This document shows, piece by piece, positions 1 to 59,261 of a stretch of 59,261 nt of DNA. The first letter of the stretch is position 1. Every line of letters begins with the position of its first letter. Position numbers and translations under genes: made by a program. The stretch lies in contig NZ_LT906480.1 in the NCBI RefSeq assembly GCF_900186865.1, positions 4,945,001 to 5,004,261 on the forward strand. The letters are read 5' to 3'. The notes beneath the pieces are model-generated. The model searched no databases. It was given only the letters and a program-made list of their open reading frames with translations, and was not told where the DNA came from. The DNA comes from Stenotrophomonas maltophilia. GTDB taxonomy: Bacteria > Pseudomonadota > Gammaproteobacteria > Xanthomonadales > Xanthomonadaceae.

Positions 1-57
1 AAGTGGCCTCAGCGCCGTTCCCGTGTGCTGCGAAGTTTCCTTCGTAGCGAGCCGCCC

Positions 58-85
58 ATTATAGCCGGCTTTTCCGCTTCGTCAA
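58..85 (-). promoter_or_regulatory. Tandem minus-strand promoter 1 (rRNA-like)
   Basis: Read on the minus strand this has a -35 TTGACG (80-85), a 16-bp spacer and a perfect -10 TATAAT (58-63). An A-tract sits directly upstream of the -35, like a proximal UP element, and the discriminator after the -10 is GC-rich, as in stringently controlled promoters. It is the one of three matching promoters nearest the window edge. The transcribed gene lies left of base 1; an rRNA or tRNA operon is the inference. Confidence 0.75.
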
Positions 86-179
86 CACCTTTTTTTAAGG
101 CCGTCTCACCGGGGTGGACGTTGTTGCCGATGCTGCTTCGGCGTTGGACCCGAAGGCCTTTCGTCGTTGCGAGCCGCCT

Positions 180-207
180 ATTATGCCGGACTTTTCGAGT
201 CCGTCAA
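180..207 (-). promoter_or_regulatory. Tandem minus-strand promoter 2
   Basis: Minus-strand -35 TTGACG (202-207), 16-bp spacer, -10 CATAAT (180-185), followed by the same GGCGGCTCGC-type discriminator as promoter 1. It lies 122 bp upstream of promoter 1 in the direction of transcription. The matching spacer and flanks point to duplication of one promoter unit. Confidence 0.65.
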
Positions 208-297
208 CACCTTCGTTCGATCATCTCGTTCGTCGGTGGTGGCGTTGCTGTTTGCGTGCCGTTTCCGAAGAAGCGGTGCGCTGCAGCAAGGGAGCGA

Positions 298-325
298 ATT
301 CTAGAGATCCTGCAGATTTCGTCAA
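298..325 (-). promoter_or_regulatory. Tandem minus-strand promoter 3
   Basis: Minus-strand -35 TTGACG (320-325), 16-bp spacer, -10 TAGAAT (298-303), with a seven-base A-tract just upstream of the -35. It is the most upstream of the three units, 118 bp from promoter 2. The rest of 1-467 shows no convincing gene. Confidence 0.65.
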
Positions 326-391
326 GCATTTTTTTGCAGGGTGATGACAGAACCAAGGCAACGTCACGCATGGCATACGCTCGAAGATCAC

Positions 392-428
392 TGTGGCGTT
401 GACCGCGCGTTGCGCGGTCAACGCCACA
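392..428. repeat. Perfect 17-bp hairpin upstream of benE
   Basis: Two 17-base arms beginning TGTGGCGTTGACCGCGC pair perfectly around a three-base loop. The hairpin ends about 40 bp before the transporter start codon. No T-run follows it, so it is not a simple terminator; it could be an operator or a leader structure. Confidence 0.6.
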
Positions 429-467
429 AGGGCTATCAATGCACGGATGCACAGTGGAGAGACGGCA

Positions 468-1655
468 ATGAACATGCAGGTGCGGCAAGCGTGGTGGCGC
501 GACCTTTCAGTACCGGCCCTCGTTGCCGGCTTCATTACTGTGCTGGTCGGCTTCGCCAGTTCGGCCGTCATCGTGTTCCAGGCTGCACAAGCTGTCGGTG
601 CCAACCAGGCGCAGATCGCCTCATGGATGTGGGCACTGGGACTGGGCATGGGTGTCACCTGCATCGGGCTGTCACTACGCTATCGGGTACCGGTGGTGAC
701 CGCATGGTCGACACCGGGCGCGGCGATGCTGGTGGTCGGTGCCGGCGGCGCATCTCTTTCCGAGGCCACCGGCGCATTCCTGCTCGCTGCGGTTCTGGGC
801 ATGCTGGCTGGCTTCTCCGGCATCTTCGCCCGGTTGATGCAACGGGTACCGATGGCGCTGGCCGCCGGCATGCTGGCCGGGGTGCTGCTGCGCTTCGGTC
901 TGGACGTGTTCGTGGCCATGAACACCCAGCTGGTACTGGCGCTGGCCATGTTCGCCACGTGGCTGGCCGGACGCCGCCTGTTCCCGCGCTATGCGGTCAT
1001 CGCCACCCTGCTGGTCGGCATCGCGATTGCGGCCAGCCGTGGCCTGCTGCACGCACAGCAGGTGCAGCTGCAACTGGCGGTACCGCAATGGGTGACCCCA
1101 TCCCTGTCCTGGACCGCGGTGGCCGGCATCGCCCTGCCCCTGTTCGTGGTCACCATGGCCTCGCAGAACATTCCGGGCGTGGCGGTGATGCGGGCATCCG
1201 GCTACGACGCCCCGGTGTCGCCGCTGATCGGCTGGATCGGTGTGGTCAATACACTACTGGCGCCGTTCGGTGCGTACGCGCTGAACCTGGCGGCAATCAC
1301 CGCCGCGATCTGCATGGGCCGTGATGCCCATGAGGACCCGGCACGACGCTATACCGCCGCCATGGCGGCAGGTGCCTTCTACATCGTCATCGGGCTGTTC
1401 GGTGCCACCGTAGCCGCACTGTTCGCTGCCTTCCCCAAGGAGCTGGTGGCCTGCGTGGCCGGTATCGCGCTGTTCGGCACCATCGCCAACAGCCTGGCCA
1501 GTGCGCTGGCGGTAGAGCGGGACCGCGAGGCGGCACTGGTCACCTTCCTGGTCACCGCCTCGGGCGTCTCACTGGCCGGCATCGGCTCGGCGTTCTGGGG
1601 CCTGGTGGCCGGTGCGCTGTGCCTGCTGGTGCTGCGGCCCCGTCAGGACCGCTGA
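468..1655 (+). CDS. benE: BenE family benzoate/H+ symporter-like transporter
   Basis: The product is a 395-residue, very hydrophobic inner-membrane protein of the BenE family, which is thought to import benzoate with protons. It has about 12 membrane segments and a small glycine-rich motif typical of the family (TAWSTPGAAMLV region). The start at 468 (MNMQVRQAWW) is chosen because GGAGA lies a few bases upstream; an in-frame GTG at 393 would sit inside the hairpin. No benzoate catabolic genes lie nearby, so the substrate is uncertain. It ends 6 bp from the convergent next gene. Confidence 0.85.
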   Translation: MNMQVRQAWWRDLSVPALVAGFITVLVGFASSAVIVFQAAQAVGANQAQIASWMWALGLGMGVTCIGLSLRYRVPVVTAWSTPGAAMLVVGAGGASLSEATGAFLLAAVLGMLAGFSGIFARLMQRVPMALAAGMLAGVLLRFGLDVFVAMNTQLVLALAMFATWLAGRRLFPRYAVIATLLVGIAIAASRGLLHAQQVQLQLAVPQWVTPSLSWTAVAGIALPLFVVTMASQNIPGVAVMRASGYDAPVSPLIGWIGVVNTLLAPFGAYALNLAAITAAICMGRDAHEDPARRYTAAMAAGAFYIVIGLFGATVAALFAAFPKELVACVAGIALFGTIANSLASALAVERDREAALVTFLVTASGVSLAGIGSAFWGLVAGALCLLVLRPRQDR

Positions 1656-1661
1656 CCCACC

Positions 1662-2435
1662 CTACCCGGCCAATGCTGCGCCGACGATGCTCAGCGCCAC
1701 CGCGATGACGATGGCGATCAGTGTGGCGACCACGCTGGTGCCGCCACGCGCGGTCAGCTCGCTGCGCAGCCGTGCATCATCGTCGCCGGTGACGGCACGG
1801 GCCTGGGCGATCAGGCGCTGGCAGTGTGCCAGGTACCAGCTGTTGCCAAAGATGCCGGTGGTGATGCTCAGCGCGAAGGTGATGACCAGCGACAGGCCAT
1901 CCGGCACATCCAGCCAGGTCTCCACCACGCTGATCAGCAGCAGCAGGCCAGCCCACATCGCCGCCAGGCGGTACATCCTGCGGTACATCATCCAGATCAG
2001 CCCGAGCAGGAAGGCCGGCCAATGCCAGGTGCCACTGCCCGTGGCAACGCCCTGATCCAGCCGCCAGCGCTGGCGATAGATCGGGAAGTTGCCGCCGACC
2101 ACGCTGGCGTACAAGGCCATCTCGCCCTCCAGCCCGGCAGCCGCAGCCCTGTCCGGTGCGGCGGCCGGCGCACGATAGGGATCGGACGGATCGCCGACAT
2201 CCGGCGCGATGCCCTCAACCGCAGGGGCTGCGTCGATATCCAGGGCCGGAGCCACCTCGACGGGGGTGGAAGCCTGCTCCAGTTCCGCCAACGGCCGCCA
2301 TGAGGGCATGCCTTCGCACCAGAGCAGGGTGCGCGCCGTAACCGTCCCTTCCTGCTGCAGCTGGCGAAGACCGGCCAGATCCACCGGCCCACTGCTCTGC
2401 CTGCCATTGGCGTACCACCATTGTGCTTCCTGCAT
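1662..2435 (-). CDS. GYF-domain membrane protein (DUF2628-like)
   Basis: This 257-residue protein begins with a GYF_2-type domain (WWYANGRQSSGPV at about residues 5-17, then LLWCEGMPSWRPL), which normally binds peptides or acts as a cytoplasmic adaptor. An acidic Pro/Ala linker follows. The C-terminal half has several hydrophobic segments (around FLLGLIWMMYRRMYRLAAMW and the last 25 residues), like DUF2628 proteins. The start at 2435 is preceded by AAGGA on the minus strand. Its function is unknown. The gene stands alone, convergent with the BenE gene and about 50 bp from the mutarotase. Confidence 0.75.
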   Translation of the reverse strand: MQEAQWWYANGRQSSGPVDLAGLRQLQQEGTVTARTLLWCEGMPSWRPLAELEQASTPVEVAPALDIDAAPAVEGIAPDVGDPSDPYRAPAAAPDRAAAAGLEGEMALYASVVGGNFPIYRQRWRLDQGVATGSGTWHWPAFLLGLIWMMYRRMYRLAAMWAGLLLLISVVETWLDVPDGLSLVITFALSITTGIFGNSWYLAHCQRLIAQARAVTGDDDARLRSELTARGGTSVVATLIAIVIAVALSIVGAALAG

Positions 2436-2485
2436 GTTTTCCGTCCTTGCTACCTGCATCGACAAACTGAAATCGTTGTCCGCGC

Positions 2486-3352
2486 CTACAGCGCGGTACT
2501 GCCCAGGGTCTGCACCAGCTGATGGCGCGCACCCGGCGCAAGCGTAATCTGCTCCGGGCCTGCGTTGGCCACTTCCAGGCATACGTAATCGCGCCAGCCC
2601 TCGCCGACATCGGCCATCCTGGCTGCCGCCTCGGCACCCGGATTCCAGACCACCAGCGTCTGGCTGCCTTCGCTGCGGATCTCGATCCGCCGCTGCAGGA
2701 CCGGATCGCGCAGTACATAGTGCCCCTTGGCACCGGTGTAGATGCGATCGCTGCGACCGGGATCACGCGGATCGCGCAATGACCACGGTCCCTGTTGCAG
2801 GCGCAGCTGTGCATAGTCCTCGTACTTGTCCAGGTATTGCAGGCCGTCAAGGCCCTCGACCTCGACCCGCTTGGCATCGCCCACCCGGAAATAGCTGTGC
2901 AGGGCCTGGGTGAAGGTCACCGGCGAGGTTCCGGTGTTCTCGGTGACCAGCTGCTGGCGCAGCTGGCGGCCAATGCGCAGCTGCATCTGCAGGCGCAGGC
3001 CGCGATCGGCGCTGGGCGCAGGCGCCAACTGCAGCTCGACCTCGCCATCATCGCGCTGGCTGGCCTGCAGAAGCTCCCAGCGCGCGGTACGTACCAGGCC
3101 ATGCGCCGGTACATCGGCGCTCTGGCCCTGGCGACCGAACCACGGCCAGCACACCGGGACGCCACCGCGGATGGGCGTGGGCAGCTCGGCGCGCGTGGGC
3201 GAAAGCCACAGCAGATCGGGCTGCCCATCAGGAATGAACGACAGCAGCTGGCCGCCGAACACGCTGACGACCGCCGTGGCGTTGGCGGTTCGCACCTGCC
3301 AGGCCTCCAGGCCGTGATACAGGCCGGTGCTGATGTCCGGATTCGACTGCAT
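2486..3352 (-). CDS. D-hexose-6-phosphate mutarotase / aldose 1-epimerase family
   Basis: The 288-residue product belongs to the aldose 1-epimerase superfamily, YeaD branch, which interconverts the anomers of hexose 6-phosphates in the cytoplasm. Visible family features are GGVPVCWPWFG (about residue 63), the AHGLVRTARWE motif with its conserved His, and LHSYFRVGD with the second His. Length is normal for YeaD. It could act on another sugar phosphate, since the specificity cannot be read from the sequence. It lies 40 bp downstream of the lytic transglycosylase gene on the same strand and may be cotranscribed. Confidence 0.85.
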   Translation of the reverse strand: MQSNPDISTGLYHGLEAWQVRTANATAVVSVFGGQLLSFIPDGQPDLLWLSPTRAELPTPIRGGVPVCWPWFGRQGQSADVPAHGLVRTARWELLQASQRDDGEVELQLAPAPSADRGLRLQMQLRIGRQLRQQLVTENTGTSPVTFTQALHSYFRVGDAKRVEVEGLDGLQYLDKYEDYAQLRLQQGPWSLRDPRDPGRSDRIYTGAKGHYVLRDPVLQRRIEIRSEGSQTLVVWNPGAEAAARMADVGEGWRDYVCLEVANAGPEQITLAPGARHQLVQTLGSTAL

Positions 3353-3392
3353 GCGATGACGCTCCTTGAAGACCGCGGCGATGATGTCGCGG

Positions 3393-4661
3393 TCAACGTG
3401 CCGCCGGCAAGGCTTTCTGCCCAGCGGGTGCGATGGCGGCCGCCTCTTCCTGCAGCGTGCGCAGGATGCGCTGGCCTGCGCGGCCGTCCACCTCGCTCCA
3501 GCCCAGGCGCTGCTGCTCGGCCTGGATCGCGCGGCGCGTGGCGGTACCGATCATGCCGTCGGCGGCACCGATATCGTGGCCGCGGGCCAGCAGCAGGGTC
3601 TGCAGCTGGCGGCGCTCATCGCGGCCCAGGCCCGGGTCATCGGTCGGCCAGGCGGTGGCCAACCCGTTGCCACCACGCAATTGGTCAGCCAGCGTCGCGA
3701 TCGCCAGCGCATAGCTTTCGGCGGCGTTGTAGCTGTAGATCGCGTCGTAGTTGCGGAACACCAGCAATGCCGGGCCCTTGTTGCCGGCCGGCAGCAGCAG
3801 CGCGGCGCGCGCATCCGCCGGCAGGTTGGCCGGAGCCAACACGCTGCCATCCAGCGCAGTCACGCCCTGCGCACGCCAGTCGGCCAGGGCTCGACGCTGG
3901 GTGCGGCCTGCCTGGCTGGCGTTGAAGCCGGCGGGAACACGGACTTCCATGCCCCACGGTTCGCCACTGCGCCAACCGGCACGCTTCAGATAGTTGGCGG
4001 TGGAGGCCAGCGCGTCAGGAATGCTGCCGACCAGATCGCGGCGGCCATCGCCATCACCATCGACCGCGATACGGGCGTAGGTGCTGGGCATGAACTGCGT
4101 ATGCCCGAAGGCACCGGCCCAGGAGCCGGTGAGCCCGTGGGCCTGCAGGTCGCCGCGGTCGATCAGCTTGAGCAGCGCCAGCAGTTCACCGCGGAAGAAG
4201 GGTTGGCGACGGCCGGCGCAGGACAGCGTGGCCAATGACTGCAGCAGCGGGCGCTTGCCGAACACGCGGCCGTAGTCGCTCTCCACGCCCCAGACCGCGA
4301 CGATGGTGGCCGGATCGACGCCGTACTGCGCCGACACGCGATCGAGCAGGTCGCGGTGCTGCTGCAGCAGGGCGCGGCCATCAGCCACGCGCTGGCGATC
4401 GACCAGCGCGGCCAGGTAGTCCCAGATCGGCGTGGTGAATTCGGGCTGTGCATCGAGCAGGCCGAGCACGGTGGGGTCCGGGGTGAGGCCGGCGGTGATC
4501 GCGTTGAAACGGTCGGCACTGATGCCTTGTGTCGCAGCGGTGGCCTGCAGGCCCGACAGGCAGCGGCTGAACGCCGGATCCATGTCGCCGGCAGGCGCGG
4601 CGGGCGCTGTCGGCGCCGAGGCAAGAGCGGCCGCCAGGCCGAGCGTGGTCAGAATGGGCAT
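3393..4661 (-). CDS. MltB-type lytic murein transglycosylase with peptidoglycan-binding domain
   Basis: This 422-residue exported enzyme cleaves the MurNAc-GlcNAc bond of peptidoglycan to give 1,6-anhydro ends. A signal peptide covers about residues 1-22, without a lipobox, so the protein is probably periplasmic rather than a lipoprotein. The SLT_2 domain holds the catalytic Glu in VWGVESDYG (E127) and the AFGHTQFMPSTY motif. DGDGDGRRDL resembles the calcium loop known in MltB. The last roughly 60 residues form a PG_binding_1 domain. In architecture it matches the MltB-like proteins of pseudomonads. Confidence 0.9.
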   Translation of the reverse strand: MPILTTLGLAAALASAPTAPAAPAGDMDPAFSRCLSGLQATAATQGISADRFNAITAGLTPDPTVLGLLDAQPEFTTPIWDYLAALVDRQRVADGRALLQQHRDLLDRVSAQYGVDPATIVAVWGVESDYGRVFGKRPLLQSLATLSCAGRRQPFFRGELLALLKLIDRGDLQAHGLTGSWAGAFGHTQFMPSTYARIAVDGDGDGRRDLVGSIPDALASTANYLKRAGWRSGEPWGMEVRVPAGFNASQAGRTQRRALADWRAQGVTALDGSVLAPANLPADARAALLLPAGNKGPALLVFRNYDAIYSYNAAESYALAIATLADQLRGGNGLATAWPTDDPGLGRDERRQLQTLLLARGHDIGAADGMIGTATRRAIQAEQQRLGWSEVDGRAGQRILRTLQEEAAAIAPAGQKALPAAR

Positions 4662-4745
4662 GGCGTCCTCCGTGTTGCCGTTGCACGGCCATCTTAGGGG
4701 TAGCGGTGCTGCTGAACCTGAAGCGGTACCGGCTGGCCGTCCGCC

Positions 4746-5720
4746 CTAGATGGCACGCAACAGGCGCAGGCCATAGGCCGGGCCTTCAGCATCCCAGCGC
4801 TGCATGACCTGCAGGCCAGCCGGCCGCAGCAGCGCTTCGAAGCTCTCGTCGGTGTACTTGTGGCTGTATTCGACGCGGATCGGTTCGTCGGCCTCGAAAT
4901 GGAAGGTCCGGCCATCCAGATGGACGTCCTGTGCCCGCTGGCTGACCAGATCGGTCTCGATGCGCAGCCGCGCGACGCTGTAGCGGGCACGATGACGGAA
5001 GCCCTGCAGATCGAAGTCGCTGCCGACCTCGCGGTTGAGGCGGGCCAGCAGGTTCAGGGTGAATGCGGCGGTGACGCCCTGCGCATCGTTGTAGGCCGCC
5101 TCGATCAACGCCGGGTCCTTGTGCAGGTCGATGCCGACCAGGGCCAGGCCATCACGCCCCATGGTCTGGCGCATCGCGCGCAGCAGCGCGACCGCGTCCT
5201 CGCCTTCAAAGTTGCCCAGCGTGGAACCGGGGAAGAACAGCAGCCGTCGCGCGGGGTCGCGTTCGGGCATGGGTACGGCGACGGGACGGGTAAAGTCGGC
5301 ACAGACCGGCAGCATCTCCACCTCGGGCAGCGCCGGGGCCAGATGGTCGATGCTGGACAGCAGCGCGGCACGCGAGATTTCAATCGGCGTGTAGGCCACC
5401 GGGTCGTGCAGGGCGGCCAGCAGCAACGCGGTCTTGCGGCCACTGCCGCTGCCCAGTTCCACCACGTGCAGATGCGGCCCGACGCTTCGGGCGATGTCCT
5501 GCAGTACCCGTGAAAGCAGGGCCAGCTCGGTGCGCGTGGGGTAGTACTCGGCGGTCTGCGTGATCTGCTCGAACAGGCGCGAGCCGCGCGCATCGTAGAA
5601 GTACTTGGACGGCAGCTGGCGCGGCGTGCGCGACAACCCGGCCACCACGTCGGTGAGGATCTGCTGGCGGCCAGGGGTGAGATCGGTCAGCGCCTGCAGT
5701 GCGTCGTGCACCGTACTCAT
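4746..5720 (-). CDS. egtD: EgtD, L-histidine N-alpha-methyltransferase
   Basis: EgtD trimethylates histidine with S-adenosylmethionine to give hercynine, the first step to ergothioneine. The 324-residue product starts MSTVHDALQ and carries the family motif LPSKYFYDARGSRLFE, the substrate region EYYPTRTE and the SAM motif VVELGSGSGRKT. Length matches the family. The start at 5720 overlaps the egtB stop by 4 bp (ATGA), which shows translational coupling. The next gene downstream, mltB, is about 85 bp away. Confidence 0.93.
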   Translation of the reverse strand: MSTVHDALQALTDLTPGRQQILTDVVAGLSRTPRQLPSKYFYDARGSRLFEQITQTAEYYPTRTELALLSRVLQDIARSVGPHLHVVELGSGSGRKTALLLAALHDPVAYTPIEISRAALLSSIDHLAPALPEVEMLPVCADFTRPVAVPMPERDPARRLLFFPGSTLGNFEGEDAVALLRAMRQTMGRDGLALVGIDLHKDPALIEAAYNDAQGVTAAFTLNLLARLNREVGSDFDLQGFRHRARYSVARLRIETDLVSQRAQDVHLDGRTFHFEADEPIRVEYSHKYTDESFEALLRPAGLQVMQRWDAEGPAYGLRLLRAI

Positions 5721-7027
5721 GCGAGGTCCCTGGCCAGGCGCAGCCCGGAGAACTGCCAACGTGCCGGGGGCATGAAGAAGTTGCGGTAGCTGGCACGCAC
5801 GTGGCCACGCGGCGTGGCGCAGCTGCCACCGCGCAGCACCCATTGCCCGCACATGAACTTGCCGTTGTATTCACCGAGGTTGCCGGCGAAAGGGCGGAAG
5901 CCCGGGTAGGCGCCATACGCGCTGTGGGTCCATTCCCATACATCGCCGAACAGCTGACGCAGTCCACTGCCCCCTGCAGCCTGCGGGTGCAGCCGATCGT
6001 CATCGGCAAAATGACCGCGAGGCGGCAGCGTTGCGGCGGCAGCCTCCCACTCGAACTCGCTGGGCAGGCGCGCACCGGCCCAGCGGGCGCAGGCATCGGC
6101 CTCGTAGTAGCTGAGGTGGCAGACCGGCGCATGCGGATCCAGTTCGCGCCAACCGCCCAGGGTGTACTCGCGCTGCAGGGCGTCATCCCAGTACAGCGGG
6201 TGCTGCCAGCCCTCGGCTTCGCGCAGCGCCCAGCCTTCGCTGAGCCACCAGCGCGGTTCGCGGTAGCCGCCGGCGTCGATGAAGGCGCGGTACTCGGCAT
6301 TGCTGACGGGGCGCTCGGCCAGTGCGTGCGCGGGGAGCAGCACGCGATGCGCCGGCGATTCGTTGTCGTAGGCGAAGGCGGTGTGCTGCGGCCAGGCTGC
6401 GGCGCCGATGGTGACGATGCGCTCGGGCGACTCGATCCAGCCCTGCGCACTGGCAGCGCTGGTTGCAGGCTGCAGGTCCGCGCGGTAGGCCGGCTGCAAC
6501 GGATTGCACCAGAACGCGTGCTTGATGTCGGTGAGCAGCAGTTCCTGGTGCTGCTGTTCGTGCTGCAGGCCCAACTGCAGGTGCTGCAGTGCCTGCTCAT
6601 CAAGGTCGCCTGCCGCCAGCCGCGATTGCACCTGTGCATCGACCTGCTGGCGGTAGTCGCGCACCTGCTGCAGCGATGGCCGCGACAGCAGCCCACGCTG
6701 CGGCCGGGCATGCGCCGGGCCGAGGCTCTTGTAGTAGCTGTTGAACAGGTAGTCCCAGGCAGGGTCATGCGCCGGTGCGGGTGGGAAGCCGGCCAGCACG
6801 AAGCGTTCAAAGAACCAGGTGGTGTGGGCCAGGTGCCATTTGCTCGGGCTGGCATCGGCCATGCTCTGAAGCATGGCATCTTCGGCGCTGAGGGGGGCTG
6901 CCAGGTGCATGCTGCGGTTCCGCACACATGCGTACTGGCGGGCGAGATCGCGCTGCGGGGCAGCGACGGCGGTGGCTACGCTGTCCATCCGGGCAGCATC
7001 TGCGCAACAGGGTGAGTGCGATGTCAT
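5717..7027 (-). CDS. egtB: EgtB, hercynine oxygenase (ergothioneine sulfoxide synthase)
   Basis: EgtB is a non-haem iron enzyme that joins hercynine to a thiol donor (cysteine or gamma-glutamylcysteine) to form the sulfoxide precursor of ergothioneine. The 436-residue protein has an N-terminal DinB_2 domain whose iron ligands are seen in HLAHTTWFFE and in HEQQHQE, and a C-terminal formylglycine-generating-enzyme-like domain (VSNAEYRAFIDAGGY ... VLRGGSCATPRGHVRASYRN). It is the first gene of the egtBD pair. The start is uncertain: 7027 or the ATG at 6988, neither with a clear ribosome site. Confidence 0.92.
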   Translation of the reverse strand: MTSHSPCCADAARMDSVATAVAAPQRDLARQYACVRNRSMHLAAPLSAEDAMLQSMADASPSKWHLAHTTWFFERFVLAGFPPAPAHDPAWDYLFNSYYKSLGPAHARPQRGLLSRPSLQQVRDYRQQVDAQVQSRLAAGDLDEQALQHLQLGLQHEQQHQELLLTDIKHAFWCNPLQPAYRADLQPATSAASAQGWIESPERIVTIGAAAWPQHTAFAYDNESPAHRVLLPAHALAERPVSNAEYRAFIDAGGYREPRWWLSEGWALREAEGWQHPLYWDDALQREYTLGGWRELDPHAPVCHLSYYEADACARWAGARLPSEFEWEAAAATLPPRGHFADDDRLHPQAAGGSGLRQLFGDVWEWTHSAYGAYPGFRPFAGNLGEYNGKFMCGQWVLRGGSCATPRGHVRASYRNFFMPPARWQFSGLRLARDLA

Positions 7028-7138
7028 CGTTCGACGTCAACGCGTTCACATGCGTGACCATCCCGCATTCAAGAAGCCGGTGCGAACGCCGCTAACGGCA
7101 ATGCTGCGGCCGCGTCGTCACCGCGCTGGAATTCCTGC

Positions 7139-8419
7139 TTGCCCCTGCATCCGCTCCGCCAGCCTGCGCATTACCTGTTCGTGCTGCCCGCCGTGCTGGT
7201 TGCCGTGGTGCTGTGGGCAGCACTGGGCAACGAAGACGTTGCCAGTCCGGCCCAACGCATCCTGCCCTGGCTGCTGGCCTGCCTCGGCGCCGGCCTTGCC
7301 CTGCTCTACCACCAGGTGCGTACGCTCTGCCTGCTGCTGGTGGTGGCGGTCATGTTCGCGCTGCTGCACCAGGACGTGGGCGGCTATCTGCACAGCGGCC
7401 ATGTCACGGCGCTGACACCGCTGCGCTTCCATGCCATTTCGGCCTGGTTGCCCTTGCTGTTCGCGGGCCTGGCACTGTGGCCCGAGCGCGGCCGCCGCCG
7501 CCGCGACCTGCTGCTGCGGGGTGTTGCCAGTGGCACCGCGCTGATGATCTTCCTGCTACTGGCCACGCAGCAACCCCGGGGCATGCACGATCTGCTGTCC
7601 AACCGCCACTGGAGCTGGATTCCGGCCGACTGGAACGCGCTGGCACAGCTGCCAGCGCTGCTGTTCCTTCTGGCAACCGCCGCGCTGGGCTGGCAGGCCT
7701 GGCGGCATCCGCGCCCGTTGCACACGGCGATGCTGCTGGCCCTGCTGTGCCTGTGGTGGATGCTGCCACGGGTGTTCCTGCAGCCGGTGCTACTGCCGGC
7801 ACTGGCCAGCGCGGCCCTGCTGCTGATGCTGGGCGCGATGCTGCAGGAGTCCTTCCATATGGCCTTCCGCGATGAGCTGACCGGCCTGCCGGGGCGCCGC
7901 GCCTTCAATGAGACCCTGCAGCGGGCGCGCGGCACCTACAGCATCGCGATGGTGGACGTGGACCACTTCAAGTCGTTCAACGACACCCACGGCCACGACA
8001 CCGGCGACGATGTGCTGCGCCTGGTGGCCTCGCGCCTGGGCCGGGTGGGCGATGGTGGCCGGGCGTTCCGCTATGGCGGCGAGGAGTTCGCGGTGGTGTT
8101 CCTGGATCGTCCCGCAGCGGCCTGCGTGGATGCAGTCGAGGCGCTGCGGCAGACCATCGAGGACACCCGCATGCAGCTGCGCGACCGGAGCACACGCAGC
8201 CGCGACGATGAAACGGGGCGCCGGCAGCGAGGACGCGGCGGAAGCGGGCAGACGGTGCAGGTGACGGTGAGCATCGGGCTGGCAGACAGCCGCGTGGATG
8301 AGCGGCCAGCGGCAGTGATCAAGGCCGCCGACCAGGCGCTGTACGCAGCCAAGGACGGTGGCCGCAACCAGGTCCGCGCGCATGCCGGCCAGCGCGTGCT
8401 GGCGGCACGCGGCGGCTGA
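7139..8419 (+). CDS. Membrane-bound diguanylate cyclase (GGDEF domain)
   Basis: The 426-residue protein has an N-terminal sensor of about seven or eight membrane segments (residues 10-235) and a cytoplasmic GGDEF domain that should make cyclic di-GMP. Landmarks are DELTGLPGRRAF (245-256), DVDHFKSFNDTHGHDTGDD and the active-site loop GGEEF (313-317), which is intact. An RxxD lies at 302-305, but seven rather than five residues before GGEEF, so product inhibition may be absent. An Arg-rich insert (about 340-370) interrupts the domain before VTVSIGLAD. The start is a TTG at 7139: no ATG or GTG lies between it and an upstream in-frame stop. Confidence 0.88.
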   Translation: MPLHPLRQPAHYLFVLPAVLVAVVLWAALGNEDVASPAQRILPWLLACLGAGLALLYHQVRTLCLLLVVAVMFALLHQDVGGYLHSGHVTALTPLRFHAISAWLPLLFAGLALWPERGRRRRDLLLRGVASGTALMIFLLLATQQPRGMHDLLSNRHWSWIPADWNALAQLPALLFLLATAALGWQAWRHPRPLHTAMLLALLCLWWMLPRVFLQPVLLPALASAALLLMLGAMLQESFHMAFRDELTGLPGRRAFNETLQRARGTYSIAMVDVDHFKSFNDTHGHDTGDDVLRLVASRLGRVGDGGRAFRYGGEEFAVVFLDRPAAACVDAVEALRQTIEDTRMQLRDRSTRSRDDETGRRQRGRGGSGQTVQVTVSIGLADSRVDERPAAVIKAADQALYAAKDGGRNQVRAHAGQRVLAARGG

Positions 8420-8422
8420 GGC

Positions 8423-8815
8423 TCACACCGCGTCGAGGTAGTACCAGCGGCCGTCGACGCGCAGGAAGCGGCTGTGCTCGGCCATCTTCACCGCGCTGCC
8501 GCCGCCCACGCGGTAGCGGGCGGTGAAGCGCACTTCGGCGCTGTCGGCGCCGGTGACAGTGTGCTCGTGCACGGTCAGGCCCAGCCAATGCGTACGCTGG
8601 CCGGGCGCATCATCCAGCGACAACTCGGCCGGACGGGTATCCGGATGCCAGCTCTGGCGCAGATAGTCCGCCAGCCCCCGCACATAGGCGCTGTAACGTG
8701 ATCGCATCAGGCGCTCGGCATCGGGGGCGGCCTCACCGGCATGGAAACGGCCACAGCAGGCGGCGTACTCGGCGGGAAGGCCGCAGGGGCAGGGATCGGT
8801 GGGTTTTCGGCTCAT
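8423..8815 (-). CDS. ychJ: YchJ family SEC-C motif protein
   Basis: A 130-residue UPF0225/YchJ protein of unknown function. The N-terminal SEC-C zinc motif is CPCG...CCGRFHAG, and the conserved [12 protein letters not shown] stretch and the terminal RWYYLD motif follow. The fold is NTF2-like in the family. The start at 8815 ([12 protein letters not shown]) places the zinc motif at the N terminus as in homologues; an in-frame upstream ATG would add an unconserved 15 residues. The gene is convergent with the diguanylate cyclase (3-bp gap) and divergent from the TSUP permease. Confidence 0.85.
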
Positions 8816-8908
8816 GCGGACATTGTCGCCGGGTTGTGCGGATGGATCCACGCGGGGCACCGGTCAACCAGTGCAGGACAGGCGTATGCTGTCGCGCCCC
8901 CATATCGA

Positions 8909-9697
8909 TTGATCGCCGTGCTGGAACTGGTTCCCCCTGAGTTGTGGTGGCTGGTGGTCATCGCCTTCATCGCCGGGCTGGTCGATGCCGCCGTCGGTGG
9001 TGGTGGGCTGGTGCAGCTGCCTGGCCTGTTCACGGTGCTGCCGCAGCAGACGCCGGCGATGCTGTTTGGTACCAACAAGTTCAGTTCGATGTGCGGTACC
9101 GGTGCGGCCGCCTGGCGCTATGCGCGCAACGTGCGCTTCCCGTGGAAGCCGGTGTTGTTCGCGGCCGGCACGGCCTTCATCTTCTCCTTCGCCGGCGCCA
9201 CCGCGGTAAGCCTGCTGCCCAAGGACGCGGTGCGCCCACTGGTGCTGGTGCTGCTGGTCGCGATGCTGGCCTACACGCTGTGGAAGAAGGACTTCGGCGC
9301 GTTGCACCGGCCACAGGAGATCGGCCGCCGCGAACTGGTGATCGCGCTGGCGATCGGTGCGGCGATCGGCTTCTACGACGGCTTCTTCGGGCCGGGCACC
9401 GGCAGCTTCCTGATCTTCCTGTTCGTGCGCTTCTTCGGGCTGGATTTCCTGCGCGCCTCGGCGGCATCAAAGGTGGTGAACCTGGCGACGAATGTGGCGG
9501 CGATCTCGTTCTTCGTGCCGACCGGCAACATCCTGTGGCTGTTCGCGCTGCCGATGGCGGCGGCCAACATCATCGGTTCGGTGGTGGGCACGCGCCTGGC
9601 GCTGAAGGGCGGTACGCCGTTCATCCGCAAGCTGTTCGTGGGGCTGGTGGTGGTGCTGATCGCGCGGATGGCGTGGGATACGTTCCGCGCTGCGTGA
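8909..9697 (+). CDS. TSUP family (TauE/SafE, YfcA-like) membrane permease
   Basis: This polytopic inner-membrane protein of about 262 residues belongs to the TauE/SafE family, which moves sulfite, sulfonates or related anions. The duplicated family motif shows as VDAAVGGGGLVQLPGL near the N terminus and FYDGFFGPGTGSFLI in the middle. About eight membrane segments are visible. The start is a TTG at 8909, or the GTG three codons later (8918); there is no ATG near it. The substrate cannot be told from sequence. The 3' end faces a REP array. Confidence 0.83.
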   Translation: MIAVLELVPPELWWLVVIAFIAGLVDAAVGGGGLVQLPGLFTVLPQQTPAMLFGTNKFSSMCGTGAAAWRYARNVRFPWKPVLFAAGTAFIFSFAGATAVSLLPKDAVRPLVLVLLVAMLAYTLWKKDFGALHRPQEIGRRELVIALAIGAAIGFYDGFFGPGTGSFLIFLFVRFFGLDFLRASAASKVVNLATNVAAISFFVPTGNILWLFALPMAAANIIGSVVGTRLALKGGTPFIRKLFVGLVVVLIARMAWDTFRAA

Positions 9698-9703
9698 ACG
9701 CGG

Positions 9704-9945
9704 TTGCCGGCCAACGGCCGGCACTACCGGGTCATGAACCCCGCCCATGGGTAGTGCCGGCCGCTGGCCGGCATCCCCATCCGATCAGGTCATGAACCCC
9801 GCCCATGGGCAGTGCCGGCCGCTGGCCGGCATTCCCATCCGATCGGGCCATGAACCCCGCCCATGGGTAGTGCCGGCCGCTGGCCGGCATCCCCATCCGA
9901 TCGGGTCATGAACCCCGCCCATGTAGTGCCGGCCGCTGGCCGGCG
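9704..9945. repeat. Array of GTAG REP palindromes, including a 58-bp tandem unit
   Basis: One REP in minus orientation (9704-9727) is followed by four in plus orientation starting at 9751, 9809, 9867 and 9923. Each contains TGCCGGCC-GCT-GGCCGGCA. The spacing is 58, 58 and 56 bp, and the spacer with CATGAACCCCGCCCATG is repeated too, so this is a true tandem duplication of a REP plus spacer. The core matches the GTAG (SMAG) REPs known from S. maltophilia. It fills the gap between two convergent genes. Confidence 0.92.
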
Positions 9946-9965
9946 TTCCCCTTCAATCGGCCAGG

Positions 9966-12900
9966 TCAGGCCTCGGCTTCTTCCGGTTCGTTGGCCTGCT
10001 GGCGGCTGCGCTCTGGCAGCTTCAGGCGCTTGCCTTCCTCGTCATACTCGATCAGCAGCACGCCGGAGTCGTGACGACCGCTGATTTCGACGAAGCAGGC
10101 GCCGCCGATGAACGGTTCCAGCGTCATCACCGACTTCAGCGGGGTGGCAACCACCATCTGGAAGCCGAAGTTGTCGAAGATGTTCATTGCCAGTGCGGTG
10201 AACTCGTTGTCGGCCTTGTCGAAGGCTTCGTCGAGCACCACTGCGGCGTAGCTGGGCAGCTGGCTGTCAGCACCGCCGAGCTGGTAGCGCAGCGCCGCGG
10301 CCAGGCAGGTGGTAGCCAGTTTCTGGCGCTGGCCACCGGACTTGCCGGCGCCGCTGCGGTAGATCTCGACCTGCTGGCGCGTTTCCGCATCCAGCTCGAC
10401 GCCGATGAACTCCACGTGCATGCGCACGTCCAGCACCAGCTCCCGCCAACGCTTGTCCTCGCCTTCCTGCGAGCCCAGGCGGTTGACCAGCTGGCGCAGC
10501 ACGGTGAACTGCGATTCGGCCAGCTCGCGCTGCTCGGTCTGCTGCTGCGACAGCACTTCGCGCAGCTGCAGCTGGAACTCGCCCACTTCCGGCAGACGAC
10601 GGTCGCTCAGTTCGATGGTCAGCAGCGTACCGCGGTTGAACGGCACCTGTTCCAGGCTGGCGTTCACTTCGTCCAGGCGCTGGCCGATCGACTTGCGGGC
10701 CTCGGCGCTGTGGCGCTGCAGGGCCAGCAGGTTGTTCTTGCTCTGGTTCTGCAGCAGATCGAAGAAGCGCTCTTCGTGCTGCGGCAGGCCATCGCGCTCC
10801 AGTCGTTCGAGGCGTGCGAGGAAGTCCTCGGCCGAGGCCACCGACACGGTGAAGTCGCCCGATTCCTCCGGCCACTGCTGGATGAAGCGACGGAAGCAGC
10901 CGATCAACTGGTTCTCGATGCGGTTGAGGTCCTGCTGCGAGGACGACAGCTGCTCGTTCAGCGCGTTGCTGACCTGGCGCATGTGCGCTTCCAGCGTTTC
11001 CAGGCTGAGCGGACCCTGCTCCTGCAGGCGCTCGGCAAGGCCGGCTTCCTGCTCCTGGGCCAGGCTCGGCAGCACCAGCGCACGGCTCTGCTGGCGCGCG
11101 CGGTCCAGGCGGTCGCGTTCCTTGACCAGCTGCCCGCGCTCGACGCGGACGTCTTCATAGGTGCGGCGGGCCTGCTCAATGTCGGCGCGCACGGCGTCGA
11201 TCTGCTTGGCCAGCTTGGCGAGGTCGGCATTGCCTTCGCGCAGGTCGCGCAGCGTGGCCTCGATGTCGCTCAGGCGCTGCTGCGGGGCGGCGATGTCGAT
11301 CTCGTTCCAGCTGATGCTGACCAGCTCGTGGCAGGCCAGGCGGCGTTCGTTGTCGCGGTCACGCTGTCCACGCAGGCGCGCGATGTCGGTCTCGCAGCTG
11401 GCGATGCGCTTGGCCAGTTCCTGAGCTTCGCGCTCGAAGGCGCCCACCTTGTCGTGGTTGTTGAAGCCGAGGATCCAGCGACGGCGGTCGCCCACCGCAC
11501 TGCGGTCATCCTTCTCGAAACGGTCGCCCGGATGCTTGACCTGGCCTTCGCGGGTGATGCCGCGGTCGACGTTGCGCAGCTGCTTGGCATCCACGCACTC
11601 GTAGTCGAATCGCTTGCCGAGCTCGCGGCGCAGCCAGCTGTCGAACACGTGTTCGCGCAGTTCCAGCTTGTGCAGCAGCGACTTCGCCGACGGCTCACGG
11701 GCGAACGCATCATCGTTGCGGCGCACGCGGTAGTAGGTGAAGCGCATGCCCAGGTGGGTACGGTTCACCCACTCGGCGACGTCGTTGTAATGCTTGTCGT
11801 CGACCAGCAGCGACAGCGCGAAGCCACCCAGCACGCGCTCGATGGCACCCTGCCAGCCCTGCTCTTCCGAGCGGACCTGGATCAGTTCACCGACGAACGG
11901 CAGCGCCGCTTCAGCGATGCCGGTTTCCTCGGCCAGGCGCGCGCGCAGCTTCTGCATCGGCGCCGGGATGTTGGAGGGCGTGCGCTGCATCGCTTCGAGT
12001 TCCGCACGGACTTCGCCGAAGCGGCGCTCGTCATCGCGCTTGCCACCCAGGCGATCGCTGATCGCATCGTCCAGCGCCGAAGAGGCGCGCTGGCGGTCCT
12101 GCAGCTCGTTCTGTGCGCGCTCGACCAGTTCGGCGAAGCCGTGTGCGTCGTCCGGCAGTTCGGCCCCCAGCTGCTGCGCGGCCAGGCTTGCCTGCTCGCG
12201 CTTGGCCTGGCGGCGGTCGCGCTCGGCTTCGGCGCGGCCCTGCTCGCGTTCCAGTTCTTCAATGCGCTCACCGCCCTGCTGGCGACGCTGCAGTTCCAGT
12301 TCGGCCAGGCGCTCGGTGTGATTGTCCAGTGCGGCACGGCGCTGGGCTTCTTCGCCGAGCAGGCCACGGTCACGCACGTCCATCTCGCGCAGGCGCGCTT
12401 CGATCAGCGCCTGGCGGCGGCTTTCACGGAAGCTGTCGACGCCGAGCTTGAGGGCTTCGTCGTCGCCGCGCCGGCGGTGCATTTCCTTCAGGTCGTTGTA
12501 GTAGGCGCGTGCCGGCAGCAGAGTCTCCACCTGGCGACGGGCGGTGACCACCGCCTGGTGCGCGCCATCGAGCTCGGCGAAGTCGCTGACTAGGCGCTCG
12601 GCGGCGTCGAAGGTCTTCGGCGTGTCGAGCATGAAGTCGCGCAGGAAGACGTTGAGGTCGCCCAGGTTCTTCGCCGACTGCGTCTTGTGCAGCAGGCGCA
12701 GCGCCATCTCGTTGTCGATGCCGAGCAGGTCGCGGAAGCGCTCGGCGTAGCCGGAGAAGGTGTCAAAGTGGTGCAGGTCGGACAGCTTCTGCTTGAGCTT
12801 GCGCAGGTCCAGGTCGAACCCACCAAGATCCTTGGCGATGTCGAACGGGCGCTCGGCAATCATGTAGTGCTTGCGCACGTCACCGGCCGAGGTGCCGTTG

Positions 12901-13346
12901 CCGGAGATCCACAGCAGGCGCACCAGGCTGACCACGCGGCCATCGCCGGCGCGGTATTCCAGCACCAGTGCGGTCCAGGTGGCGCCCTTGCGCAGGTACT
13001 GGGTGGCGATTTCGCCGGTGCCGCTGTCCTGCTGGTCAGCCCACGCGCCACGCACGTAGGACACCAGGTTGCGGTCGCGGCCACTGCGCTCGGCTTCACG
13101 CGCAGCAGCGTTGAAGTCGACGATGGCCGGCGGCGTCAGCAGCGCGGACATGGCATCGAGCAGTGTCGACTTGCCCGAGCCGGAACGTCCGACGAACAGG
13201 AAACCGCGCTCGGCGATCGGCACTTCGGTCAGGCCGTTGAAGGTGCCCCAGTTGTGCACCTGCAGGCGGCGCATGCGGAACTGCTGCAGGCGCGGGTCCG
13301 GCAGGCCTTCGTTGAACAGGGCGGGAGTGTGCTTGGAGATAGCCAT
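9966..13346 (-). CDS. mksB: MksB/JetC-type SMC-like ATPase
   Basis: A 1126-residue SMC-like motor protein. The Walker A GRSGSGKST is at residues 53-61; long coiled coils flank a central hinge-like region (around TYYRVRRNDDAFAREPS); the ABC signature SGGQRQKLA is near residue 1003, followed by Walker B VVLDEAFDKAD. This layout matches MksB of the MksBEF condensins and JetC of Wadjet. It would load on DNA with the two upstream products and extrude loops. It is the last gene of a three-gene operon, 16 bp after mksE. No nuclease gene (JetD/MksG) follows. Confidence 0.88.
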   Translation of the reverse strand: MAISKHTPALFNEGLPDPRLQQFRMRRLQVHNWGTFNGLTEVPIAERGFLFVGRSGSGKSTLLDAMSALLTPPAIVDFNAAAREAERSGRDRNLVSYVRGAWADQQDSGTGEIATQYLRKGATWTALVLEYRAGDGRVVSLVRLLWISGNGTSAGDVRKHYMIAERPFDIAKDLGGFDLDLRKLKQKLSDLHHFDTFSGYAERFRDLLGIDNEMALRLLHKTQSAKNLGDLNVFLRDFMLDTPKTFDAAERLVSDFAELDGAHQAVVTARRQVETLLPARAYYNDLKEMHRRRGDDEALKLGVDSFRESRRQALIEARLREMDVRDRGLLGEEAQRRAALDNHTERLAELELQRRQQGGERIEELEREQGRAEAERDRRQAKREQASLAAQQLGAELPDDAHGFAELVERAQNELQDRQRASSALDDAISDRLGGKRDDERRFGEVRAELEAMQRTPSNIPAPMQKLRARLAEETGIAEAALPFVGELIQVRSEEQGWQGAIERVLGGFALSLLVDDKHYNDVAEWVNRTHLGMRFTYYRVRRNDDAFAREPSAKSLLHKLELREHVFDSWLRRELGKRFDYECVDAKQLRNVDRGITREGQVKHPGDRFEKDDRSAVGDRRRWILGFNNHDKVGAFEREAQELAKRIASCETDIARLRGQRDRDNERRLACHELVSISWNEIDIAAPQQRLSDIEATLRDLREGNADLAKLAKQIDAVRADIEQARRTYEDVRVERGQLVKERDRLDRARQQSRALVLPSLAQEQEAGLAERLQEQGPLSLETLEAHMRQVSNALNEQLSSSQQDLNRIENQLIGCFRRFIQQWPEESGDFTVSVASAEDFLARLERLERDGLPQHEERFFDLLQNQSKNNLLALQRHSAEARKSIGQRLDEVNASLEQVPFNRGTLLTIELSDRRLPEVGEFQLQLREVLSQQQTEQRELAESQFTVLRQLVNRLGSQEGEDKRWRELVLDVRMHVEFIGVELDAETRQQVEIYRSGAGKSGGQRQKLATTCLAAALRYQLGGADSQLPSYAAVVLDEAFDKADNEFTALAMNIFDNFGFQMVVATPLKSVMTLEPFIGGACFVEISGRHDSGVLLIEYDEEGKRLKLPERSRQQANEPEEAEA

Positions 13347-13362
13347 GCGATGGTCGGGTCTC

Positions 13363-16244
<2,882 letters not shown>

Positions 16245-16353
16245 TGCGTACAGCGTCCCGAACGGGGGGCGAGCATCGTACCCGACCGGGGGGTGGGTCG
16301 TCCTGTTGGTCGGGTTCATCGGGGGTCTGGCGGCGCCTGCCTGTTACGGGTCT

Positions 16354-16459
16354 GGATGGGGAAGGGCGGCAGGGCAGGACACGCCGTAAACCCATCCATG
16401 GGGGCTCGGTCGGCGCATCCATGCGCCTCACGGTCCTGCCCTGCCGCCCTTCCCCATCC
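16354..16459. repeat. Large palindromic element, copy A
   Basis: Perfect 27-bp inverted repeats (16354-16380 and 16433-16459) flank a 52-bp core. The core contains CCATCCATGGGGGCTCGG and the small palindrome GGCGCATCCATGCGCC. Two related copies occur at 16634-16760 (inverted) and 22629-22809. No coding capacity is seen. It looks like a non-autonomous mobile palindromic unit, different from the short REPs. Confidence 0.75.
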
Positions 16460-16563
16460 CTGACAGTTTCCCGCGGGCGCGGCCGGACCGCCCGAAAGCG
16501 GGGGCAAAAGCGGGGTTCATGACTTTGGAAGCAGCGCGCCGCTGCTGTGGTGTCTTGTGCTTT

Positions 16564-16590
16564 GGTGGGTGCGGACCGTTGGTCCGCACT
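16564..16590. repeat. Short REP-like hairpin
   Basis: GTGGGTGCGGACCGTTGGTC followed by CGCAC forms a hairpin around GTT (arms GTGCGGACC and GGTCCGCAC). A closely similar unit with a different stem sequence occurs at 22853-22878. It lies between palindromic elements A and B in the folE-marR gap. Confidence 0.6.
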
Positions 16591-16633
16591 GCTTCTGCCC
16601 TTGCCTTTAAAGAGCCAACCCACGGCGCTCGCG

Positions 16634-16760
16634 GGATGTGGGGTGGGGTGGTGGAGGGCCGGGCGGGACAGGGCCGTGAGGCGCATGGATGCGCCGATCG
16701 AGCTTACATGGACGTACTTGCAGCGTGCCCTGCCCCGTCCGGCCCTCCGCCGCCCCATCC
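16634..16760. repeat. Large palindromic element, copy B (inverted)
   Basis: Read on the minus strand it matches copy A, including the core GGCGCATCCATGCGCCTCAC. The outer arms (about 16634-16673 and 16727-16760) form an imperfect inverted repeat. Together with copy A it fills most of the 610-bp gap between folE and the regulator gene; nothing coding is seen there. Confidence 0.7.
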
Positions 16761-16815
16761 GATAGCCAGCAGGCGCAACGCCTTCCTCAACACACCCACC
16801 CATTCAGAAAAACCT

Positions 16816-16849
16816 ATTGATAGGAATGAAATTAGTAGTATCCTATCTA
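16816..16849 (+). promoter_or_regulatory. Promoter with overlapping MarR-type operator
   Basis: A -35 TTGATA (16817-16822), a 16-bp spacer and a -10 TATCCT (16839-16844) lie just upstream of the regulator start. The AT-rich stretch contains the palindrome CCTAT-TG-ATAGG and a wider TAGGA...TCCTA repeat covering the spacer and -10. This AT-rich island in GC-rich DNA, overlapping the promoter, is what an autorepressing MarR protein would bind. Binding by the neighbouring regulator is an inference. Confidence 0.6.
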
Positions 16850-16855
16850 TCTCTT

Positions 16856-17311
16856 ATGGACCGACCCCTCGACGAGCGCACCGTGCTGCAGATGCAGCTC
16901 AGCTCCGGCCTGCTGTACGCAGGGCGGCAGTGGCAGCGCCTGGCCGACAGCCGGCTCGGCAGCTACGGCATCTCCACCGCCTGCACCATGCCGCTGCTGA
17001 TGATCGGCCGCTCCGGCGGTGGCATCCGTCAGGTGGCCCTGGCGCAGCAGCTGGGCATGGAAGGTCCCTCACTGGTGCGCCTGCTGGACAAGTTGTGCGC
17101 CAGCGACCTGGTCCGCCGCGAGAGCGACGCCAGCGACCGCCGCGCCAACCTGCTGTGGCTGACCGACGCAGGCCATGCGCTGGTCAGCGAGCTGGAAGAC
17201 CAGTTGATCGGCCTGCGCCAGGACGTGTTCGGCGAGCTTTCCATGGATGAACTGCACGCCGTGCTGAAGGCATGGCGCCTGCTGGCCGAGGCCGCCGACC
17301 GCATCACGTAA
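16856..17311 (+). CDS. MarR family transcriptional regulator
   Basis: A 151-residue winged-helix repressor of the MarR/SlyA type. The recognition region is seen in VALAQQLGMEGPSLVRLLDKL, followed by the wing (LVRRESDASDRRANLLWLTDAGHAL). The start at 16856 (MDRPLDER) is the first ATG after the operator-like promoter; an in-frame ATG at 16817 would lie inside the -35. It heads the efflux operon in the same direction and very likely represses it and itself until an aromatic ligand binds. The ligand cannot be read from the sequence. Confidence 0.87.
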   Translation: MDRPLDERTVLQMQLSSGLLYAGRQWQRLADSRLGSYGISTACTMPLLMIGRSGGGIRQVALAQQLGMEGPSLVRLLDKLCASDLVRRESDASDRRANLLWLTDAGHALVSELEDQLIGLRQDVFGELSMDELHAVLKAWRLLAEAADRIT

Positions 17312-17425
17312 GACCGCTGCCCCTGAACACCGCCGCTGCCGTGCACACGCCAGCGGCTTTTGCCCGTTGCCGTTGTTTCGCTGTTCCTCCCCTCCCCTCC
17401 CCCCACCTCGCCCCCGCCCCTACCG

Positions 17426-17635
17426 ATGCCCGGTGAATTCAGTCTCCACGGAGTGTTCGTCCCGACCCTGCTCGGGTTGATGTTGTTGGCCTACCTGGTC
17501 AACAGCGGCCTGCATGCGCTGCTGCAGCGTGCCGGTGCCTATCGCCATATATGGCACCCGCCACTGTTCAACCTGGCGCTGTACGGGATCGTGCTTGGCC
17601 TGCTGTTCCACCTCCTGCGTTGGATGCAATCGTGA
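17426..17635 (+). CDS. AaeX-like small membrane protein (DUF1656)
   Basis: A 69-residue DUF1656 protein with two hydrophobic segments (about residues 9-30 and 46-66), like AaeX, the small protein encoded before AaeA in p-hydroxybenzoate efflux operons. The start MPGEFSLHGVF is typical; the 114 bp upstream are C-rich with no gene. Its stop overlaps the GTG start of the next gene (GTGA). Its role in the pump is not known. Confidence 0.85.
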   Translation: MPGEFSLHGVFVPTLLGLMLLAYLVNSGLHALLQRAGAYRHIWHPPLFNLALYGIVLGLLFHLLRWMQS

Positions 17636-18549
17636 ACAAGATCGTGAAGAAGACCCTGCCGGTGCTGCTCACCAGCGCAGCCGTGATCGTCGCCCTGCTG
17701 GTGCTGCGCCAGCTGTGGGTCTATTACATGGATGAGCCGTGGACCCGCGATGCCCATGTCGGTGCCGACGTGGTGCAGGTGGCGCCGGACGTGTCCGGGC
17801 TGGTGGAAACGGTGCAGGTGGCCGACAACCAGGCGGTGAAGAAGGGTGATCTGCTGTTCGTGGTCGATCGCGCCCGCTACCGCATCGCGCTGGAGCAGGC
17901 CCGCGCCAACCTGGCCGAGCGCCAGGCATCGGTGGCGCAGCTGCGCCGCGAGATCGGCCGTGACCGCAGCCTGCAGGACCTGGTCGCCGCCGAGGACGCC
18001 GAAGTGCGCCGCGCCAAGTTGCAGGCCGCACAGGCTGCGCTGGCCACCGCACAGGCGGCGGTCGACCTGGCCGAGCTCAACCTGGGCCGCACCGAGGTGC
18101 GCGCGCCGGCCGATGGCCGGGTCAACGACCGCACCCTGCGCGTAGGCGACTACGTGGTGGCCGGCAAGCCGGTGCTGGCGCTGCTGGATACCGGCTCGTT
18201 CCGCATCGATGGCTATTTCGAGGAAACCCGCCTGCGCGGCGTGGCCCCGGGGCAGAGCGTGGACATCCGCCTGATGGGCGAGTCGGCCCCGCTGCGTGGC
18301 CACGTGGAAAGCATCGCCGCCGGCATCGAGGACCGCTACCGCAGCAACGGCAGCACCCTGCTGCCGAACGTGACCCCGGCCTTCGACTGGGTGCGGCTGG
18401 CACAGCGCATTCCGGTGCGCATCGCCATCGACGAAGTACCCAAGGGCGTGGAACTGATCGCCGGCCGCACCGCCACGGTGACCGTGGACACCGGCCGCCA
18501 TCCGCACAACGACAAGGCCGGCACTGCGCCGACACAGGCGGGCCTGTGA
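17632..18549 (+). CDS. HlyD/AaeA-type periplasmic efflux adaptor
   Basis: A 305-residue membrane fusion protein that links the inner-membrane FUSC protein to the outer-membrane channel. One N-terminal membrane segment (about residues 8-25) anchors it. A lipoyl half-motif (APDVSGLVETVQVADNQ...VKKGDLLFVVD), a helical hairpin (about 75-140) and the second half-motif with APADGRVNDRTLRVGDYV follow. The GTG start at 17632 overlaps the aaeX-like stop by 4 bp, and the 3' end overlaps the next GTG start in the same way. Confidence 0.9.
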   Translation: MNKIVKKTLPVLLTSAAVIVALLVLRQLWVYYMDEPWTRDAHVGADVVQVAPDVSGLVETVQVADNQAVKKGDLLFVVDRARYRIALEQARANLAERQASVAQLRREIGRDRSLQDLVAAEDAEVRRAKLQAAQAALATAQAAVDLAELNLGRTEVRAPADGRVNDRTLRVGDYVVAGKPVLALLDTGSFRIDGYFEETRLRGVAPGQSVDIRLMGESAPLRGHVESIAAGIEDRYRSNGSTLLPNVTPAFDWVRLAQRIPVRIAIDEVPKGVELIAGRTATVTVDTGRHPHNDKAGTAPTQAGL

Positions 18550-20015
18550 ACGCCGCCCTGCCCCGTCTCGGTCTGATCGTCGCGCTGGCCAGCCTGGCCG
18601 CCTGCAAAACCGTCGGCCCGGACTATGCACTGCCGGAAGGCTCGGCGTTCAAGCGCCCGGAGGCCAATGCGGCCTTCATCGATACGCAGAACCCGCAGAT
18701 TGCCGCCAACCAGGCGCTGCCCGACCGCTGGTGGTCGCTGTACAACGACCCGGTGCTGGACGGCCTGATCACCCAGGCGCTGCGTGACAACGTGGAACTG
18801 AAGGCCGCCGATGCACACCTGCGTCGTGCGGCGGCGGTGTACGAACAGGCGCTGGACGCCGGTGGCTTCGAGTACGAGGCCGAGGCCGGCGTCAGCCGCG
18901 CACAGCTGTCGGCCGAATCGTTCATGCAGGAGCACGAGCTGCCGGTGATCAACCTGGCCGATGGCAAGTTCGCGGTCAGCTACCAGTTCGACCTGTTCGG
19001 CAAGCTCAAGCGCGGCGCCGAGGCAGCGCGTGCCGACGAGCAGTCGGTCGCTGCGGCGCGCGACCTGGCCCAGGTCAGCGTCGTCGCGCAGGTCGCCGAC
19101 AGCTACCTGGAAATCTGCCACGCCAACCACGAACTGCACGTGGCCGAGCATTCGCTGCAGCTGCAGCAGCGCAGCCGCACGGTCACCGAGCGCCTGATCG
19201 CGGCCGGCCGCGGCACGCCGCCGGAACTGGCCCGCGCCAATGCGCAGGTAGCGTTGCTGGAGGCGGCACTGCCGCCGCTACGCGCGCAGCGTTCGGCGGC
19301 CGCCTATTCGCTGGCCGCGCTGCTTGGGAAAACCCCGGGCCAGCTGCCAGCCGGCGTGATCGACTGTGCGCACGCCCCCGGCCTGGCGCAGCCGCTGCCG
19401 GTCGGTGATGGCCGGGCGCTGCTGCAGCGCCGCCCGGACGTGCGCCAGGCCGAGCGCAAGCTGGCCTCGGCCACGGCGCGGATTGGGGTCGCCACCGCCG
19501 AGCTGTACCCGGACATCCGCCTGGGTGCCTCGGTGGGTGCCGCCGGCCTGCTGGAAGACTTCGGCACGCCGATGACCCAGCAGTGGTCGATCGGCCCGCT
19601 GATCTCGTGGACGCTGCCGTCCTCCGGCACGCACGCACGCATCCACGCCGCCGAGGCGGGTGCCGATGCCGCGCTGGCCGAGTTCGACCACACCGTGCTG
19701 CAGGCGCTGCGCGAGACCCAGACCGCGCTGGACCGCTATGCGCAGGACCTGCGCCGGCTGCAGTCGCTGCGCATCGCGCAGGAGCAGGCCGCACTGGCCG
19801 CCGAGCAGAACCGCCGGCTGTACCAGGGTGGCCGTACGCCGTACCTGTCCAGCCTGGATGCCGACCGCAGCCTGGCCAGCAGCGACGCCACCCTGGCCGC
19901 CGCCGAAGCGCAGGTCTCGCGCGACCAGATCCATCTGTTCCTGGTGCTGGGTGGCGGCTGGCAGGCATCGGTTGCCCCGCCCGCGCCGTCCACCGCACAG
20001 GCCTCGGCGAAGTAA
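18546..20015 (+). CDS. NodT/OprM-type outer-membrane efflux lipoprotein
   Basis: A 489-residue RND-type outer-membrane channel of the NodT family. The signal peptide ends in the lipobox SLAAC with Cys20, so it is probably lipidated. Two OEP domains follow, with the periplasmic helices seen as repeated Ala/Leu/Arg/Gln-rich stretches and the LFGKLKRGAEAARAD motif. The GTG start overlaps the adaptor gene by 4 bp. Enterobacterial aaeXAB lacks an outer-membrane partner, so this operon encodes a self-contained tripartite pump. Confidence 0.9.
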   Translation: MNAALPRLGLIVALASLAACKTVGPDYALPEGSAFKRPEANAAFIDTQNPQIAANQALPDRWWSLYNDPVLDGLITQALRDNVELKAADAHLRRAAAVYEQALDAGGFEYEAEAGVSRAQLSAESFMQEHELPVINLADGKFAVSYQFDLFGKLKRGAEAARADEQSVAAARDLAQVSVVAQVADSYLEICHANHELHVAEHSLQLQQRSRTVTERLIAAGRGTPPELARANAQVALLEAALPPLRAQRSAAAYSLAALLGKTPGQLPAGVIDCAHAPGLAQPLPVGDGRALLQRRPDVRQAERKLASATARIGVATAELYPDIRLGASVGAAGLLEDFGTPMTQQWSIGPLISWTLPSSGTHARIHAAEAGADAALAEFDHTVLQALRETQTALDRYAQDLRRLQSLRIAQEQAALAAEQNRRLYQGGRTPYLSSLDADRSLASSDATLAAAEAQVSRDQIHLFLVLGGGWQASVAPPAPSTAQASAK

Positions 20016-20018
20016 GCC

Positions 20019-22058
20019 ATGAACGCGCTGACCGATCGCCAGGCCTGGCTGTTCTCGATCAAGACCTACCTGGCCGCGGTGGCCGCGCTGTACATCGCCA
20101 TGGCCGGCAACCTGTCGCGCCCGTACTGGGCGATGGGCACGGTGTACATCGTCAGCCAGCCGCTGCTGGGCCCAACCCGCGCCAAGGGCGTGTACCGCAT
20201 CGTTGGCACCCTGGTGGCCGGCCTGGCCACCCTGCTGGTGCTGCCGGCGCTGGTGGAAACGCCGCTGGTGCTGAGCGCGGCGATGTCGATCTGGCTGGCC
20301 GGGTGCCTGTTCATGGCCCTGCTCAACCGCGGCCCGCGCGGTTACGCGTTCCTGCTGGCCGGCTACACCACCGCCTTCATCGGCTTCCCGGCCGTGACCT
20401 CGCCGGAGACCATCTTCGACACCGTGGTGGCGCGCAGCGAGGAGATCATCCTCGGCACCGTGGTGGCAGTGCTGTTTGCTTCGCTGCTGTTCCCGGCCTC
20501 GGTACGCCCGATGCTGCGCGCCCGCATCGGCAACTGGATGGAGGACGCGGCGCAGTGGTGCCGGCAGATCCTCGAACGCGGCCGCGCGCACGCGCCGCGC
20601 AACCGGCTCGCCGCCGACCTGGTGCAGTTCGAGGCGCTGATCGAGTTCCTGCGCCGCGACGACCCGCGCCATGCCGGTTCGGCCGTGTCGATGGAGCGGC
20701 TGCGCGAGCGCATGCTGCTGCTGTTGCCGGTGCTGTCCTCGATTGCCGACCGCCTGAGTGCGCTGCGCAGCGACGGCCAGGACCTGCCCGAGGGGCTGCC
20801 GGCACTGGTCGATGACATCCACGACTGGCTGGATGGCCCGACCAACGCCAGCGAATACGCCCGCCTGCGCGCGCGCATCAGTGCGTTGAAGCCGCAGGTG
20901 GACCGCGACCTGCAGCACCTGCAGCTGGCCAGCCTGCTGCTGCGCCTGGAGGAACTGGTGGACCTGTGGCAGGACTGCCGCACCCTGCAGCACGCGATCG
21001 ACCAGGGCACTGCGCCGCTGGACCGTGCGCACTACCGCATCCGCACCGAACGCGTGGCCGCCGACAAGCACGTCGACTATGGCATGGCGCTGTTCTCCGC
21101 GCTCAGTGCCGGCGCGGCGCTGATGAGCTACTGCGTGCTGTGGATCGCGCTGGGGTGGGAAGGCGGTGGCAACGGCGCGATGATGGCCGCAGTGACCGCC
21201 GCGTTCTTCGCCGCACAGGACGATCCGGCGCCGAGCATGGTGTCGTTCCTGGTGTGGGCGATGGTCGCCTCGGTGGTGGCCGGAGTGTACCTGTTCGGCG
21301 TGTTCCCGGCGGTGCACGACTTCGGCCTGCTGGCGTTGGTGCTGGCGGTGGCGTTCCTGCCGCTGGGGCTGATGCTGCACCACCCCAAGAGCGCGCTGTT
21401 CGCGCTGCCACTGACCGTGAACCTGGCCGCGCTGCTGAGCCTGCAGAACACCTACAGTGCCAACATCCAGACCTTCCTCAACTCGTCCATCGCGATGTTC
21501 ATCGGCATTGGCTTCGCGGTAGTGATGACGCGCCTGTTCCGTTCGGTGGGCGCCGAGTGGACCGCGCGCCGGCTGGTGCGGCAGGGCTGGACCACGCTGG
21601 CCGAAGCCGCCGAAGGTCGTGGCCAGCAGGACCGCCAGCGCTTCGCCGCGCGCATGCTTGACCTGCTGGGCCTGCTCGCGCCGCGCCTGGCGGCGACGCC
21701 GGAGGGCAGCGACATCGCGTCGGTGGACATGCTCAATGAAGCACGCATCGGCCTGAACATCCTGCAGCTGCGCCGCGCCCGGCTGGAACTTCCCGAGCGC
21801 AGTCGCGAGGCGGTCGAGCACATTCTGGAAGAGGTCGCCGTGCACTACCGCCGGCAGATCGCCGCGCGCAAACCGATTGTGGCGGCCGAGGCGCTGCGCG
21901 AGCGGCTGGATACTTCGCTGGGCCGGGTCGGTAGCGTGGCCGCCTGCAAGGCCCGCGATGAAGCCCTGATGGGCCTGATCGGCCTGCGCTTCGCGCTGTT
22001 CCCGGAGGCGAAGGCGCTGGCGCCGGGCCTGGCGATGAGTGCAGCCGGACAGCCGTAG
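20019..22058 (+). CDS. FUSC family inner-membrane efflux protein (AaeB/fusaric-acid-resistance type)
   Basis: A 679-residue inner-membrane protein of the FUSC family, related to AaeB and to fusaric-acid resistance pumps. Two clusters of hydrophobic segments (about residues 10-170 and 350-510) are separated by a cytoplasmic helical region, and a helical C-terminal domain ends the protein. SRPYWAMGTVYIVSQPLLG is the usual family start. It begins 3 bp after the channel gene. Aromatic carboxylic acids are the likely substrates. It may be related to the Stenotrophomonas fusaric-acid pump, but that one is described with a LysR regulator, unlike this locus. Confidence 0.87.
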   Translation: MNALTDRQAWLFSIKTYLAAVAALYIAMAGNLSRPYWAMGTVYIVSQPLLGPTRAKGVYRIVGTLVAGLATLLVLPALVETPLVLSAAMSIWLAGCLFMALLNRGPRGYAFLLAGYTTAFIGFPAVTSPETIFDTVVARSEEIILGTVVAVLFASLLFPASVRPMLRARIGNWMEDAAQWCRQILERGRAHAPRNRLAADLVQFEALIEFLRRDDPRHAGSAVSMERLRERMLLLLPVLSSIADRLSALRSDGQDLPEGLPALVDDIHDWLDGPTNASEYARLRARISALKPQVDRDLQHLQLASLLLRLEELVDLWQDCRTLQHAIDQGTAPLDRAHYRIRTERVAADKHVDYGMALFSALSAGAALMSYCVLWIALGWEGGGNGAMMAAVTAAFFAAQDDPAPSMVSFLVWAMVASVVAGVYLFGVFPAVHDFGLLALVLAVAFLPLGLMLHHPKSALFALPLTVNLAALLSLQNTYSANIQTFLNSSIAMFIGIGFAVVMTRLFRSVGAEWTARRLVRQGWTTLAEAAEGRGQQDRQRFAARMLDLLGLLAPRLAATPEGSDIASVDMLNEARIGLNILQLRRARLELPERSREAVEHILEEVAVHYRRQIAARKPIVAAEALRERLDTSLGRVGSVAACKARDEALMGLIGLRFALFPEAKALAPGLAMSAAGQP

Positions 22059-22091
22059 CGCGATACCCTGTGCAGCCACAGACCCCGCGCA

Positions 22092-22130
22092 GGGGTCAGA
22101 GCCCTCGCCTGCGGAGAGGGATCCGACCCT
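22092..22130 (+). repeat. GGGGTC hairpin family, degenerate copy
   Basis: An imperfect hairpin running from GGGGTCAGAGCCC to GGGATCCGACCCT, 22 bp before the start of the small CDS at 22153. It has the same polarity as the copies at 22976 and 36272. Confidence 0.6.
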
Positions 22131-22152
22131 GGCGCTGCAACAGGACGGTTCA

Positions 22153-22551
22153 ATGAGTTACGACATGATGGTGTTCGAGGCCAGCGCCGCGCCACGCGAG
22201 GCGGCGGCCTTCATCGCCTGGTTCGAGAAGCAGACGCAGTGGAACGAGCGCCACGAGTACGACGACCCGGTGGTCAGCAGCCCAGCGCTGCAGGCGTGGT
22301 TCGCGGAGATGGCGCGGGAATTCCCGCCGTTGAACGGCCCGCTGAGCAACGACGATGACGACCGTGCCGAGGTGACCGAGTACAGCATCGGCCGCGAGGT
22401 GATCTACGGCGCGTTTGCCTATTCGGTGGCCGAGCGCGCGCACGGCCGCGTGCAGGACCTGGCCGAGAAGCACGGCGTGGGCTTCTTCGACGTGAGTGCG
22501 GATGAAGCGGCGATCGTGTTCCCGGATGGGCTGGTGCTGATCGCGGAATAG
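22153..22551 (+). CDS. Conserved hypothetical protein
   Basis: A 132-residue soluble acidic protein starting MSYDMMVFEASAAPREAAAF. It has no signal peptide or membrane segment. The codon pattern and a clean alpha/beta composition support a real gene. I do not recognise a named family; proteins with the MSYDMMVF start are known as uncharacterised proteins in several bacteria. It follows the FUSC gene after 94 bp but a hairpin lies between, so membership in the efflux operon is doubtful. An in-frame upstream ATG at 22039 would overlap the FUSC gene and the hairpin. Confidence 0.7.
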   Translation: MSYDMMVFEASAAPREAAAFIAWFEKQTQWNERHEYDDPVVSSPALQAWFAEMAREFPPLNGPLSNDDDDRAEVTEYSIGREVIYGAFAYSVAERAHGRVQDLAEKHGVGFFDVSADEAAIVFPDGLVLIAE

Positions 22552-22628
22552 GTGTGGCGGCAGGGCTGCGCCCTGCACCTGCCGAATCAACTTCAACAGC
22601 AACGTCAAAGGCTGGCATTCCGCGGGAT

Positions 22629-22809
22629 GGCGGGGTAGGTCCGGTTGAGGGGGACGCCGTCAACCCATCCATGGGGGCTTGGTCGCCGCTTGCTCGTGTG
22701 CGCTGTCCTGCGCACACGGCAAGACCGGGGTTGGGCGTCCTGCCCAACCCGCCCGAGGCATGCCTCGGGCCCATGCGGCTCACGCCCCCGCACCCGGACC
22801 CACCCCGCC
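22629..22809. repeat. Large palindromic element, copy C
   Basis: Imperfect 27-29-bp inverted repeats (about 22629-22655 and 22781-22809) enclose a core that begins CGCCGTCAACCCATCC, as in copy A. This copy is longer because three extra hairpins lie inside (about 22695-22718, 22731-22750 and 22751-22770). It occupies much of the 470-bp gap between two convergent genes; no gene is seen in the gap. Confidence 0.65.
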
Positions 22810-22852
22810 TTCGACAGCTTCCTGCGATCTGCCGGCACGGCGTTCTGCTCTG

Positions 22853-22878
22853 GTGGGTGTCGACCTTGGTCGACACGG
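22853..22878. repeat. Short REP-like hairpin
   Basis: Arms GTGTCGACC and GGTCGACAC around TT, preceded by GTGG; the same layout as 16564-16590 with another stem sequence. A GTAGAT follows at once. Confidence 0.55.
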
Positions 22879-22928
22879 TAGATCCCGGCATGCGTGGATG
22901 AACGTCGGAATGATCGAAGTACGCTTTT

Positions 22929-22951
22929 GTAGAGTCGAGCCATGCTCGACT
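22929..22951 (+). repeat. GTAG REP variant
   Basis: A GTAG head is followed by the stem AGTCGAGC-CAT-GCTCGACT. It belongs to the GTAG REP family but with a different stem from the main GCCGGCC type. Confidence 0.65.
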
Positions 22952-22975
22952 GCTTCTGCCTGGCGATCAGGTGAA

Positions 22976-23016
22976 GGGGTCAGAGCCCGTTCCCGATGGG
23001 AACGGGATCCGACCCC
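22976..23016 (+). repeat. GGGGTC hairpin family copy, 3' of recD
   Basis: A hairpin with outer arms GGGGTC...GACCCC and inner arms CCCGTTCCC / GGGAACGGG. It carries the conserved G-to-A mismatch that sets its polarity. It ends 3 bp before the recD stop and may act in transcript termination or 3'-end stability. Confidence 0.8.
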
Positions 23017-23019
23017 GAT

Positions 23020-24900
23020 TCAGAACAACTGGCCCTGCACCGTGGGCTGTTCGATGCGCGCCGGTGCTTCGGCCACCGCTTCCGCACCCAGCCGCCAGGC
23101 CAGGCCACCCAATCGGCTGGCGTGGCGTTTCAACGCGGCCTGCAGCACCTCTGCGCTGCCCGCCACATGCAGCACCTGGCGGGCGCGGGTCAGGCCGGTG
23201 TAGACCAGCTCGCGCGACAGCACGCGGCTGTCCTGGCGCGGCAGCTGCAACCACACTTCATCGAACTCCGAGCCCTGCGCCTTGTGCACGGTCATCGCAA
23301 AGGCGCTTTCGTGCGCGGGCAGTGCGGCCGGGTGGAAGGCGCGCGGCTGGTCGACGCTGTCGCCAGGGAACCAGGCCACCATCGCGCCGCTGCCATCGCG
23401 CAGGCAGATGCCGATATCGCCGTTGAACAGGCGGTGCCGGTAGCTGTTCTCGGTGACCAGCAGCAGGCGGCCCTGGAAGTAGCCCGGGGTGTTGCCAGCC
23501 AGCAGCTGTTCGATGCGGCTGTTGAGCCCGCGCGCACCCTGCGGGCCTTCGCGCAACGCGGTCAGCACGCGCAGGCGCCCGGCCTGCTGCAAGGCAAGCA
23601 CTGGATCGGCCGCGTCGGCCAGTGCACGCCAGTGGCCCAGCAGGTGCTCGCGCTGGCCACGCAATGGATCGGCCTCTCCTTCGTGGAAATGCACGCCTGC
23701 CAGCGATCCACCGCGCAGCAGCTGCAATGCGGTGCTGCTGTCGCCTTCGCGCACGGCATGCGCCAGCGGTGCCAGGTCCAGCGCATCGCTTTGCCGGTAA
23801 CCACGTTGCAGCTGCACGCGGCGGCCGGCGAAGGCGCGCGGCGTGGCCTGCGGCTGCAACGTGGCCGGTGCCAACAGACCCTGCAGTGCCTGCGCATCAT
23901 CGGCGCGGGTGCCGATGCCATCACCGCTGGCGCGCAGGATCGCGCTGAGCACATCACCGGCTTCGACCGAGGGCAACTGATCGGGGTCGCCAAGCAGGAT
24001 CAGGCGGGTGCCGCTGGCGATCGCGTCGACCAGCTTGGCCATCATCGGCAGATCGATCATCGAGGCTTCGTCGACCACCACCACGTCCACCGGCAGCGGG
24101 TTGTCGGCGTGGTGGCGGAAGCGTGGCGAATCCGGGATCACGCCGAGCAGGCGATGCAGGGTGGTGCCGGTACTGGGCAATGCCGCGCACAGCGCCGGGT
24201 CCACGCCGTTCTCCTGCAGGCGCTGCACGGCCAGACGCAGGCTCTCGGCCATGCGCTCGGCGGCGCGTCCGGTAGGCGCGGCCAGCGCCACTTCGGGCAG
24301 CGGCTGGCCGGCGTGCCGGGACTGCGCCGCCAGCAGCAGCAACAGGCGCGCGATGGTGGTGGTCTTGCCGGTGCCGGGGCCGCCAGTCACCAGCGCCAGC
24401 GGATGGCGCAGGGTCACGCCGGCGGCACGGGCCTGGTGATCCTCGCTGCCCGATGCCTGCGGGAACAGCTGCGCGAACAAGGGTGCCAGCGCTGCCATGT
24501 CCGGTGCCGGCAGCGGATGCCGGCCGATGCGCTGCAGCCCGGCGGCCAACTGCCGTTCGTACTCGCGGTAGCGGCGCAGGTAGAGCAGGCCGTTCTCCAG
24601 CACCAGCGGCGCATCCTCGGCGATGGCGTCGGCCTGCTCGGGTATAGCCACCCAAGGCGATGCGCGCAGTTGTGCCAGCCAGTCCTGCGCGGCGGGCCAC
24701 TCGGGCACCCCTTCCAGCAGGCGCTGCGGCTGCGCCGGATCGAAGCCGGCGTGGCCCTGCGCCACCGCCAGCGAGGCCAGCGCCGCCGCCAGCGCCACGC
24801 TCTCCGGCGTGTCGCCGCGCAGCCGCATCAGGCTGGTCGCCAACGCGTGGTCGAGGGTGCGCAGCAGGCCCTTCTGGTGCAGTTCCTTCAGCAGGCTCAT
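23020..24900 (-). CDS. recD: Exodeoxyribonuclease V alpha subunit RecD
   Basis: RecD is the fast 5'-3' helicase motor of RecBCD, which processes double-strand ends. The 626-residue protein has Walker A GGPGTGKT at residues 173-180, Walker B VVVVDEASMIDLPMM and the C-terminal UvrD-like motifs TVHKAQGSEFDEVW and YTGLTRAR. E. coli RecD has 608 residues. The start overlaps the recB stop by 4 bp (ATGA). It is the last gene of the recCBD operon, with a palindrome at its 3' end. Confidence 0.95.
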   Translation of the reverse strand: MSLLKELHQKGLLRTLDHALATSLMRLRGDTPESVALAAALASLAVAQGHAGFDPAQPQRLLEGVPEWPAAQDWLAQLRASPWVAIPEQADAIAEDAPLVLENGLLYLRRYREYERQLAAGLQRIGRHPLPAPDMAALAPLFAQLFPQASGSEDHQARAAGVTLRHPLALVTGGPGTGKTTTIARLLLLLAAQSRHAGQPLPEVALAAPTGRAAERMAESLRLAVQRLQENGVDPALCAALPSTGTTLHRLLGVIPDSPRFRHHADNPLPVDVVVVDEASMIDLPMMAKLVDAIASGTRLILLGDPDQLPSVEAGDVLSAILRASGDGIGTRADDAQALQGLLAPATLQPQATPRAFAGRRVQLQRGYRQSDALDLAPLAHAVREGDSSTALQLLRGGSLAGVHFHEGEADPLRGQREHLLGHWRALADAADPVLALQQAGRLRVLTALREGPQGARGLNSRIEQLLAGNTPGYFQGRLLLVTENSYRHRLFNGDIGICLRDGSGAMVAWFPGDSVDQPRAFHPAALPAHESAFAMTVHKAQGSEFDEVWLQLPRQDSRVLSRELVYTGLTRARQVLHVAGSAEVLQAALKRHASRLGGLAWRLGAEAVAEAPARIEQPTVQGQLF

Positions 24901-27900
24901 GCGCTGGCCCCACGGGCACGTGCGGCCAGTTCGGCCTGGGCCTGTTCGCCACCGGCGAACAACGCATCCAGCGCATCCACCAGCGCCAGCGGGAAGCGGT
25001 CCACGTGCACGCCGTTGCCGGTGCCATCGAGGCCGCGGCAGAACAGGTAGCGGATGCCGCCCATGTCACGGTCGTAGTCGTAGGCCGCGCCCAGGCGGAA
25101 GCGCAGCCAGCGATGCAGGGCCACGGTATAGATCAGCGCCTGCAGGTCGTACTCGCTGTGGCGCATGGCGATGGCCAGCAGGTCCGGGCTGTAGCCGGGC
25201 AGACGATTGGATTTGTAGTCGAGCACGTACCAGCGACCGTCGCGCACGTAGGTCAGATCGATCATGCCGGTCATCAGCCCTTCCAGGCGGCGGCGCTGGC
25301 CGAAGCCTCGACGACCACTGGAAACACCGTGGGCATGCAGCACCTGCAGCAGCGCCGGCACCGTGGTCGGCTCGATGGCGAAATGGAAGTCGATTTCCGC
25401 GCGCCGCTCGCCTTCGCCCAGGCTGTAAAGGGCGCCGCCTTCGGGCAGCGGCACGGTGAGCGTGTGGCCGACCAGCGGCACCAGCACGGCCACGCCATCG
25501 TCCAGGTCGACGTCGGCATAGCCTTCGTCATGCAGCGCCTTGCGTAGCACCTCGGCTTGTCCCTCGGGCGCTTCCCGGCCCGGCTTCCAGTCACCCCAGG
25601 CAGCGAAGTCGACGTTCTCCATCGCCTCGTGCAGCACGTTGCCGAAGCGGCTGCCCATGAAGCGCGGGTCGATCGGCGCGCTGTCTTCGACGACGGCGGT
25701 GGGTTCGGGCAGCGCCGGTTCCAGCGGCAGCTCCGGGCCGGCCGGTTCATCGGCGGCCGGTGCCGGCAGCTCGGTGGCGGCGGCTTCAATATCACTGCCA
25801 GCGCCCGCATCGGCATGCGCCAGCTGGGTGAAGCTGTACACCCACCAGTCGTGCGGCACGCGCCGGGTCAGAGCACGCACCGCCGGAAGGTCACCTTCCA
25901 CTTCGGCCGCCAGCTGCGGCAGCGCGGCCGGTGCCTCGCTGTCATCAATATGCACATCGGCGTGCGCGCGCAGCGCCTGCAGGTCACCCAGCAGCGGCGC
26001 CAGGCGCGTCCTGCCGAGCCCGGCCAGATCACCCACGGCGATCCACAGCGCATGCTCGGCACGGGTCAGTCCCACATAGAGCAGGCGCGCATCCTCGGCC
26101 CGCTGCTCGCGCTCACGCTGCGCGTTGGCCGCTTCCCAGGCCTCGTCCTTGTCCAGCTTCCAGTGCAGCTGGCGCTGGCCCCCAAAGTGCACGGTGCAGT
26201 GCGAGGCGGTGTTCGGCGCGCCGCCGTCGATGCCGACGAAGGGCAGGAACACCAGCGGATACTCCAGGCCCTTGCTCTTGTGCAGGGTGATGATCTGCAC
26301 GCGGCGCGCATCCGACTCCAGGCGCAGGAGCTGCTGCTCGTCATCCTGGTCGGCACTGGCCATCTGCCCCTGCAGCCAGTCCAGCAGGCCATGCATGCCC
26401 AGCGCCTGCGCCGAGGCCTCCTGCAGCAGTTCACCCAGCTGCAGGTAATTGGTCAGGCGGCGCTCGCCATCGATCAGCGCCAGCAGGCGTTCACCCTGTG
26501 CGGCACAGACATCGGCAATCACTGCGAACGGTCCGCCGCGCTGCCAGCGCTCGCGCCAATGCAGCAGCTGTGCCTGGAACCCGCGTTGCAGGTCACCTTC
26601 GCGTTCCATTGCCGCGATCGCGCTGGCCCGCTGGCCAAGCAGCACGGTGGCCAGCGCTGCACGCAGGCGGCCTTCGTCGGCCGGTTGCAGCAGTGCCAGC
26701 AGCAGCGCACGAAGGTCGCGGGCTTCAGCAGTGGCGAACAGGCTCTGCTTGCCGGCCGCCACCGCGGGAATGCCGACAGCGGCCAGCGCACGCTGTACCA
26801 GGGTGGCCTCGCGATGCGAGCGCACCAGCACCGCGATATCACCGGGCTGCACCGGTCGCCCACGCAACACGGCATTGCCCGCACGCGCCTCGACCAGGAT
26901 CTGGTGAATCGCGGCCACGCAGGCCTGGGTGGCCGCATCGCGCGAGGCGTCGGCACTCAACGCCTTGTCGCCACCACTGCGCAGCACACGCAGGGTGAGC
27001 GCCGCGGCGGCATGGCCGTCGCGCTGGTAGTCCTCGTCGGTACGCACGCCACCGGCACGCACCGGCTCGAACTGGATGTCGCGCTCGAGGAAGGCGTCTT
27101 CGCCACCGTTGTCGTACAGCGCCTGCAACGCGCGCAGCACAGACGGTCGCGAGCGGAAGTTCTGGTCCAGCACCGGCGCCTGCTGCGCCACCTGCTTGGC
27201 CTTCAGGTAGGTGTGGATATCACCGCCGCGGAAACCGTAGATCGCCTGCTTGGGGTCGCCGATCAGGAACAGCGCCGGCGCCAGGCCCAGCTCGCGCACC
27301 TCCGGCGAATCGCCGAACACGGTGTGGAAGATGCCCCACTGGCGGTCGTCGGTATCCTGGAACTCATCGACCAGTGCGATGCGGTACTGCGCACGCAGTT
27401 GCCCGACCAGCGTCAGTCGCTGCGGACCTTCCAGGGCGAGCGCTACGCCATCGATCAGATCGTCGTAGGTCTGGACCCGGCGCGTACGCTTCAGCGCCTG
27501 CAGGCGCTGCGTGGCTTCGGCGCGAAGCGCGTGCAGGAAATTCAGCGCGGTACCACGCAGCCAGGCATCGCGTTCGGCCAGCAGCGCGACATAGCGCGAC
27601 AACGGCGCCTGCAATGGCGACGACGGCGTGCGATCCAGGCATTTCTTGTTGGTCTTGTCGGCCAGCACCTCCGGCAGCAGTGCCGGCAGGCGCTCGCTGA
27701 CCAGCAGCTCGCGCGGGTCGCCGCGCTCGGCCCAGGCCAGCAACTGCCGGCCCAGCGGGTGCAGCCAGCCGAGCTTGTAGGACACGCCGTTGATCCACTT
27801 GTTGTCGACGGCATCGCAGAGGTCGATGAAGAACTGCTCGCCATGCTCGCGCACGCTTGCAGACAATGCTTCCGCCGCGCTCTGCAATGCGGGGTGTGGA

Positions 27901-28577
27901 TCGGCCAGCGCCGCCGGCCGTGGCAGCGGATGCAGCGGCGGTGTGCCCAGCAGCGCGCGCAGATCGGCGGCCAGCGCGTCGGGGCTGGACCACAGCCAGG
28001 TCAGCGGCTCCAGCGTGGCCGGGTCGTTGGCATGCACGCGCCACAGATCGGCCGCGAGCTCCTCCAGCAGTTCACGGTCGCTGGCCAGCAGTTCCGGCGG
28101 ATCAAAGGTGTGGCCGCTTTCCAGCGCATGCTCGCGCAGCACGCGGGTACAGAAACCATGAATGGTGAAGATGGACGCCAGGTCGATCTCGTCTGCGGCC
28201 ACCTGCAGGCGGCGTTTCAGTGCGGCGGCGCTCTCGGTGCCGCCCTGCAGATGGCGCTGCAGCACGTCGCGCGTCAATCGTACCTCCGGTGCTTCACCGT
28301 CGGCCGCTTCCAGGTCGACCAGGCGCGCGGCCAGCGCCAGGCGCTCGCGGATGCGCTTGCGCAGTTCCTGGGTGGCGGCATCGGTGAAGGTCACCGCCAG
28401 GATCTGGCCGATGCGCAGGCCCTGCTCCACCACCAGGCGGGTGAACAACGTAGCCAGGGTGAAGGTCTTGCCGGTGCCGGCGCTGGCTTCGATCAGCCGG
28501 ATGCCCTCCAGCGACAGCGCGAGATAGGGATCGCGGCTGAGGGATTCGAGGCCGTCTTCGGCGATGGCGGTGTTCAT
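24897..28577 (-). CDS. recB: Exodeoxyribonuclease V beta subunit RecB
   Basis: RecB provides the 3'-5' helicase and the only nuclease domain of RecBCD. The 1226-residue protein has Walker A SAGTGKT (about residues 32-38), VTFTDAATQELRKRI, the DEAQ-box equivalent LVDEFQDTD and TLHKSKGLEYPLVFLP. The C-terminal PD-(D/E)xK nuclease motif GMIDLTYVRDGRWYVLDYKS keeps the Asp and DYK residues. It overlaps recC and recD by 4 bp at each end, so the three are translationally coupled. Confidence 0.96.
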   Translation of the reverse strand: MNTAIAEDGLESLSRDPYLALSLEGIRLIEASAGTGKTFTLATLFTRLVVEQGLRIGQILAVTFTDAATQELRKRIRERLALAARLVDLEAADGEAPEVRLTRDVLQRHLQGGTESAAALKRRLQVAADEIDLASIFTIHGFCTRVLREHALESGHTFDPPELLASDRELLEELAADLWRVHANDPATLEPLTWLWSSPDALAADLRALLGTPPLHPLPRPAALADPHPALQSAAEALSASVREHGEQFFIDLCDAVDNKWINGVSYKLGWLHPLGRQLLAWAERGDPRELLVSERLPALLPEVLADKTNKKCLDRTPSSPLQAPLSRYVALLAERDAWLRGTALNFLHALRAEATQRLQALKRTRRVQTYDDLIDGVALALEGPQRLTLVGQLRAQYRIALVDEFQDTDDRQWGIFHTVFGDSPEVRELGLAPALFLIGDPKQAIYGFRGGDIHTYLKAKQVAQQAPVLDQNFRSRPSVLRALQALYDNGGEDAFLERDIQFEPVRAGGVRTDEDYQRDGHAAAALTLRVLRSGGDKALSADASRDAATQACVAAIHQILVEARAGNAVLRGRPVQPGDIAVLVRSHREATLVQRALAAVGIPAVAAGKQSLFATAEARDLRALLLALLQPADEGRLRAALATVLLGQRASAIAAMEREGDLQRGFQAQLLHWRERWQRGGPFAVIADVCAAQGERLLALIDGERRLTNYLQLGELLQEASAQALGMHGLLDWLQGQMASADQDDEQQLLRLESDARRVQIITLHKSKGLEYPLVFLPFVGIDGGAPNTASHCTVHFGGQRQLHWKLDKDEAWEAANAQREREQRAEDARLLYVGLTRAEHALWIAVGDLAGLGRTRLAPLLGDLQALRAHADVHIDDSEAPAALPQLAAEVEGDLPAVRALTRRVPHDWWVYSFTQLAHADAGAGSDIEAAATELPAPAADEPAGPELPLEPALPEPTAVVEDSAPIDPRFMGSRFGNVLHEAMENVDFAAWGDWKPGREAPEGQAEVLRKALHDEGYADVDLDDGVAVLVPLVGHTLTVPLPEGGALYSLGEGERRAEIDFHFAIEPTTVPALLQVLHAHGVSSGRRGFGQRRRLEGLMTGMIDLTYVRDGRWYVLDYKSNRLPGYSPDLLAIAMRHSEYDLQALIYTVALHRWLRFRLGAAYDYDRDMGGIRYLFCRGLDGTGNGVHVDRFPLALVDALDALFAGGEQAQAELAARARGASA

Positions 28578-31500
28578 GCGTCGCCCTCCTGGCGTGCTTC
28601 GGTGCCGAGAGCGCGGCCTTCGCGCACCGCGCTGAAGACCACCTGGCTGTTGCGCAGCAGGTCAGCGTAGCTGGCCTCGGTAGCGAACGGGTCGGCACCC
28701 CGCAGCAGCAGCTGCCAGGCGTCGCTGCTGGATTCACCCCAGGTGCGGTCGCTGCCGTGCCACTGCTTCCAGCCTTCGCTGCGCTGCTTTTCTGCCGGCG
28801 CGTTGTACAGCACCCAGCCGGTGTACGGGGCAAAGCGCAGCGGCTCGCGCAGGCCACGCTGGCGCAGCTGCAGCAGCGCACGCAGCGCCGCACGTGCAGC
28901 GGGAACGCTCAGTGCCGGCAGTACATGCGGGCCGGGACCGGCGTCGCCACCATCATGGAACTGCACAAGCGGCAGCGCATCGCCCGCAGCGTTCGCCAGC
29001 AGCCAGTCCAGGCCGTGGCGGATCACTGCATTGCCATTGAGTGTGCCGGCACGCAGGCGCACCAGCCCTTCCGGATGCCGATCGGCCACGCGGCCATGCA
29101 GGCGCACGCCATCGATGTCCACTTCGTAGCGACGGCTTTCCAGTGGTTCGCCCTGCATCCAGCCCAGCAGCGCACTGGCATATGGGCGTGTCTTCAACTG
29201 CTCCACCTCGAACTGACGCTCGCCCAATGGACCCGACGGCAGCAGGCCACGCGCGCGCAGGCGTGGGTACAACGGCTCGGTATCGCCGCTGAGCGTGGCG
29301 CGCACTACCGCCGCCTGCACGCTGCGCTTTTCCGGCCCGCGCGAGGACAGCACCAGCGGTTCCAGGTCATCCACCTCCTCGACCTCGTCGGCCAGGCGCA
29401 GGCCCAGCGACTGTGCGAGGAACTGCCCGGCCGGGTCGCACAGGAAGCGGCGCAGGGTATCGAGCGCGACCTCGTTTTCCACCGCATCGTCGGCCGGCGG
29501 CGGCAACGGTGCATCGAACCACGGCTGCAGGCCACCGCGCTGGCCGGTGAGGCGACCGGCGGCCGGATGCCACTGGCGGCGATAGCTGAAGCGACGCGGA
29601 TCGCCATCGCCGAACGCCGCCGGTGAGAACGGCTGCAGTGCGTGGCGCACGGTGAAGTCGCGGACCGCCGCAGGCGGATCGAGGTGATACGCGGCGGCGG
29701 CATCGATCAGTTCGCTGACCAGCACCGACGGCTCGCGCACGCTGCCATCGCGCGGATCGGCGCCGAGATAGCTGAGATAGAACACCTCCTGCGCCGCGGC
29801 GAACAGCTGCAGGAACAGGAAGCGGTCATCCTCGCGGGTGGAGCGGTCGCCCGGACGGCGGCGCGGCGTATCCAGCTCGGCGGTGAGCTGGTTGAGACCG
29901 GCAGCGGGGTCACGGCGCGGGAAATCGCCATCATTGAGGCCGAGCACGCAGATCACCCGGAACGGCAGCAGGCGCATCGGCACCATGCGGCCGAAACTGA
30001 TGCCACCGGTCAGCAGCGGTGCGCGCGTATCGGCCTCGCCCAGCGCGCCGGCGAAGTGCGCGCGCACCACCTCCGGCGGCACGCCTTCCTCGAAGCCGGC
30101 CTTGGCGGCATCTTCGGCGAACTGGTTGAGCAGCTTGCGCAGGCGCTCCAGCGCGCGCTGGCTGTTGGGGGAACTGGGCGCGGTGGGCAGCAGTGCATCC
30201 AGCAGCGACAGCAGGCGTTGCCGCCACTGCGCCGGGGTCAGCAGCTCGCCCAGTCGGCGCTGGTAGATGGCCAGCACGCGCAGCAGGCGCAGCAGCCGGT
30301 CCAGCGCGTCCAGCGCGCCGCCTTCCAGTTCGATCCACGGCGCCACGCCGGCCAGGTCGGCCTCGCTGCCGGTGGCATGGCCGAGTACCAGGCGATCCAG
30401 CGCGAACTGCCAGGTGTAGGCGTCGTCGGCCGGTGCCTGGTGCTGGTTGCGGTGTTTCGCATCCAGGCCCCAGCGTGCACCGGCCTGTTGCAGCCAGCCA
30501 TGCAGGCGGTCGAAGTCCACCGCTTCCAGCCCGGCCGCCTCGGCCAGCGGCGCGCTGGCCAGCAGGTCCAGCACTTCGTTCAAGCCAAAGCGCGAGACCG
30601 GCAGGCCCAGCAGGTGCACGAACACATCGGCCAACGGCTCGCCGGCCAGCGGACTGCTGTCGGCCAGCGCATACGGAATGTGTTCCTCCTCGCCGCCGCG
30701 ACCGCCGAACACCGCTTCCAGGTACGGCACATAGGGATCGATGTCCGGTGCCAGCACCGCGATCTCGCGCGCCTGCAGCGGCGGGTCGAAGCGCGGGTCC
30801 TGCAGCAGGCTGCGCAGCTGGTCGTGCAGCACCTGCAGCTCGCGCAGGCGGGTATGGCAGGCATGCACCTGCAGGCTGGGGTCGTCGCTGCGCAGGCCGT
30901 CGCGCAGCTCGCCCGAGGGCAGCGCGCGGCGGTGGAACAGGTCACGCTGCAGGCGATGCAGCAGGCTGTCGGACAGGCCGCCTTCGTCCAGGGTCGGGCG
31001 GGTGTCCTCCTCCGGATCGGAATAGGCAGCGATTTCACCGGCCGGATGCACCACCTCGTAACTGCCCAGCACCGCCATGAAGTCGCGCCCGGCCGCACCC
31101 CAGGCTTCCAGCAGGCGGTTCTCGCCGGCCGCTTCGCCGAAGGGGTCCGGTGCGCCGCTGCGCAGGCGCTCGGCCAGCGTCTGCAGGTCACCCCAGTACG
31201 ACTGCACCGGGGTAGGCATATAGAAATGCAGTTCGCCCACCCGCGCCTGGGTGGCCATCACCCGCAGCACGTCGGGCGAGATGTTGAGCGTTGCGAACGC
31301 AGACATGCGCGGTGGCAAGCCCTTCGGCAGCGGTTGGCCGGCACCTTCGAAACGGTCCAGGTATTCCTGGATGCGGCGCGCGCGGTAGTCGTGGCCCTGG
31401 GTGATGGTGCGCCACAGGATCGCCTGCGGGTCGGCAGGATCGGCACCGGCTGCCCAGCGCAGCAGCCAGTCACGGCGCCACGCCTGGTACTTCTCGAATA

Positions 31501-31921
31501 CCGAGGCCAGCTCGCCGGCCAGCGCCCAGGGTTTCAATGCGTCACCGCCGGCAAGATAGGACTGCAGCGCACGCATCGGTGGCTGCGCCAGCAATGTCGG
31601 GTCGCGCAGGGCCTGGTACAGCTTCCAGTGCAGGCCGGCCGCGTCCAGATCGTCCTGCTCGCCGCTGACGTTGGCCTTCAGCGCACGGGCCACGAACTCG
31701 CCCGGGGTGAGGAATTCGAGGTTGGCGGCGACACCGAATTCGGCGGCCAGTGTCGCTTGCAGCCAGCGGCGCATCGCCACCTGCGGGATCAACACCACTT
31801 CCGGCGCCAGCAATGGCTGGCCTGGCACCGGCGCACGCACGTTGCGCGCCAGCAGCGCGGCCAGCACGTCCAGCGAGTTGGAATGGTAGAGGCGGAAATC
31901 GCTGCCTGGGTCACTCATCAT
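28574..31921 (-). CDS. recC: Exodeoxyribonuclease V gamma subunit RecC
   Basis: RecC holds the complex together and reads the Chi site. The product has about 1115 residues (E. coli 1122), starts MMSDPGSDFRLYHSN and contains the family landmarks VLIPQVAMRRWLQATLA, IAVLAPDIDPYVPYLEAVFG and VICVLGLNDGDFPRR. The start is 31921 or 31918 (two ATGs in a row); an upstream in-frame ATG gives an unconserved Cys-rich extension. It is the first gene of recC-recB-recD and divergent from the mla operon, with a 180-bp gap where no clear promoter stands out. Confidence 0.94.
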   Translation of the reverse strand: MMSDPGSDFRLYHSNSLDVLAALLARNVRAPVPGQPLLAPEVVLIPQVAMRRWLQATLAAEFGVAANLEFLTPGEFVARALKANVSGEQDDLDAAGLHWKLYQALRDPTLLAQPPMRALQSYLAGGDALKPWALAGELASVFEKYQAWRRDWLLRWAAGADPADPQAILWRTITQGHDYRARRIQEYLDRFEGAGQPLPKGLPPRMSAFATLNISPDVLRVMATQARVGELHFYMPTPVQSYWGDLQTLAERLRSGAPDPFGEAAGENRLLEAWGAAGRDFMAVLGSYEVVHPAGEIAAYSDPEEDTRPTLDEGGLSDSLLHRLQRDLFHRRALPSGELRDGLRSDDPSLQVHACHTRLRELQVLHDQLRSLLQDPRFDPPLQAREIAVLAPDIDPYVPYLEAVFGGRGGEEEHIPYALADSSPLAGEPLADVFVHLLGLPVSRFGLNEVLDLLASAPLAEAAGLEAVDFDRLHGWLQQAGARWGLDAKHRNQHQAPADDAYTWQFALDRLVLGHATGSEADLAGVAPWIELEGGALDALDRLLRLLRVLAIYQRRLGELLTPAQWRQRLLSLLDALLPTAPSSPNSQRALERLRKLLNQFAEDAAKAGFEEGVPPEVVRAHFAGALGEADTRAPLLTGGISFGRMVPMRLLPFRVICVLGLNDGDFPRRDPAAGLNQLTAELDTPRRRPGDRSTREDDRFLFLQLFAAAQEVFYLSYLGADPRDGSVREPSVLVSELIDAAAAYHLDPPAAVRDFTVRHALQPFSPAAFGDGDPRRFSYRRQWHPAAGRLTGQRGGLQPWFDAPLPPPADDAVENEVALDTLRRFLCDPAGQFLAQSLGLRLADEVEEVDDLEPLVLSSRGPEKRSVQAAVVRATLSGDTEPLYPRLRARGLLPSGPLGERQFEVEQLKTRPYASALLGWMQGEPLESRRYEVDIDGVRLHGRVADRHPEGLVRLRAGTLNGNAVIRHGLDWLLANAAGDALPLVQFHDGGDAGPGPHVLPALSVPAARAALRALLQLRQRGLREPLRFAPYTGWVLYNAPAEKQRSEGWKQWHGSDRTWGESSSDAWQLLLRGADPFATEASYADLLRNSQVVFSAVREGRALGTEARQEGDA

Positions 31922-32101
31922 GCACAGTGTGCAGGACGGCAGGCAGTATTCAATGGTCGACCCATCGACGGTACGGATTGTTCCGGGCTGCCGGCCGATT
32001 GTCCCGGCCTGCGCCACGCCCTGCCGTGCAACAATACTGCACCGTCCAGTCTGCTTATGTTCAGCCGGCTGGCCCGATCCTTCGATGTCTAAAAAACGTT
32101 A

Positions 32102-32899
32102 ATGGTGCCCATGTCGGCTTCCACCTCCAGTCTGGTGCAGTTGTCCAACGTCCGCATCGACCGGAGCGGACGCACGATCCTGCGTGACGTGTCGCTGCAG
32201 GTGCCGCAGGGCAGCATCACCGCCGTGCTCGGACCCTCCGGCAGCGGCAAGTCGACCCTGCTGGCGGCGCTGACCGGCGAACTGCGACCGGTGGCCGGCG
32301 ACGTTACCCTGTTCGGCAAGCCGATCCCGCATGACAGCAGCGCGCTGCTGGAGATGCGCAAGAGCGTGGGCGTGCTGCTGCAGGGCAATGGCCTGCTGAC
32401 CGACCTCACCGTGGCCGAGAACGTCGCCCTGCCGCTGCGTACGCATACCCGCCTGCCGGCCGCCGTGCTGCGCCGGCTGGTGGAGATGAAGCTGCATGCG
32501 GTGGGCCTGCTGGCCGCCGCCGACGCCTGGCCGCGCGAGCTGTCCGGCGGCATGGCGCGCCGTGTGGCGCTGGCCCGTGCGCTGGCGCTGGACCCGCCGC
32601 TGATGATCTACGACGAGCCGCTGACCGGGCTGGACCCGATCGCCTCCGGGGTGATCATGAGCCTGATCCAGCGCCTCAACCACAGCCTGGGCCTGACCAG
32701 CATCATCGTCAGCCACCACGTGCACGAGACCCTGCCGATCTGCGACCAGGTGATCGCCATCGCCAATGGCGGCGTCGTGTTCCAAGGGACGCCCGAGGCA
32801 CTGCAGTCCAGCCAGGATCCGCTGCTGCGGCAGTTCCTGCATGGCCAGCCGGATGGCCCGATTCCGTTCGATGCCGCGCCACGCGCGAGGGTTGCCTGA
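32102..32899 (+). CDS. mlaF: MlaF, phospholipid ABC transporter ATPase
   Basis: MlaF is the ATPase of the MlaFEDB complex, which moves phospholipids between the inner membrane and the periplasmic carrier MlaC to keep the outer membrane asymmetric. The 265-residue protein has Walker A GPSGSGKST (44-52), a Q-loop (VGVLLQGNGLL), the signature LSGGMARRVALARAL, Walker B LMIYDEP and an H-loop (IIVSHHVHE). The start is 32102 or the ATG three codons on (32111). It leads a six-gene operon and overlaps mlaE by 1 bp. Confidence 0.94.
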   Translation: MVPMSASTSSLVQLSNVRIDRSGRTILRDVSLQVPQGSITAVLGPSGSGKSTLLAALTGELRPVAGDVTLFGKPIPHDSSALLEMRKSVGVLLQGNGLLTDLTVAENVALPLRTHTRLPAAVLRRLVEMKLHAVGLLAAADAWPRELSGGMARRVALARALALDPPLMIYDEPLTGLDPIASGVIMSLIQRLNHSLGLTSIIVSHHVHETLPICDQVIAIANGGVVFQGTPEALQSSQDPLLRQFLHGQPDGPIPFDAAPRARVA

Positions 32900-33648
32900 T
32901 GCCGTTCGTCCAAGCCACCCGCTCGCTGGGCCGCGCCGGGCTGTTCTCGCTGACCGTGCTGCGCGGTTCCCTGCCGACCCGTGATTTCCTGGCCGAACTG
33001 ACCCGCGAGATCTACAAGATCGGCGCGCGCTCGCTGCCGATCATCGCCGTCGGTGGCGCCTTCGTCGGCCTGGTGCTGACCCTGCAGGGCTACCGCACGC
33101 TGACCACCTTCGGCGCGGCCGACGCGTTGTCGACCCTGCTTGGCCTGTCGCTGTACCGCGAACTGGCGCCGGTGCTGACCGCGCTGCTGTTCATCGGCCG
33201 CGCCGGCAGTTCGATCGCCGCCGAGCTGGGCCTGATGCGCGCCACCGACCAGATCAAGGCGCTGGAGCTGATGGCGATCGACCCGGTGGCCAAGGCCGTG
33301 GCGCCACGCTTCTGGGCGGCGGTGCTGACCGTGCCGCTGCTGACCGGCATCTTCTGCTCGCTGGCGATCAGTGCCAGCTACTTCGAGGCCGTGCACGTGC
33401 TGGGCCTGGACAATGGCGTGTTCTGGTCGGCGCTGCGCAACAGCGTCGATTTCTGGGATGACTTCGGCGTGGCGATGCTGAAGTCGGCGATCTTCGGCGG
33501 CACCGCCGCGCTGGTCGCCGCCTATGTTGGTTTCCATGCCGAGCCGACCATTGAAGGCACGTCGGTGGCGACCACCCGTGCAGTGGTCAACGCTTCGCTG
33601 CTGGTGCTGATGTTCAACTTCGTTCTGTCGGCAATGTTGTTCACCTAA
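32899..33648 (+). CDS. mlaE: MlaE, phospholipid ABC transporter permease
   Basis: A 249-residue integral membrane permease of the MlaE/YrbE family, which forms the lipid path with MlaF and MlaD. Family landmarks are IGARSLPIIAVGGAFVGLVL, LYRELAPVLTALLFIGRAGSSIAAELG and DQIKALELMAIDP. About five or six membrane segments are visible. Its ATG overlaps the mlaF stop by one base. Confidence 0.95.
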   Translation: MPFVQATRSLGRAGLFSLTVLRGSLPTRDFLAELTREIYKIGARSLPIIAVGGAFVGLVLTLQGYRTLTTFGAADALSTLLGLSLYRELAPVLTALLFIGRAGSSIAAELGLMRATDQIKALELMAIDPVAKAVAPRFWAAVLTVPLLTGIFCSLAISASYFEAVHVLGLDNGVFWSALRNSVDFWDDFGVAMLKSAIFGGTAALVAAYVGFHAEPTIEGTSVATTRAVVNASLLVLMFNFVLSAMLFT

Positions 33649-33707
33649 CCCCTCCACCGGCGGTGCGCAGGCGCGCGCGGCCACCACGACTCGATCAGGT
33701 AATCCAC

Positions 33708-34232
33708 ATGGCCATCCGCGGTCCCAGACTCGAATTCTCCGTCGGCGCTTTCCTGCTGCTGGCCCTGGCCTCGCTGATGGTGCTGGCCGTGGCCTCGACC
33801 AACCAGCGCTGGAGCTGGGGCAGCCAGGGCTACGAGCTGAAGGCGCGCTTCTCCCAGGTCGGCCAGCTGCGCAAGCAGGCGCCGGTGAAGATCGGCGGCG
33901 TCACCGTCGGCCAGGTCGCCTCCATCGATCTGGACCCGGTGAAGTTCGAATCGATCGTGACCCTGCGCATGGACAGCAAGGTCAAGGACCTGCCGGCGGA
34001 CACCTCGGCCGGCATCTTCACCAGTGGTTTGCTCGGCGAGAGCTATATCGGACTGCAGCCGGGCGGTGATCCGGACGTGCTGAAGGCCGGCGACGAAATT
34101 GTCTTCACCCAGCCGGCGGTTGACCTGATCCAGCTGGTCGGCAAGTACATGTTCAGTGGCGGCGCCGGTGGCGGCGCTGCTCAGAAGCCCAACGATGGCG
34201 CGCAGGCGCCTGCAACGGAACCGCAACCATGA
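33708..34232 (+). CDS. mlaD: MlaD, MCE-domain lipid-binding subunit
   Basis: A 174-residue MCE protein with one N-terminal membrane anchor (about residues 11-29) and a periplasmic MCE domain (LKARFSQVGQLRKQAPVKIGG...VGQVASIDLD). In the complex it forms a hexameric ring that hands lipid to MlaC. The hydrophobic LLGESYIGLQPGGDPD stretch is typical. The start at 33708 gives the normal length. It overlaps mlaC by 4 bp. Confidence 0.93.
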   Translation: MAIRGPRLEFSVGAFLLLALASLMVLAVASTNQRWSWGSQGYELKARFSQVGQLRKQAPVKIGGVTVGQVASIDLDPVKFESIVTLRMDSKVKDLPADTSAGIFTSGLLGESYIGLQPGGDPDVLKAGDEIVFTQPAVDLIQLVGKYMFSGGAGGGAAQKPNDGAQAPATEPQP

Positions 34233-34891
34233 AGATGAAACTGATCCCGGCCCTGCTCGCCTCGGCGCTGCTGGCGGCCACTCCGTTCCTCGCCCAGGCC
34301 CAGGCCGCCGCCCCCGCCGCTGCCGCGGCGCAGGGCCAGGCCGGCAAGGTGGTGATCGATGCCAGCACGCGCATCCTCACCACTCTGCAGCAGCGCAGGA
34401 GCGAATTCGGCAGCAACCCGGCCAGCCTGCGCAACTACATCGACAGCGAACTGAACCGCACCTTCGACCGCGACTATGCCGCGCGCCTGGTGCTGGGCCC
34501 GCACGCCCGTGGTGCCTCGGATGCCGACATCAAGCTGTTCGCCGATGCCATGGCCGACAGCCTCATGCAGCGCTACGGTTCGACCCTGCTCAACATCCAG
34601 GGCAAGCCGAGCTTCCGCCTGAAGGGTGAAAGCCCGCTGCCGGGCAACCGCGGCGTGCGCGTGAGCACCGAGCTGGTGCGTGCCGGCAGCGAGCCGACCC
34701 CGGTCGAGTACTGGATGCGCAACGTGAACGGCCAGTGGAAGATCTTCGACGTCAACATCGAAGGCATCTCCTACGTGCAGACGTTCCGCAACCAGTTCGA
34801 CACCCCGCTGCGCCAGAAGGGCATCAAGCAGGTGGCCAGCGAGCTGCACAGCGGCAGCATGCAGGCCGGGCCCGCGGGCAATGGCAAGTAA
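34229..34891 (+). CDS. mlaC: MlaC, periplasmic phospholipid carrier
   Basis: A 220-residue exported protein with a signal peptide ending near residue 24 (FLAQAQA) and the MlaC/Ttg2D domain. It shuttles phospholipid between MlaA at the outer membrane and MlaFEDB. Visible features are the helical start (LQQRRSEFGSNPASLRNYID), NRTFDRDYAARLVLG and the beta-rich end VEYWMRNVNGQWKIFDVNIEG. Its end overlaps the mlaB start by 11 bp. Confidence 0.93.
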   Translation: MKMKLIPALLASALLAATPFLAQAQAAAPAAAAAQGQAGKVVIDASTRILTTLQQRRSEFGSNPASLRNYIDSELNRTFDRDYAARLVLGPHARGASDADIKLFADAMADSLMQRYGSTLLNIQGKPSFRLKGESPLPGNRGVRVSTELVRAGSEPTPVEYWMRNVNGQWKIFDVNIEGISYVQTFRNQFDTPLRQKGIKQVASELHSGSMQAGPAGNGK

Positions 34892-35192
34892 CGCACTGGC
34901 ACTGCTGGAAGGCGACACCCTGCGCCTGCGCGGGGTGCTCGACCGCGCTGCGGTGATCGCGCTATGGCCGCAGCTGCAGGCCCTGCCGGCAAAGCTGGCA
35001 AGGCTGGATCTGGCTGAGGTCGAACGCGTGGACAGCGCCGGCCTGGCCCTGCTGGCCGAGCTGGCGGCACGTGCGCGCAAGGCCGGCCATCCGCTGGTGA
35101 TCAGCGGCGCGCCGGCTGGCTACAACGAACTGAGCGCGGCCTACCGGCTGTCGCCCAACCTGGATTTCAACGCTACTTCTGCTGCGAGCTGA
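34881..35192 (+). CDS. mlaB: MlaB, STAS-domain subunit
   Basis: A 103-residue cytoplasmic STAS-domain protein that binds MlaF and supports its assembly. The conserved phosphorylation-like loop LAEVERVDSAGLALLAELA is present, with Ser after Asp as in the family. It starts inside the end of mlaC (11-bp overlap) and stops 1 bp before mlaA. Confidence 0.9.
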   Translation: MASNALALLEGDTLRLRGVLDRAAVIALWPQLQALPAKLARLDLAEVERVDSAGLALLAELAARARKAGHPLVISGAPAGYNELSAAYRLSPNLDFNATSAAS

Positions 35193-35193
35193 C

Positions 35194-36210
35194 ATGAACG
35201 TCGTGCGCACTCTCCCCCTGATCGTCCTGGCCACCGCCCTCACCGCCTGTGCCGGCAAGCCCGCGCGCAGCGATGCACCGGCAGCCAGCACCGTGGTCCC
35301 GGCCAGTTCTTCCACCTCGCCCGCCGTCGCGGCCACCGATGCCGGCACGGCTGACGCTGCTCCGGTCGCGCCGGTGGCCAATCCGCCGGCTGCTGCCGCA
35401 TCGTCGCCGGCTGCGCCCACCGACAGCGGCGACGGCAGCGCGGCGAAGACCTCAGCCGCCACCGCGCCCGGTGGCGATGACGACTTCGATGCCCTCTATG
35501 GCGGTGCCGGCAACACCACCAACGCAGCGGCCTACGATCCGTGGGAACCATTCAACCGCAAGGTGCACAAGTTCAACAACGCGGTCGACCGCGGCGTCGC
35601 GCGTCCGCTGGCCACCGCCTATACCCACGTGGTGCCGCGCTTCGCCCGCACTGGCGTCAGCAACTTCTTCAGCAACCTGCGCGCGCCGGTGACCATCACC
35701 AACCAGCTGCTGCAGGGCCGCGGTGCCGATGCATGGGACAGCCTCGGCCGCTTCCTGATGAACAGCACGCTGGGCATCGGTGGCCTGTTCGATCCGGCCA
35801 GCAAGGCGATGGTACCGCGCCGCAATGAGGACTTCGGCCAGACCCTGGGTGCCTGGGGCTGGCGTCGTTCGCGTTACGTGGAACTGCCGTTCTTCGGCCC
35901 GCGTACCGTGCGCGACGTGTTCGGCCTGGCCGGCGACATTCCGCTGTCGCCGATCCGCCGTATCGAAGAGGACAAGGTCCGCATCGGCCTGCAGGGCCTG
36001 CAGCTGGTCGATACCCGCGCGCAGCTGCTGGCGATCGACGACCTGCGTGACACTGCCGTGGACGAGTACTCGCTGGTGCGCGATGCATGGATGCAGCGTC
36101 GCAACTACCAGATCGAGAACGATCTGCGCAGCAAGCGCGAGCGTGGCCACGACGACGCCAATTCGCCGATCCCGGTCGATGCGATGCCGATGCCGCAGTG
36201 GACGCACTGA
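35194..36210 (+). CDS. mlaA: MlaA (VacJ), outer-membrane lipoprotein, with long Ala/Pro linker
   Basis: MlaA sits in the outer membrane and removes phospholipid from the outer leaflet. The 338-residue product has a lipobox (ALTAC, Cys19), then about 75 residues of Ala/Pro/Thr/Ser-rich low-complexity linker, then the MlaA domain from about residue 114 (DPWEPFNRKVHKFNNAVD...LLQGRG...FLMNSTLGIGGLFDPA). E. coli MlaA has 251 residues; the linker accounts for most of the difference. In E. coli mlaA is unlinked to mlaFEDCB, whereas here it closes the operon before a strong terminator. Confidence 0.94.
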   Translation: MNVVRTLPLIVLATALTACAGKPARSDAPAASTVVPASSSTSPAVAATDAGTADAAPVAPVANPPAAAASSPAAPTDSGDGSAAKTSAATAPGGDDDFDALYGGAGNTTNAAAYDPWEPFNRKVHKFNNAVDRGVARPLATAYTHVVPRFARTGVSNFFSNLRAPVTITNQLLQGRGADAWDSLGRFLMNSTLGIGGLFDPASKAMVPRRNEDFGQTLGAWGWRRSRYVELPFFGPRTVRDVFGLAGDIPLSPIRRIEEDKVRIGLQGLQLVDTRAQLLAIDDLRDTAVDEYSLVRDAWMQRRNYQIENDLRSKRERGHDDANSPIPVDAMPMPQWTH

Positions 36211-36228
36211 GTCCTTTCAGCGACGCAT

Positions 36229-36256
36229 GAAAAACCCCGCCTCGGCGGGGTTTTTC
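36229..36256. terminator. Bidirectional Rho-independent terminator
   Basis: A hairpin with arms ACCCCGCC / GGCGGGGT is flanked by an A-tract on the left and a T-tract on the right, so it can end mla transcripts on the plus strand and peroxidase transcripts on the minus strand. Confidence 0.9.
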
Positions 36257-36271
36257 TTTGGCGCCGTGGGT

Positions 36272-36310
36272 GGGGTCGGAGCCCTTTCCCGTGGAAAGGG
36301 ATCCGACCCC
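36272..36310 (+). repeat. GGGGTC hairpin family copy
   Basis: Outer arms GGGGTCGGA / TCCGACCCC and inner arms CCCTTTCC / GGAAAGGG are separated by a single G-to-A mismatch. It lies between the terminator and the stop of the convergent peroxidase gene. Confidence 0.8.
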
Positions 36311-36316
36311 GACCGA

Positions 36317-36862
36317 TCAGGCAGCCAGCGCGGCTTCGATGGCTTCGCGCAGGCGCGCGTCGTCAGCCGCCACGTCCGGGGCGAAGCGGGCGATGACCTT
36401 GCCGTCGCGGCCGACCAGGAACTTCTCGAAGTTCCACAGCACCGCCGGCGCGGCGTGGATCGGAATCTCCTTGCTGGCCAGGCGCTCGCGCAGCGGGCCT
36501 TCGCCGATCGACTGCGGCTGCGCAGCGGTCAGCTGCTGGTACAGCGGGTGGGTGTCGTCACCGGCCACGCTGATCTTGGAGAACATCGGGAAACTGACAT
36601 CGTAGGTGAGCTGGCAGAACTGCTGGATCTCCGCTTCGCTGCCCGGCTCCTGGCCGAGGAAGTTGTTGGCCGGGAAGCCCAGCACTTCCAGGCCCTGTGC
36701 GTGCTTTTCCGCATACAGCGCCTGCAGGCCTTCGTACTGCGGGGTCAGGCCGCACTTGGAGGCGACGTTGACCAGCAGCAGTACCTTGCCCTGGTAGTCG
36801 GCAAGCGAGGACGGCTGGCCGTCGATGGTGGTGAGGGAAATGTCCTGGATCGAAGTGCTCAC
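36317..36862 (-). CDS. Glutathione peroxidase family (Cys-type)
   Basis: A 181-residue thioredoxin-fold peroxidase that reduces hydroperoxides. The peroxidatic Cys is in NVASKCGLTPQYE (C37); the partner residues are in GFPANNFLGQEPG and LWNFEKFLV. No selenocysteine is seen; bacterial members of this type often use thioredoxin as reductant. The start is the GTG at 36862, with GGAG upstream on the minus strand. A longer in-frame ATG start lies inside the REP at 36923-36997 and is unlikely. Confidence 0.9.
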   Translation of the reverse strand: MSTSIQDISLTTIDGQPSSLADYQGKVLLLVNVASKCGLTPQYEGLQALYAEKHAQGLEVLGFPANNFLGQEPGSEAEIQQFCQLTYDVSFPMFSKISVAGDDTHPLYQQLTAAQPQSIGEGPLRERLASKEIPIHAAPAVLWNFEKFLVGRDGKVIARFAPDVAADDARLREAIEAALAA

Positions 36863-36922
36863 GCGGGGGCTCCGGCAACAGCGGGGAATGGCCCACCAGC
36901 ATAGCGCCGCGCGATGTCGGTC

Positions 36923-36997
36923 GTGCCGGCCGCTGGCCGGCAATCGTGCGATCGTTCGCAAGGGTTCATGAGGCTGCCGGCCAGCGGCCGGCACTAC
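36923..36997. repeat. Pair of GTAG REPs in inverted orientation
   Basis: A degenerate plus-oriented unit (36923-36942, GGTCG instead of GTAG) and a full minus-oriented unit (36975-36997) face each other across about 32 bp. They lie between two same-strand genes, just 3' of the Cys-rich lipoprotein gene. Confidence 0.85.
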
Positions 36998-36999
36998 GA

Positions 37000-37398
37000 T
37001 CAGTCCACGCAGATCATGCCCTGCGCCTTGCCCTCATCAATGCGCTGGCGGCAGCCGAAGTTCTGGCGGGCATCGCGCTGGCAGGTGCCGGTGGCGGGGC
37101 TGCCAACCGCCACTTCGCCGCCGGCAAGGCACTGGCCCGTGCAGTCGCTCCTGCGGCTGCAGGCCTTGCCGGCATCGGCGTAGGGAATCACGCACTGTTC
37201 GCGCTGCAGCCGGCCCAGCCGCTGCAGGGTGCCGCCAGCGGCCTGGCAGTCCACATCGCGCGCTTCGCGGTAGGCCTCGGCCGCTTCGGGACTGGTGACT
37301 GCGGCTGGTGCCGCCGCCGGATTGGCAGCCGGCGGTGCGCTGCTGCAGGCGACAAGCAGCGCGGTCAGGATGAGACTGGTGCAGAGGCGCAGGCGCAT
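37000..37398 (-). CDS. Cys-rich putative lipoprotein
   Basis: A 132-residue exported protein with a lipobox LLVAC (Cys18), an Ala/Pro linker and a C-terminal domain of about 75 residues holding eight Cys, enough for four disulfides (around DVDC, EQCVIPYADAGKAC, SDCTGQC, GTCQRDARQNFGC, MICVD). I do not recognise a family. The start at 37398 (MRLRLC) fits the signal peptide; an in-frame ATG 14 codons upstream would spoil it. It stands alone between the peroxidase and rmuC genes, all on the minus strand, with REPs at its 3' end. Confidence 0.72.
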   Translation of the reverse strand: MRLRLCTSLILTALLVACSSAPPAANPAAAPAAVTSPEAAEAYREARDVDCQAAGGTLQRLGRLQREQCVIPYADAGKACSRRSDCTGQCLAGGEVAVGSPATGTCQRDARQNFGCRQRIDEGKAQGMICVD

Positions 37399-37469
37399 GG
37401 CGTTACCTGATCCAGTAGGACAGGCCGCCAGCATACGCATCGACCATGCAGGCGGCGTGTCGACGTAGC

Positions 37470-39038
37470 TCAGGCTTCGTCGCCGTCGTCGCCGTCGTCG
37501 CCTTCGTTGCCTTCGTCCTCGGCCGTGGCATCAGCATCGGCCAGGCCGCCCAGCAGGGATTGCGCCTGCTCTGACGCCAGCGACTCCACGCCGCGCAGGC
37601 GCCGTTCGATGGTGCGCGTCTTGCGGCTGGCTTCGCCGATGCTGCGGCCGACCGTGGTGATCTGCTTCTCGGCCTTCTCGAGAATGCCGGCGAACTTGCC
37701 GAACTCGCTCTTCACCGCACCCAGCAGGCTCCACACCTCGCTGGAACGCTGCTCGATGGCCAGCGTGCGGAAGCCCATCTGCAGGCTGTTGAGCAGCGCG
37801 GTGACCGTGGTCGGTCCAGCCACCACCACGCGGTGCTCGCGCTGCAACAGGTCGACCAGGCCCGGGCGCCGGATCACTTCGGCATACAGGCCTTCGGTGG
37901 GCAGGAACATCACCGCGAAGTCGGTGGTGTGCGGCGGCGCGATGTACTTGTCGCAGATCGACTTGGCCTGCACGCGCACCGCGCGTTCAAGCTGGATGCC
38001 CTGCAGGCGCACGCCCTCGGCGTCACCCTGTTCCTGCGCGTCGAGCAGGCGCTCGTAGTCCTCGCGCGGGAACTTGGAGTCGATCGGCAGCCACACCGGC
38101 GTGTCGTCACTGCTGCGGCCCGGCAGGCGCACCGCGATATCGACCATCTCGCCACTGTCCGGGCGTACCTTCACTGCCCGCGCGTACTGTTCCTGGGTGA
38201 GCGTCTGTTCGAGGATGTTCTCCAGCTGTACTTCGCCCCAGCTGCCACGGTTCTTGACGTTGGTCAGCACACGCTTGAGATCGCCAACGCCGGTGGCCAG
38301 CTGCTGCATCTCGCCAAGACCGCGCTGCACCTGTTCCAGGCGCTCGGAAACCAGCTTGAAGGAGTTGCCCAGGCGTGTTTCCAGCGTCGACTGCAGCTTT
38401 TCGTCCACGGTGTGGCGCATCTGCTCCAGCTTCTGCGCATTGTCGTTCTGCAGCGCGCGCAGCTGCTCTTCCAGCGTGGCGCGCATCTCGGCGATGCGCT
38501 GTTCGTTGCGCTGGGTCAGTTCCTGCAGGCGCAGGCCAAGGCTTTCGGTAAGGCGCTGCTGCGACTGCGCACCTTCCTCACGACCCTTGCGCGCATCGTC
38601 CACCAGGGTCTGGCGCAGCGCGCCCAGCTGGGTATCGGTCCGCCCGGTGAGTTCCTGCAGCTGCTGGCCGAAGGCGTGGATGCGCGCTTCCTGCTGCTGG
38701 CCGAAGGTTTCCAGCTGGCCGCGCAGTTCCTGCAGGCGCTGCCCCATGAGTGCGGCGCCACGCTGCTGGCTCTCCGCCGCCTCGGCACGCGCCTTGCGGG
38801 CGTCCTCGCCCAGCGCCTCGCGCAGCAGGTCCAGGCGCTGGTCGGTGCGGGTGGACAGATCGGTCAGCGCGCGGGCAAAGCCATCGAGCTGTTCGCGCAG
38901 CTCGCTGCGCCCGGCGCGCGCCTCCTCACGCACCGCCTGTTCGAGGCGGTCGTGCGGCGGGCGGCGCAGCAGGGCGACAAGCTGCAGGATGAGCACGGCC
39001 AATAGAAGGCCGCCAATGAGCAGATATTCGGTTTGCAT
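37470..39038 (-). CDS. rmuC: RmuC, DNA recombination protein
   Basis: A 522-residue RmuC-family protein; in E. coli RmuC limits recombination at inverted repeats, and the family has a predicted endonuclease-like core. An N-terminal membrane segment (residues 5-23), a long coiled coil (about 35-260) and the core (RGSWGEVQLENILEQTLTQEQYA ... LPIDSKFPREDYERLLDA) are visible. The last 20 residues are very acidic (EDEGNEGDDGDDGDEA). The start at 39038 (MQTEYLLIGG) puts the membrane segment at the N terminus. It is divergent from the GST gene, with a 45-bp gap. Confidence 0.92.
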   Translation of the reverse strand: MQTEYLLIGGLLLAVLILQLVALLRRPPHDRLEQAVREEARAGRSELREQLDGFARALTDLSTRTDQRLDLLREALGEDARKARAEAAESQQRGAALMGQRLQELRGQLETFGQQQEARIHAFGQQLQELTGRTDTQLGALRQTLVDDARKGREEGAQSQQRLTESLGLRLQELTQRNEQRIAEMRATLEEQLRALQNDNAQKLEQMRHTVDEKLQSTLETRLGNSFKLVSERLEQVQRGLGEMQQLATGVGDLKRVLTNVKNRGSWGEVQLENILEQTLTQEQYARAVKVRPDSGEMVDIAVRLPGRSSDDTPVWLPIDSKFPREDYERLLDAQEQGDAEGVRLQGIQLERAVRVQAKSICDKYIAPPHTTDFAVMFLPTEGLYAEVIRRPGLVDLLQREHRVVVAGPTTVTALLNSLQMGFRTLAIEQRSSEVWSLLGAVKSEFGKFAGILEKAEKQITTVGRSIGEASRKTRTIERRLRGVESLASEQAQSLLGGLADADATAEDEGNEGDDGDDGDEA

Positions 39039-39083
39039 GGGGCAAGTGTAGGCTGGCGGAGTCTCAGCTGCTGCGCCAGAACC

Positions 39084-39689
39084 ATGCTCGCTCTGTACGG
39101 AAAGCCCACCTCCATCAACGTGCGCAAGGTGCTGTGGCTGTGCGTCGGGCTCGACCTGCCACTTCACCACGAGCCTGCGCCACCCGCGGACCTGCTGGCC
39201 GCACTGAATCCGAACCGGCAGGTACCGGTGCTGCGCGATGGCGACTTCGTGCTGTGGGAGTCCAACAGCATCTGCCGCTACCTGGCCGCCCGCGCCGGCC
39301 GTGACGACCTGCTGCCCGCAGCAGCGCAGGCCCGGGCCCGGGTGGAGCAGTGGATGGACTGGCAGGCCAGCGACCTCAACAGCGCCTGGCGCCATGTGTT
39401 CATGGCGCGCGTGCGCCAGCATCCGGACTACCCGGACGATGCCCGTGCCGAGGCCAGCCTGGCGCAGTGGAACCGGCTGATGGGTGTGCTTGAAGCCCAG
39501 CTGGCCGCCACCGATGCCTACGTGGCGGGCGACACCTTTACCCTCGCCGATATCGTGCTGGGGCTGTCGACCCAGCGCTGGCGCAGCACACCCGGCCACA
39601 AGCCCGCACTGCCACACCTCGCGGCGTGGTTCGAACGCCTGCGCCAGCAGCCCGGTTTCGCCGAACACGTCGACAACGGCGTGGCTTGA
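39084..39689 (+). CDS. Glutathione S-transferase family protein
   Basis: A 201-residue cytosolic GST with an N-terminal thioredoxin-like domain (MLALYGKPTSINVRKVLWL, LNPNRQVPVLRDGDFVLWESNSICRYL with the glutathione-binding ES) and a helical C-terminal domain (FTLADIVLGL). The substrate is unknown. The start at 39084 is supported by homology; the gene is divergent from rmuC and convergent with the oxidoreductase. Confidence 0.9.
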   Translation: MLALYGKPTSINVRKVLWLCVGLDLPLHHEPAPPADLLAALNPNRQVPVLRDGDFVLWESNSICRYLAARAGRDDLLPAAAQARARVEQWMDWQASDLNSAWRHVFMARVRQHPDYPDDARAEASLAQWNRLMGVLEAQLAATDAYVAGDTFTLADIVLGLSTQRWRSTPGHKPALPHLAAWFERLRQQPGFAEHVDNGVA

Positions 39690-39693
39690 GGCA

Positions 39694-39734
39694 GGGGTCA
39701 GATCCCTTTCCCAACGGGAAAGGGATCTGACCCC
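39694..39734. repeat. GGGGTC hairpin family, perfect copy between convergent genes
   Basis: A perfect 19-bp stem (GGGGTCAGATCCCTTTCCC and its complement) around AAC. Unlike the other copies it lacks the central mismatch. It begins 4 bp after the GST stop and probably acts as a transcription end for both genes. Confidence 0.85.
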
Positions 39735-39756
39735 GAGGACGCGGGAACAACCTGCC

Positions 39757-40764
39757 TTACCAGCCTTCCAGCACGATCTTGCCCTTGGCGCGGTGGCTCT
39801 CCAGCAGCGCATGCGCGCGCCGCAGGTTGGCCGCGTCGATGCGCCCGAAATGCTCGCCCAGGGTGGTCTGCAGCACGCCGGCATCGATCAGCTCGGCCAC
39901 CCGGTTCAGCAGGTCGTGCTGGCGCTGCATGTCCGCGGTCTTGTACAGCGGGCGGGTGAACATCGACTCCCAGTGCAGTGACAGTGCCTTGCGCTTGAGC
40001 GCCATCACGTCCACCTGGCCCGGATCGTCGATCAGGCCGAACTGGCCCTGCGGCGCCAGCAGCTCCACGATCTGCGCGTAGTGCTGGTCGGAGTGGGTCA
40101 GGCTGGCCACGTGCTGCACCTCGCTGATGCCCAGCCGTGCCAGTCCCTCGGCCAGCGGCAGGCGGTGGTCGATCACGTGGTGTGCGCCCATCGCATACGC
40201 CCAGTCCTGGGTGTCCGGGCGCGATGCGGTGCCGATCACCGTCAGTTTCGTCAGCTTCCGTGCCAGCTGCACCAGGATCGAACCGACACCGCCAGCAGCA
40301 CCGATCACCAGCAGGGTCTGGCCTTCGCCACCGCCCTCGGGGATGCGCAGGCGGTCGAACAGCAGCTCCCAGGCGGTGATTGCAGTCAGTGGCAGCGCGG
40401 CGGCGGCGGCATCATCGAGGCTGGCCGGCTTGCGGCCGACGCTGCGCTCGTCCACCAGCTGGTACTCGGCATTGCTGCCCGGGCGGTCGATCACGCCGGC
40501 GTAGTAGACCGCGTCGCCAGGCTGGAACAGGGTGACTTCGCTGCCCACCGCGTCGACGATGCCGACCGCGTCCCAGCCCAGCACGCGCGGGCCGTCGGTG
40601 GCCACGCCGCGGCGGACCTTGGTGTCGACCGGGTTCACCGCCACCGCGCGCACCGCCACCCGCAGGTCGCGTGGGCCGGGCTGCGGCAGTTCCAGTTCGA
40701 TATCGATCAGGGCCCGGGTGTCGTCGATCGGCAGGCCGGCGTGGGTGTAGGCAATGGCGCGCAT
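39757..40764 (-). CDS. Zinc-independent quinone oxidoreductase / enoyl reductase-like (MDR family)
   Basis: A 335-residue medium-chain dehydrogenase/reductase of the ZADH/quinone oxidoreductase type that reduces quinones or activated alkenes with NADPH. A GroES-like N-terminal domain (VNPVDTKVRRG, VLGWDAVGIVDAVG) precedes the Rossmann motif GAAGGVGSILVQLA; no zinc-site Cys cluster is seen. The start at 40764 (MRAIAYTHAGLP) is family-typical. It is divergent from the LysR gene (91-bp gap), so LysR control of it is plausible. Confidence 0.88.
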   Translation of the reverse strand: MRAIAYTHAGLPIDDTRALIDIELELPQPGPRDLRVAVRAVAVNPVDTKVRRGVATDGPRVLGWDAVGIVDAVGSEVTLFQPGDAVYYAGVIDRPGSNAEYQLVDERSVGRKPASLDDAAAAALPLTAITAWELLFDRLRIPEGGGEGQTLLVIGAAGGVGSILVQLARKLTKLTVIGTASRPDTQDWAYAMGAHHVIDHRLPLAEGLARLGISEVQHVASLTHSDQHYAQIVELLAPQGQFGLIDDPGQVDVMALKRKALSLHWESMFTRPLYKTADMQRQHDLLNRVAELIDAGVLQTTLGEHFGRIDAANLRRAHALLESHRAKGKIVLEGW

Positions 40765-40855
40765 GGCAGCGGTCCAGTGGGGAAGGAGTGCACAGGTTGC
40801 GCCGCGCACGGTCGCTCAGAAAGGCGCAGAATCGGGCAGCACTTTCACTCCGGTA

Positions 40856-41827
40856 ATGAAGATGATCCGCTTCGGCGACCTGCAGTTGTTCGTCCGCACG
40901 GCCGCACTGGGCAGCTTCTCGCAGGCGGCCCGCGAGGCCGATCTGTTACCCGGCCAGGTCGCTGCTGCCGTGGCGCGGCTGGAACGCGAACTGGACCTGC
41001 GCCTGTTCGTGCGTACCACCCGCAGCCTGCGCCTGACCGGCGAGGGCGCGCTGTACCTGCCGTATGCGCAGGAGGTGCTGGCTACCCTGCGCGAAGGGCG
41101 GGCCCGCGTGCAGGGCGAGGACGCCGAACTGCATGGCACGCTGCAGCTGTCGGCGCCGTCGGACTTCGGTCGCAACCTGCTGCTGCCGTGGCTGACCGCG
41201 TTCCGAGCCGCCCATCCACGGCTGCGCCTGCACCTGCGGCTGTCCGATGAAGTGGCCGACGTGTTCCGCGATCCGGTCGATGTGGCGATCCGCATCGGCC
41301 ACTTCGACGACGCCAACTACGTGGCCCTGCCCCTGCTCGAAGGCAACCGCCGTGTACTCGCGGCGTCGCCCGATTACCTGCAGCGACGGGGCACGCCGGT
41401 GCGCCTGGACGAACTGCGCGAGCACGATTGCCTGGTCTACCAGCTCAGTGGCCGCGCCTACGATCGCTGGTCGTTCGAGGTCGACGGGCGCCGCACCGTG
41501 ATCCCGGTGCGCGGCCCGCTGGTCTGCGACGACGCCGACGTGGTGCGGCGCTGGGCGGTGGCGGGCGAGGGCATCACCTACAAATCCTGGCTGGACCTGC
41601 GCGAAGACGTGCTGGCCGGGCGCCTGCAGCTGCTGCTCGACGGCGTCGGCAGCCACATTCCGCTGCAGCTGGTGTGCCCGCATCGCAAGCAGTTCTCGCC
41701 GGCGGTGCGGCAGCTGCACGCGCAGCTGCGCCAGCACCTGCAACCGCTGCTGTCTGGCATGCCCGATGGACTTCCCCGCCCCCTGTCGCCCACCCCGGTG
41801 CTGGCCGACAATGGCGGCCCCCCGTAA
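40856..41827 (+). CDS. LysR family transcriptional regulator
   Basis: A 323-residue LysR regulator with an N-terminal helix-turn-helix (FGDLQLFVRTAALGSFSQAA...VARLERELDLRLFVRTTRSLRLT) and a substrate-binding domain starting near LHGTLQLSAPSDFGRNLLLPWL. It follows the Ser/Pro-rich tail pattern of its subfamily. Likely targets are the divergent oxidoreductase gene and the LysE exporter gene 14 bp downstream. The start at 40856 gives the usual N terminus; an in-frame ATG at 40754 would overlap the divergent gene. Confidence 0.9.
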   Translation: MKMIRFGDLQLFVRTAALGSFSQAAREADLLPGQVAAAVARLERELDLRLFVRTTRSLRLTGEGALYLPYAQEVLATLREGRARVQGEDAELHGTLQLSAPSDFGRNLLLPWLTAFRAAHPRLRLHLRLSDEVADVFRDPVDVAIRIGHFDDANYVALPLLEGNRRVLAASPDYLQRRGTPVRLDELREHDCLVYQLSGRAYDRWSFEVDGRRTVIPVRGPLVCDDADVVRRWAVAGEGITYKSWLDLREDVLAGRLQLLLDGVGSHIPLQLVCPHRKQFSPAVRQLHAQLRQHLQPLLSGMPDGLPRPLSPTPVLADNGGPP

Positions 41828-41841
41828 GAGAGAACACCGCC

Positions 41842-42471
41842 ATGCCGTGGATGGGCATCCAGGACCTGTGGACGTTTCTGGTCGCCGTGCTGGTGTTTCT
41901 CGCCCTGCCCGGCCCCGGCACCTTCACCCTGCTGACCGCAACCGGCCGTGGCGGCGTGCGCGGCGGCTACACCGCACTGGCCGGACTGCTGGTCGGCGAT
42001 CAGATCCTGATGTGGCTGGCGCTGGCCGGTGTCGCCGCACTGCTGAAGGCCAACCCCTTGGTCTTCCACGCTGTGCAGTACCTGGGTGCGGCCTACCTGG
42101 TATGGGTGGGCATCAGCCTGCTGCGTACGCCGAAGCACGAGGGCGGTGATGCTGGCCCGATCCGCATGCAGCCGGGCCGCTATTTCCAGCAGGCAATCCT
42201 GGTCAGCCTGCTCAATCCGAAGGCGATCCTGTTCTACATGGCCTTCCTGCCGCTGTTCATCGATCCGAAGGCGCACCAGGGCATCGCCACCTTCGCGGCG
42301 CTGGCCGGGATCATCCTGGTGGTCAGCATCGCCTACTGCTCGATGCTGATCGGTGTGGGCAACCTGGCCCGCCGCCGGTTGATCCAGCATCCGCGCATCA
42401 GCGATGCGCTGCGCCGGGTGGCCGGCCTGTTCCTTGTCGGGTTCGGCATCCGGTTGGGGTTGAACGGATGA
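41842..42471 (+). CDS. LysE/RhtB family amino-acid exporter
   Basis: A 209-residue inner-membrane exporter of the LysE/RhtB family with about six hydrophobic segments and the family motif LALPGPGTFTLLTATGRGGVRGG near the N terminus, plus LLNPKAILFYMAFLPLFID in the middle. Substrates are amino acids or derivatives, not readable from sequence. It is 14 bp from lysR and overlaps the next gene by 4 bp (ATGA). Confidence 0.9.
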   Translation: MPWMGIQDLWTFLVAVLVFLALPGPGTFTLLTATGRGGVRGGYTALAGLLVGDQILMWLALAGVAALLKANPLVFHAVQYLGAAYLVWVGISLLRTPKHEGGDAGPIRMQPGRYFQQAILVSLLNPKAILFYMAFLPLFIDPKAHQGIATFAALAGIILVVSIAYCSMLIGVGNLARRRLIQHPRISDALRRVAGLFLVGFGIRLGLNG

Positions 42472-42890
42472 AGGCCTGGCTGGCAACCGCGGTCGCACTA
42501 CTGCTCGCCGGCACCGCCTCTGGCACCACCGTGCAGGACCATCGCTGCCTGAGCGGCGGTCGCAATGACAGCATCCACCTGGAATGGCGCTGGCTGAAAG
42601 ACGGCCGGGCCGATGTGCGCTACGCCGGGCAGCGCGAGCGCCTGCCCCTGCACCGGATCTCGATGGAGACCACGGTGCTGGCCGAAGATCGCCCGTACCA
42701 GTTCGACAGCGTCTGGGAAGAACGCATCGACGGACGCCTCAACGGCCGCTACCTGCTGAGCACGCAGGGTGCCCTGGTGCTGGATCTGCGTTACGAACGC
42801 GCCCGCGATGGCCGCAGCACCACCTTCCACGACGACCCCGAAGCCTGGCAGGAAGACGGCTGCCGCTGGCCCGGCAGGGTGGCTGAGTGA
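42468..42890 (+). CDS. Small secreted protein of unknown function
   Basis: A 140-residue protein with a clear signal peptide (MKAWLATAVALLLAGTASG). The mature part is rich in charged and beta-prone residues and has two Cys (27 and 132) that may form a disulfide joining the ends. I recognise no family. It overlaps both the exporter gene upstream and the SUFU gene downstream by 4 bp, so all are in one transcript. Confidence 0.75.
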   Translation: MKAWLATAVALLLAGTASGTTVQDHRCLSGGRNDSIHLEWRWLKDGRADVRYAGQRERLPLHRISMETTVLAEDRPYQFDSVWEERIDGRLNGRYLLSTQGALVLDLRYERARDGRSTTFHDDPEAWQEDGCRWPGRVAE

Positions 42891-43585
42891 CCACCATCGA
42901 CGACGACACCCTGCTGGAGCGCAGCTGGGAGTATCGGGAGGAGACGCTGTACCGGCGGTTGTTCGGCGATACCGGACCGGGGATCTACCCCCTCGACATG
43001 GATCTGCTGCGCAACGTCTTCAAGCAGGAGCAGATCGACCCGCGCTGGCTGCATGTCGGCGTCAATGCGTGCCCTCCGCACGGTGATCGACGGCACTGGA
43101 TCTATGTCAGCACCGGCCTGTCCAACCCCTGGGAAGGGCGGCACGAAGATGGAGATTCGGGGTGGGGCATCGAACTGATGCTTGAGACCCAGGATGAAGC
43201 GACGTGGGCGCTGACCACCTTGCGCTGGTTCACCGCGTACCACCTGCTGCTGTGCCACTCACGCATGCCCGGCAATCCGTTGGCGCCATGGGACCGGCTG
43301 AAGCTGGGGGGGCCGGTGGATCACGCAGGGAGCATGCTGCGGGCGGCCGTCTTCGTTCCGTCATTGCACTTTCCGGGACCCCAGCAACTGCCATCGGGAC
43401 GATTCGACTTCCTGCAGCTGCTGCCGTTGACCCTGGACGAGCACGCGTTCGGCCGCGCGCATGGCTTCGAAGTGCTGGTGGCCCAGTTGAGAACCCAAGG
43501 TGCGGCGCCGGTGATCGATCCGCAGCGGGTCAGCATCGATCTGGCCCCTGCTCTCGTACTTCAATCGCCTCCGGGCTCGCCTTGA
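42887..43585 (+). CDS. Suppressor-of-fused (SUFU) domain protein
   Basis: A 232-residue cytoplasmic protein that fits the SUFU domain: WIYVSTGLSNPWEG followed by GWGIELMLETQDEATWALTTLRW, then PSLHFPGPQQLPSGRFDFLQLLPLT. In animals SUFU regulates Gli factors; bacterial versions are of unknown role and often resemble immunity proteins of toxin systems. The GTG start at 42887 overlaps the previous stop (GTGA). No toxin gene is seen beside it. The next gene is 166 bp away. Confidence 0.75.
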   Translation: MTTIDDDTLLERSWEYREETLYRRLFGDTGPGIYPLDMDLLRNVFKQEQIDPRWLHVGVNACPPHGDRRHWIYVSTGLSNPWEGRHEDGDSGWGIELMLETQDEATWALTTLRWFTAYHLLLCHSRMPGNPLAPWDRLKLGGPVDHAGSMLRAAVFVPSLHFPGPQQLPSGRFDFLQLLPLTLDEHAFGRAHGFEVLVAQLRTQGAAPVIDPQRVSIDLAPALVLQSPPGSP

Positions 43586-43751
43586 GGGATCGAATCATTT
43601 CGAACCCTGCCAGCATTTGTGCCGATTCCGGCAGCGTGGCCGGGGTGCAACGCGCGCCCCGCCATGCATGACCCCCGTCAGTGGTAATGCTGCGCTGCGT
43701 TCGGTCACACTCGGGAACTTGTCGTTCTTAGTCACCCCTTCCGAGGCCTGC

Positions 43752-45179
43752 ATGTCCCTGTTCCGGCGCAAGTCCCTAGATTCCGTCACCGTCCACGAAG
43801 CCGGCAGGCGTCTGATCCCGACCCTCAGCTGGCCGCACCTGATCGCGCTGGGTATTGGCGCCATCGTCGGTACCGGCATCTACACGCTGATCGGCGTCGG
43901 TGCCAACCTGGCCGGCCCGGCCGTGCTGATCTCCTTCGCCATCGCCGGTGCGGTCTGTGCCTGCGCGGCGCTGTCCTACGCCGAGCTGTCTACGATGATG
44001 CCGGCCGCCGGCAGTGCCTACACCTACAGCTACAGTGCGCTGGGCGAGGTGTTTGCCTGGGTGGTGGGCTGGAGTCTGATCCTGGAGTACTCGCTGGTGG
44101 TGAGTACGGTGGCGGTGGGCTGGTCCGGCTACTTCGTCGGCTTCCTCGAATGGGTCCACACCCAGTTCGGCTGGAACGTGCACCTGCCGGCCTGGCTGGC
44201 GGCCGGCCCGCACGTGGAAGGCGGCATGATCAACCTGCCGGCGATCATCATCACCTGGCTGGTGGCCGGCATGCTGATGGCCGGCACCAAGGAAAGCGCC
44301 ACCCTCAACGCCATCCTGGTGGTGTTCAAGCTGATCGCGCTGGCCATCTTCGTGGCCGTGGCCCTGCCCGCCTTCGACAGCGCCAACCTGCAGCCGTTCA
44401 TGCCGTATGGCTTCGCCAAGTCGATGGGCCCCGATGGCGTCGAGCACGGCGTAATGGCAGCGGCGGCGATCATCTTCTTCGCCTTCTACGGCTTCGATGC
44501 GATCTCCACCGCCGCCGAGGAAACCAAGAACCCGGGCCGCGACCTGTCGATCGGCATCATCGGTTCGATGATCGGCTGCACCATCGTCTACGTGCTGGTG
44601 GCGCTGGCCGCCGTGGGTGCGATGAGCTACGCCGTGTTTGGCCACAGCGCCGAGCCGCTGGCGCTGATCATGCGCCAGCTGGGCCATCCGACCGCGGCGA
44701 TGGTGATCGGCGTGATCGCGATCATCGCCCTGCCGACCGTGCTGCTGGCCTTCCTGTACGGCCAGAGCCGCATCTTCTTCGTGATGAGCCGTGATGGCCT
44801 GCTGCCGCGTGGCCTGTCCAAGGTCAACGCGCGCACCGGCACGCCGGTGGCGACCACGCTGTTCACCGCAGTGGTGGTGTCGGCGCTGGCCGGTGTGGCG
44901 CGCTTGGACGAGATTGCCGCGCTGGCCAACGCCGGTACCCTGGCCGCGTTCACCGCCGTCGGCATCTGCCTGGTGGTGCTGCGCCTGCGCGAGCCGAACC
45001 GCGAGCGCACGTTCCGCACGCCGCTGGCCTTCGTGGTCGGCCCGCTGGCCGCGCTGGGCTGCATCTACCTGTTCCTCAGCCTGCCGCACACCACCCAGCT
45101 GTATTTCCTGCTGTGGAACGTGGCCGGCCTGGTGCTGTACTTCCTGTACAGCCGTCGCCACGCGCTGATCGCGAAATAA
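43752..45179 (+). CDS. APC family amino-acid permease
   Basis: A 475-residue inner-membrane transporter of the amino acid-polyamine-organocation superfamily, cationic-amino-acid-transporter-like branch. The first segment holds the substrate motif LGIGAIVGTGIYTLIGVGAN, and about 12 hydrophobic segments follow, with FAFYGFDAISTAAEETKNPGRD in the middle as in the YfnA/CAT group. The start at 43752 (MSLFRRKSLDSV) is typical. It stands alone, ending at a REP pair. Confidence 0.9.
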   Translation: MSLFRRKSLDSVTVHEAGRRLIPTLSWPHLIALGIGAIVGTGIYTLIGVGANLAGPAVLISFAIAGAVCACAALSYAELSTMMPAAGSAYTYSYSALGEVFAWVVGWSLILEYSLVVSTVAVGWSGYFVGFLEWVHTQFGWNVHLPAWLAAGPHVEGGMINLPAIIITWLVAGMLMAGTKESATLNAILVVFKLIALAIFVAVALPAFDSANLQPFMPYGFAKSMGPDGVEHGVMAAAAIIFFAFYGFDAISTAAEETKNPGRDLSIGIIGSMIGCTIVYVLVALAAVGAMSYAVFGHSAEPLALIMRQLGHPTAAMVIGVIAIIALPTVLLAFLYGQSRIFFVMSRDGLLPRGLSKVNARTGTPVATTLFTAVVVSALAGVARLDEIAALANAGTLAAFTAVGICLVVLRLREPNRERTFRTPLAFVVGPLAALGCIYLFLSLPHTTQLYFLLWNVAGLVLYFLYSRRHALIAK

Positions 45180-45190
45180 CCGGATCGCCG

Positions 45191-45261
45191 GTAGTGCCGG
45201 CCGCTGGCCGGCACCTCACATCCTGTTGATACGGGCAATGCCGGCCAGCGGCCGGCACTAC
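45191..45261. repeat. Inverted pair of GTAG REPs
   Basis: A plus unit (45191-45213) and a minus unit (45239-45261) with the TGCCGGCC core form a larger palindrome between convergent genes. Confidence 0.92.
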
Positions 45262-45271
45262 CGCAGGGCGG

Positions 45272-46513
45272 TCAACCGCCCTGCTTTGCCGCGTAGTCCT
45301 GCGCCTGGCGCATCACCCGCAGCAGGTTGCCGCCCCAGATGCCGGCAATCTGCTGCTCGGTGTAACCCTTGCGCAGCAGCCACGCGGTGATCTTCGGCAG
45401 CTGGCTGACATCGGGCAGGTCGCTCAGGCCGCCGCCGCCATCCCAGTCCAGGCCGATGCCCACGTGCTCGGGGCCGACCACCTTGAGGATGTGCTCGAAG
45501 TGGGCGAAGAAGTCGTCGAGGCTGGCATGGCGCACCGGGTGCTCGTGGTCCAGCACCTGTTCGGCCTTCAGCAGGGCAACCCCCTGCTCAATGCCCATGC
45601 CTTCCCAGCCACCCAGCTGCTTGCTCAGCGCTTCCTCGGCCTGCTTGCGCTCGGGTGTCTTCGCCGTGTCGATCAGGTAGCCGCCATAGGCGTTCACCTG
45701 GATCACGCCGCCGGCCTTGGCCAGCTTGCGCAGGCGCGCGTCATCAAGATTGCGCGGGTGGTCGTAGACCGCCTTGGCTGAGCTGTGCGACAGCACGAAG
45801 GGCACCGGCATCATTGCCAGCAGGTCATCGAACACCGCGTCGGACGCATGCGACTGGTCGATCACGATGCCCAGATTCACCGCCTGCTGCACCAGGCCCT
45901 TGCCGGCCGGGCTCAGGCCTTTCCATTCCGCTCCCTTGGGGTCGGTGGCCGAATCGGCGAACTCGTTGTTGGCGAAGTGCACGGTACTGAGCAGGCGCAG
46001 GCCGGCACGGTGGTAGAACGAGAGCAGGCTGGGGTCTTCCACCAGCGGGCTGGCGTTTTCCATGCTGATGTAGACCACGCGCTTGCCGGCGGCCTTGATC
46101 CGTGCCGCGTCATCGGCGGTCAATGCCAGCGCGAAACGCTCGGGATTGGCGGCCAGCATTTCGCGGATCTCCAGCAGCCGCTGCAGGCCATGGTCACGCT
46201 CGGCGAGGTGCGCGGCTGGGCTGCGGTCGCCCTGATCGGTGTAAATCGCCCAGAAGCCACCGTCCAGCGCGCCCTCGACCATGCGCGGGTAGTCCACCTG
46301 CGAGAGTGCGTTGCGGTCGTGGCGCTGCTCGATGTCGAAGCCGGTCCGGCCGAAATTGGCCGGCGTATCCAGATGGCTGTCGAGTGTGACCAGGCGCTGC
46401 TGCAGGGCCTTGGCGCGGGCCAGTTCCTGTGCGCTGAACTCGATGGCATGAGCCGACAGCGGCGCACACAGCGCCAGGGCAAGCACGACGGACAGGTGGC
46501 GCAACGATGGCAT
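45272..46513 (-). CDS. Membrane dipeptidase (peptidase M19 family), exported
   Basis: A 413-residue zinc dipeptidase of the renal dipeptidase family, probably periplasmic: a signal peptide covers about residues 1-23 (ending SAHA). The first metal site shows as TLDSHLDTP, the bridging Glu as YISMENASPL, and later His residues as IDQSHASDAV and VLSHSSAK. VGIGLDWDGGGGL is family-typical. It hydrolyses dipeptides, including D-containing ones in some members. The gene stands alone. Confidence 0.91.
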   Translation of the reverse strand: MPSLRHLSVVLALALCAPLSAHAIEFSAQELARAKALQQRLVTLDSHLDTPANFGRTGFDIEQRHDRNALSQVDYPRMVEGALDGGFWAIYTDQGDRSPAAHLAERDHGLQRLLEIREMLAANPERFALALTADDAARIKAAGKRVVYISMENASPLVEDPSLLSFYHRAGLRLLSTVHFANNEFADSATDPKGAEWKGLSPAGKGLVQQAVNLGIVIDQSHASDAVFDDLLAMMPVPFVLSHSSAKAVYDHPRNLDDARLRKLAKAGGVIQVNAYGGYLIDTAKTPERKQAEEALSKQLGGWEGMGIEQGVALLKAEQVLDHEHPVRHASLDDFFAHFEHILKVVGPEHVGIGLDWDGGGGLSDLPDVSQLPKITAWLLRKGYTEQQIAGIWGGNLLRVMRQAQDYAAKQGG

Positions 46514-46625
46514 GGGCTCTCACCGGCAATGGGAAGAGCCCGACCATAGCGCTGCAGCCGGCAGATTTGTAGAGTCGGGCCGCGCCATCTGATCAATGGG
46601 GCGCCATTATCTCGAACGCCCAGGG

Positions 46626-46928
46626 TCAGCCTGGCAGGAAGTGCTGCATCAGCTGCAGTTCCTCGATGACCGCCATGTATGGCGCGAATCGCGCATCGCC
46701 TTCAGCGAAGGCCTGTGCCACTGCCTGTGCGCTGGCCAGGTCCTGCCAGTGCGCGATATCGACGAAGCGATCATCACCGTCCATCGGCGAGAACGGCTGG
46801 TAATCGATCAACCCTGGGAACTGGGCGATCACCGCGCGCAGTTGCATGCGCAGTTTGGGCATGTCAGCGCGTGCCTCGGGCTTGACGGTGAACACCGCCA
46901 GTTCAAGGACGGACGTACGTGCGTGCAT
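46626..46928 (-). CDS. Small ABM-like (dimeric alpha/beta barrel) protein
   Basis: A 100-residue protein resembling antibiotic-biosynthesis-monooxygenase-like ferredoxin-fold proteins (VLELAVFTVKPEARADMPKL, then DIAHWQDLASAQAVAQAF). The catalytic role is unproven; many members are stress or haem-related. It lies 60 bp downstream of the WYL regulator on the same strand and is probably its cotranscribed partner or target. Confidence 0.72.
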   Translation of the reverse strand: MHARTSVLELAVFTVKPEARADMPKLRMQLRAVIAQFPGLIDYQPFSPMDGDDRFVDIAHWQDLASAQAVAQAFAEGDARFAPYMAVIEELQLMQHFLPG

Positions 46929-46988
46929 GGGAAGGATTCCGCTGTGGATGAGCGGGCAGTCTGTGCTCCCCCTGCTGCCACCGGGGTG

Positions 46989-47669
46989 TCAGTGCGCGCG
47001 CTGTTCCCAGGCCCGTTGCTGGTGTTGCAGATACGCTTCGAGCGTGACCCAGGCAGGCAACGGCACGTCAACGGCATCGTCCATCGCCTCGATCTGGTCG
47101 AGGCGGAAGTCGCGATAGTCCTGCCGCAGCGCGCACCAGCTGCCCAGCGTCCAGTGCTGCCCCCAGTGGAATAAGCCCAGCGGGAACACGCTACGTTGAC
47201 TGATGTCACCCTGCCGGCTGCGGTAGCGCAGTTGGACGCTGCGGCGGTCGGCGATGGCCGCATGCAGTGGCTGCCAACACCGCAGTGAAACGGGTATGGC
47301 ACGCAGCGCGCGGGCAGTGCGTGGGCTGGCAGCACGCTCGGGCATCGCCGCCTGCAGCTTGTGCAGCAGCGAACGCGCCGCCGGTTGCAGGTGGCCAGCG
47401 CCACTACAGGCCAGCATTTCCACGGCCAGCTGCAGTGCCTCTGCCTCGGCCGCATCCAGGCTCAGCGGGGGCAGTTCGAAACCCGGGTCGAGCCGATAGC
47501 CGATGCCCGCCTCGCCGTAGACCGGAATACCGGCCACGGACAGGTCATCGATGTAGCGATAGATGCTACGTACCGACAGGCCCAGCTCCGCCGCCAGCAC
47601 GGCGGCGGTCACCGGCTGCCGTACACGGATCAGGTTGACCAGCTGGAACAGGCGGTCAGCTTTACGCAT
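46989..47669 (-). CDS. YafY-type HTH/WYL-domain transcriptional regulator
   Basis: A 226-residue regulator with an N-terminal HTH_11 domain (VTAAVLAAELGLSVRSIYRYIDDL, then GIPVYGEAGIGYRL) and a C-terminal WYL domain (VQLRYRSRQGDISQRSVFPLGLFHWGQHWTLGSWCALRQDYRDFRLDQI). WYL domains bind ligands, often nucleic-acid-related. The gene precedes the small ABM-like gene and follows rlmI at a distance of 63 bp. Confidence 0.88.
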   Translation of the reverse strand: MRKADRLFQLVNLIRVRQPVTAAVLAAELGLSVRSIYRYIDDLSVAGIPVYGEAGIGYRLDPGFELPPLSLDAAEAEALQLAVEMLACSGAGHLQPAARSLLHKLQAAMPERAASPRTARALRAIPVSLRCWQPLHAAIADRRSVQLRYRSRQGDISQRSVFPLGLFHWGQHWTLGSWCALRQDYRDFRLDQIEAMDDAVDVPLPAWVTLEAYLQHQQRAWEQRAH

Positions 47670-47732
47670 GGACCTTTCCCCGGCGATGCCGCAGTGGCCG
47701 GCCCACGGCCGGCCGGGCAGGTGTGCCGCGGG

Positions 47733-48902
47733 TCAGTCGACCACGCGGCAGAACACGGCCTTCAGGTAACGCGATTCCTGCACGTGGGCCATGAACGGAT
47801 GGTCCGGACCCGCACCAGCGACCTTCAGGATCTGGATCGTGCGGCCGGAGAAATAGGCCGCGCGGCGCAGCATGTCGAGGAACTGGTCCTCGGCCACCAG
47901 GCCGGTGCAGGAGAACGTGGCGAACAGGCCGCCCGGCTTGACCACGCCCAGCGCCAGCTTGTTCATGTCCAGGTACTTCTTCAGCGCGGTGATGACCTGG
48001 TCGCGGTCGCGGGTCATCTTCGCCGGATCCAGGATCACCACGTCGTACTGCTCGCCGCGGTTGGCGGCGTCGCGCAGCCACGGGAAGATGTCGGACTGGA
48101 TGAACTTCGGGCGCACGTTGTTCAGGCGCGAATTGCCCTTGGCGATCTGGATGACGTCCTCATCGATGTCGATGCCGACCACTTCCGAAGCGCCACGCGC
48201 AGCGGCATACACGGCGAAACCGCCGGTGTTGCAGCACAGGTCCAGCACGCTCTTGCCTTCCACCTGCTGGCTCAGCCACTCGCGGTTCTCGCGCTGGTCG
48301 GCGAAGAAGCCGGTCTTGTGCGCGCCGGCCGGGTCGGCGCGGAACTTGATGCCGTACTCGGTGATCACCGACGCCTCGGTGGTGGTGTTGCCGTGGAAGT
48401 CGAAGCTCTCCTGCTTCTGCACGTGTTCGTCGGCAAAGCTGTGGAAACGGCAGCCCGGGAACTGCTCGCGCAGGGCGTCGTAGATCCATTCGCGGTGGCG
48501 GAACATGCCGGCGGCGAAGAACTCGACCACCACCAGGTCGCCGTAGCGATCCACCACCAGGCCGGACAGGCCGTCGCCTTCGCTGTGCACCACGCGCCAG
48601 GCGTCGGAGACCGCGTCGAGCTTCAGCACCTCACGGCGCAGCGACACCGCCTGGGCGATCTTGCGCGAGAACCAGCCGGCATCGACCGGCACGTTCTGGT
48701 CGGTTTCGAGGATGCGCACGGCGATGCGCGAGTGCCCGTTGTAGAACCCGCGGCCAATGAACTCGCCATCGATGCCGACCACGTCGACGATGGAACCGGG
48801 CTTGGGCCGGACGGTCGGTTTCTCGACCAGTTTCTGGAAGATCCACGGGTGGCTGGAACGCCACGCATTCTTGAGGCGGACAATCGGAAGGGGGGTATTC
48901 AT
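47733..48902 (-). CDS. rlmI: RlmI-type 23S rRNA m5C methyltransferase
   Basis: A 389-residue class I SAM-dependent methyltransferase of the RlmI/YccW family, which in E. coli makes m5C1962 in 23S rRNA. A PUA-like domain covers about residues 1-75 (LKNAWRSSHPWIFQKLVEK), then the substrate region with GLSGLVVDRYGD, the SAM motif VLDLCCNTGGFAVYAA and VILDPAKMTRDRD. The start at 48902 (MNTPLPIVRLKNAW) has GGGGG just upstream. It is divergent from terC, with two hairpins directly upstream. Confidence 0.9.
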   Translation of the reverse strand: MNTPLPIVRLKNAWRSSHPWIFQKLVEKPTVRPKPGSIVDVVGIDGEFIGRGFYNGHSRIAVRILETDQNVPVDAGWFSRKIAQAVSLRREVLKLDAVSDAWRVVHSEGDGLSGLVVDRYGDLVVVEFFAAGMFRHREWIYDALREQFPGCRFHSFADEHVQKQESFDFHGNTTTEASVITEYGIKFRADPAGAHKTGFFADQRENREWLSQQVEGKSVLDLCCNTGGFAVYAAARGASEVVGIDIDEDVIQIAKGNSRLNNVRPKFIQSDIFPWLRDAANRGEQYDVVILDPAKMTRDRDQVITALKKYLDMNKLALGVVKPGGLFATFSCTGLVAEDQFLDMLRRAAYFSGRTIQILKVAGAGPDHPFMAHVQESRYLKAVFCRVVD

Positions 48903-48925
48903 CCACCCATTGTAAACCGGGCGCC

Positions 48926-48956
48926 GGGGTCGGATCCCCGCAGGGGCTCTGACCCC
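48926..48956 (-). repeat. GGGGTC hairpin family copy
   Basis: Arms GGGGTCGGA / TCTGACCCC and CCCC / GGGG around GCA, with the conserved mismatch seen here as T-to-C; this is the minus orientation of the family. It lies 24 bp upstream of the rlmI start. Confidence 0.8.
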
Positions 48957-48970
48957 AGTGTGGCGACGAT

Positions 48971-49001
48971 GGGGTCGGAGCCCCTTTGGGGATCCGACCC
49001 C
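48971..49001 (+). repeat. GGGGTC hairpin family copy
   Basis: Arms GGGGTCGGA / TCCGACCCC and CCCC / GGGG around TTT with a G-to-A mismatch (plus orientation). It faces the copy at 48926-48956, 14 bp away, upstream of the riboswitch. Confidence 0.8.
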
Positions 49002-49049
49002 TGGCCTCCCCATTTGACGGCGGCGGGGCCAGACGGCAGAATCGGCGCC

Positions 49050-49170
49050 AGAAGGGGAGTAGCTCCCAGACGTTGTCGCCGTCATTTCGAGCCCGCAGGC
49101 TCCGGTGCAACGGCAGTTCCAGCCGACTGGAACTGCGAGCGAGACCTTCGCCGTACTGGCGAAGCTCTGT
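49050..49170 (+). ncRNA. yybP-ykoY manganese riboswitch
   Basis: The leader has the aptamer's two conserved blocks: AAGGGGAGTAGC (about 49052-49063) and GCGAGACCTTCGCC (about 49137-49152). Hairpins lie between and around them: 49090-49103, 49113-49136 (10-bp stem) and 49146-49164 (CTTCGCC / GGCGAAG). This family senses Mn2+ (in E. coli also with pH) and switches on manganese exporters such as alx and mntP. It lies directly upstream of a TerC/Alx gene, which supports the call. Confidence 0.85.
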
Positions 49171-49249
49171 CCCTGGATCCCCCTCCCGATCCTCCGTTGC
49201 AGATCCTCGCCGTCCGGCCTGGCATTCATCTTTCCAACGGACATTCCCA

Positions 49250-50212
49250 ATGCAGACGATCGGTAACGTGTGGTTGTGGGGCGGCTTCGCAGCGGTGGTG
49301 GTCATCGCCCTGCTGGTCGACCTCGTGTTGATGCGCCATGGTGGACCGCACAAGGTCACCTTCAAGGAGGCCCTGTGGTGGTCCATCGGCTGGGTCGCGC
49401 TGGCCCTGCTGTTCAATGCGGGCCTCTGGTACTACCTGAATGAGACCGCCGGCCAGGTGGTGGCCAACAAGGTCGGCCTCGAGTTCCTGACCGGCTACCT
49501 GGTCGAGAAGGCGCTGGCGGTCGACAACATCTTTGTGTTCCTGATGATCATGAGCTACTTCGCGGTGCCGGAGGAGCAGCGCCAGAAGGTGCTGATCATC
49601 GGCATCCTGGGCGCGATCGTGCTGCGTACGATCATGATCTTCGCCGGCAGCGTGCTGATCAGCCAGTTCCATTGGCTGCTCTACGTGTTCGGCGCCTTCC
49701 TGCTGTTCACCGGCTGGAAGATGTGGTTCGCCGCCGGCCAGGAGCCGGACCTGGAGACCAATCCCGCCCTGCGCTGGATGCGCAAGCACCTGCGCCTGCT
49801 GCCGGACTATGCCGGCAACGCACTGAGCGTGAAGCGCGACGGCGTGCGCTGGTTCACCCCGCTGTTCGCGGTGCTGATCCTGATCGCGGTCACCGACGTG
49901 ATCTTCGCCGTGGACAGCATCCCGGCGATTTTCGCGATCACCACCGACCCGTTCATCGTGCTCACCTCCAACGTGTTCGCGGTACTGGGCCTGCGCGCGA
50001 TGTTCTTCCTGCTGGCCGGCATGGCCGACCGCTTCCACCTGCTGCCGTATGGCCTGGCGCTGGTGCTGGGCTTCATCGGCATCAAGATGATGATCATCGA
50101 CCTGTTCAAGATCCCGACCCCGGTGTCGCTGGGCGTGGTCGCGGTGATCATCGCCGCCACCGTGGTACTGAGCCTGAAGTACCCGCCGAAGGAAGGCTCC
50201 GGCCACGCCTGA
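49250..50212 (+). CDS. alx: TerC/Alx family membrane protein (likely Mn2+ exporter)
   Basis: A 320-residue polytopic inner-membrane protein of the TerC family, closest in layout to Alx. The two conserved acidic membrane motifs are EKALAVDNIFVFLMI and VTDVIFAVDSIPAIFAI; about nine segments are visible. Family members export Mn2+ and help metallate exoenzymes. The start at 49250 (MQTIGNVW) lies about 80 bp after the riboswitch. Control by manganese through that leader is strongly suggested. Confidence 0.9.
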   Translation: MQTIGNVWLWGGFAAVVVIALLVDLVLMRHGGPHKVTFKEALWWSIGWVALALLFNAGLWYYLNETAGQVVANKVGLEFLTGYLVEKALAVDNIFVFLMIMSYFAVPEEQRQKVLIIGILGAIVLRTIMIFAGSVLISQFHWLLYVFGAFLLFTGWKMWFAAGQEPDLETNPALRWMRKHLRLLPDYAGNALSVKRDGVRWFTPLFAVLILIAVTDVIFAVDSIPAIFAITTDPFIVLTSNVFAVLGLRAMFFLLAGMADRFHLLPYGLALVLGFIGIKMMIIDLFKIPTPVSLGVVAVIIAATVVLSLKYPPKEGSGHA

Positions 50213-50305
50213 TCATGGCCGGCCGGCGGGCTTGTCCCGCCGGCCTCACCCACTCTCCCGTTGCGGTGGCCTTGGTTTCGCGCCAGTCACCGCCATTGCT
50301 GAGGT

Positions 50306-51076
50306 ATGGACAACAACGCGCCCCTGCCCGCTGGCGACCTGCCGGCCCCCCGCAATGACCGCTCGCGCATCCTGCGGGCGTTCAATGTCAGCCTGGCCGC
50401 CGTGCTGGTGCTGGTGGCCGTGTTCGCCCTGCAGGGCACCTTCGACTGGCGGCCCTGGGCGGTCGCGCCGCTGGAAGCCAAGGGCCTGCTTGGCCTGATC
50501 GGCGGCCCGATGCTGCATGCCTCGGTCGAGCACATCGCCGCCAACAGCATCGCGATCCTGATCCTGGGCACGCTGGCCGGCAGCGTCTACCCGAAAGCCA
50601 CCGTGCGCGCCCTGCCCCTGCTGTGGCTGGGCTCGGGCATCGGTGCGTGGATGCTGGGCAATCCGGGCAGCGTGCACCTGGGCGCCAGCGGCGTGACCCA
50701 TGGCCTGATGTTCCTGCTGGCCAGCCTGGGCCTGCTGCGCCGCGACCGTGCAGCGATTGCCACCGGCCTGATCGGCATGCTGTTCTACGGCGGCATGCTG
50801 ATGACCATCCTGCCGCACGCCGACGGCGTGTCCTGGCAGTCGCACATGGGCGGCGCCTTCGCCGGCATCATCGCCGCGCTGCTGTTCCGCAACGCCGACC
50901 CGCTGCCGCCGCGCCAACGCTACAGCTGGGAAGACGAAGAAGACGAGGCCGAACCGCTGGCCGACGACGAGCTGGAACCGCCGTCACCGCAGCGCGTGCC
51001 GGTGCTGTGGCAGCCGCGCGAAGGCCAGGACTACGTGGTGATTCCGTTCCGCCGGCCAGACGAGCCGCGCGGCTGA
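50306..51076 (+). CDS. Rhomboid family intramembrane serine protease
   Basis: A 256-residue rhomboid with six membrane segments. The catalytic Ser is in LGASG (S128), the His in SHMGGAFAGI (H180), and the oxyanion-site His and Asn are in HASVEHIAAN (H76, N80). The C-terminal tail (about 195-256) is cytoplasmic and acidic, then Pro-rich. It follows alx after about 93 bp. Substrates are unknown. Confidence 0.9.
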   Translation: MDNNAPLPAGDLPAPRNDRSRILRAFNVSLAAVLVLVAVFALQGTFDWRPWAVAPLEAKGLLGLIGGPMLHASVEHIAANSIAILILGTLAGSVYPKATVRALPLLWLGSGIGAWMLGNPGSVHLGASGVTHGLMFLLASLGLLRRDRAAIATGLIGMLFYGGMLMTILPHADGVSWQSHMGGAFAGIIAALLFRNADPLPPRQRYSWEDEEDEAEPLADDELEPPSPQRVPVLWQPREGQDYVVIPFRRPDEPRG

Positions 51077-51086
51077 AAATGCCCCG

Positions 51087-51178
51087 GTAGTGCCGGCCGC
51101 TGGCCGGCACCCTCATGAACCGGTAGTGGCCGACCTTGGTCGGCGGTTGTTGTGTGCCAACCAAGGTTGGCATCTACC
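51087..51178. repeat. Three GTAG REPs of two stem types
   Basis: A standard unit (51087-51109) is followed by a variant pair with other stems: GTAGTGGCCGACC-TT-GGTCGG (51123-51144) and a minus-oriented unit TGCCAACC-AA-GGTTGGCA...CTAC (51155-51178). They fill a convergent junction. Confidence 0.85.
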
Positions 51179-51186
51179 AGAGTCCG

Positions 51187-52302
51187 TCAGTTCGCCGCAT
51201 TCCCCGCCGCGCCCATGCCATCCACCGCCTGCCGGCCCAGTGCCGGGTCATCGGTGAAGAAGGCGTCGATGCCGGTGGCCAGATAGGCACGCATCTCGGC
51301 AATCGAACCCTCGGCATTGCGCGCGTTGTCGGCGCCCTTGCGCAGGTTGCTGGCCTGGAAGTGGTTCTCCGGACGGAAGGTGTACGGAATCACCATCAGG
51401 CCCACTGCATGTGCGTCCTGTACCAGCGTGGTCGGAGTGCTCAGCGCGCCCTTGGCGTCCAGCGGAATGATCGAGCGCAGTTCCGGGCCGATGCTGTCGG
51501 CGTAGCTGGCGATGTCCTTCAGTCCTGCCGGCGTCATCATCTGGGCGTAGGTCAGCTTGCCACCGGCCTTGGCGATGTCGGCCGGCTGGGTGTCGCCCTT
51601 CCACAGCAGTTGCAGCAGGCGGATGTTGCTGCCGCGCGGGATCTTGCCGCGCAGGTAGCGCAGGTTGGCGGTCTCGAACGACTGGATGGTGACCGGGCCG
51701 ACGTTGGTATAGGCATTGCCACGCAGCGCGGTCAGGAGCTTGTCTTCCATCGGCAGGCCGATCGACTGGAAGTAGGTCGGGTGCTTGATCTCCGGCACCA
51801 GGCCGATGCCACGGTTGGCACGCCCGGCCTGCTGGACAAGGAATGCGAGGATCTCGTCCAGGCTGGCGATGCGGAACTGGCCGTCATAGGCGGTGCTGCG
51901 CAGTTCCGGCAGGCGCTCGCGCGCGTACAGGGTCTTCAGCTCGGCCAGGGTGAAGTCTTCGGTGAACCAGCCGTCCACCTTCTGCCCGTCGATGACCTTG
52001 CTGGTGCGGCGGCTGGCGAATTCGGGATGCGAGGCCACATCAGTGGTGCCGCTGATCTCGTTCTCGTGGCGGGCGACCATCACTCCGTCCCCGGTCATCA
52101 CCAGGTCCGGCTCGATGTAGTCGGCGCCATCGGCGATCGCCTGCGCATAGGCGGCCAAGGTGTGCTCGGGCAGCAACGCGCTCGCCCCGCGATGGCCATA
52201 GACCGACACCTTGTGCGCGGCCGGGGTGGAGGATTCAGCACTCATGGCCACCGATGGTGCCACGGCCAGCGACAACAGCAACGCACAACCCCACGACTTC
52301 AC
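51187..52302 (-). CDS. glpQ: Glycerophosphodiester phosphodiesterase, periplasmic
   Basis: A 371-residue GDPD-family enzyme that cleaves deacylated phospholipids to glycerol 3-phosphate and alcohol. A signal peptide covers about residues 1-24. The metal and catalytic residues are in YGHRGASALLPEHT and IEPDLVMTGDGVMVARHE. GLVPEIKHPTYFQ also fits GlpQ. The start is the GTG at 52302 with GGGGA upstream on the minus strand; an earlier in-frame ATG would read through the two palindromes upstream. Confidence 0.9.
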   Translation of the reverse strand: MKSWGCALLLSLAVAPSVAMSAESSTPAAHKVSVYGHRGASALLPEHTLAAYAQAIADGADYIEPDLVMTGDGVMVARHENEISGTTDVASHPEFASRRTSKVIDGQKVDGWFTEDFTLAELKTLYARERLPELRSTAYDGQFRIASLDEILAFLVQQAGRANRGIGLVPEIKHPTYFQSIGLPMEDKLLTALRGNAYTNVGPVTIQSFETANLRYLRGKIPRGSNIRLLQLLWKGDTQPADIAKAGGKLTYAQMMTPAGLKDIASYADSIGPELRSIIPLDAKGALSTPTTLVQDAHAVGLMVIPYTFRPENHFQASNLRKGADNARNAEGSIAEMRAYLATGIDAFFTDDPALGRQAVDGMGAAGNAAN

Positions 52303-52369
52303 TGCGACTTCCCCAAGCGGTATGTGATGGGCGTCAGTATGCGGCGGCAATGTGACAGGTGGGGGACCT

Positions 52370-52400
52370 GGGGTCGGATCCCCGCAGGGGCTCCGACCCC
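52370..52400 (-). repeat. GGGGTC hairpin family copy
   Basis: Arms GGGGTCGGA / TCCGACCCC and CCCC / GGGG around GCA, with a T-to-C mismatch (minus orientation). Upstream of the phosphodiesterase gene. Confidence 0.8.
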
Positions 52401-52432
52401 GTAGCGATCCCGGGGAGCTCGTTCGGCTGGGT

Positions 52433-52455
52433 TGCCGGCCAGCGGCCGGCACTAC
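52433..52455 (-). repeat. GTAG REP, minus orientation
   Basis: TGCCGGCC-AGC-GGCCGGCA followed by CTAC, 6 bp beyond the mnmE stop. Confidence 0.88.
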
Positions 52456-52461
52456 CAAGGC

Positions 52462-53811
52462 TTACTTGCCGATGCAGAAACTGGAGAAGATCCTCCCCAG
52501 CAGATCATCGGCACTCATCTGCCCAGTGATCTCACCCAGCGCGTCATGCGCCAGCCGCAGTTCCTCGGCGGCCAGCTCCAGGTGCTCGTGCGCCAGCTCG
52601 CCATCGGCGCGCTGCGCATGTTCCTGCGCACGTTCGATTGCATCCACATGGCGCGTGCGCGCGGAGAACTCGCCATCCACCTGCTCCCCTGCCCCGGCCG
52701 AAGCGATCGAACGCAGACGCGCGTGCAGATCGTCGAGCCCGGCGCCGGTGGCGGCCGAAACGAACACGCGGTCCGGATCGTCCAGCGACGGCAACGCCTC
52801 CAGCAGGTCCGACTTGTTGTGGATGTAGACCTTGTGCGGCACCGCCGCCACGGCCTCGCCCAGCGCCGCTTCGCCAGCCGCCGGATCGCGCGCATCCAGC
52901 ACGATCAGCGCCAGATCGGTGCGCTCGATTTCCACGTGGGCGCGGCGCATGCCTTCGCGTTCGATGGCGTCACCGCCGTCGCGCAGGCCGGCGGTGTCGA
53001 CCAGGGTCAGCTCCAGGCCGTCCAGGCGGATGGTCTCGCGCAGGGTGTCGCGGGTGGTACCGGCGATGTCGGTGACGATGGCGCGTTCGCTGCCGGCCAG
53101 CGCGTTGAGCAGTGAACTCTTGCCGGCGTTCGGCGGACCGATCAGCACCGCGTGCAGGCCATCGCGCAGGCGACGGCCGCGTTCGGCATCGCGGCGCAGC
53201 AGGGCCAGATCGCTGCGCGCCTGTTCCAGCCCACGCCGCACCTGCGCGCCACCGAGCGTATCCAGCGGTTCGTCGGCAAAATCGATGGCCGCTTCCACGT
53301 GGATGCGCAGCAGCACCAGCTGCTCGACCACGGCGTCGATGCGGCGCGAGAACACGCCATCCAGCGAGCGACGTGCCGCGCGCGCGGCGCGGTTGTCGCC
53401 CGCGGCGATCAGGTCGGCGATGGCCTCGGCCTGGGCCAGGTCGAGCTTGCCGTTGAGGAATGCCCGTTCACTGAACTCACCCGGCCGCGCCTGGCGCGCG
53501 CCGAGCGCGATGCAGCGCGCGACCAGCTGCTGCAGCAGCACCGGGCTGCCGTGGCCCTGCAGTTCCACCACTTCCTCGCCGGTAAAGCTGTTCGGTGCCG
53601 GGAACCACAGCACGATGCCATCGTCGATGACCTCGCCGTCGGCATCACGCAGGCGCGCGTAGTGCGCGTGGCGCGGACGCAGTGCAGGTGCGCCCAGTGC
53701 ATTGGCGATGGCCGCAGCACGCGGGCCGGACAGGCGCAGCAGGCCGACACCGCCGGCGCCAGGGGCGCTGGCGATGGCGACGATGGTGTCGGTGCGGATC
53801 GCGTCGTTCAT
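52462..53811 (-). CDS. mnmE: MnmE (TrmE), tRNA modification GTPase
   Basis: MnmE with MnmG adds the carboxymethylaminomethyl group to wobble uridine of several tRNAs. The 449-residue protein has the N-terminal folate-binding domain ([22 protein letters not shown]), helical domain, GTPase G1 [13 protein letters not shown]3 DTAGLRD, G4 NKSD and the C-terminal FCIGK with the catalytic Cys. It starts 4 bp after the large lipoprotein gene ends. Confidence 0.97.
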
Positions 53812-53814
53812 GGC

Positions 53815-56487
53815 TCAGAGCTTCTCCAGCTGTGCGCGCGCCTGGGCCGCGCCACTGCCCTGCGGCTGCAACGCCAGGTAGGTGGTGTAGGCCTGCTTGG
53901 CCTTGGCCTTGTCGCCGGCGTTGAAGTAGGCATCGCCCAGGTTGAGATAGGCCACTGCACGCGAGGGGTCGATCTTCAGCGTGTTCTCCAGCCAGCGCGC
54001 CGCTTCGGCATAGCGCTGCTGGCGGTAGTAGACGAAGCCGAGGTTGTTGGCGGCCTGGGCGAAGTCCGGACGCAGCTTCAGCGCCTCGGTGAACTGCGCC
54101 ACCGCCTCGTCGTACTGCTTCTCGCGGTACAGCTGCAGGCCGCGGTCATTGGCCTGCTGCGCGCGCTGGCGATCCGACGCCGGGCCCGCAGTGGGCACCA
54201 CCAGCTTGGCCTTGCCGCCCTGCAGGTCGGCCACCGTCACCGGCGCCTGGCTGCCCTTGGCTTCGCTGGCGGCTTCAACCTTGTTGTTCAGTGCGATCGC
54301 ATCGGCGGTCAACTGGCGCGTATCGGCATTGAGGAACTCCTGGCTGTCCGGCACCTGGAACACGAACTCGCCGCCCTGCGAACCGGGCAGGCTGCCGAAG
54401 GCCGGGGTCTGGTGTGAAACGGCTGAGACGGCCGGCGCAACGTAGGCGGCCAGTTCGGTACCGGTGATCAGCCCATCGCCGTTGAGGTCGCCCTTGCCGG
54501 CCAATGCCTGCAGCAGCACCCAGGTGAACACCGAGTGGCCGTTCGGAGCGGCGTCGGCCACCTGCTGGTCGGCACCGCCGGCGGTCAGCATCTGCCGCGC
54601 GCTGCGCCGCGCGTTCTCGCGCAGGAACGACGACGACGATGGACCGCCACGGGTCAGGCCCAGGCCGCTGTAGCAGGCATCCATCACGAACATCACGTGC
54701 TTGGCCTGCATGCTCTCGGCGATGTTCTGGATGTCGGTCATCGCGATGGCGTCGGTAGCGAATTCCTTCGGGTCCGAATCGACCGGGATGATGTAGCCGA
54801 GGTCGCGCCCGGAGGCGAGCTGGCGGGTCGCGCCATGGCCGGCAAAGAACACGAACACGCGATCGTTCTTGCCAGTGCGGTCATCGGCCAGGCGGTCGTG
54901 GAAGGCAGCCAGGATGTTGTTGCGCGTGGCCTGCTCGTTCTTCAGCACGATCACCTGCGAGGACGGGAAGCCGAACTGCCCGGTCAGGGTATCGGCCACC
55001 GCCTGCGCATCGTGGCTGGCGTACTCCAGCTTCGGCCACTTGGCGTAGTTGTCGATGCCGACCACGATCGCCCAGGACTTCTCGTAGCCGGTGGTGACGG
55101 TGGCATCGTTGGTCGCGCCCTTGCGCGCACGGGCGACCGTGAAGTCGCGGCCGTTCCAGCCAGCGAACTGGTAGCCATCGGCGATCAGCCGGTCGAGGAT
55201 CTGCGGCAGCGCCTTCACCGCACGATCGTGAATGTCGTGGAACAGGATGATGCCGCGCTGTTCCTTGTTCACCTGGTCGAGCACGCGCTGGACGATCGAT
55301 TCCGGCACCGGGTCGGCCCAGTCCATCGAGTCGATGTTCCACATGATCGACTTCAGCCCGGCTTCGTTGAGCAGCTGCAGGCCTTCGGCATTGCGTGCGC
55401 CATAGGGGAAGCGGAACAGCGGCGCGCGCTTGCTGTCGACATCCTTCAGCAGCGTGTCGGTGTCCAGCACCTGCTGGCGCAGCGCGTCACCGGTGGTGCG
55501 CGACAGCTGGGCGTGGGTCAGGCTGTGATTGCCGACCGCATAGCCCTCTTCCATCAGGTTGCGGCTGATCTTCGCCATCGGGCCGAGGCTGACCTTGCCG
55601 TCGGCCTCGACCTTGCCGAGGTTGCGGCCCACTTCGAAGAACACGCCCGGCACGTCGTAGCGCTTGAGGATGGCCACCACTTCATCGGTGTAGGCCTTGT
55701 GCGGGCCATCGTCGAAGGTGAGCACAACGGTCTTGGCCGGCAGGTCGCGGCCGAAGATCTCGCGGTCGCTGTCCTTCATCGACATCGGGTACGGCTCGAT
55801 CACGCCGTAGTCGCGCAGGATCGCTTCGCGGCTGTAGTCCTTGTGCAGGTGGGCGATGTAGTCGTCCCACTTCTCACGCTTCAGTTCGATGGCGCGGGTG
55901 CGCTCGAAGCGGCTGAAGATGCGGGTCAGTTCCTGGTTGTAGTTGCGCTCGATCTCATCAAGCGCCTCCAGGTCCTCACCGATGCGCTGGTGCAGCTTCA
56001 CTGCCGGCAGCGACGAATCGGTGCCGACCCGTTCATGCAGGTCACGCAGCACTTCGCGGAAGGCCAGGCGGTCGGCGTCGAACAGTTCCGGCGCCGACTC
56101 GATGTAGTCCAGCACGGTGCCGAGGGTGGCGAAGCGCTGCGGACTGGAGCCGCGCAGCAGCGTGTCGAACTGCGCGGCGATGGCCGTGCGCTGTTCCAGG
56201 CCATCGTGGAACAGCTGCTGGCCCACGCGCGTGGAGGTACCGCGGTCGGCAGCCGACTGCTGTTCCTCGTCGGCCAGCAGCACGATGATGCGGCGGTAGC
56301 CGTCGAGCTGCTTCTGCAGCGCGGCCAGCAACGGTGCAGCGGCGGGATCGGCGGCGGCCGCGGCCTGCGCGCTGGGCTGGGTGACCGTGGTCGCCGGCGC
56401 CTTCGCGTCCTTGTCGCCACAGCCGGCAACGACCAGGGTCAACAACAGCGACGGCAGGAACAGGCGGAACGACGGCGCACGCTGCAT
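53815..56487 (-). CDS. Lipoprotein with polysaccharide-deacetylase, caspase-like, EF-hand and TPR modules
   Basis: An 890-residue predicted lipoprotein (lipobox VVAGC, Cys23). After a helical region (about 50-240) comes a NodB-type deacetylase with all five motifs: TFDDGP (D259, D260), HSLTH (H321, H325), RFPYGARN, DSMDWADP and LFHDIHD. A caspase-like C14 domain follows from about residue 470, with the catalytic dyad in FFAGHG (H551) and DACYSG (C605). An EF-hand loop DLNGDGLITGTE is at 667-678, and TPR repeats fill about 775-890. Both enzyme domains look intact. It probably acts in the periplasm. Function and partners are unknown; the gene lies between yidC and mnmE. Confidence 0.9.
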   Translation of the reverse strand: MQRAPSFRLFLPSLLLTLVVAGCGDKDAKAPATTVTQPSAQAAAAADPAAAPLLAALQKQLDGYRRIIVLLADEEQQSAADRGTSTRVGQQLFHDGLEQRTAIAAQFDTLLRGSSPQRFATLGTVLDYIESAPELFDADRLAFREVLRDLHERVGTDSSLPAVKLHQRIGEDLEALDEIERNYNQELTRIFSRFERTRAIELKREKWDDYIAHLHKDYSREAILRDYGVIEPYPMSMKDSDREIFGRDLPAKTVVLTFDDGPHKAYTDEVVAILKRYDVPGVFFEVGRNLGKVEADGKVSLGPMAKISRNLMEEGYAVGNHSLTHAQLSRTTGDALRQQVLDTDTLLKDVDSKRAPLFRFPYGARNAEGLQLLNEAGLKSIMWNIDSMDWADPVPESIVQRVLDQVNKEQRGIILFHDIHDRAVKALPQILDRLIADGYQFAGWNGRDFTVARARKGATNDATVTTGYEKSWAIVVGIDNYAKWPKLEYASHDAQAVADTLTGQFGFPSSQVIVLKNEQATRNNILAAFHDRLADDRTGKNDRVFVFFAGHGATRQLASGRDLGYIIPVDSDPKEFATDAIAMTDIQNIAESMQAKHVMFVMDACYSGLGLTRGGPSSSSFLRENARRSARQMLTAGGADQQVADAAPNGHSVFTWVLLQALAGKGDLNGDGLITGTELAAYVAPAVSAVSHQTPAFGSLPGSQGGEFVFQVPDSQEFLNADTRQLTADAIALNNKVEAASEAKGSQAPVTVADLQGGKAKLVVPTAGPASDRQRAQQANDRGLQLYREKQYDEAVAQFTEALKLRPDFAQAANNLGFVYYRQQRYAEAARWLENTLKIDPSRAVAYLNLGDAYFNAGDKAKAKQAYTTYLALQPQGSGAAQARAQLEKL

Positions 56488-56540
56488 GGAGGACTCGAAG
56501 GTGGGAGGAACGGTGTGCCGGCGATTCTAACGCCGCATGC

Positions 56541-56568
56541 GAAAAGCCCGCCTTGCGGCGGGCTTCTC
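56541..56568 (-). terminator. Rho-independent terminator downstream of yidC
   Basis: Hairpin AAGCCCGCC-TTGC-GGCGGGCTT. Read on the minus strand it is followed by TTTTC, so it ends transcripts coming from yidC. It separates yidC from the lipoprotein gene, whose start is 54 bp further on; that gene must have its own promoter or depend on read-through. Confidence 0.8.
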
Positions 56569-56581
56569 ATCGACCGGGGCG

Positions 56582-56641
56582 GTAGTAGAGTCGACTGTTG
56601 GTCGACTGCTCTACTGCCAGTCGACCAACAGTCGACTCTAC
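56582..56641. repeat. GTAG REP pair, GTCGACT type
   Basis: A plus unit with stem AGTCGAC-TGTTG-GTCGACT and its inverted partner meet head to head, forming one large palindrome of 60 bp between the yidC stop and the terminator. Confidence 0.85.
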
Positions 56642-56650
56642 AGGTCGGGA

Positions 56651-58366
56651 TTACTTCTTTTTGACCGGGGCCGGCGCGGTGGTGGCCGGGACCGGCTCGC
56701 CGCCATGGCGCTTGGTCATCCACCACTGCTGCAGCAGGCCCAGGCCGCCGTTGACCACCCAGTACAGGACCAGGCCGGACGGCATGAAGGCCATCATGAC
56801 GCCGAACACCAGCGGCATGAACTGCATCATCTTCTGCTGCATCGGGTCCATGCCCGGTGCCGGGGTCAGCTTCTGGGTGAACCACATCACTGCCACGTTG
56901 ATGACCGGCAGGATGAAGTACGGGTCGCGTGCGGTCAGGTCCTGGATCCAGCCGAACCAGGGCGCCTGGCGCAGTTCGACCGATTCCACCAGCACCCAGT
57001 ACAGGGCGAAGAAGATCGGCATCTGGATGAGGATCGGCAGGCAGCCCCCCATCGGATTGATCTTTTCCTTCTTGTACAGCTCCATCATCGCGGTCTGGAA
57101 CTTCTGGCGGTCATCGCCATAGCGTTCCTTCAGCTGCGCGATGCGCGGCTGGAAACGACGCATCTTGGCGCCGCTCTTGTACTGGGTCGCCGACAGCGGG
57201 TACAGCACCAGCTTCAGCAGCACCACCAGGCCGACGATCGCCCAGCCCCAGTTGCCGACCAGCTTGTGCACCTGGTTCAGCACCCAGAACAGGCCCTGGC
57301 CGATCACCGCCATCATCGAGAAGCGGCTGTAGTCGACCACGCGGTCCAGGCCCGGCACGTCTTCCTTGGCGATCAGGTTGACCAGCTTCGGGCCGACCCA
57401 CAGGCGGGCTTCGGTGCTGGTGGACTGGCCCGGGGCCACGGTGAAGGCCGGGCCACGCGCTTCGATCAGGTCACGACCGGCCACCTGCGACAGCACGTAG
57501 TGTGCGGTCTGGTCCTTCTGCGGGATCCAGGCGGTGAAGAAGTGGTGCTGCAGCATCGCCAGCCAGCCGCCGGTGATGTTCTGGTTCAGCGTGCCGTCTT
57601 CCAGGTAGTCCTTGAACGCACGACGCTGGTACTTCTTGTCGTTGTCGTACCAGGTGGCACCGTTGAAGCTGAAGGAATCCGGGTTGGTCATGCTCCGCGA
57701 CAGGATGGTCGGGGTGCGGTCCAGGGTGCGGTAGACGTAGCCGTTCCACGGCGCGGCGCCAGCGTTGCTGACTTCGTCCTTGAAGCGCACGGCGTACTCG
57801 TTGCGCGAGACGGTCAGGGTGCGCTTGATGGTCACGCCGTTGTCGGCGGTCCACACGAACGGGATCTGTAGCTCGTTCTGGCCCTTGGCCAGCACGAAGT
57901 CCTTGGTGTCACCCACCAGCTTGAAGCCGTCAGCGCCGGGGACCGGGGTGTTCTTGTCTTCGCTGGCCCAGCCACTGATCGCGCTGTACGGGTGCGCGGG
58001 GTCTTCGGTCAGCAGGCGGACCGGCGGGCTGCCTTCGTCCTTGGTCTGCGGGAACTGCAGCAGCTCGGCGTCGAGCACGCGGCCGCCGTCGAGCACCAGG
58101 CGCAGCACGTCGGTGGTGACGGTCACGCGCTGGCTGGCCGGGGTAGCGCTGGCCTGGGCCTGTGCGGCGGCCGGGCCGGGGGCGCCCGGCACCTGGGCGC
58201 TGGGGATGGCGCCGGGGTTCGCGCCCGGAACACTTTGTGCGGCGGCCGGGGCCGACGTGGTGGTTGGTGCCGGGGTCGGAGCAGCCTTTTCACGGCTCCA
58301 CTCCATCCACAGCAGCACGGCCACCATCAGCCAGGCAAAAATGAGGAATACGCGGGTCTGGTTCAT
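56651..58366 (-). CDS. yidC: YidC, membrane protein insertase
   Basis: YidC inserts and folds inner-membrane proteins, alone or with SecYEG. The 571-residue protein has an N-terminal membrane segment (residues 6-22), an Ala/Pro linker, the periplasmic beta-sandwich domain and five C-terminal segments ([52 protein letters not shown]). The tail is basic (APVKKK). Its ATG overlaps the rnpA stop by one base (TGATG). Confidence 0.97.
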
Positions 58367-58824
58367 CAGCGGACAGGCTCGGCGGGGCCGGGACGCGATG
58401 CCGGCTCGGTCAAAGAAGGAGTTGCGATGCCATCAGGCGGCGGCATTGTGCCGTCCACGCCCGGCGTGGGCAATGCACGCAGGCGACGCAGCAGGCGCAG
58501 GAAGGCCTGGCGGATCTCGTCGTTGCTGGCGGAACGCGCAGCACTACGAGCCACGACGACAAAGTCGCCTGGCTGGATGTCGGTACGTGTCTGACGCAGG
58601 ATGTCGCGCAGGACGCGCTTGATCCGGTTACGCCCGACGGCGTTCGGATCAACCTTGCGGGAAACCGCCAGACCCAGCCTGGCCGGCCGGTCAGCCGGCA
58701 GCCAGTGCAGGGTCATCAGCGGATCGGACACACGGCGGGCGCCGTTGAAGACCGTTGAGTATTCGGCACGCGTGCGAACCCGCGCAGAGCGAGGGAATCG
58801 CTTGCGCGGGTCTGCAGTATTCAC
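58366..58824 (-). CDS. rnpA: RnpA, ribonuclease P protein component
   Basis: RnpA is the protein subunit of RNase P, which matures tRNA 5' ends. The protein (152 residues from the GTG at 58824) has [13 protein letters not shown] at the N terminus and the RNA-binding motif [21 protein letters not shown] Pro-rich tail of about 40 residues follows the core. An alternative ATG at 58860 lies 5 bp after the rpmH stop and would add 12 residues; neither start has a clear ribosome site. Confidence 0.93.
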
Positions 58825-58865
58825 TGTCGAAGGGATTGCGTCTGCCGCGGGGTGCGGCATGGCAA

Positions 58866-59006
58866 TCAGGCGCTCAGGACTTTGCGGCCCTTGGCGCGGC
58901 GACGCGACAGGATCTTGCGGCCGTCAGCGGTCTTCATACGGGCACGGAAGCCGTGGTCGCGCTTACGCTTGAGGTTGCTGGGCTGGTAGGTGCGCTTCGT
59001 GGCCAT
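58866..59006 (-). CDS. rpmH: Ribosomal protein L34
   Basis: A 46-residue protein, [20 protein letters not shown] and onward to GRKVLSA, matching L34 over its whole length. It is the first gene of rpmH-rnpA-yidC and marks the oriC-side end of the chromosome segment. Confidence 0.98.
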
Positions 59007-59045
59007 TGGGGGCCTCTCGTATGAATGGGACGGAAAGAACCGGAA

Positions 59046-59075
59046 ATTCTAGAGAGGTACCCTGCCCCAAGTCAA
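59046..59075 (-). promoter_or_regulatory. rpmH promoter
   Basis: On the minus strand: -35 TTGACT (59070-59075), 18-bp spacer, -10 TAGAAT (59046-59051). It lies 40 bp upstream of rpmH and resembles strong ribosomal promoters. Confidence 0.75.
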
Positions 59076-59115
59076 CCCCTGGCAGCTACGCGAATTCACC
59101 GGGCTGTGCAATAGC

Positions 59116-59136
59116 TGTGGATGTTTTTGTGAATAA
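59116..59136. promoter_or_regulatory. Candidate DnaA boxes near oriC
   Basis: TGTGGATGT (59116-59124) and TGTGAATAA (59128-59136) match the DnaA consensus TGTGGATAA with two and one mismatches. They lie between rpmH and the window end, where dnaA is expected to the right. The rest of 59137-59261 shows no gene. Confidence 0.5.
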
Positions 59137-59261
59137 GTAGGGGACAAGCATTCCGAAGGCGGGCGCTCGGTGGTAGTCTGAGCCATCCATTTCCCCCCTT
59201 TCAGGCCTGTGTTTGGGCGCCTTGTCGCGTCCATGCCCCGGCCACCGGACGATTATTGCTG

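Follow-up and report, generated by a model that had tools for sequence, protein, structure and literature searches.

The association of bacterial caspase homologues with cell death is long-standing, but it has come with few mechanistic details. The best-matching described family is the 'Xanthomonas-type metacaspase', which Asplund-Samuelsson et al. (2012) reported in Xanthomonas, Xylella, and Stenotrophomonas within a yidC/trmE neighbourhood and in an operon with trmE, with GI 88792532 of X. campestris pv. glycines as an example (PMC3501461). That survey links the family to the Xanthomonas cell-death reports; Gautam and Sharma (2002) and Raju (2007) are cited here via PMC3501461 and PMC4006831. 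As related second-hand in the survey, caspase-deficient Xanthomonas mutants were reported without cell death, a combined deacetylase-caspase gene product was linked to the phenotype, and a band of 55 kDa was reported where one of about 100 kDa would be predicted (PMC3501461). The Xanthomonas cell-death work, as far as presented in PMC4006831, measures DEVD cleavage. According to the cited portions of further sources, eukaryotic metacaspases depend strongly on calcium (PMC5756287), the autocatalysis of MaOC1 is calcium-independent (PMC8283722), which shows calcium to be dispensable in at least one bacterial relative, and an EF-hand motif is present in seven archaeal proteins (PMC6426788). Neither an EF-hand nor calcium is mentioned in the main text of PMC3501461, and among the matches listed from the open-licence PubMed Central literature no title dealt with a calcium loop in the Xanthomonas-type metacaspase.

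The window analyzed here is a 59,261 bp stretch of the Stenotrophomonas maltophilia contig NZ_LT906480.1. It contains a gene fusing a polysaccharide deacetylase, a caspase-like protease, and TPRs, an architecture that is already known as the Xanthomonas-type metacaspase; its combination of domains, which the initial annotation had put forward as an unusual observation, was published in 2012 (PMC3501461). The assignment follows the published description and the aligned Xanthomonas-titled orthologs (74–86% identical). Beyond the 2012 description, the present data add the betaproteobacterial orthologs with a transmembrane-like anchor, the lipobox, and the losses of the gene, as well as the loop within the caspase domain, the missing metacaspase calcium Asp residues, and the retained S1 acids.

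Gene architecture, anchoring, and genomic context

The features of the locus are listed in Table 1. An ORF check confirmed the span initially given for the fusion gene, which lies on the minus strand and is read from an ATG start; frame 1 of the plus strand across the same interval is interrupted by two stops. Pfam searches found Polysacc_deac_1 (residues 248–379), Peptidase_C14 (471–667), and TPR models (about 781–888) in one chain, in agreement with the domains first proposed, including the C-terminal TPRs. The C14 match is unique to this protein within its genome. Conservation was assessed in alignments A1 (11 rows), A2 (35 rows), and A3 (22 rows), each of which includes the window sequence. 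Neither a Pfam family nor, at E values below 0.1, a solved structure matched the N-terminal region; residues 50–245 share a mean identity of 53% with 16 betaproteobacterial orthologs. At position 453 of the linker, 22 of the 35 rows have R, 12 have K, and one has G.

Table 1. Positions of the fusion gene, its domains, and neighbouring features in the window (residues are those of the fusion protein).
Feature	Position	Strand	Basis or remark
mnmE (trmE)	52462..53811	-	starts 3 bases past the fusion-gene stop codon
Deacetylase-caspase-TPR ORF	53815..56487	-	890 aa, 97.6 kDa before processing
C-terminal TPR region, residues 773-890	53818..54171	-	several TPR families above cut-off
C14 caspase-like domain, residues 469-715	54343..55083	-	PF00656, E 5.3e-22
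EF-hand-type calcium loop, residues 667-678, DLNGDGLITGTE	54454..54489	-	ligand positions invariant
Codon of catalytic Cys605	54673..54675	-	aligns with metacaspase Cys
Codon of catalytic His551	54835..54837	-	aligns with metacaspase His
Variable linker, residues 446-468, basic at R453	55084..55152	-	mean identity to betaproteobacterial orthologs 37%
NodB / CE4 deacetylase, residues 248-445, complete motifs	55153..55746	-	PF01522, E 4.9e-26
N-terminal region, residues 58-247, kept across orthologs	55747..56316	-	no known family matched
Signal peptide, lipobox VAGC, predicted lipidation Cys23, residues 1-23	56419..56487	-	sequence
TAGAAT, possible -10 box of the fusion gene-mnmE transcript	56524..56529	-	sequence
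Stem-loop followed by T-run, probable yidC terminator	56541..56568	-	inverted repeat and sequence
yidC, upstream neighbour	56651..58366	-	near the fusion gene in 56/59 Xanthomonadaceae-type loci
164-aa ORF upstream of yidC, read as rnpA	58366-58860		place and inspection by eye

The NodB domain matched the solved deacetylases 7y51, 7fbw, and 2c1g at E values from 1.3e-29 to 4.3e-29. All five motif areas are invariant in 35/35 A2 rows, window included, as expected for the complete deacetylase first described; the invariant residues are D259/D260, H321/H325, R359–Y362, D386/D389–W390, and L415–H417, which we take to represent the named NodB motifs. None of the NCBIfam deacetylase models listed reached its cut-off with this protein (for PdaB, 116 bits vs. 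237.4).

A signal peptide with a lipobox (...LTLVVAGC23) was recognized by eye, consistent with the lipoprotein initially predicted, and C23 is invariant in 11/11 A1 rows, window included. The residue at +2 after the lipidation Cys is Gly, for which the Lol rule of E. coli predicts outer-membrane sorting. A lipobox or lipobox-like Cys was present in 61 of the 63 Xanthomonadaceae- and Azonexus-type loci (58 by pattern and three by eye). In the betaproteobacterial loci, 17/17 have a hydrophobic N-terminus and no lipobox Cys, and a transmembrane-like anchor appears to replace the lipobox there. An anchoring signal is thus retained across orthologs, although its kind differs. The sequence predicts location in the envelope, not the cytoplasm, and the data support one predicted exported, membrane-anchored protein that combines a deacetylase with a C14 protease and has complete catalytic motifs for both.

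The fusion gene and mnmE are likely co-transcribed. Mapping across Xanthomonadaceae showed a conserved yidC–mnmE site: mnmE lies near the fusion gene in 59/59 Xanthomonadaceae-type loci, and the three loci without yidC begin at a contig edge. By alignment, the TAGAAT box is also retained in a close relative (L132) whose site is empty; a sigma-70 scan found no promoter-like site, and a consensus scanner called no terminator at the stem-loop. Betaproteobacteria have full-length orthologs as well, at sites other than yidC/mnmE. The gene had been regarded as a long-fixed accessory gene; this is right only in part: the site is conserved in Xanthomonadaceae, but 16 of 91 genus genomes had no match (14/86 among genomes with completeness of 90% or more and contamination of 5% or less), so the gene is dispensable. 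In 15 of these 16 genomes, yidC and mnmE lie side by side. The sixteenth genome, G211, is 77% complete. A general functional link to mnmE was considered and rejected, as 17 betaproteobacterial and four Azonexus-type loci had no mnmE/yidC match within the fetched flank and mnmE persists in those 15 genomes.

The caspase-like domain

In the profile comparison with solved structures, yeast metacaspase-1 (4f6o) matched at E 4e-15, and further metacaspases, MALT1, and caspase-1 also matched, which supports the p20 half of a caspase fold; an earlier profile, built from A3, was dominated by TPR proteins, since some A3 rows carried TPRs. Residues 634–715 resembled p10 only in a second, non-significant alignment (score -0.7). 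The His551/Cys605 dyad is intact, as first reported, and in alignment with solved metacaspases both residues fall in the columns of the catalytic His and Cys. H551 was found in 35/35 A2 and 22/22 A3 rows, window included; C605 gave the same counts, its A2 count being partly by construction, since FVMDACY and KLHQRIGE served as the scan patterns. The solved metacaspase 4f6p has Ala in the column of C605.

The acidic residues D493 and D603 are kept in 35/35 rows and align with Asp120 and Asp236 of CgMCA-I, which line the S1 pocket. Since both are kept, cleavage is predicted after Arg/Lys, not Asp, and, judging from these alignments, the domain should be a His-Cys protease with Arg/Lys specificity. 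If this is true, the 'caspase-3-like' activity in the Xanthomonas reports needs another source: a protease with an acidic S1 pocket should not cut DEVD, which makes the tie of that activity to the fusion gene shaky.

The omega values of the C14 domain (0.059–0.126) lie below those of linkers 446–468 (0.158–1.538) and 716–772 (0.174–0.513). Of the four large regions, this domain had the lowest dN/dS in four of five pairs; in the fifth (L091), only the TPRs were lower. R613, adjoining a loop of variable length, was present in 35/35 and 22/22 rows. Self-cleavage at R613 or R453 is not claimed, as the predicted products (48.3 + 46.8 or 65.8 + 29.4 kDa) do not include the reported 55 kDa and Arg near the place of R613 is common in other C14 proteins.

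The EF-type loop, calcium, and proposed function

The EF-type loop at residues 667–678 was found as first described, with all ligand positions filled. Its side-chain ligands D667, N669, D671, T675, and E678 occupy positions 1, 3, 5, 9, and 12 of the canonical 12-residue pattern, with Gly at position 6 (G672), and are present in 35/35 rows, window included; position 12 is Glu in 22/22 A3 rows, and Gly at position 6 is absent from P0142, P0150, and P0202. The strict pattern occurs once among the 118,518 six-frame codons of the window. The EF-hand had been placed next to the caspase domain; the loop exists but lies inside that domain, where a weak alignment offers the lead that it may connect a pair of helices close to the end of the fold. 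It is a single loop, as no partner was found by sequence pattern. Residues 665–680 had no non-synonymous differences in 5/5 pairs, all of which share the window gene, against about one to two per pair expected at the mean rate of the C14 domain.

The initial argument from calcium-activated metacaspases fails to carry over. In the alignment, the calcium-site residues Asp198, Asp214, and Asp245 of CgMCA-I are replaced by L563, A582, and T612; the Asp214 column is the least sure, with a three-residue gap just before it and the invariant D579 three residues earlier. Since the three Asp residues are absent, any calcium dependence is predicted to come from residues 667–678 and not from the metacaspase site. 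Among other C14 proteins, 20/25 lack the EF loop at the equivalent place (18 have a short hairpin and two a longer divergent loop), and the stand-alone C14 protein of G173 has no intact EF loop either, so the fold in itself does not need calcium. No significant link between the EF loop and an export signal was detected among other C14 proteins (Fisher p 0.13, with three near-identical orthologs, L031–L033, included in the count). Without these three, a signal-like start was found in 4/5 loop-bearing and 37/65 loop-less proteins by a home-made rule, with some loci representing the same gene twice and the domain unplaced in L024 and L202.

The best overall explanation, for and against which we see the chances as about equal, is an envelope-tethered deacetylase-protease in which calcium orders the protease after export and the output is envelope remodelling or autolysis. 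The protein would be the Stenotrophomonas member of the Xanthomonas-type metacaspase, with an N-terminal lipid tether holding two enzymes on the periplasmic side. As suggested by its complete CE4 motifs and its relatives, NodB would deacetylate an envelope sugar polymer, most likely peptidoglycan; C14, given its aligned dyad and S1 acids, would cut after Arg or Lys, and the TPRs may provide a docking surface for substrates or partners. Calcium bound at the loop would most likely order the end half of the protease once it has left the calcium-poor cytoplasm, so that the enzyme would stay inactive until exported and become competent at the envelope. The output would most likely be stress- or stationary-phase envelope remodelling or autolysis, not a phage-specific device, which is consistent with the reported part of the Xanthomonas homologue in cell death; outside support for a death-related role comes solely from the second-hand literature on that homologue.

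Four alternatives were weighed. It is unlikely that the loop is a structural hairpin without a calcium role in an ordinary deacetylase-protease fusion. All Pfam EF-hand models stayed below their cut-offs (EF-hand_5, E 0.19, 11.7 bits vs. 25.9), most other C14 proteins do without the loop, and Lys at position 3 in the Xylella fragment P0175, which was excluded from A3, counts against an essential loop; these points are opposed by the invariant ligand positions in A2, the Glu at position 12 throughout A3, and the zero non-synonymous differences in all pairs. Calcium gating at the envelope, in which a rise in envelope calcium switches the protease on as a signal, had been suggested initially and is distinctly unlikely: periplasmic calcium tracks the medium, so a switch is less probable than a constitutive site, the EF loop is unpaired, and, by alignment, the protein lacks the Asp residues of the calcium site described for metacaspases. 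Weighing for gating are the conserved loop within the protease (ligands in 35/35 rows) and the strong calcium dependence of eukaryotic metacaspases, as cited above (PMC5756287). We consider it very unlikely that deacetylation of peptidoglycan or exopolysaccharide is the main activity of the protein, with the caspase domain as a catalytically idle scaffold; the NodB domain is complete, and 'polysaccharide deacetylase family protein' is the source name usually carried by the 120 relatives listed, but the omega of the caspase domain is below that of NodB in 5/5 pairs, and the dyad and S1 residues are conserved in 35/35 rows. The phage-response device proposed at first, of an anti-phage or abortive-infection kind, is highly improbable, because the PADLOC scan of the protein itself gave only a generic C14 match to its 'caspase' model (7.3e-21) and a weak match of the TPR region to PDC-M71B (E 0.0087), the gene occupies a fixed housekeeping site by yidC and mnmE in Xanthomonadaceae-type loci, the commonest neighbour cluster occurs in just 4 of the 21 loci outside that site (home-made ORF calling), and the protein is predicted to be exported, not cytoplasmic.

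For the tethered deacetylase-protease, a role of calcium in folding, stability, or activation on export seems likelier than gating. We tentatively suggest, as a possibility with the chances somewhat against it, a lineage of exported bacterial caspase homologues that lacks the metacaspase calcium site and has an EF-hand formed from two helices of the fold, in which the protease would fold or become active on meeting calcium beyond the cytoplasm; the enzyme would then be gated by location and fire only once exported and anchored beside the cell wall, on which its own deacetylase domain acts. As the protein is the sole C14 match in its genome and 15 relatives naturally lack the gene, its role can be tested without redundancy.

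Relation to described systems

The fusion protein has in common with the Xanthomonas-type metacaspase, as described in PMC3501461, the order PF01522, C14, and one to three TPRs in one chain, the conserved HC dyad, and the neighbourhood, with trmE/mnmE next door and yidC and rnpA upstream; its predicted mass is within the 97–100 kDa given for the family. With type I metacaspases (ScMca1 4f6o, CgMCA-I 7qp0/7qp1, and TbMCA2 4afr), it shares the p20 region by profile (E 4e-15 to 5.7e-11), the His-Cys dyad, and the acidic S1 residues, and it differs from them in the EF-type loop of the C-terminal half, the predicted export, and the NodB domain. Orthocaspases such as MaOC1 likewise have a C14 domain with the HC dyad, a basic P1 preference, and often extra domains, whereas a NodB partner is found in the fusion protein and is not described for orthocaspases in the cited portions of the literature. 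All CE4 motifs of the peptidoglycan and chitin deacetylases of the CE4/NodB type (PgdA 2c1g and TIGR02764 PdaB) are present in the fusion protein, which, unlike these enzymes, is joined to a protease.

Domain architecture and gene surroundings

The fusion gene encodes a predicted lipoprotein (lipobox ...LLLTLVVAGC23GDKD, Gly at +2) combining NodB deacetylase, C14 caspase-like, and TPR regions (table below); residues 58-247 matched neither a Pfam family nor, at E values under 0.1, a solved structure. The mnmE start lies 3 bases past the fusion stop codon, and yidC is located 163 bases upstream. The gap on the yidC side holds an inverted repeat of the GTAG-headed type often present in intergenic spacers of S. 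maltophilia, and a stem-loop; a consensus scanner applied to this gap called no promoter and did not call the stem-loop as a terminator. Searches of the genome gave a single C14 match, where one of 14 control genomes was also positive, and five matches for NodB. The open frame opposite the fusion gene probably arises from G+C-rich codon usage.

Features of the fusion gene, its protein, and the adjacent gap
Feature	Position	Strand	Evidence or location
Fusion ORF, 890 aa	53815-56487	minus	
Polysacc_deac_1	residues 248-379		Pfam, E 4.9e-26
Peptidase_C14	residues 471-667		Pfam, E 5.3e-22
TPR, several models	residues ~781-888		Pfam
Terminator-like stem-loop	56541-56568		between yidC and fusion gene
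Inverted repeat, perfect 24-base arms	56585-56641		between yidC and fusion gene
Antisense open frame, 709 aa	54535-56664	plus	opposite fusion gene

Catalytic residues, EF loop, and selective constraint

The first alignment comprised the window protein and 20 ORFs from the family and genus genome searches, one of which (L001) is the window gene itself. The NodB catalytic residues, the predicted dyad H551/C605, and the EF loop letters (residues 667-678) were identical in the 18 other intact copies, in agreement with the initial annotation of an intact deacetylase site and dyad; the remaining ORF, L017, is a decayed copy that differs at these motifs and has an internal stop. Rows of the later alignments (A2-A4) were picked by hand. 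In A2 (window protein and 34 orthologs, 60-90% identical), H551, C605, D667, N669, D671, T675, and E678 were present in 35/35 rows, the agreement at C605 being partly by construction, since the contig scan sought FVMDACY or KLHQRIGE. A3 consisted of the window protein and 21 relatives picked among 120 matches listed of 408 in a domain-only protein search. Within these rows picked among the matches listed, the dyad His and Cys and the Glu at loop position 12 were found in 22/22; position 3 was N (17), D (4), or S (1), position 5 was D (19) or N (3), and the Gly at position 6 was absent in P0142, P0150, and P0202. A Xylella fastidiosa subsp. pauca fragment kept out of A3 (P0175) has a loop reading DFKDDGLITGTE, and its Lys at position 3 counts against universal conservation of the EF loop. 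This partial sequence retains the dyad, has a diverged TPR region, and is perhaps a decaying copy.

Pairwise dN/dS values (NG86) between the window gene and five relatives were 0.059-0.126 for C14, 0.080-0.141 for TPR, 0.091-0.285 for NodB, and 0.150-0.289 for the N-region; the linkers gave 0.158-1.538 (residues 446-468) and 0.174-0.513 (716-772). Among the four large regions, C14 was lowest in four of five pairs, with the TPRs below it in the L091 pair. Residues 665-680 showed no non-synonymous differences across the five pairs, which are not independent, where about 1-2 per pair were expected at the C14 mean rate. Mean identity to 16 betaproteobacterial rows was 0.89 for the EF loop, 0.73 for C14, 0.71 for TPR, 0.67 for NodB, 0.53 for the N-region, and 0.37 and 0.48 for the linkers.

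The EF-hand had been annotated with all ligand positions filled and beside the caspase domain; the ligands are indeed filled, but the Pfam C14 match stops at residue 667, which corresponds to position 196 in a model of 233, and this puts the loop inside the domain. Among 25 other C14 proteins aligned, a pattern-passing loop occupies the same site in 5, a short hairpin in 18, and a longer divergent loop in 2. The C14 profile (A4, 32 rows) matched the solved metacaspases 4f6o (yeast metacaspase-1, E 4e-15), 6w8s, 7qp0, and 4afr, as well as MALT1 and caspase-1. A second, non-significant stretch of the 4f6o alignment (score -0.7) places the EF loop between two apparent p10 helices, a lead suggesting that it may join them. 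The calcium-binding CML18 (8rx8) gave a weak match spanning the loop (E 0.073). Genome G173 encodes a second, stand-alone C14 protein (L051:3481-5322, 613 aa), 46% identical to the fusion's caspase domain, with a degenerate EF loop and, by eye, no NodB motif, TPR, or signal peptide.

Distribution, loss, and membrane anchoring

Full-length matches, own genome included, were found in 17/149 genomes of the family search (one, G092, broken) and in 75/91 of the genus search. The class search gave 3/369, all of the window's own genus, with two candidates scored per genome; its remaining matches among those listed span single domains. From the contig scan, the best 80 of 251 relatives were kept, comprising 59 Xanthomonadaceae-type loci (one under a Bacillus subtilis record title), four in bins titled Azonexus or Betaproteobacteria (L084, L085, L087, and L088; identity to the window protein 80-84%), and 17 in other Betaproteobacteria (Janthinobacterium, Massilia, Undibacterium, Polaromonas, Rhodoferax, Thiobacillus, Hydrogenophilales, and one further bin). 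The yidC-mnmE neighbourhood proved conserved, as first annotated: among these best 80, mnmE was present in 59/59 Xanthomonadaceae-type loci and yidC in 56/59, the other three beginning at a contig edge. In Stenotrophomonas koreensis (L107), mnmE rather than the fusion gene takes the middle place, giving the order yidC, mnmE, fusion gene. Neither neighbour was found in the fetched flanks of the other 21 of the best 80 loci, and a home-made ORF rule detected no neighbour cluster common to more than 4 of these 21. In two Rhodoferax bins (L118:3876-5801 and L126:41-1585), a Ser/Thr protein kinase-like gene, recognized by eye, precedes the fusion gene.

The gene tree separated 16 betaproteobacterial rows from 19 others (support 100/100). 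Of the four Azonexus-type loci, three nest within the latter (L085 was outside the tree), so these copies would represent either recent transfer or misbinning. Their fusion genes lie away from yidC/mnmE, and the bin names hint, as a guess, at termite gut. Stenotrophomonas-type sequences under foreign names (L097, Bacillus subtilis SK7B5; P0071, P0194, and P0222, fungi Knufia and Rhizopus) are probably contaminated assemblies.

No match at E 1e-40 was obtained in 16/91 genus genomes (14/86 among good genomes). Fifteen of the 16 gave mnmE, with yidC directly upstream in 15/15 and nothing significantly similar to the fusion protein; the fusion gene is therefore dispensable. L132, whose yidC is 97% identical, retains the terminator-like stem-loop and a TAGAAT box but has no aligned counterpart of window 53842-56523. 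L017 and L125 (titled Xanthomonas axonopodis DSM 3585) carry an 841-aa open frame with an early stop. In L017 the break falls at the TPR start, and the NodB, dyad, and EF loop motifs are changed, as in a decaying gene.

By home-made signal, lipobox, and ORF rules, 61/63 Xanthomonadaceae/Azonexus-type loci among the best 80 of 251 have a lipobox (58 from pattern matches, plus the lipobox-like L095, L104, and L106 recognized by eye). Of the two exceptions, L082 begins at a contig edge, and L098 (Xanthomonas phaseoli pv. phaseoli ATCC 49119) has a shortened N-terminus without a recognizable lipobox, its pattern match being discarded. The other betaproteobacterial loci of this set lack the lipobox Cys and have a hydrophobic N-terminal stretch (17/17). 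Either anchor would place the enzyme in the periplasm.

Proposed function and comparison with metacaspases

The architecture, catalytic residues, constraint, anchoring signals, and absence of metacaspase calcium Asp residues are read from sequence. In the most likely model, the fusion protein would sit in the periplasm, the NodB domain would deacetylate peptidoglycan, the C14 domain would cut after Arg/Lys, and calcium would order the protease following export; the role would be envelope change in stress or stationary phase. PMC3501461 relates, second-hand, that cell death was linked to the product of a combined deacetylase-caspase gene of X. campestris pv. glycines and does not occur in caspase-deficient mutants. 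DEVD cleavage, the activity assayed in PMC4006831, is not what would be expected of a protease whose S1 residues are acidic. PMC3501461 names the family in Xanthomonas, Xylella, Stenotrophomonas, and two Acidobacteria, and the betaproteobacterial orthologs extend beyond these taxa. Since that paper already contains the architecture, taxonomic core, and neighbourhood, the observation as initially given is known. EF-hand motifs with orthocaspases are known from archaea (PMC6426788). Among the open-licence PubMed Central papers listed in the searches, no report was found of an EF loop in the Xanthomonas-type metacaspase family, nor of the missing metacaspase calcium site, the two anchor kinds, or the gene losses.

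In the type I metacaspase CgMCA-I, calcium is held by Gly196, Asp198, Asp214, Thr242, and Asp245 (PMC9622860); the CgMCA-I chain in the profile alignment follows the same numbering. In the profile alignment, read by hand, the Asp198/Asp214/Asp245 columns correspond to L563/A582/T612; the Asp214 column is the least sure, with a three-residue gap just before it and the invariant D579 three residues earlier. Position 563 is L in 34/35 and V in 1/35 A2 rows, and among the 32 A4 rows Asp occurs at 563 or 612 in none and at 582 in two (L035 and L043). By alignment, the metacaspase calcium Asp residues are absent from the predicted protein. Because this absence is common to loop-bearing and loop-less bacterial C14 proteins, no claim is made that the EF loop replaced the metacaspase site. 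The basic S1 pocket of CgMCA-I is lined by Asp120 and Asp236, and D493 and D603 stand at these places in the fusion protein (35/35 A2 rows).
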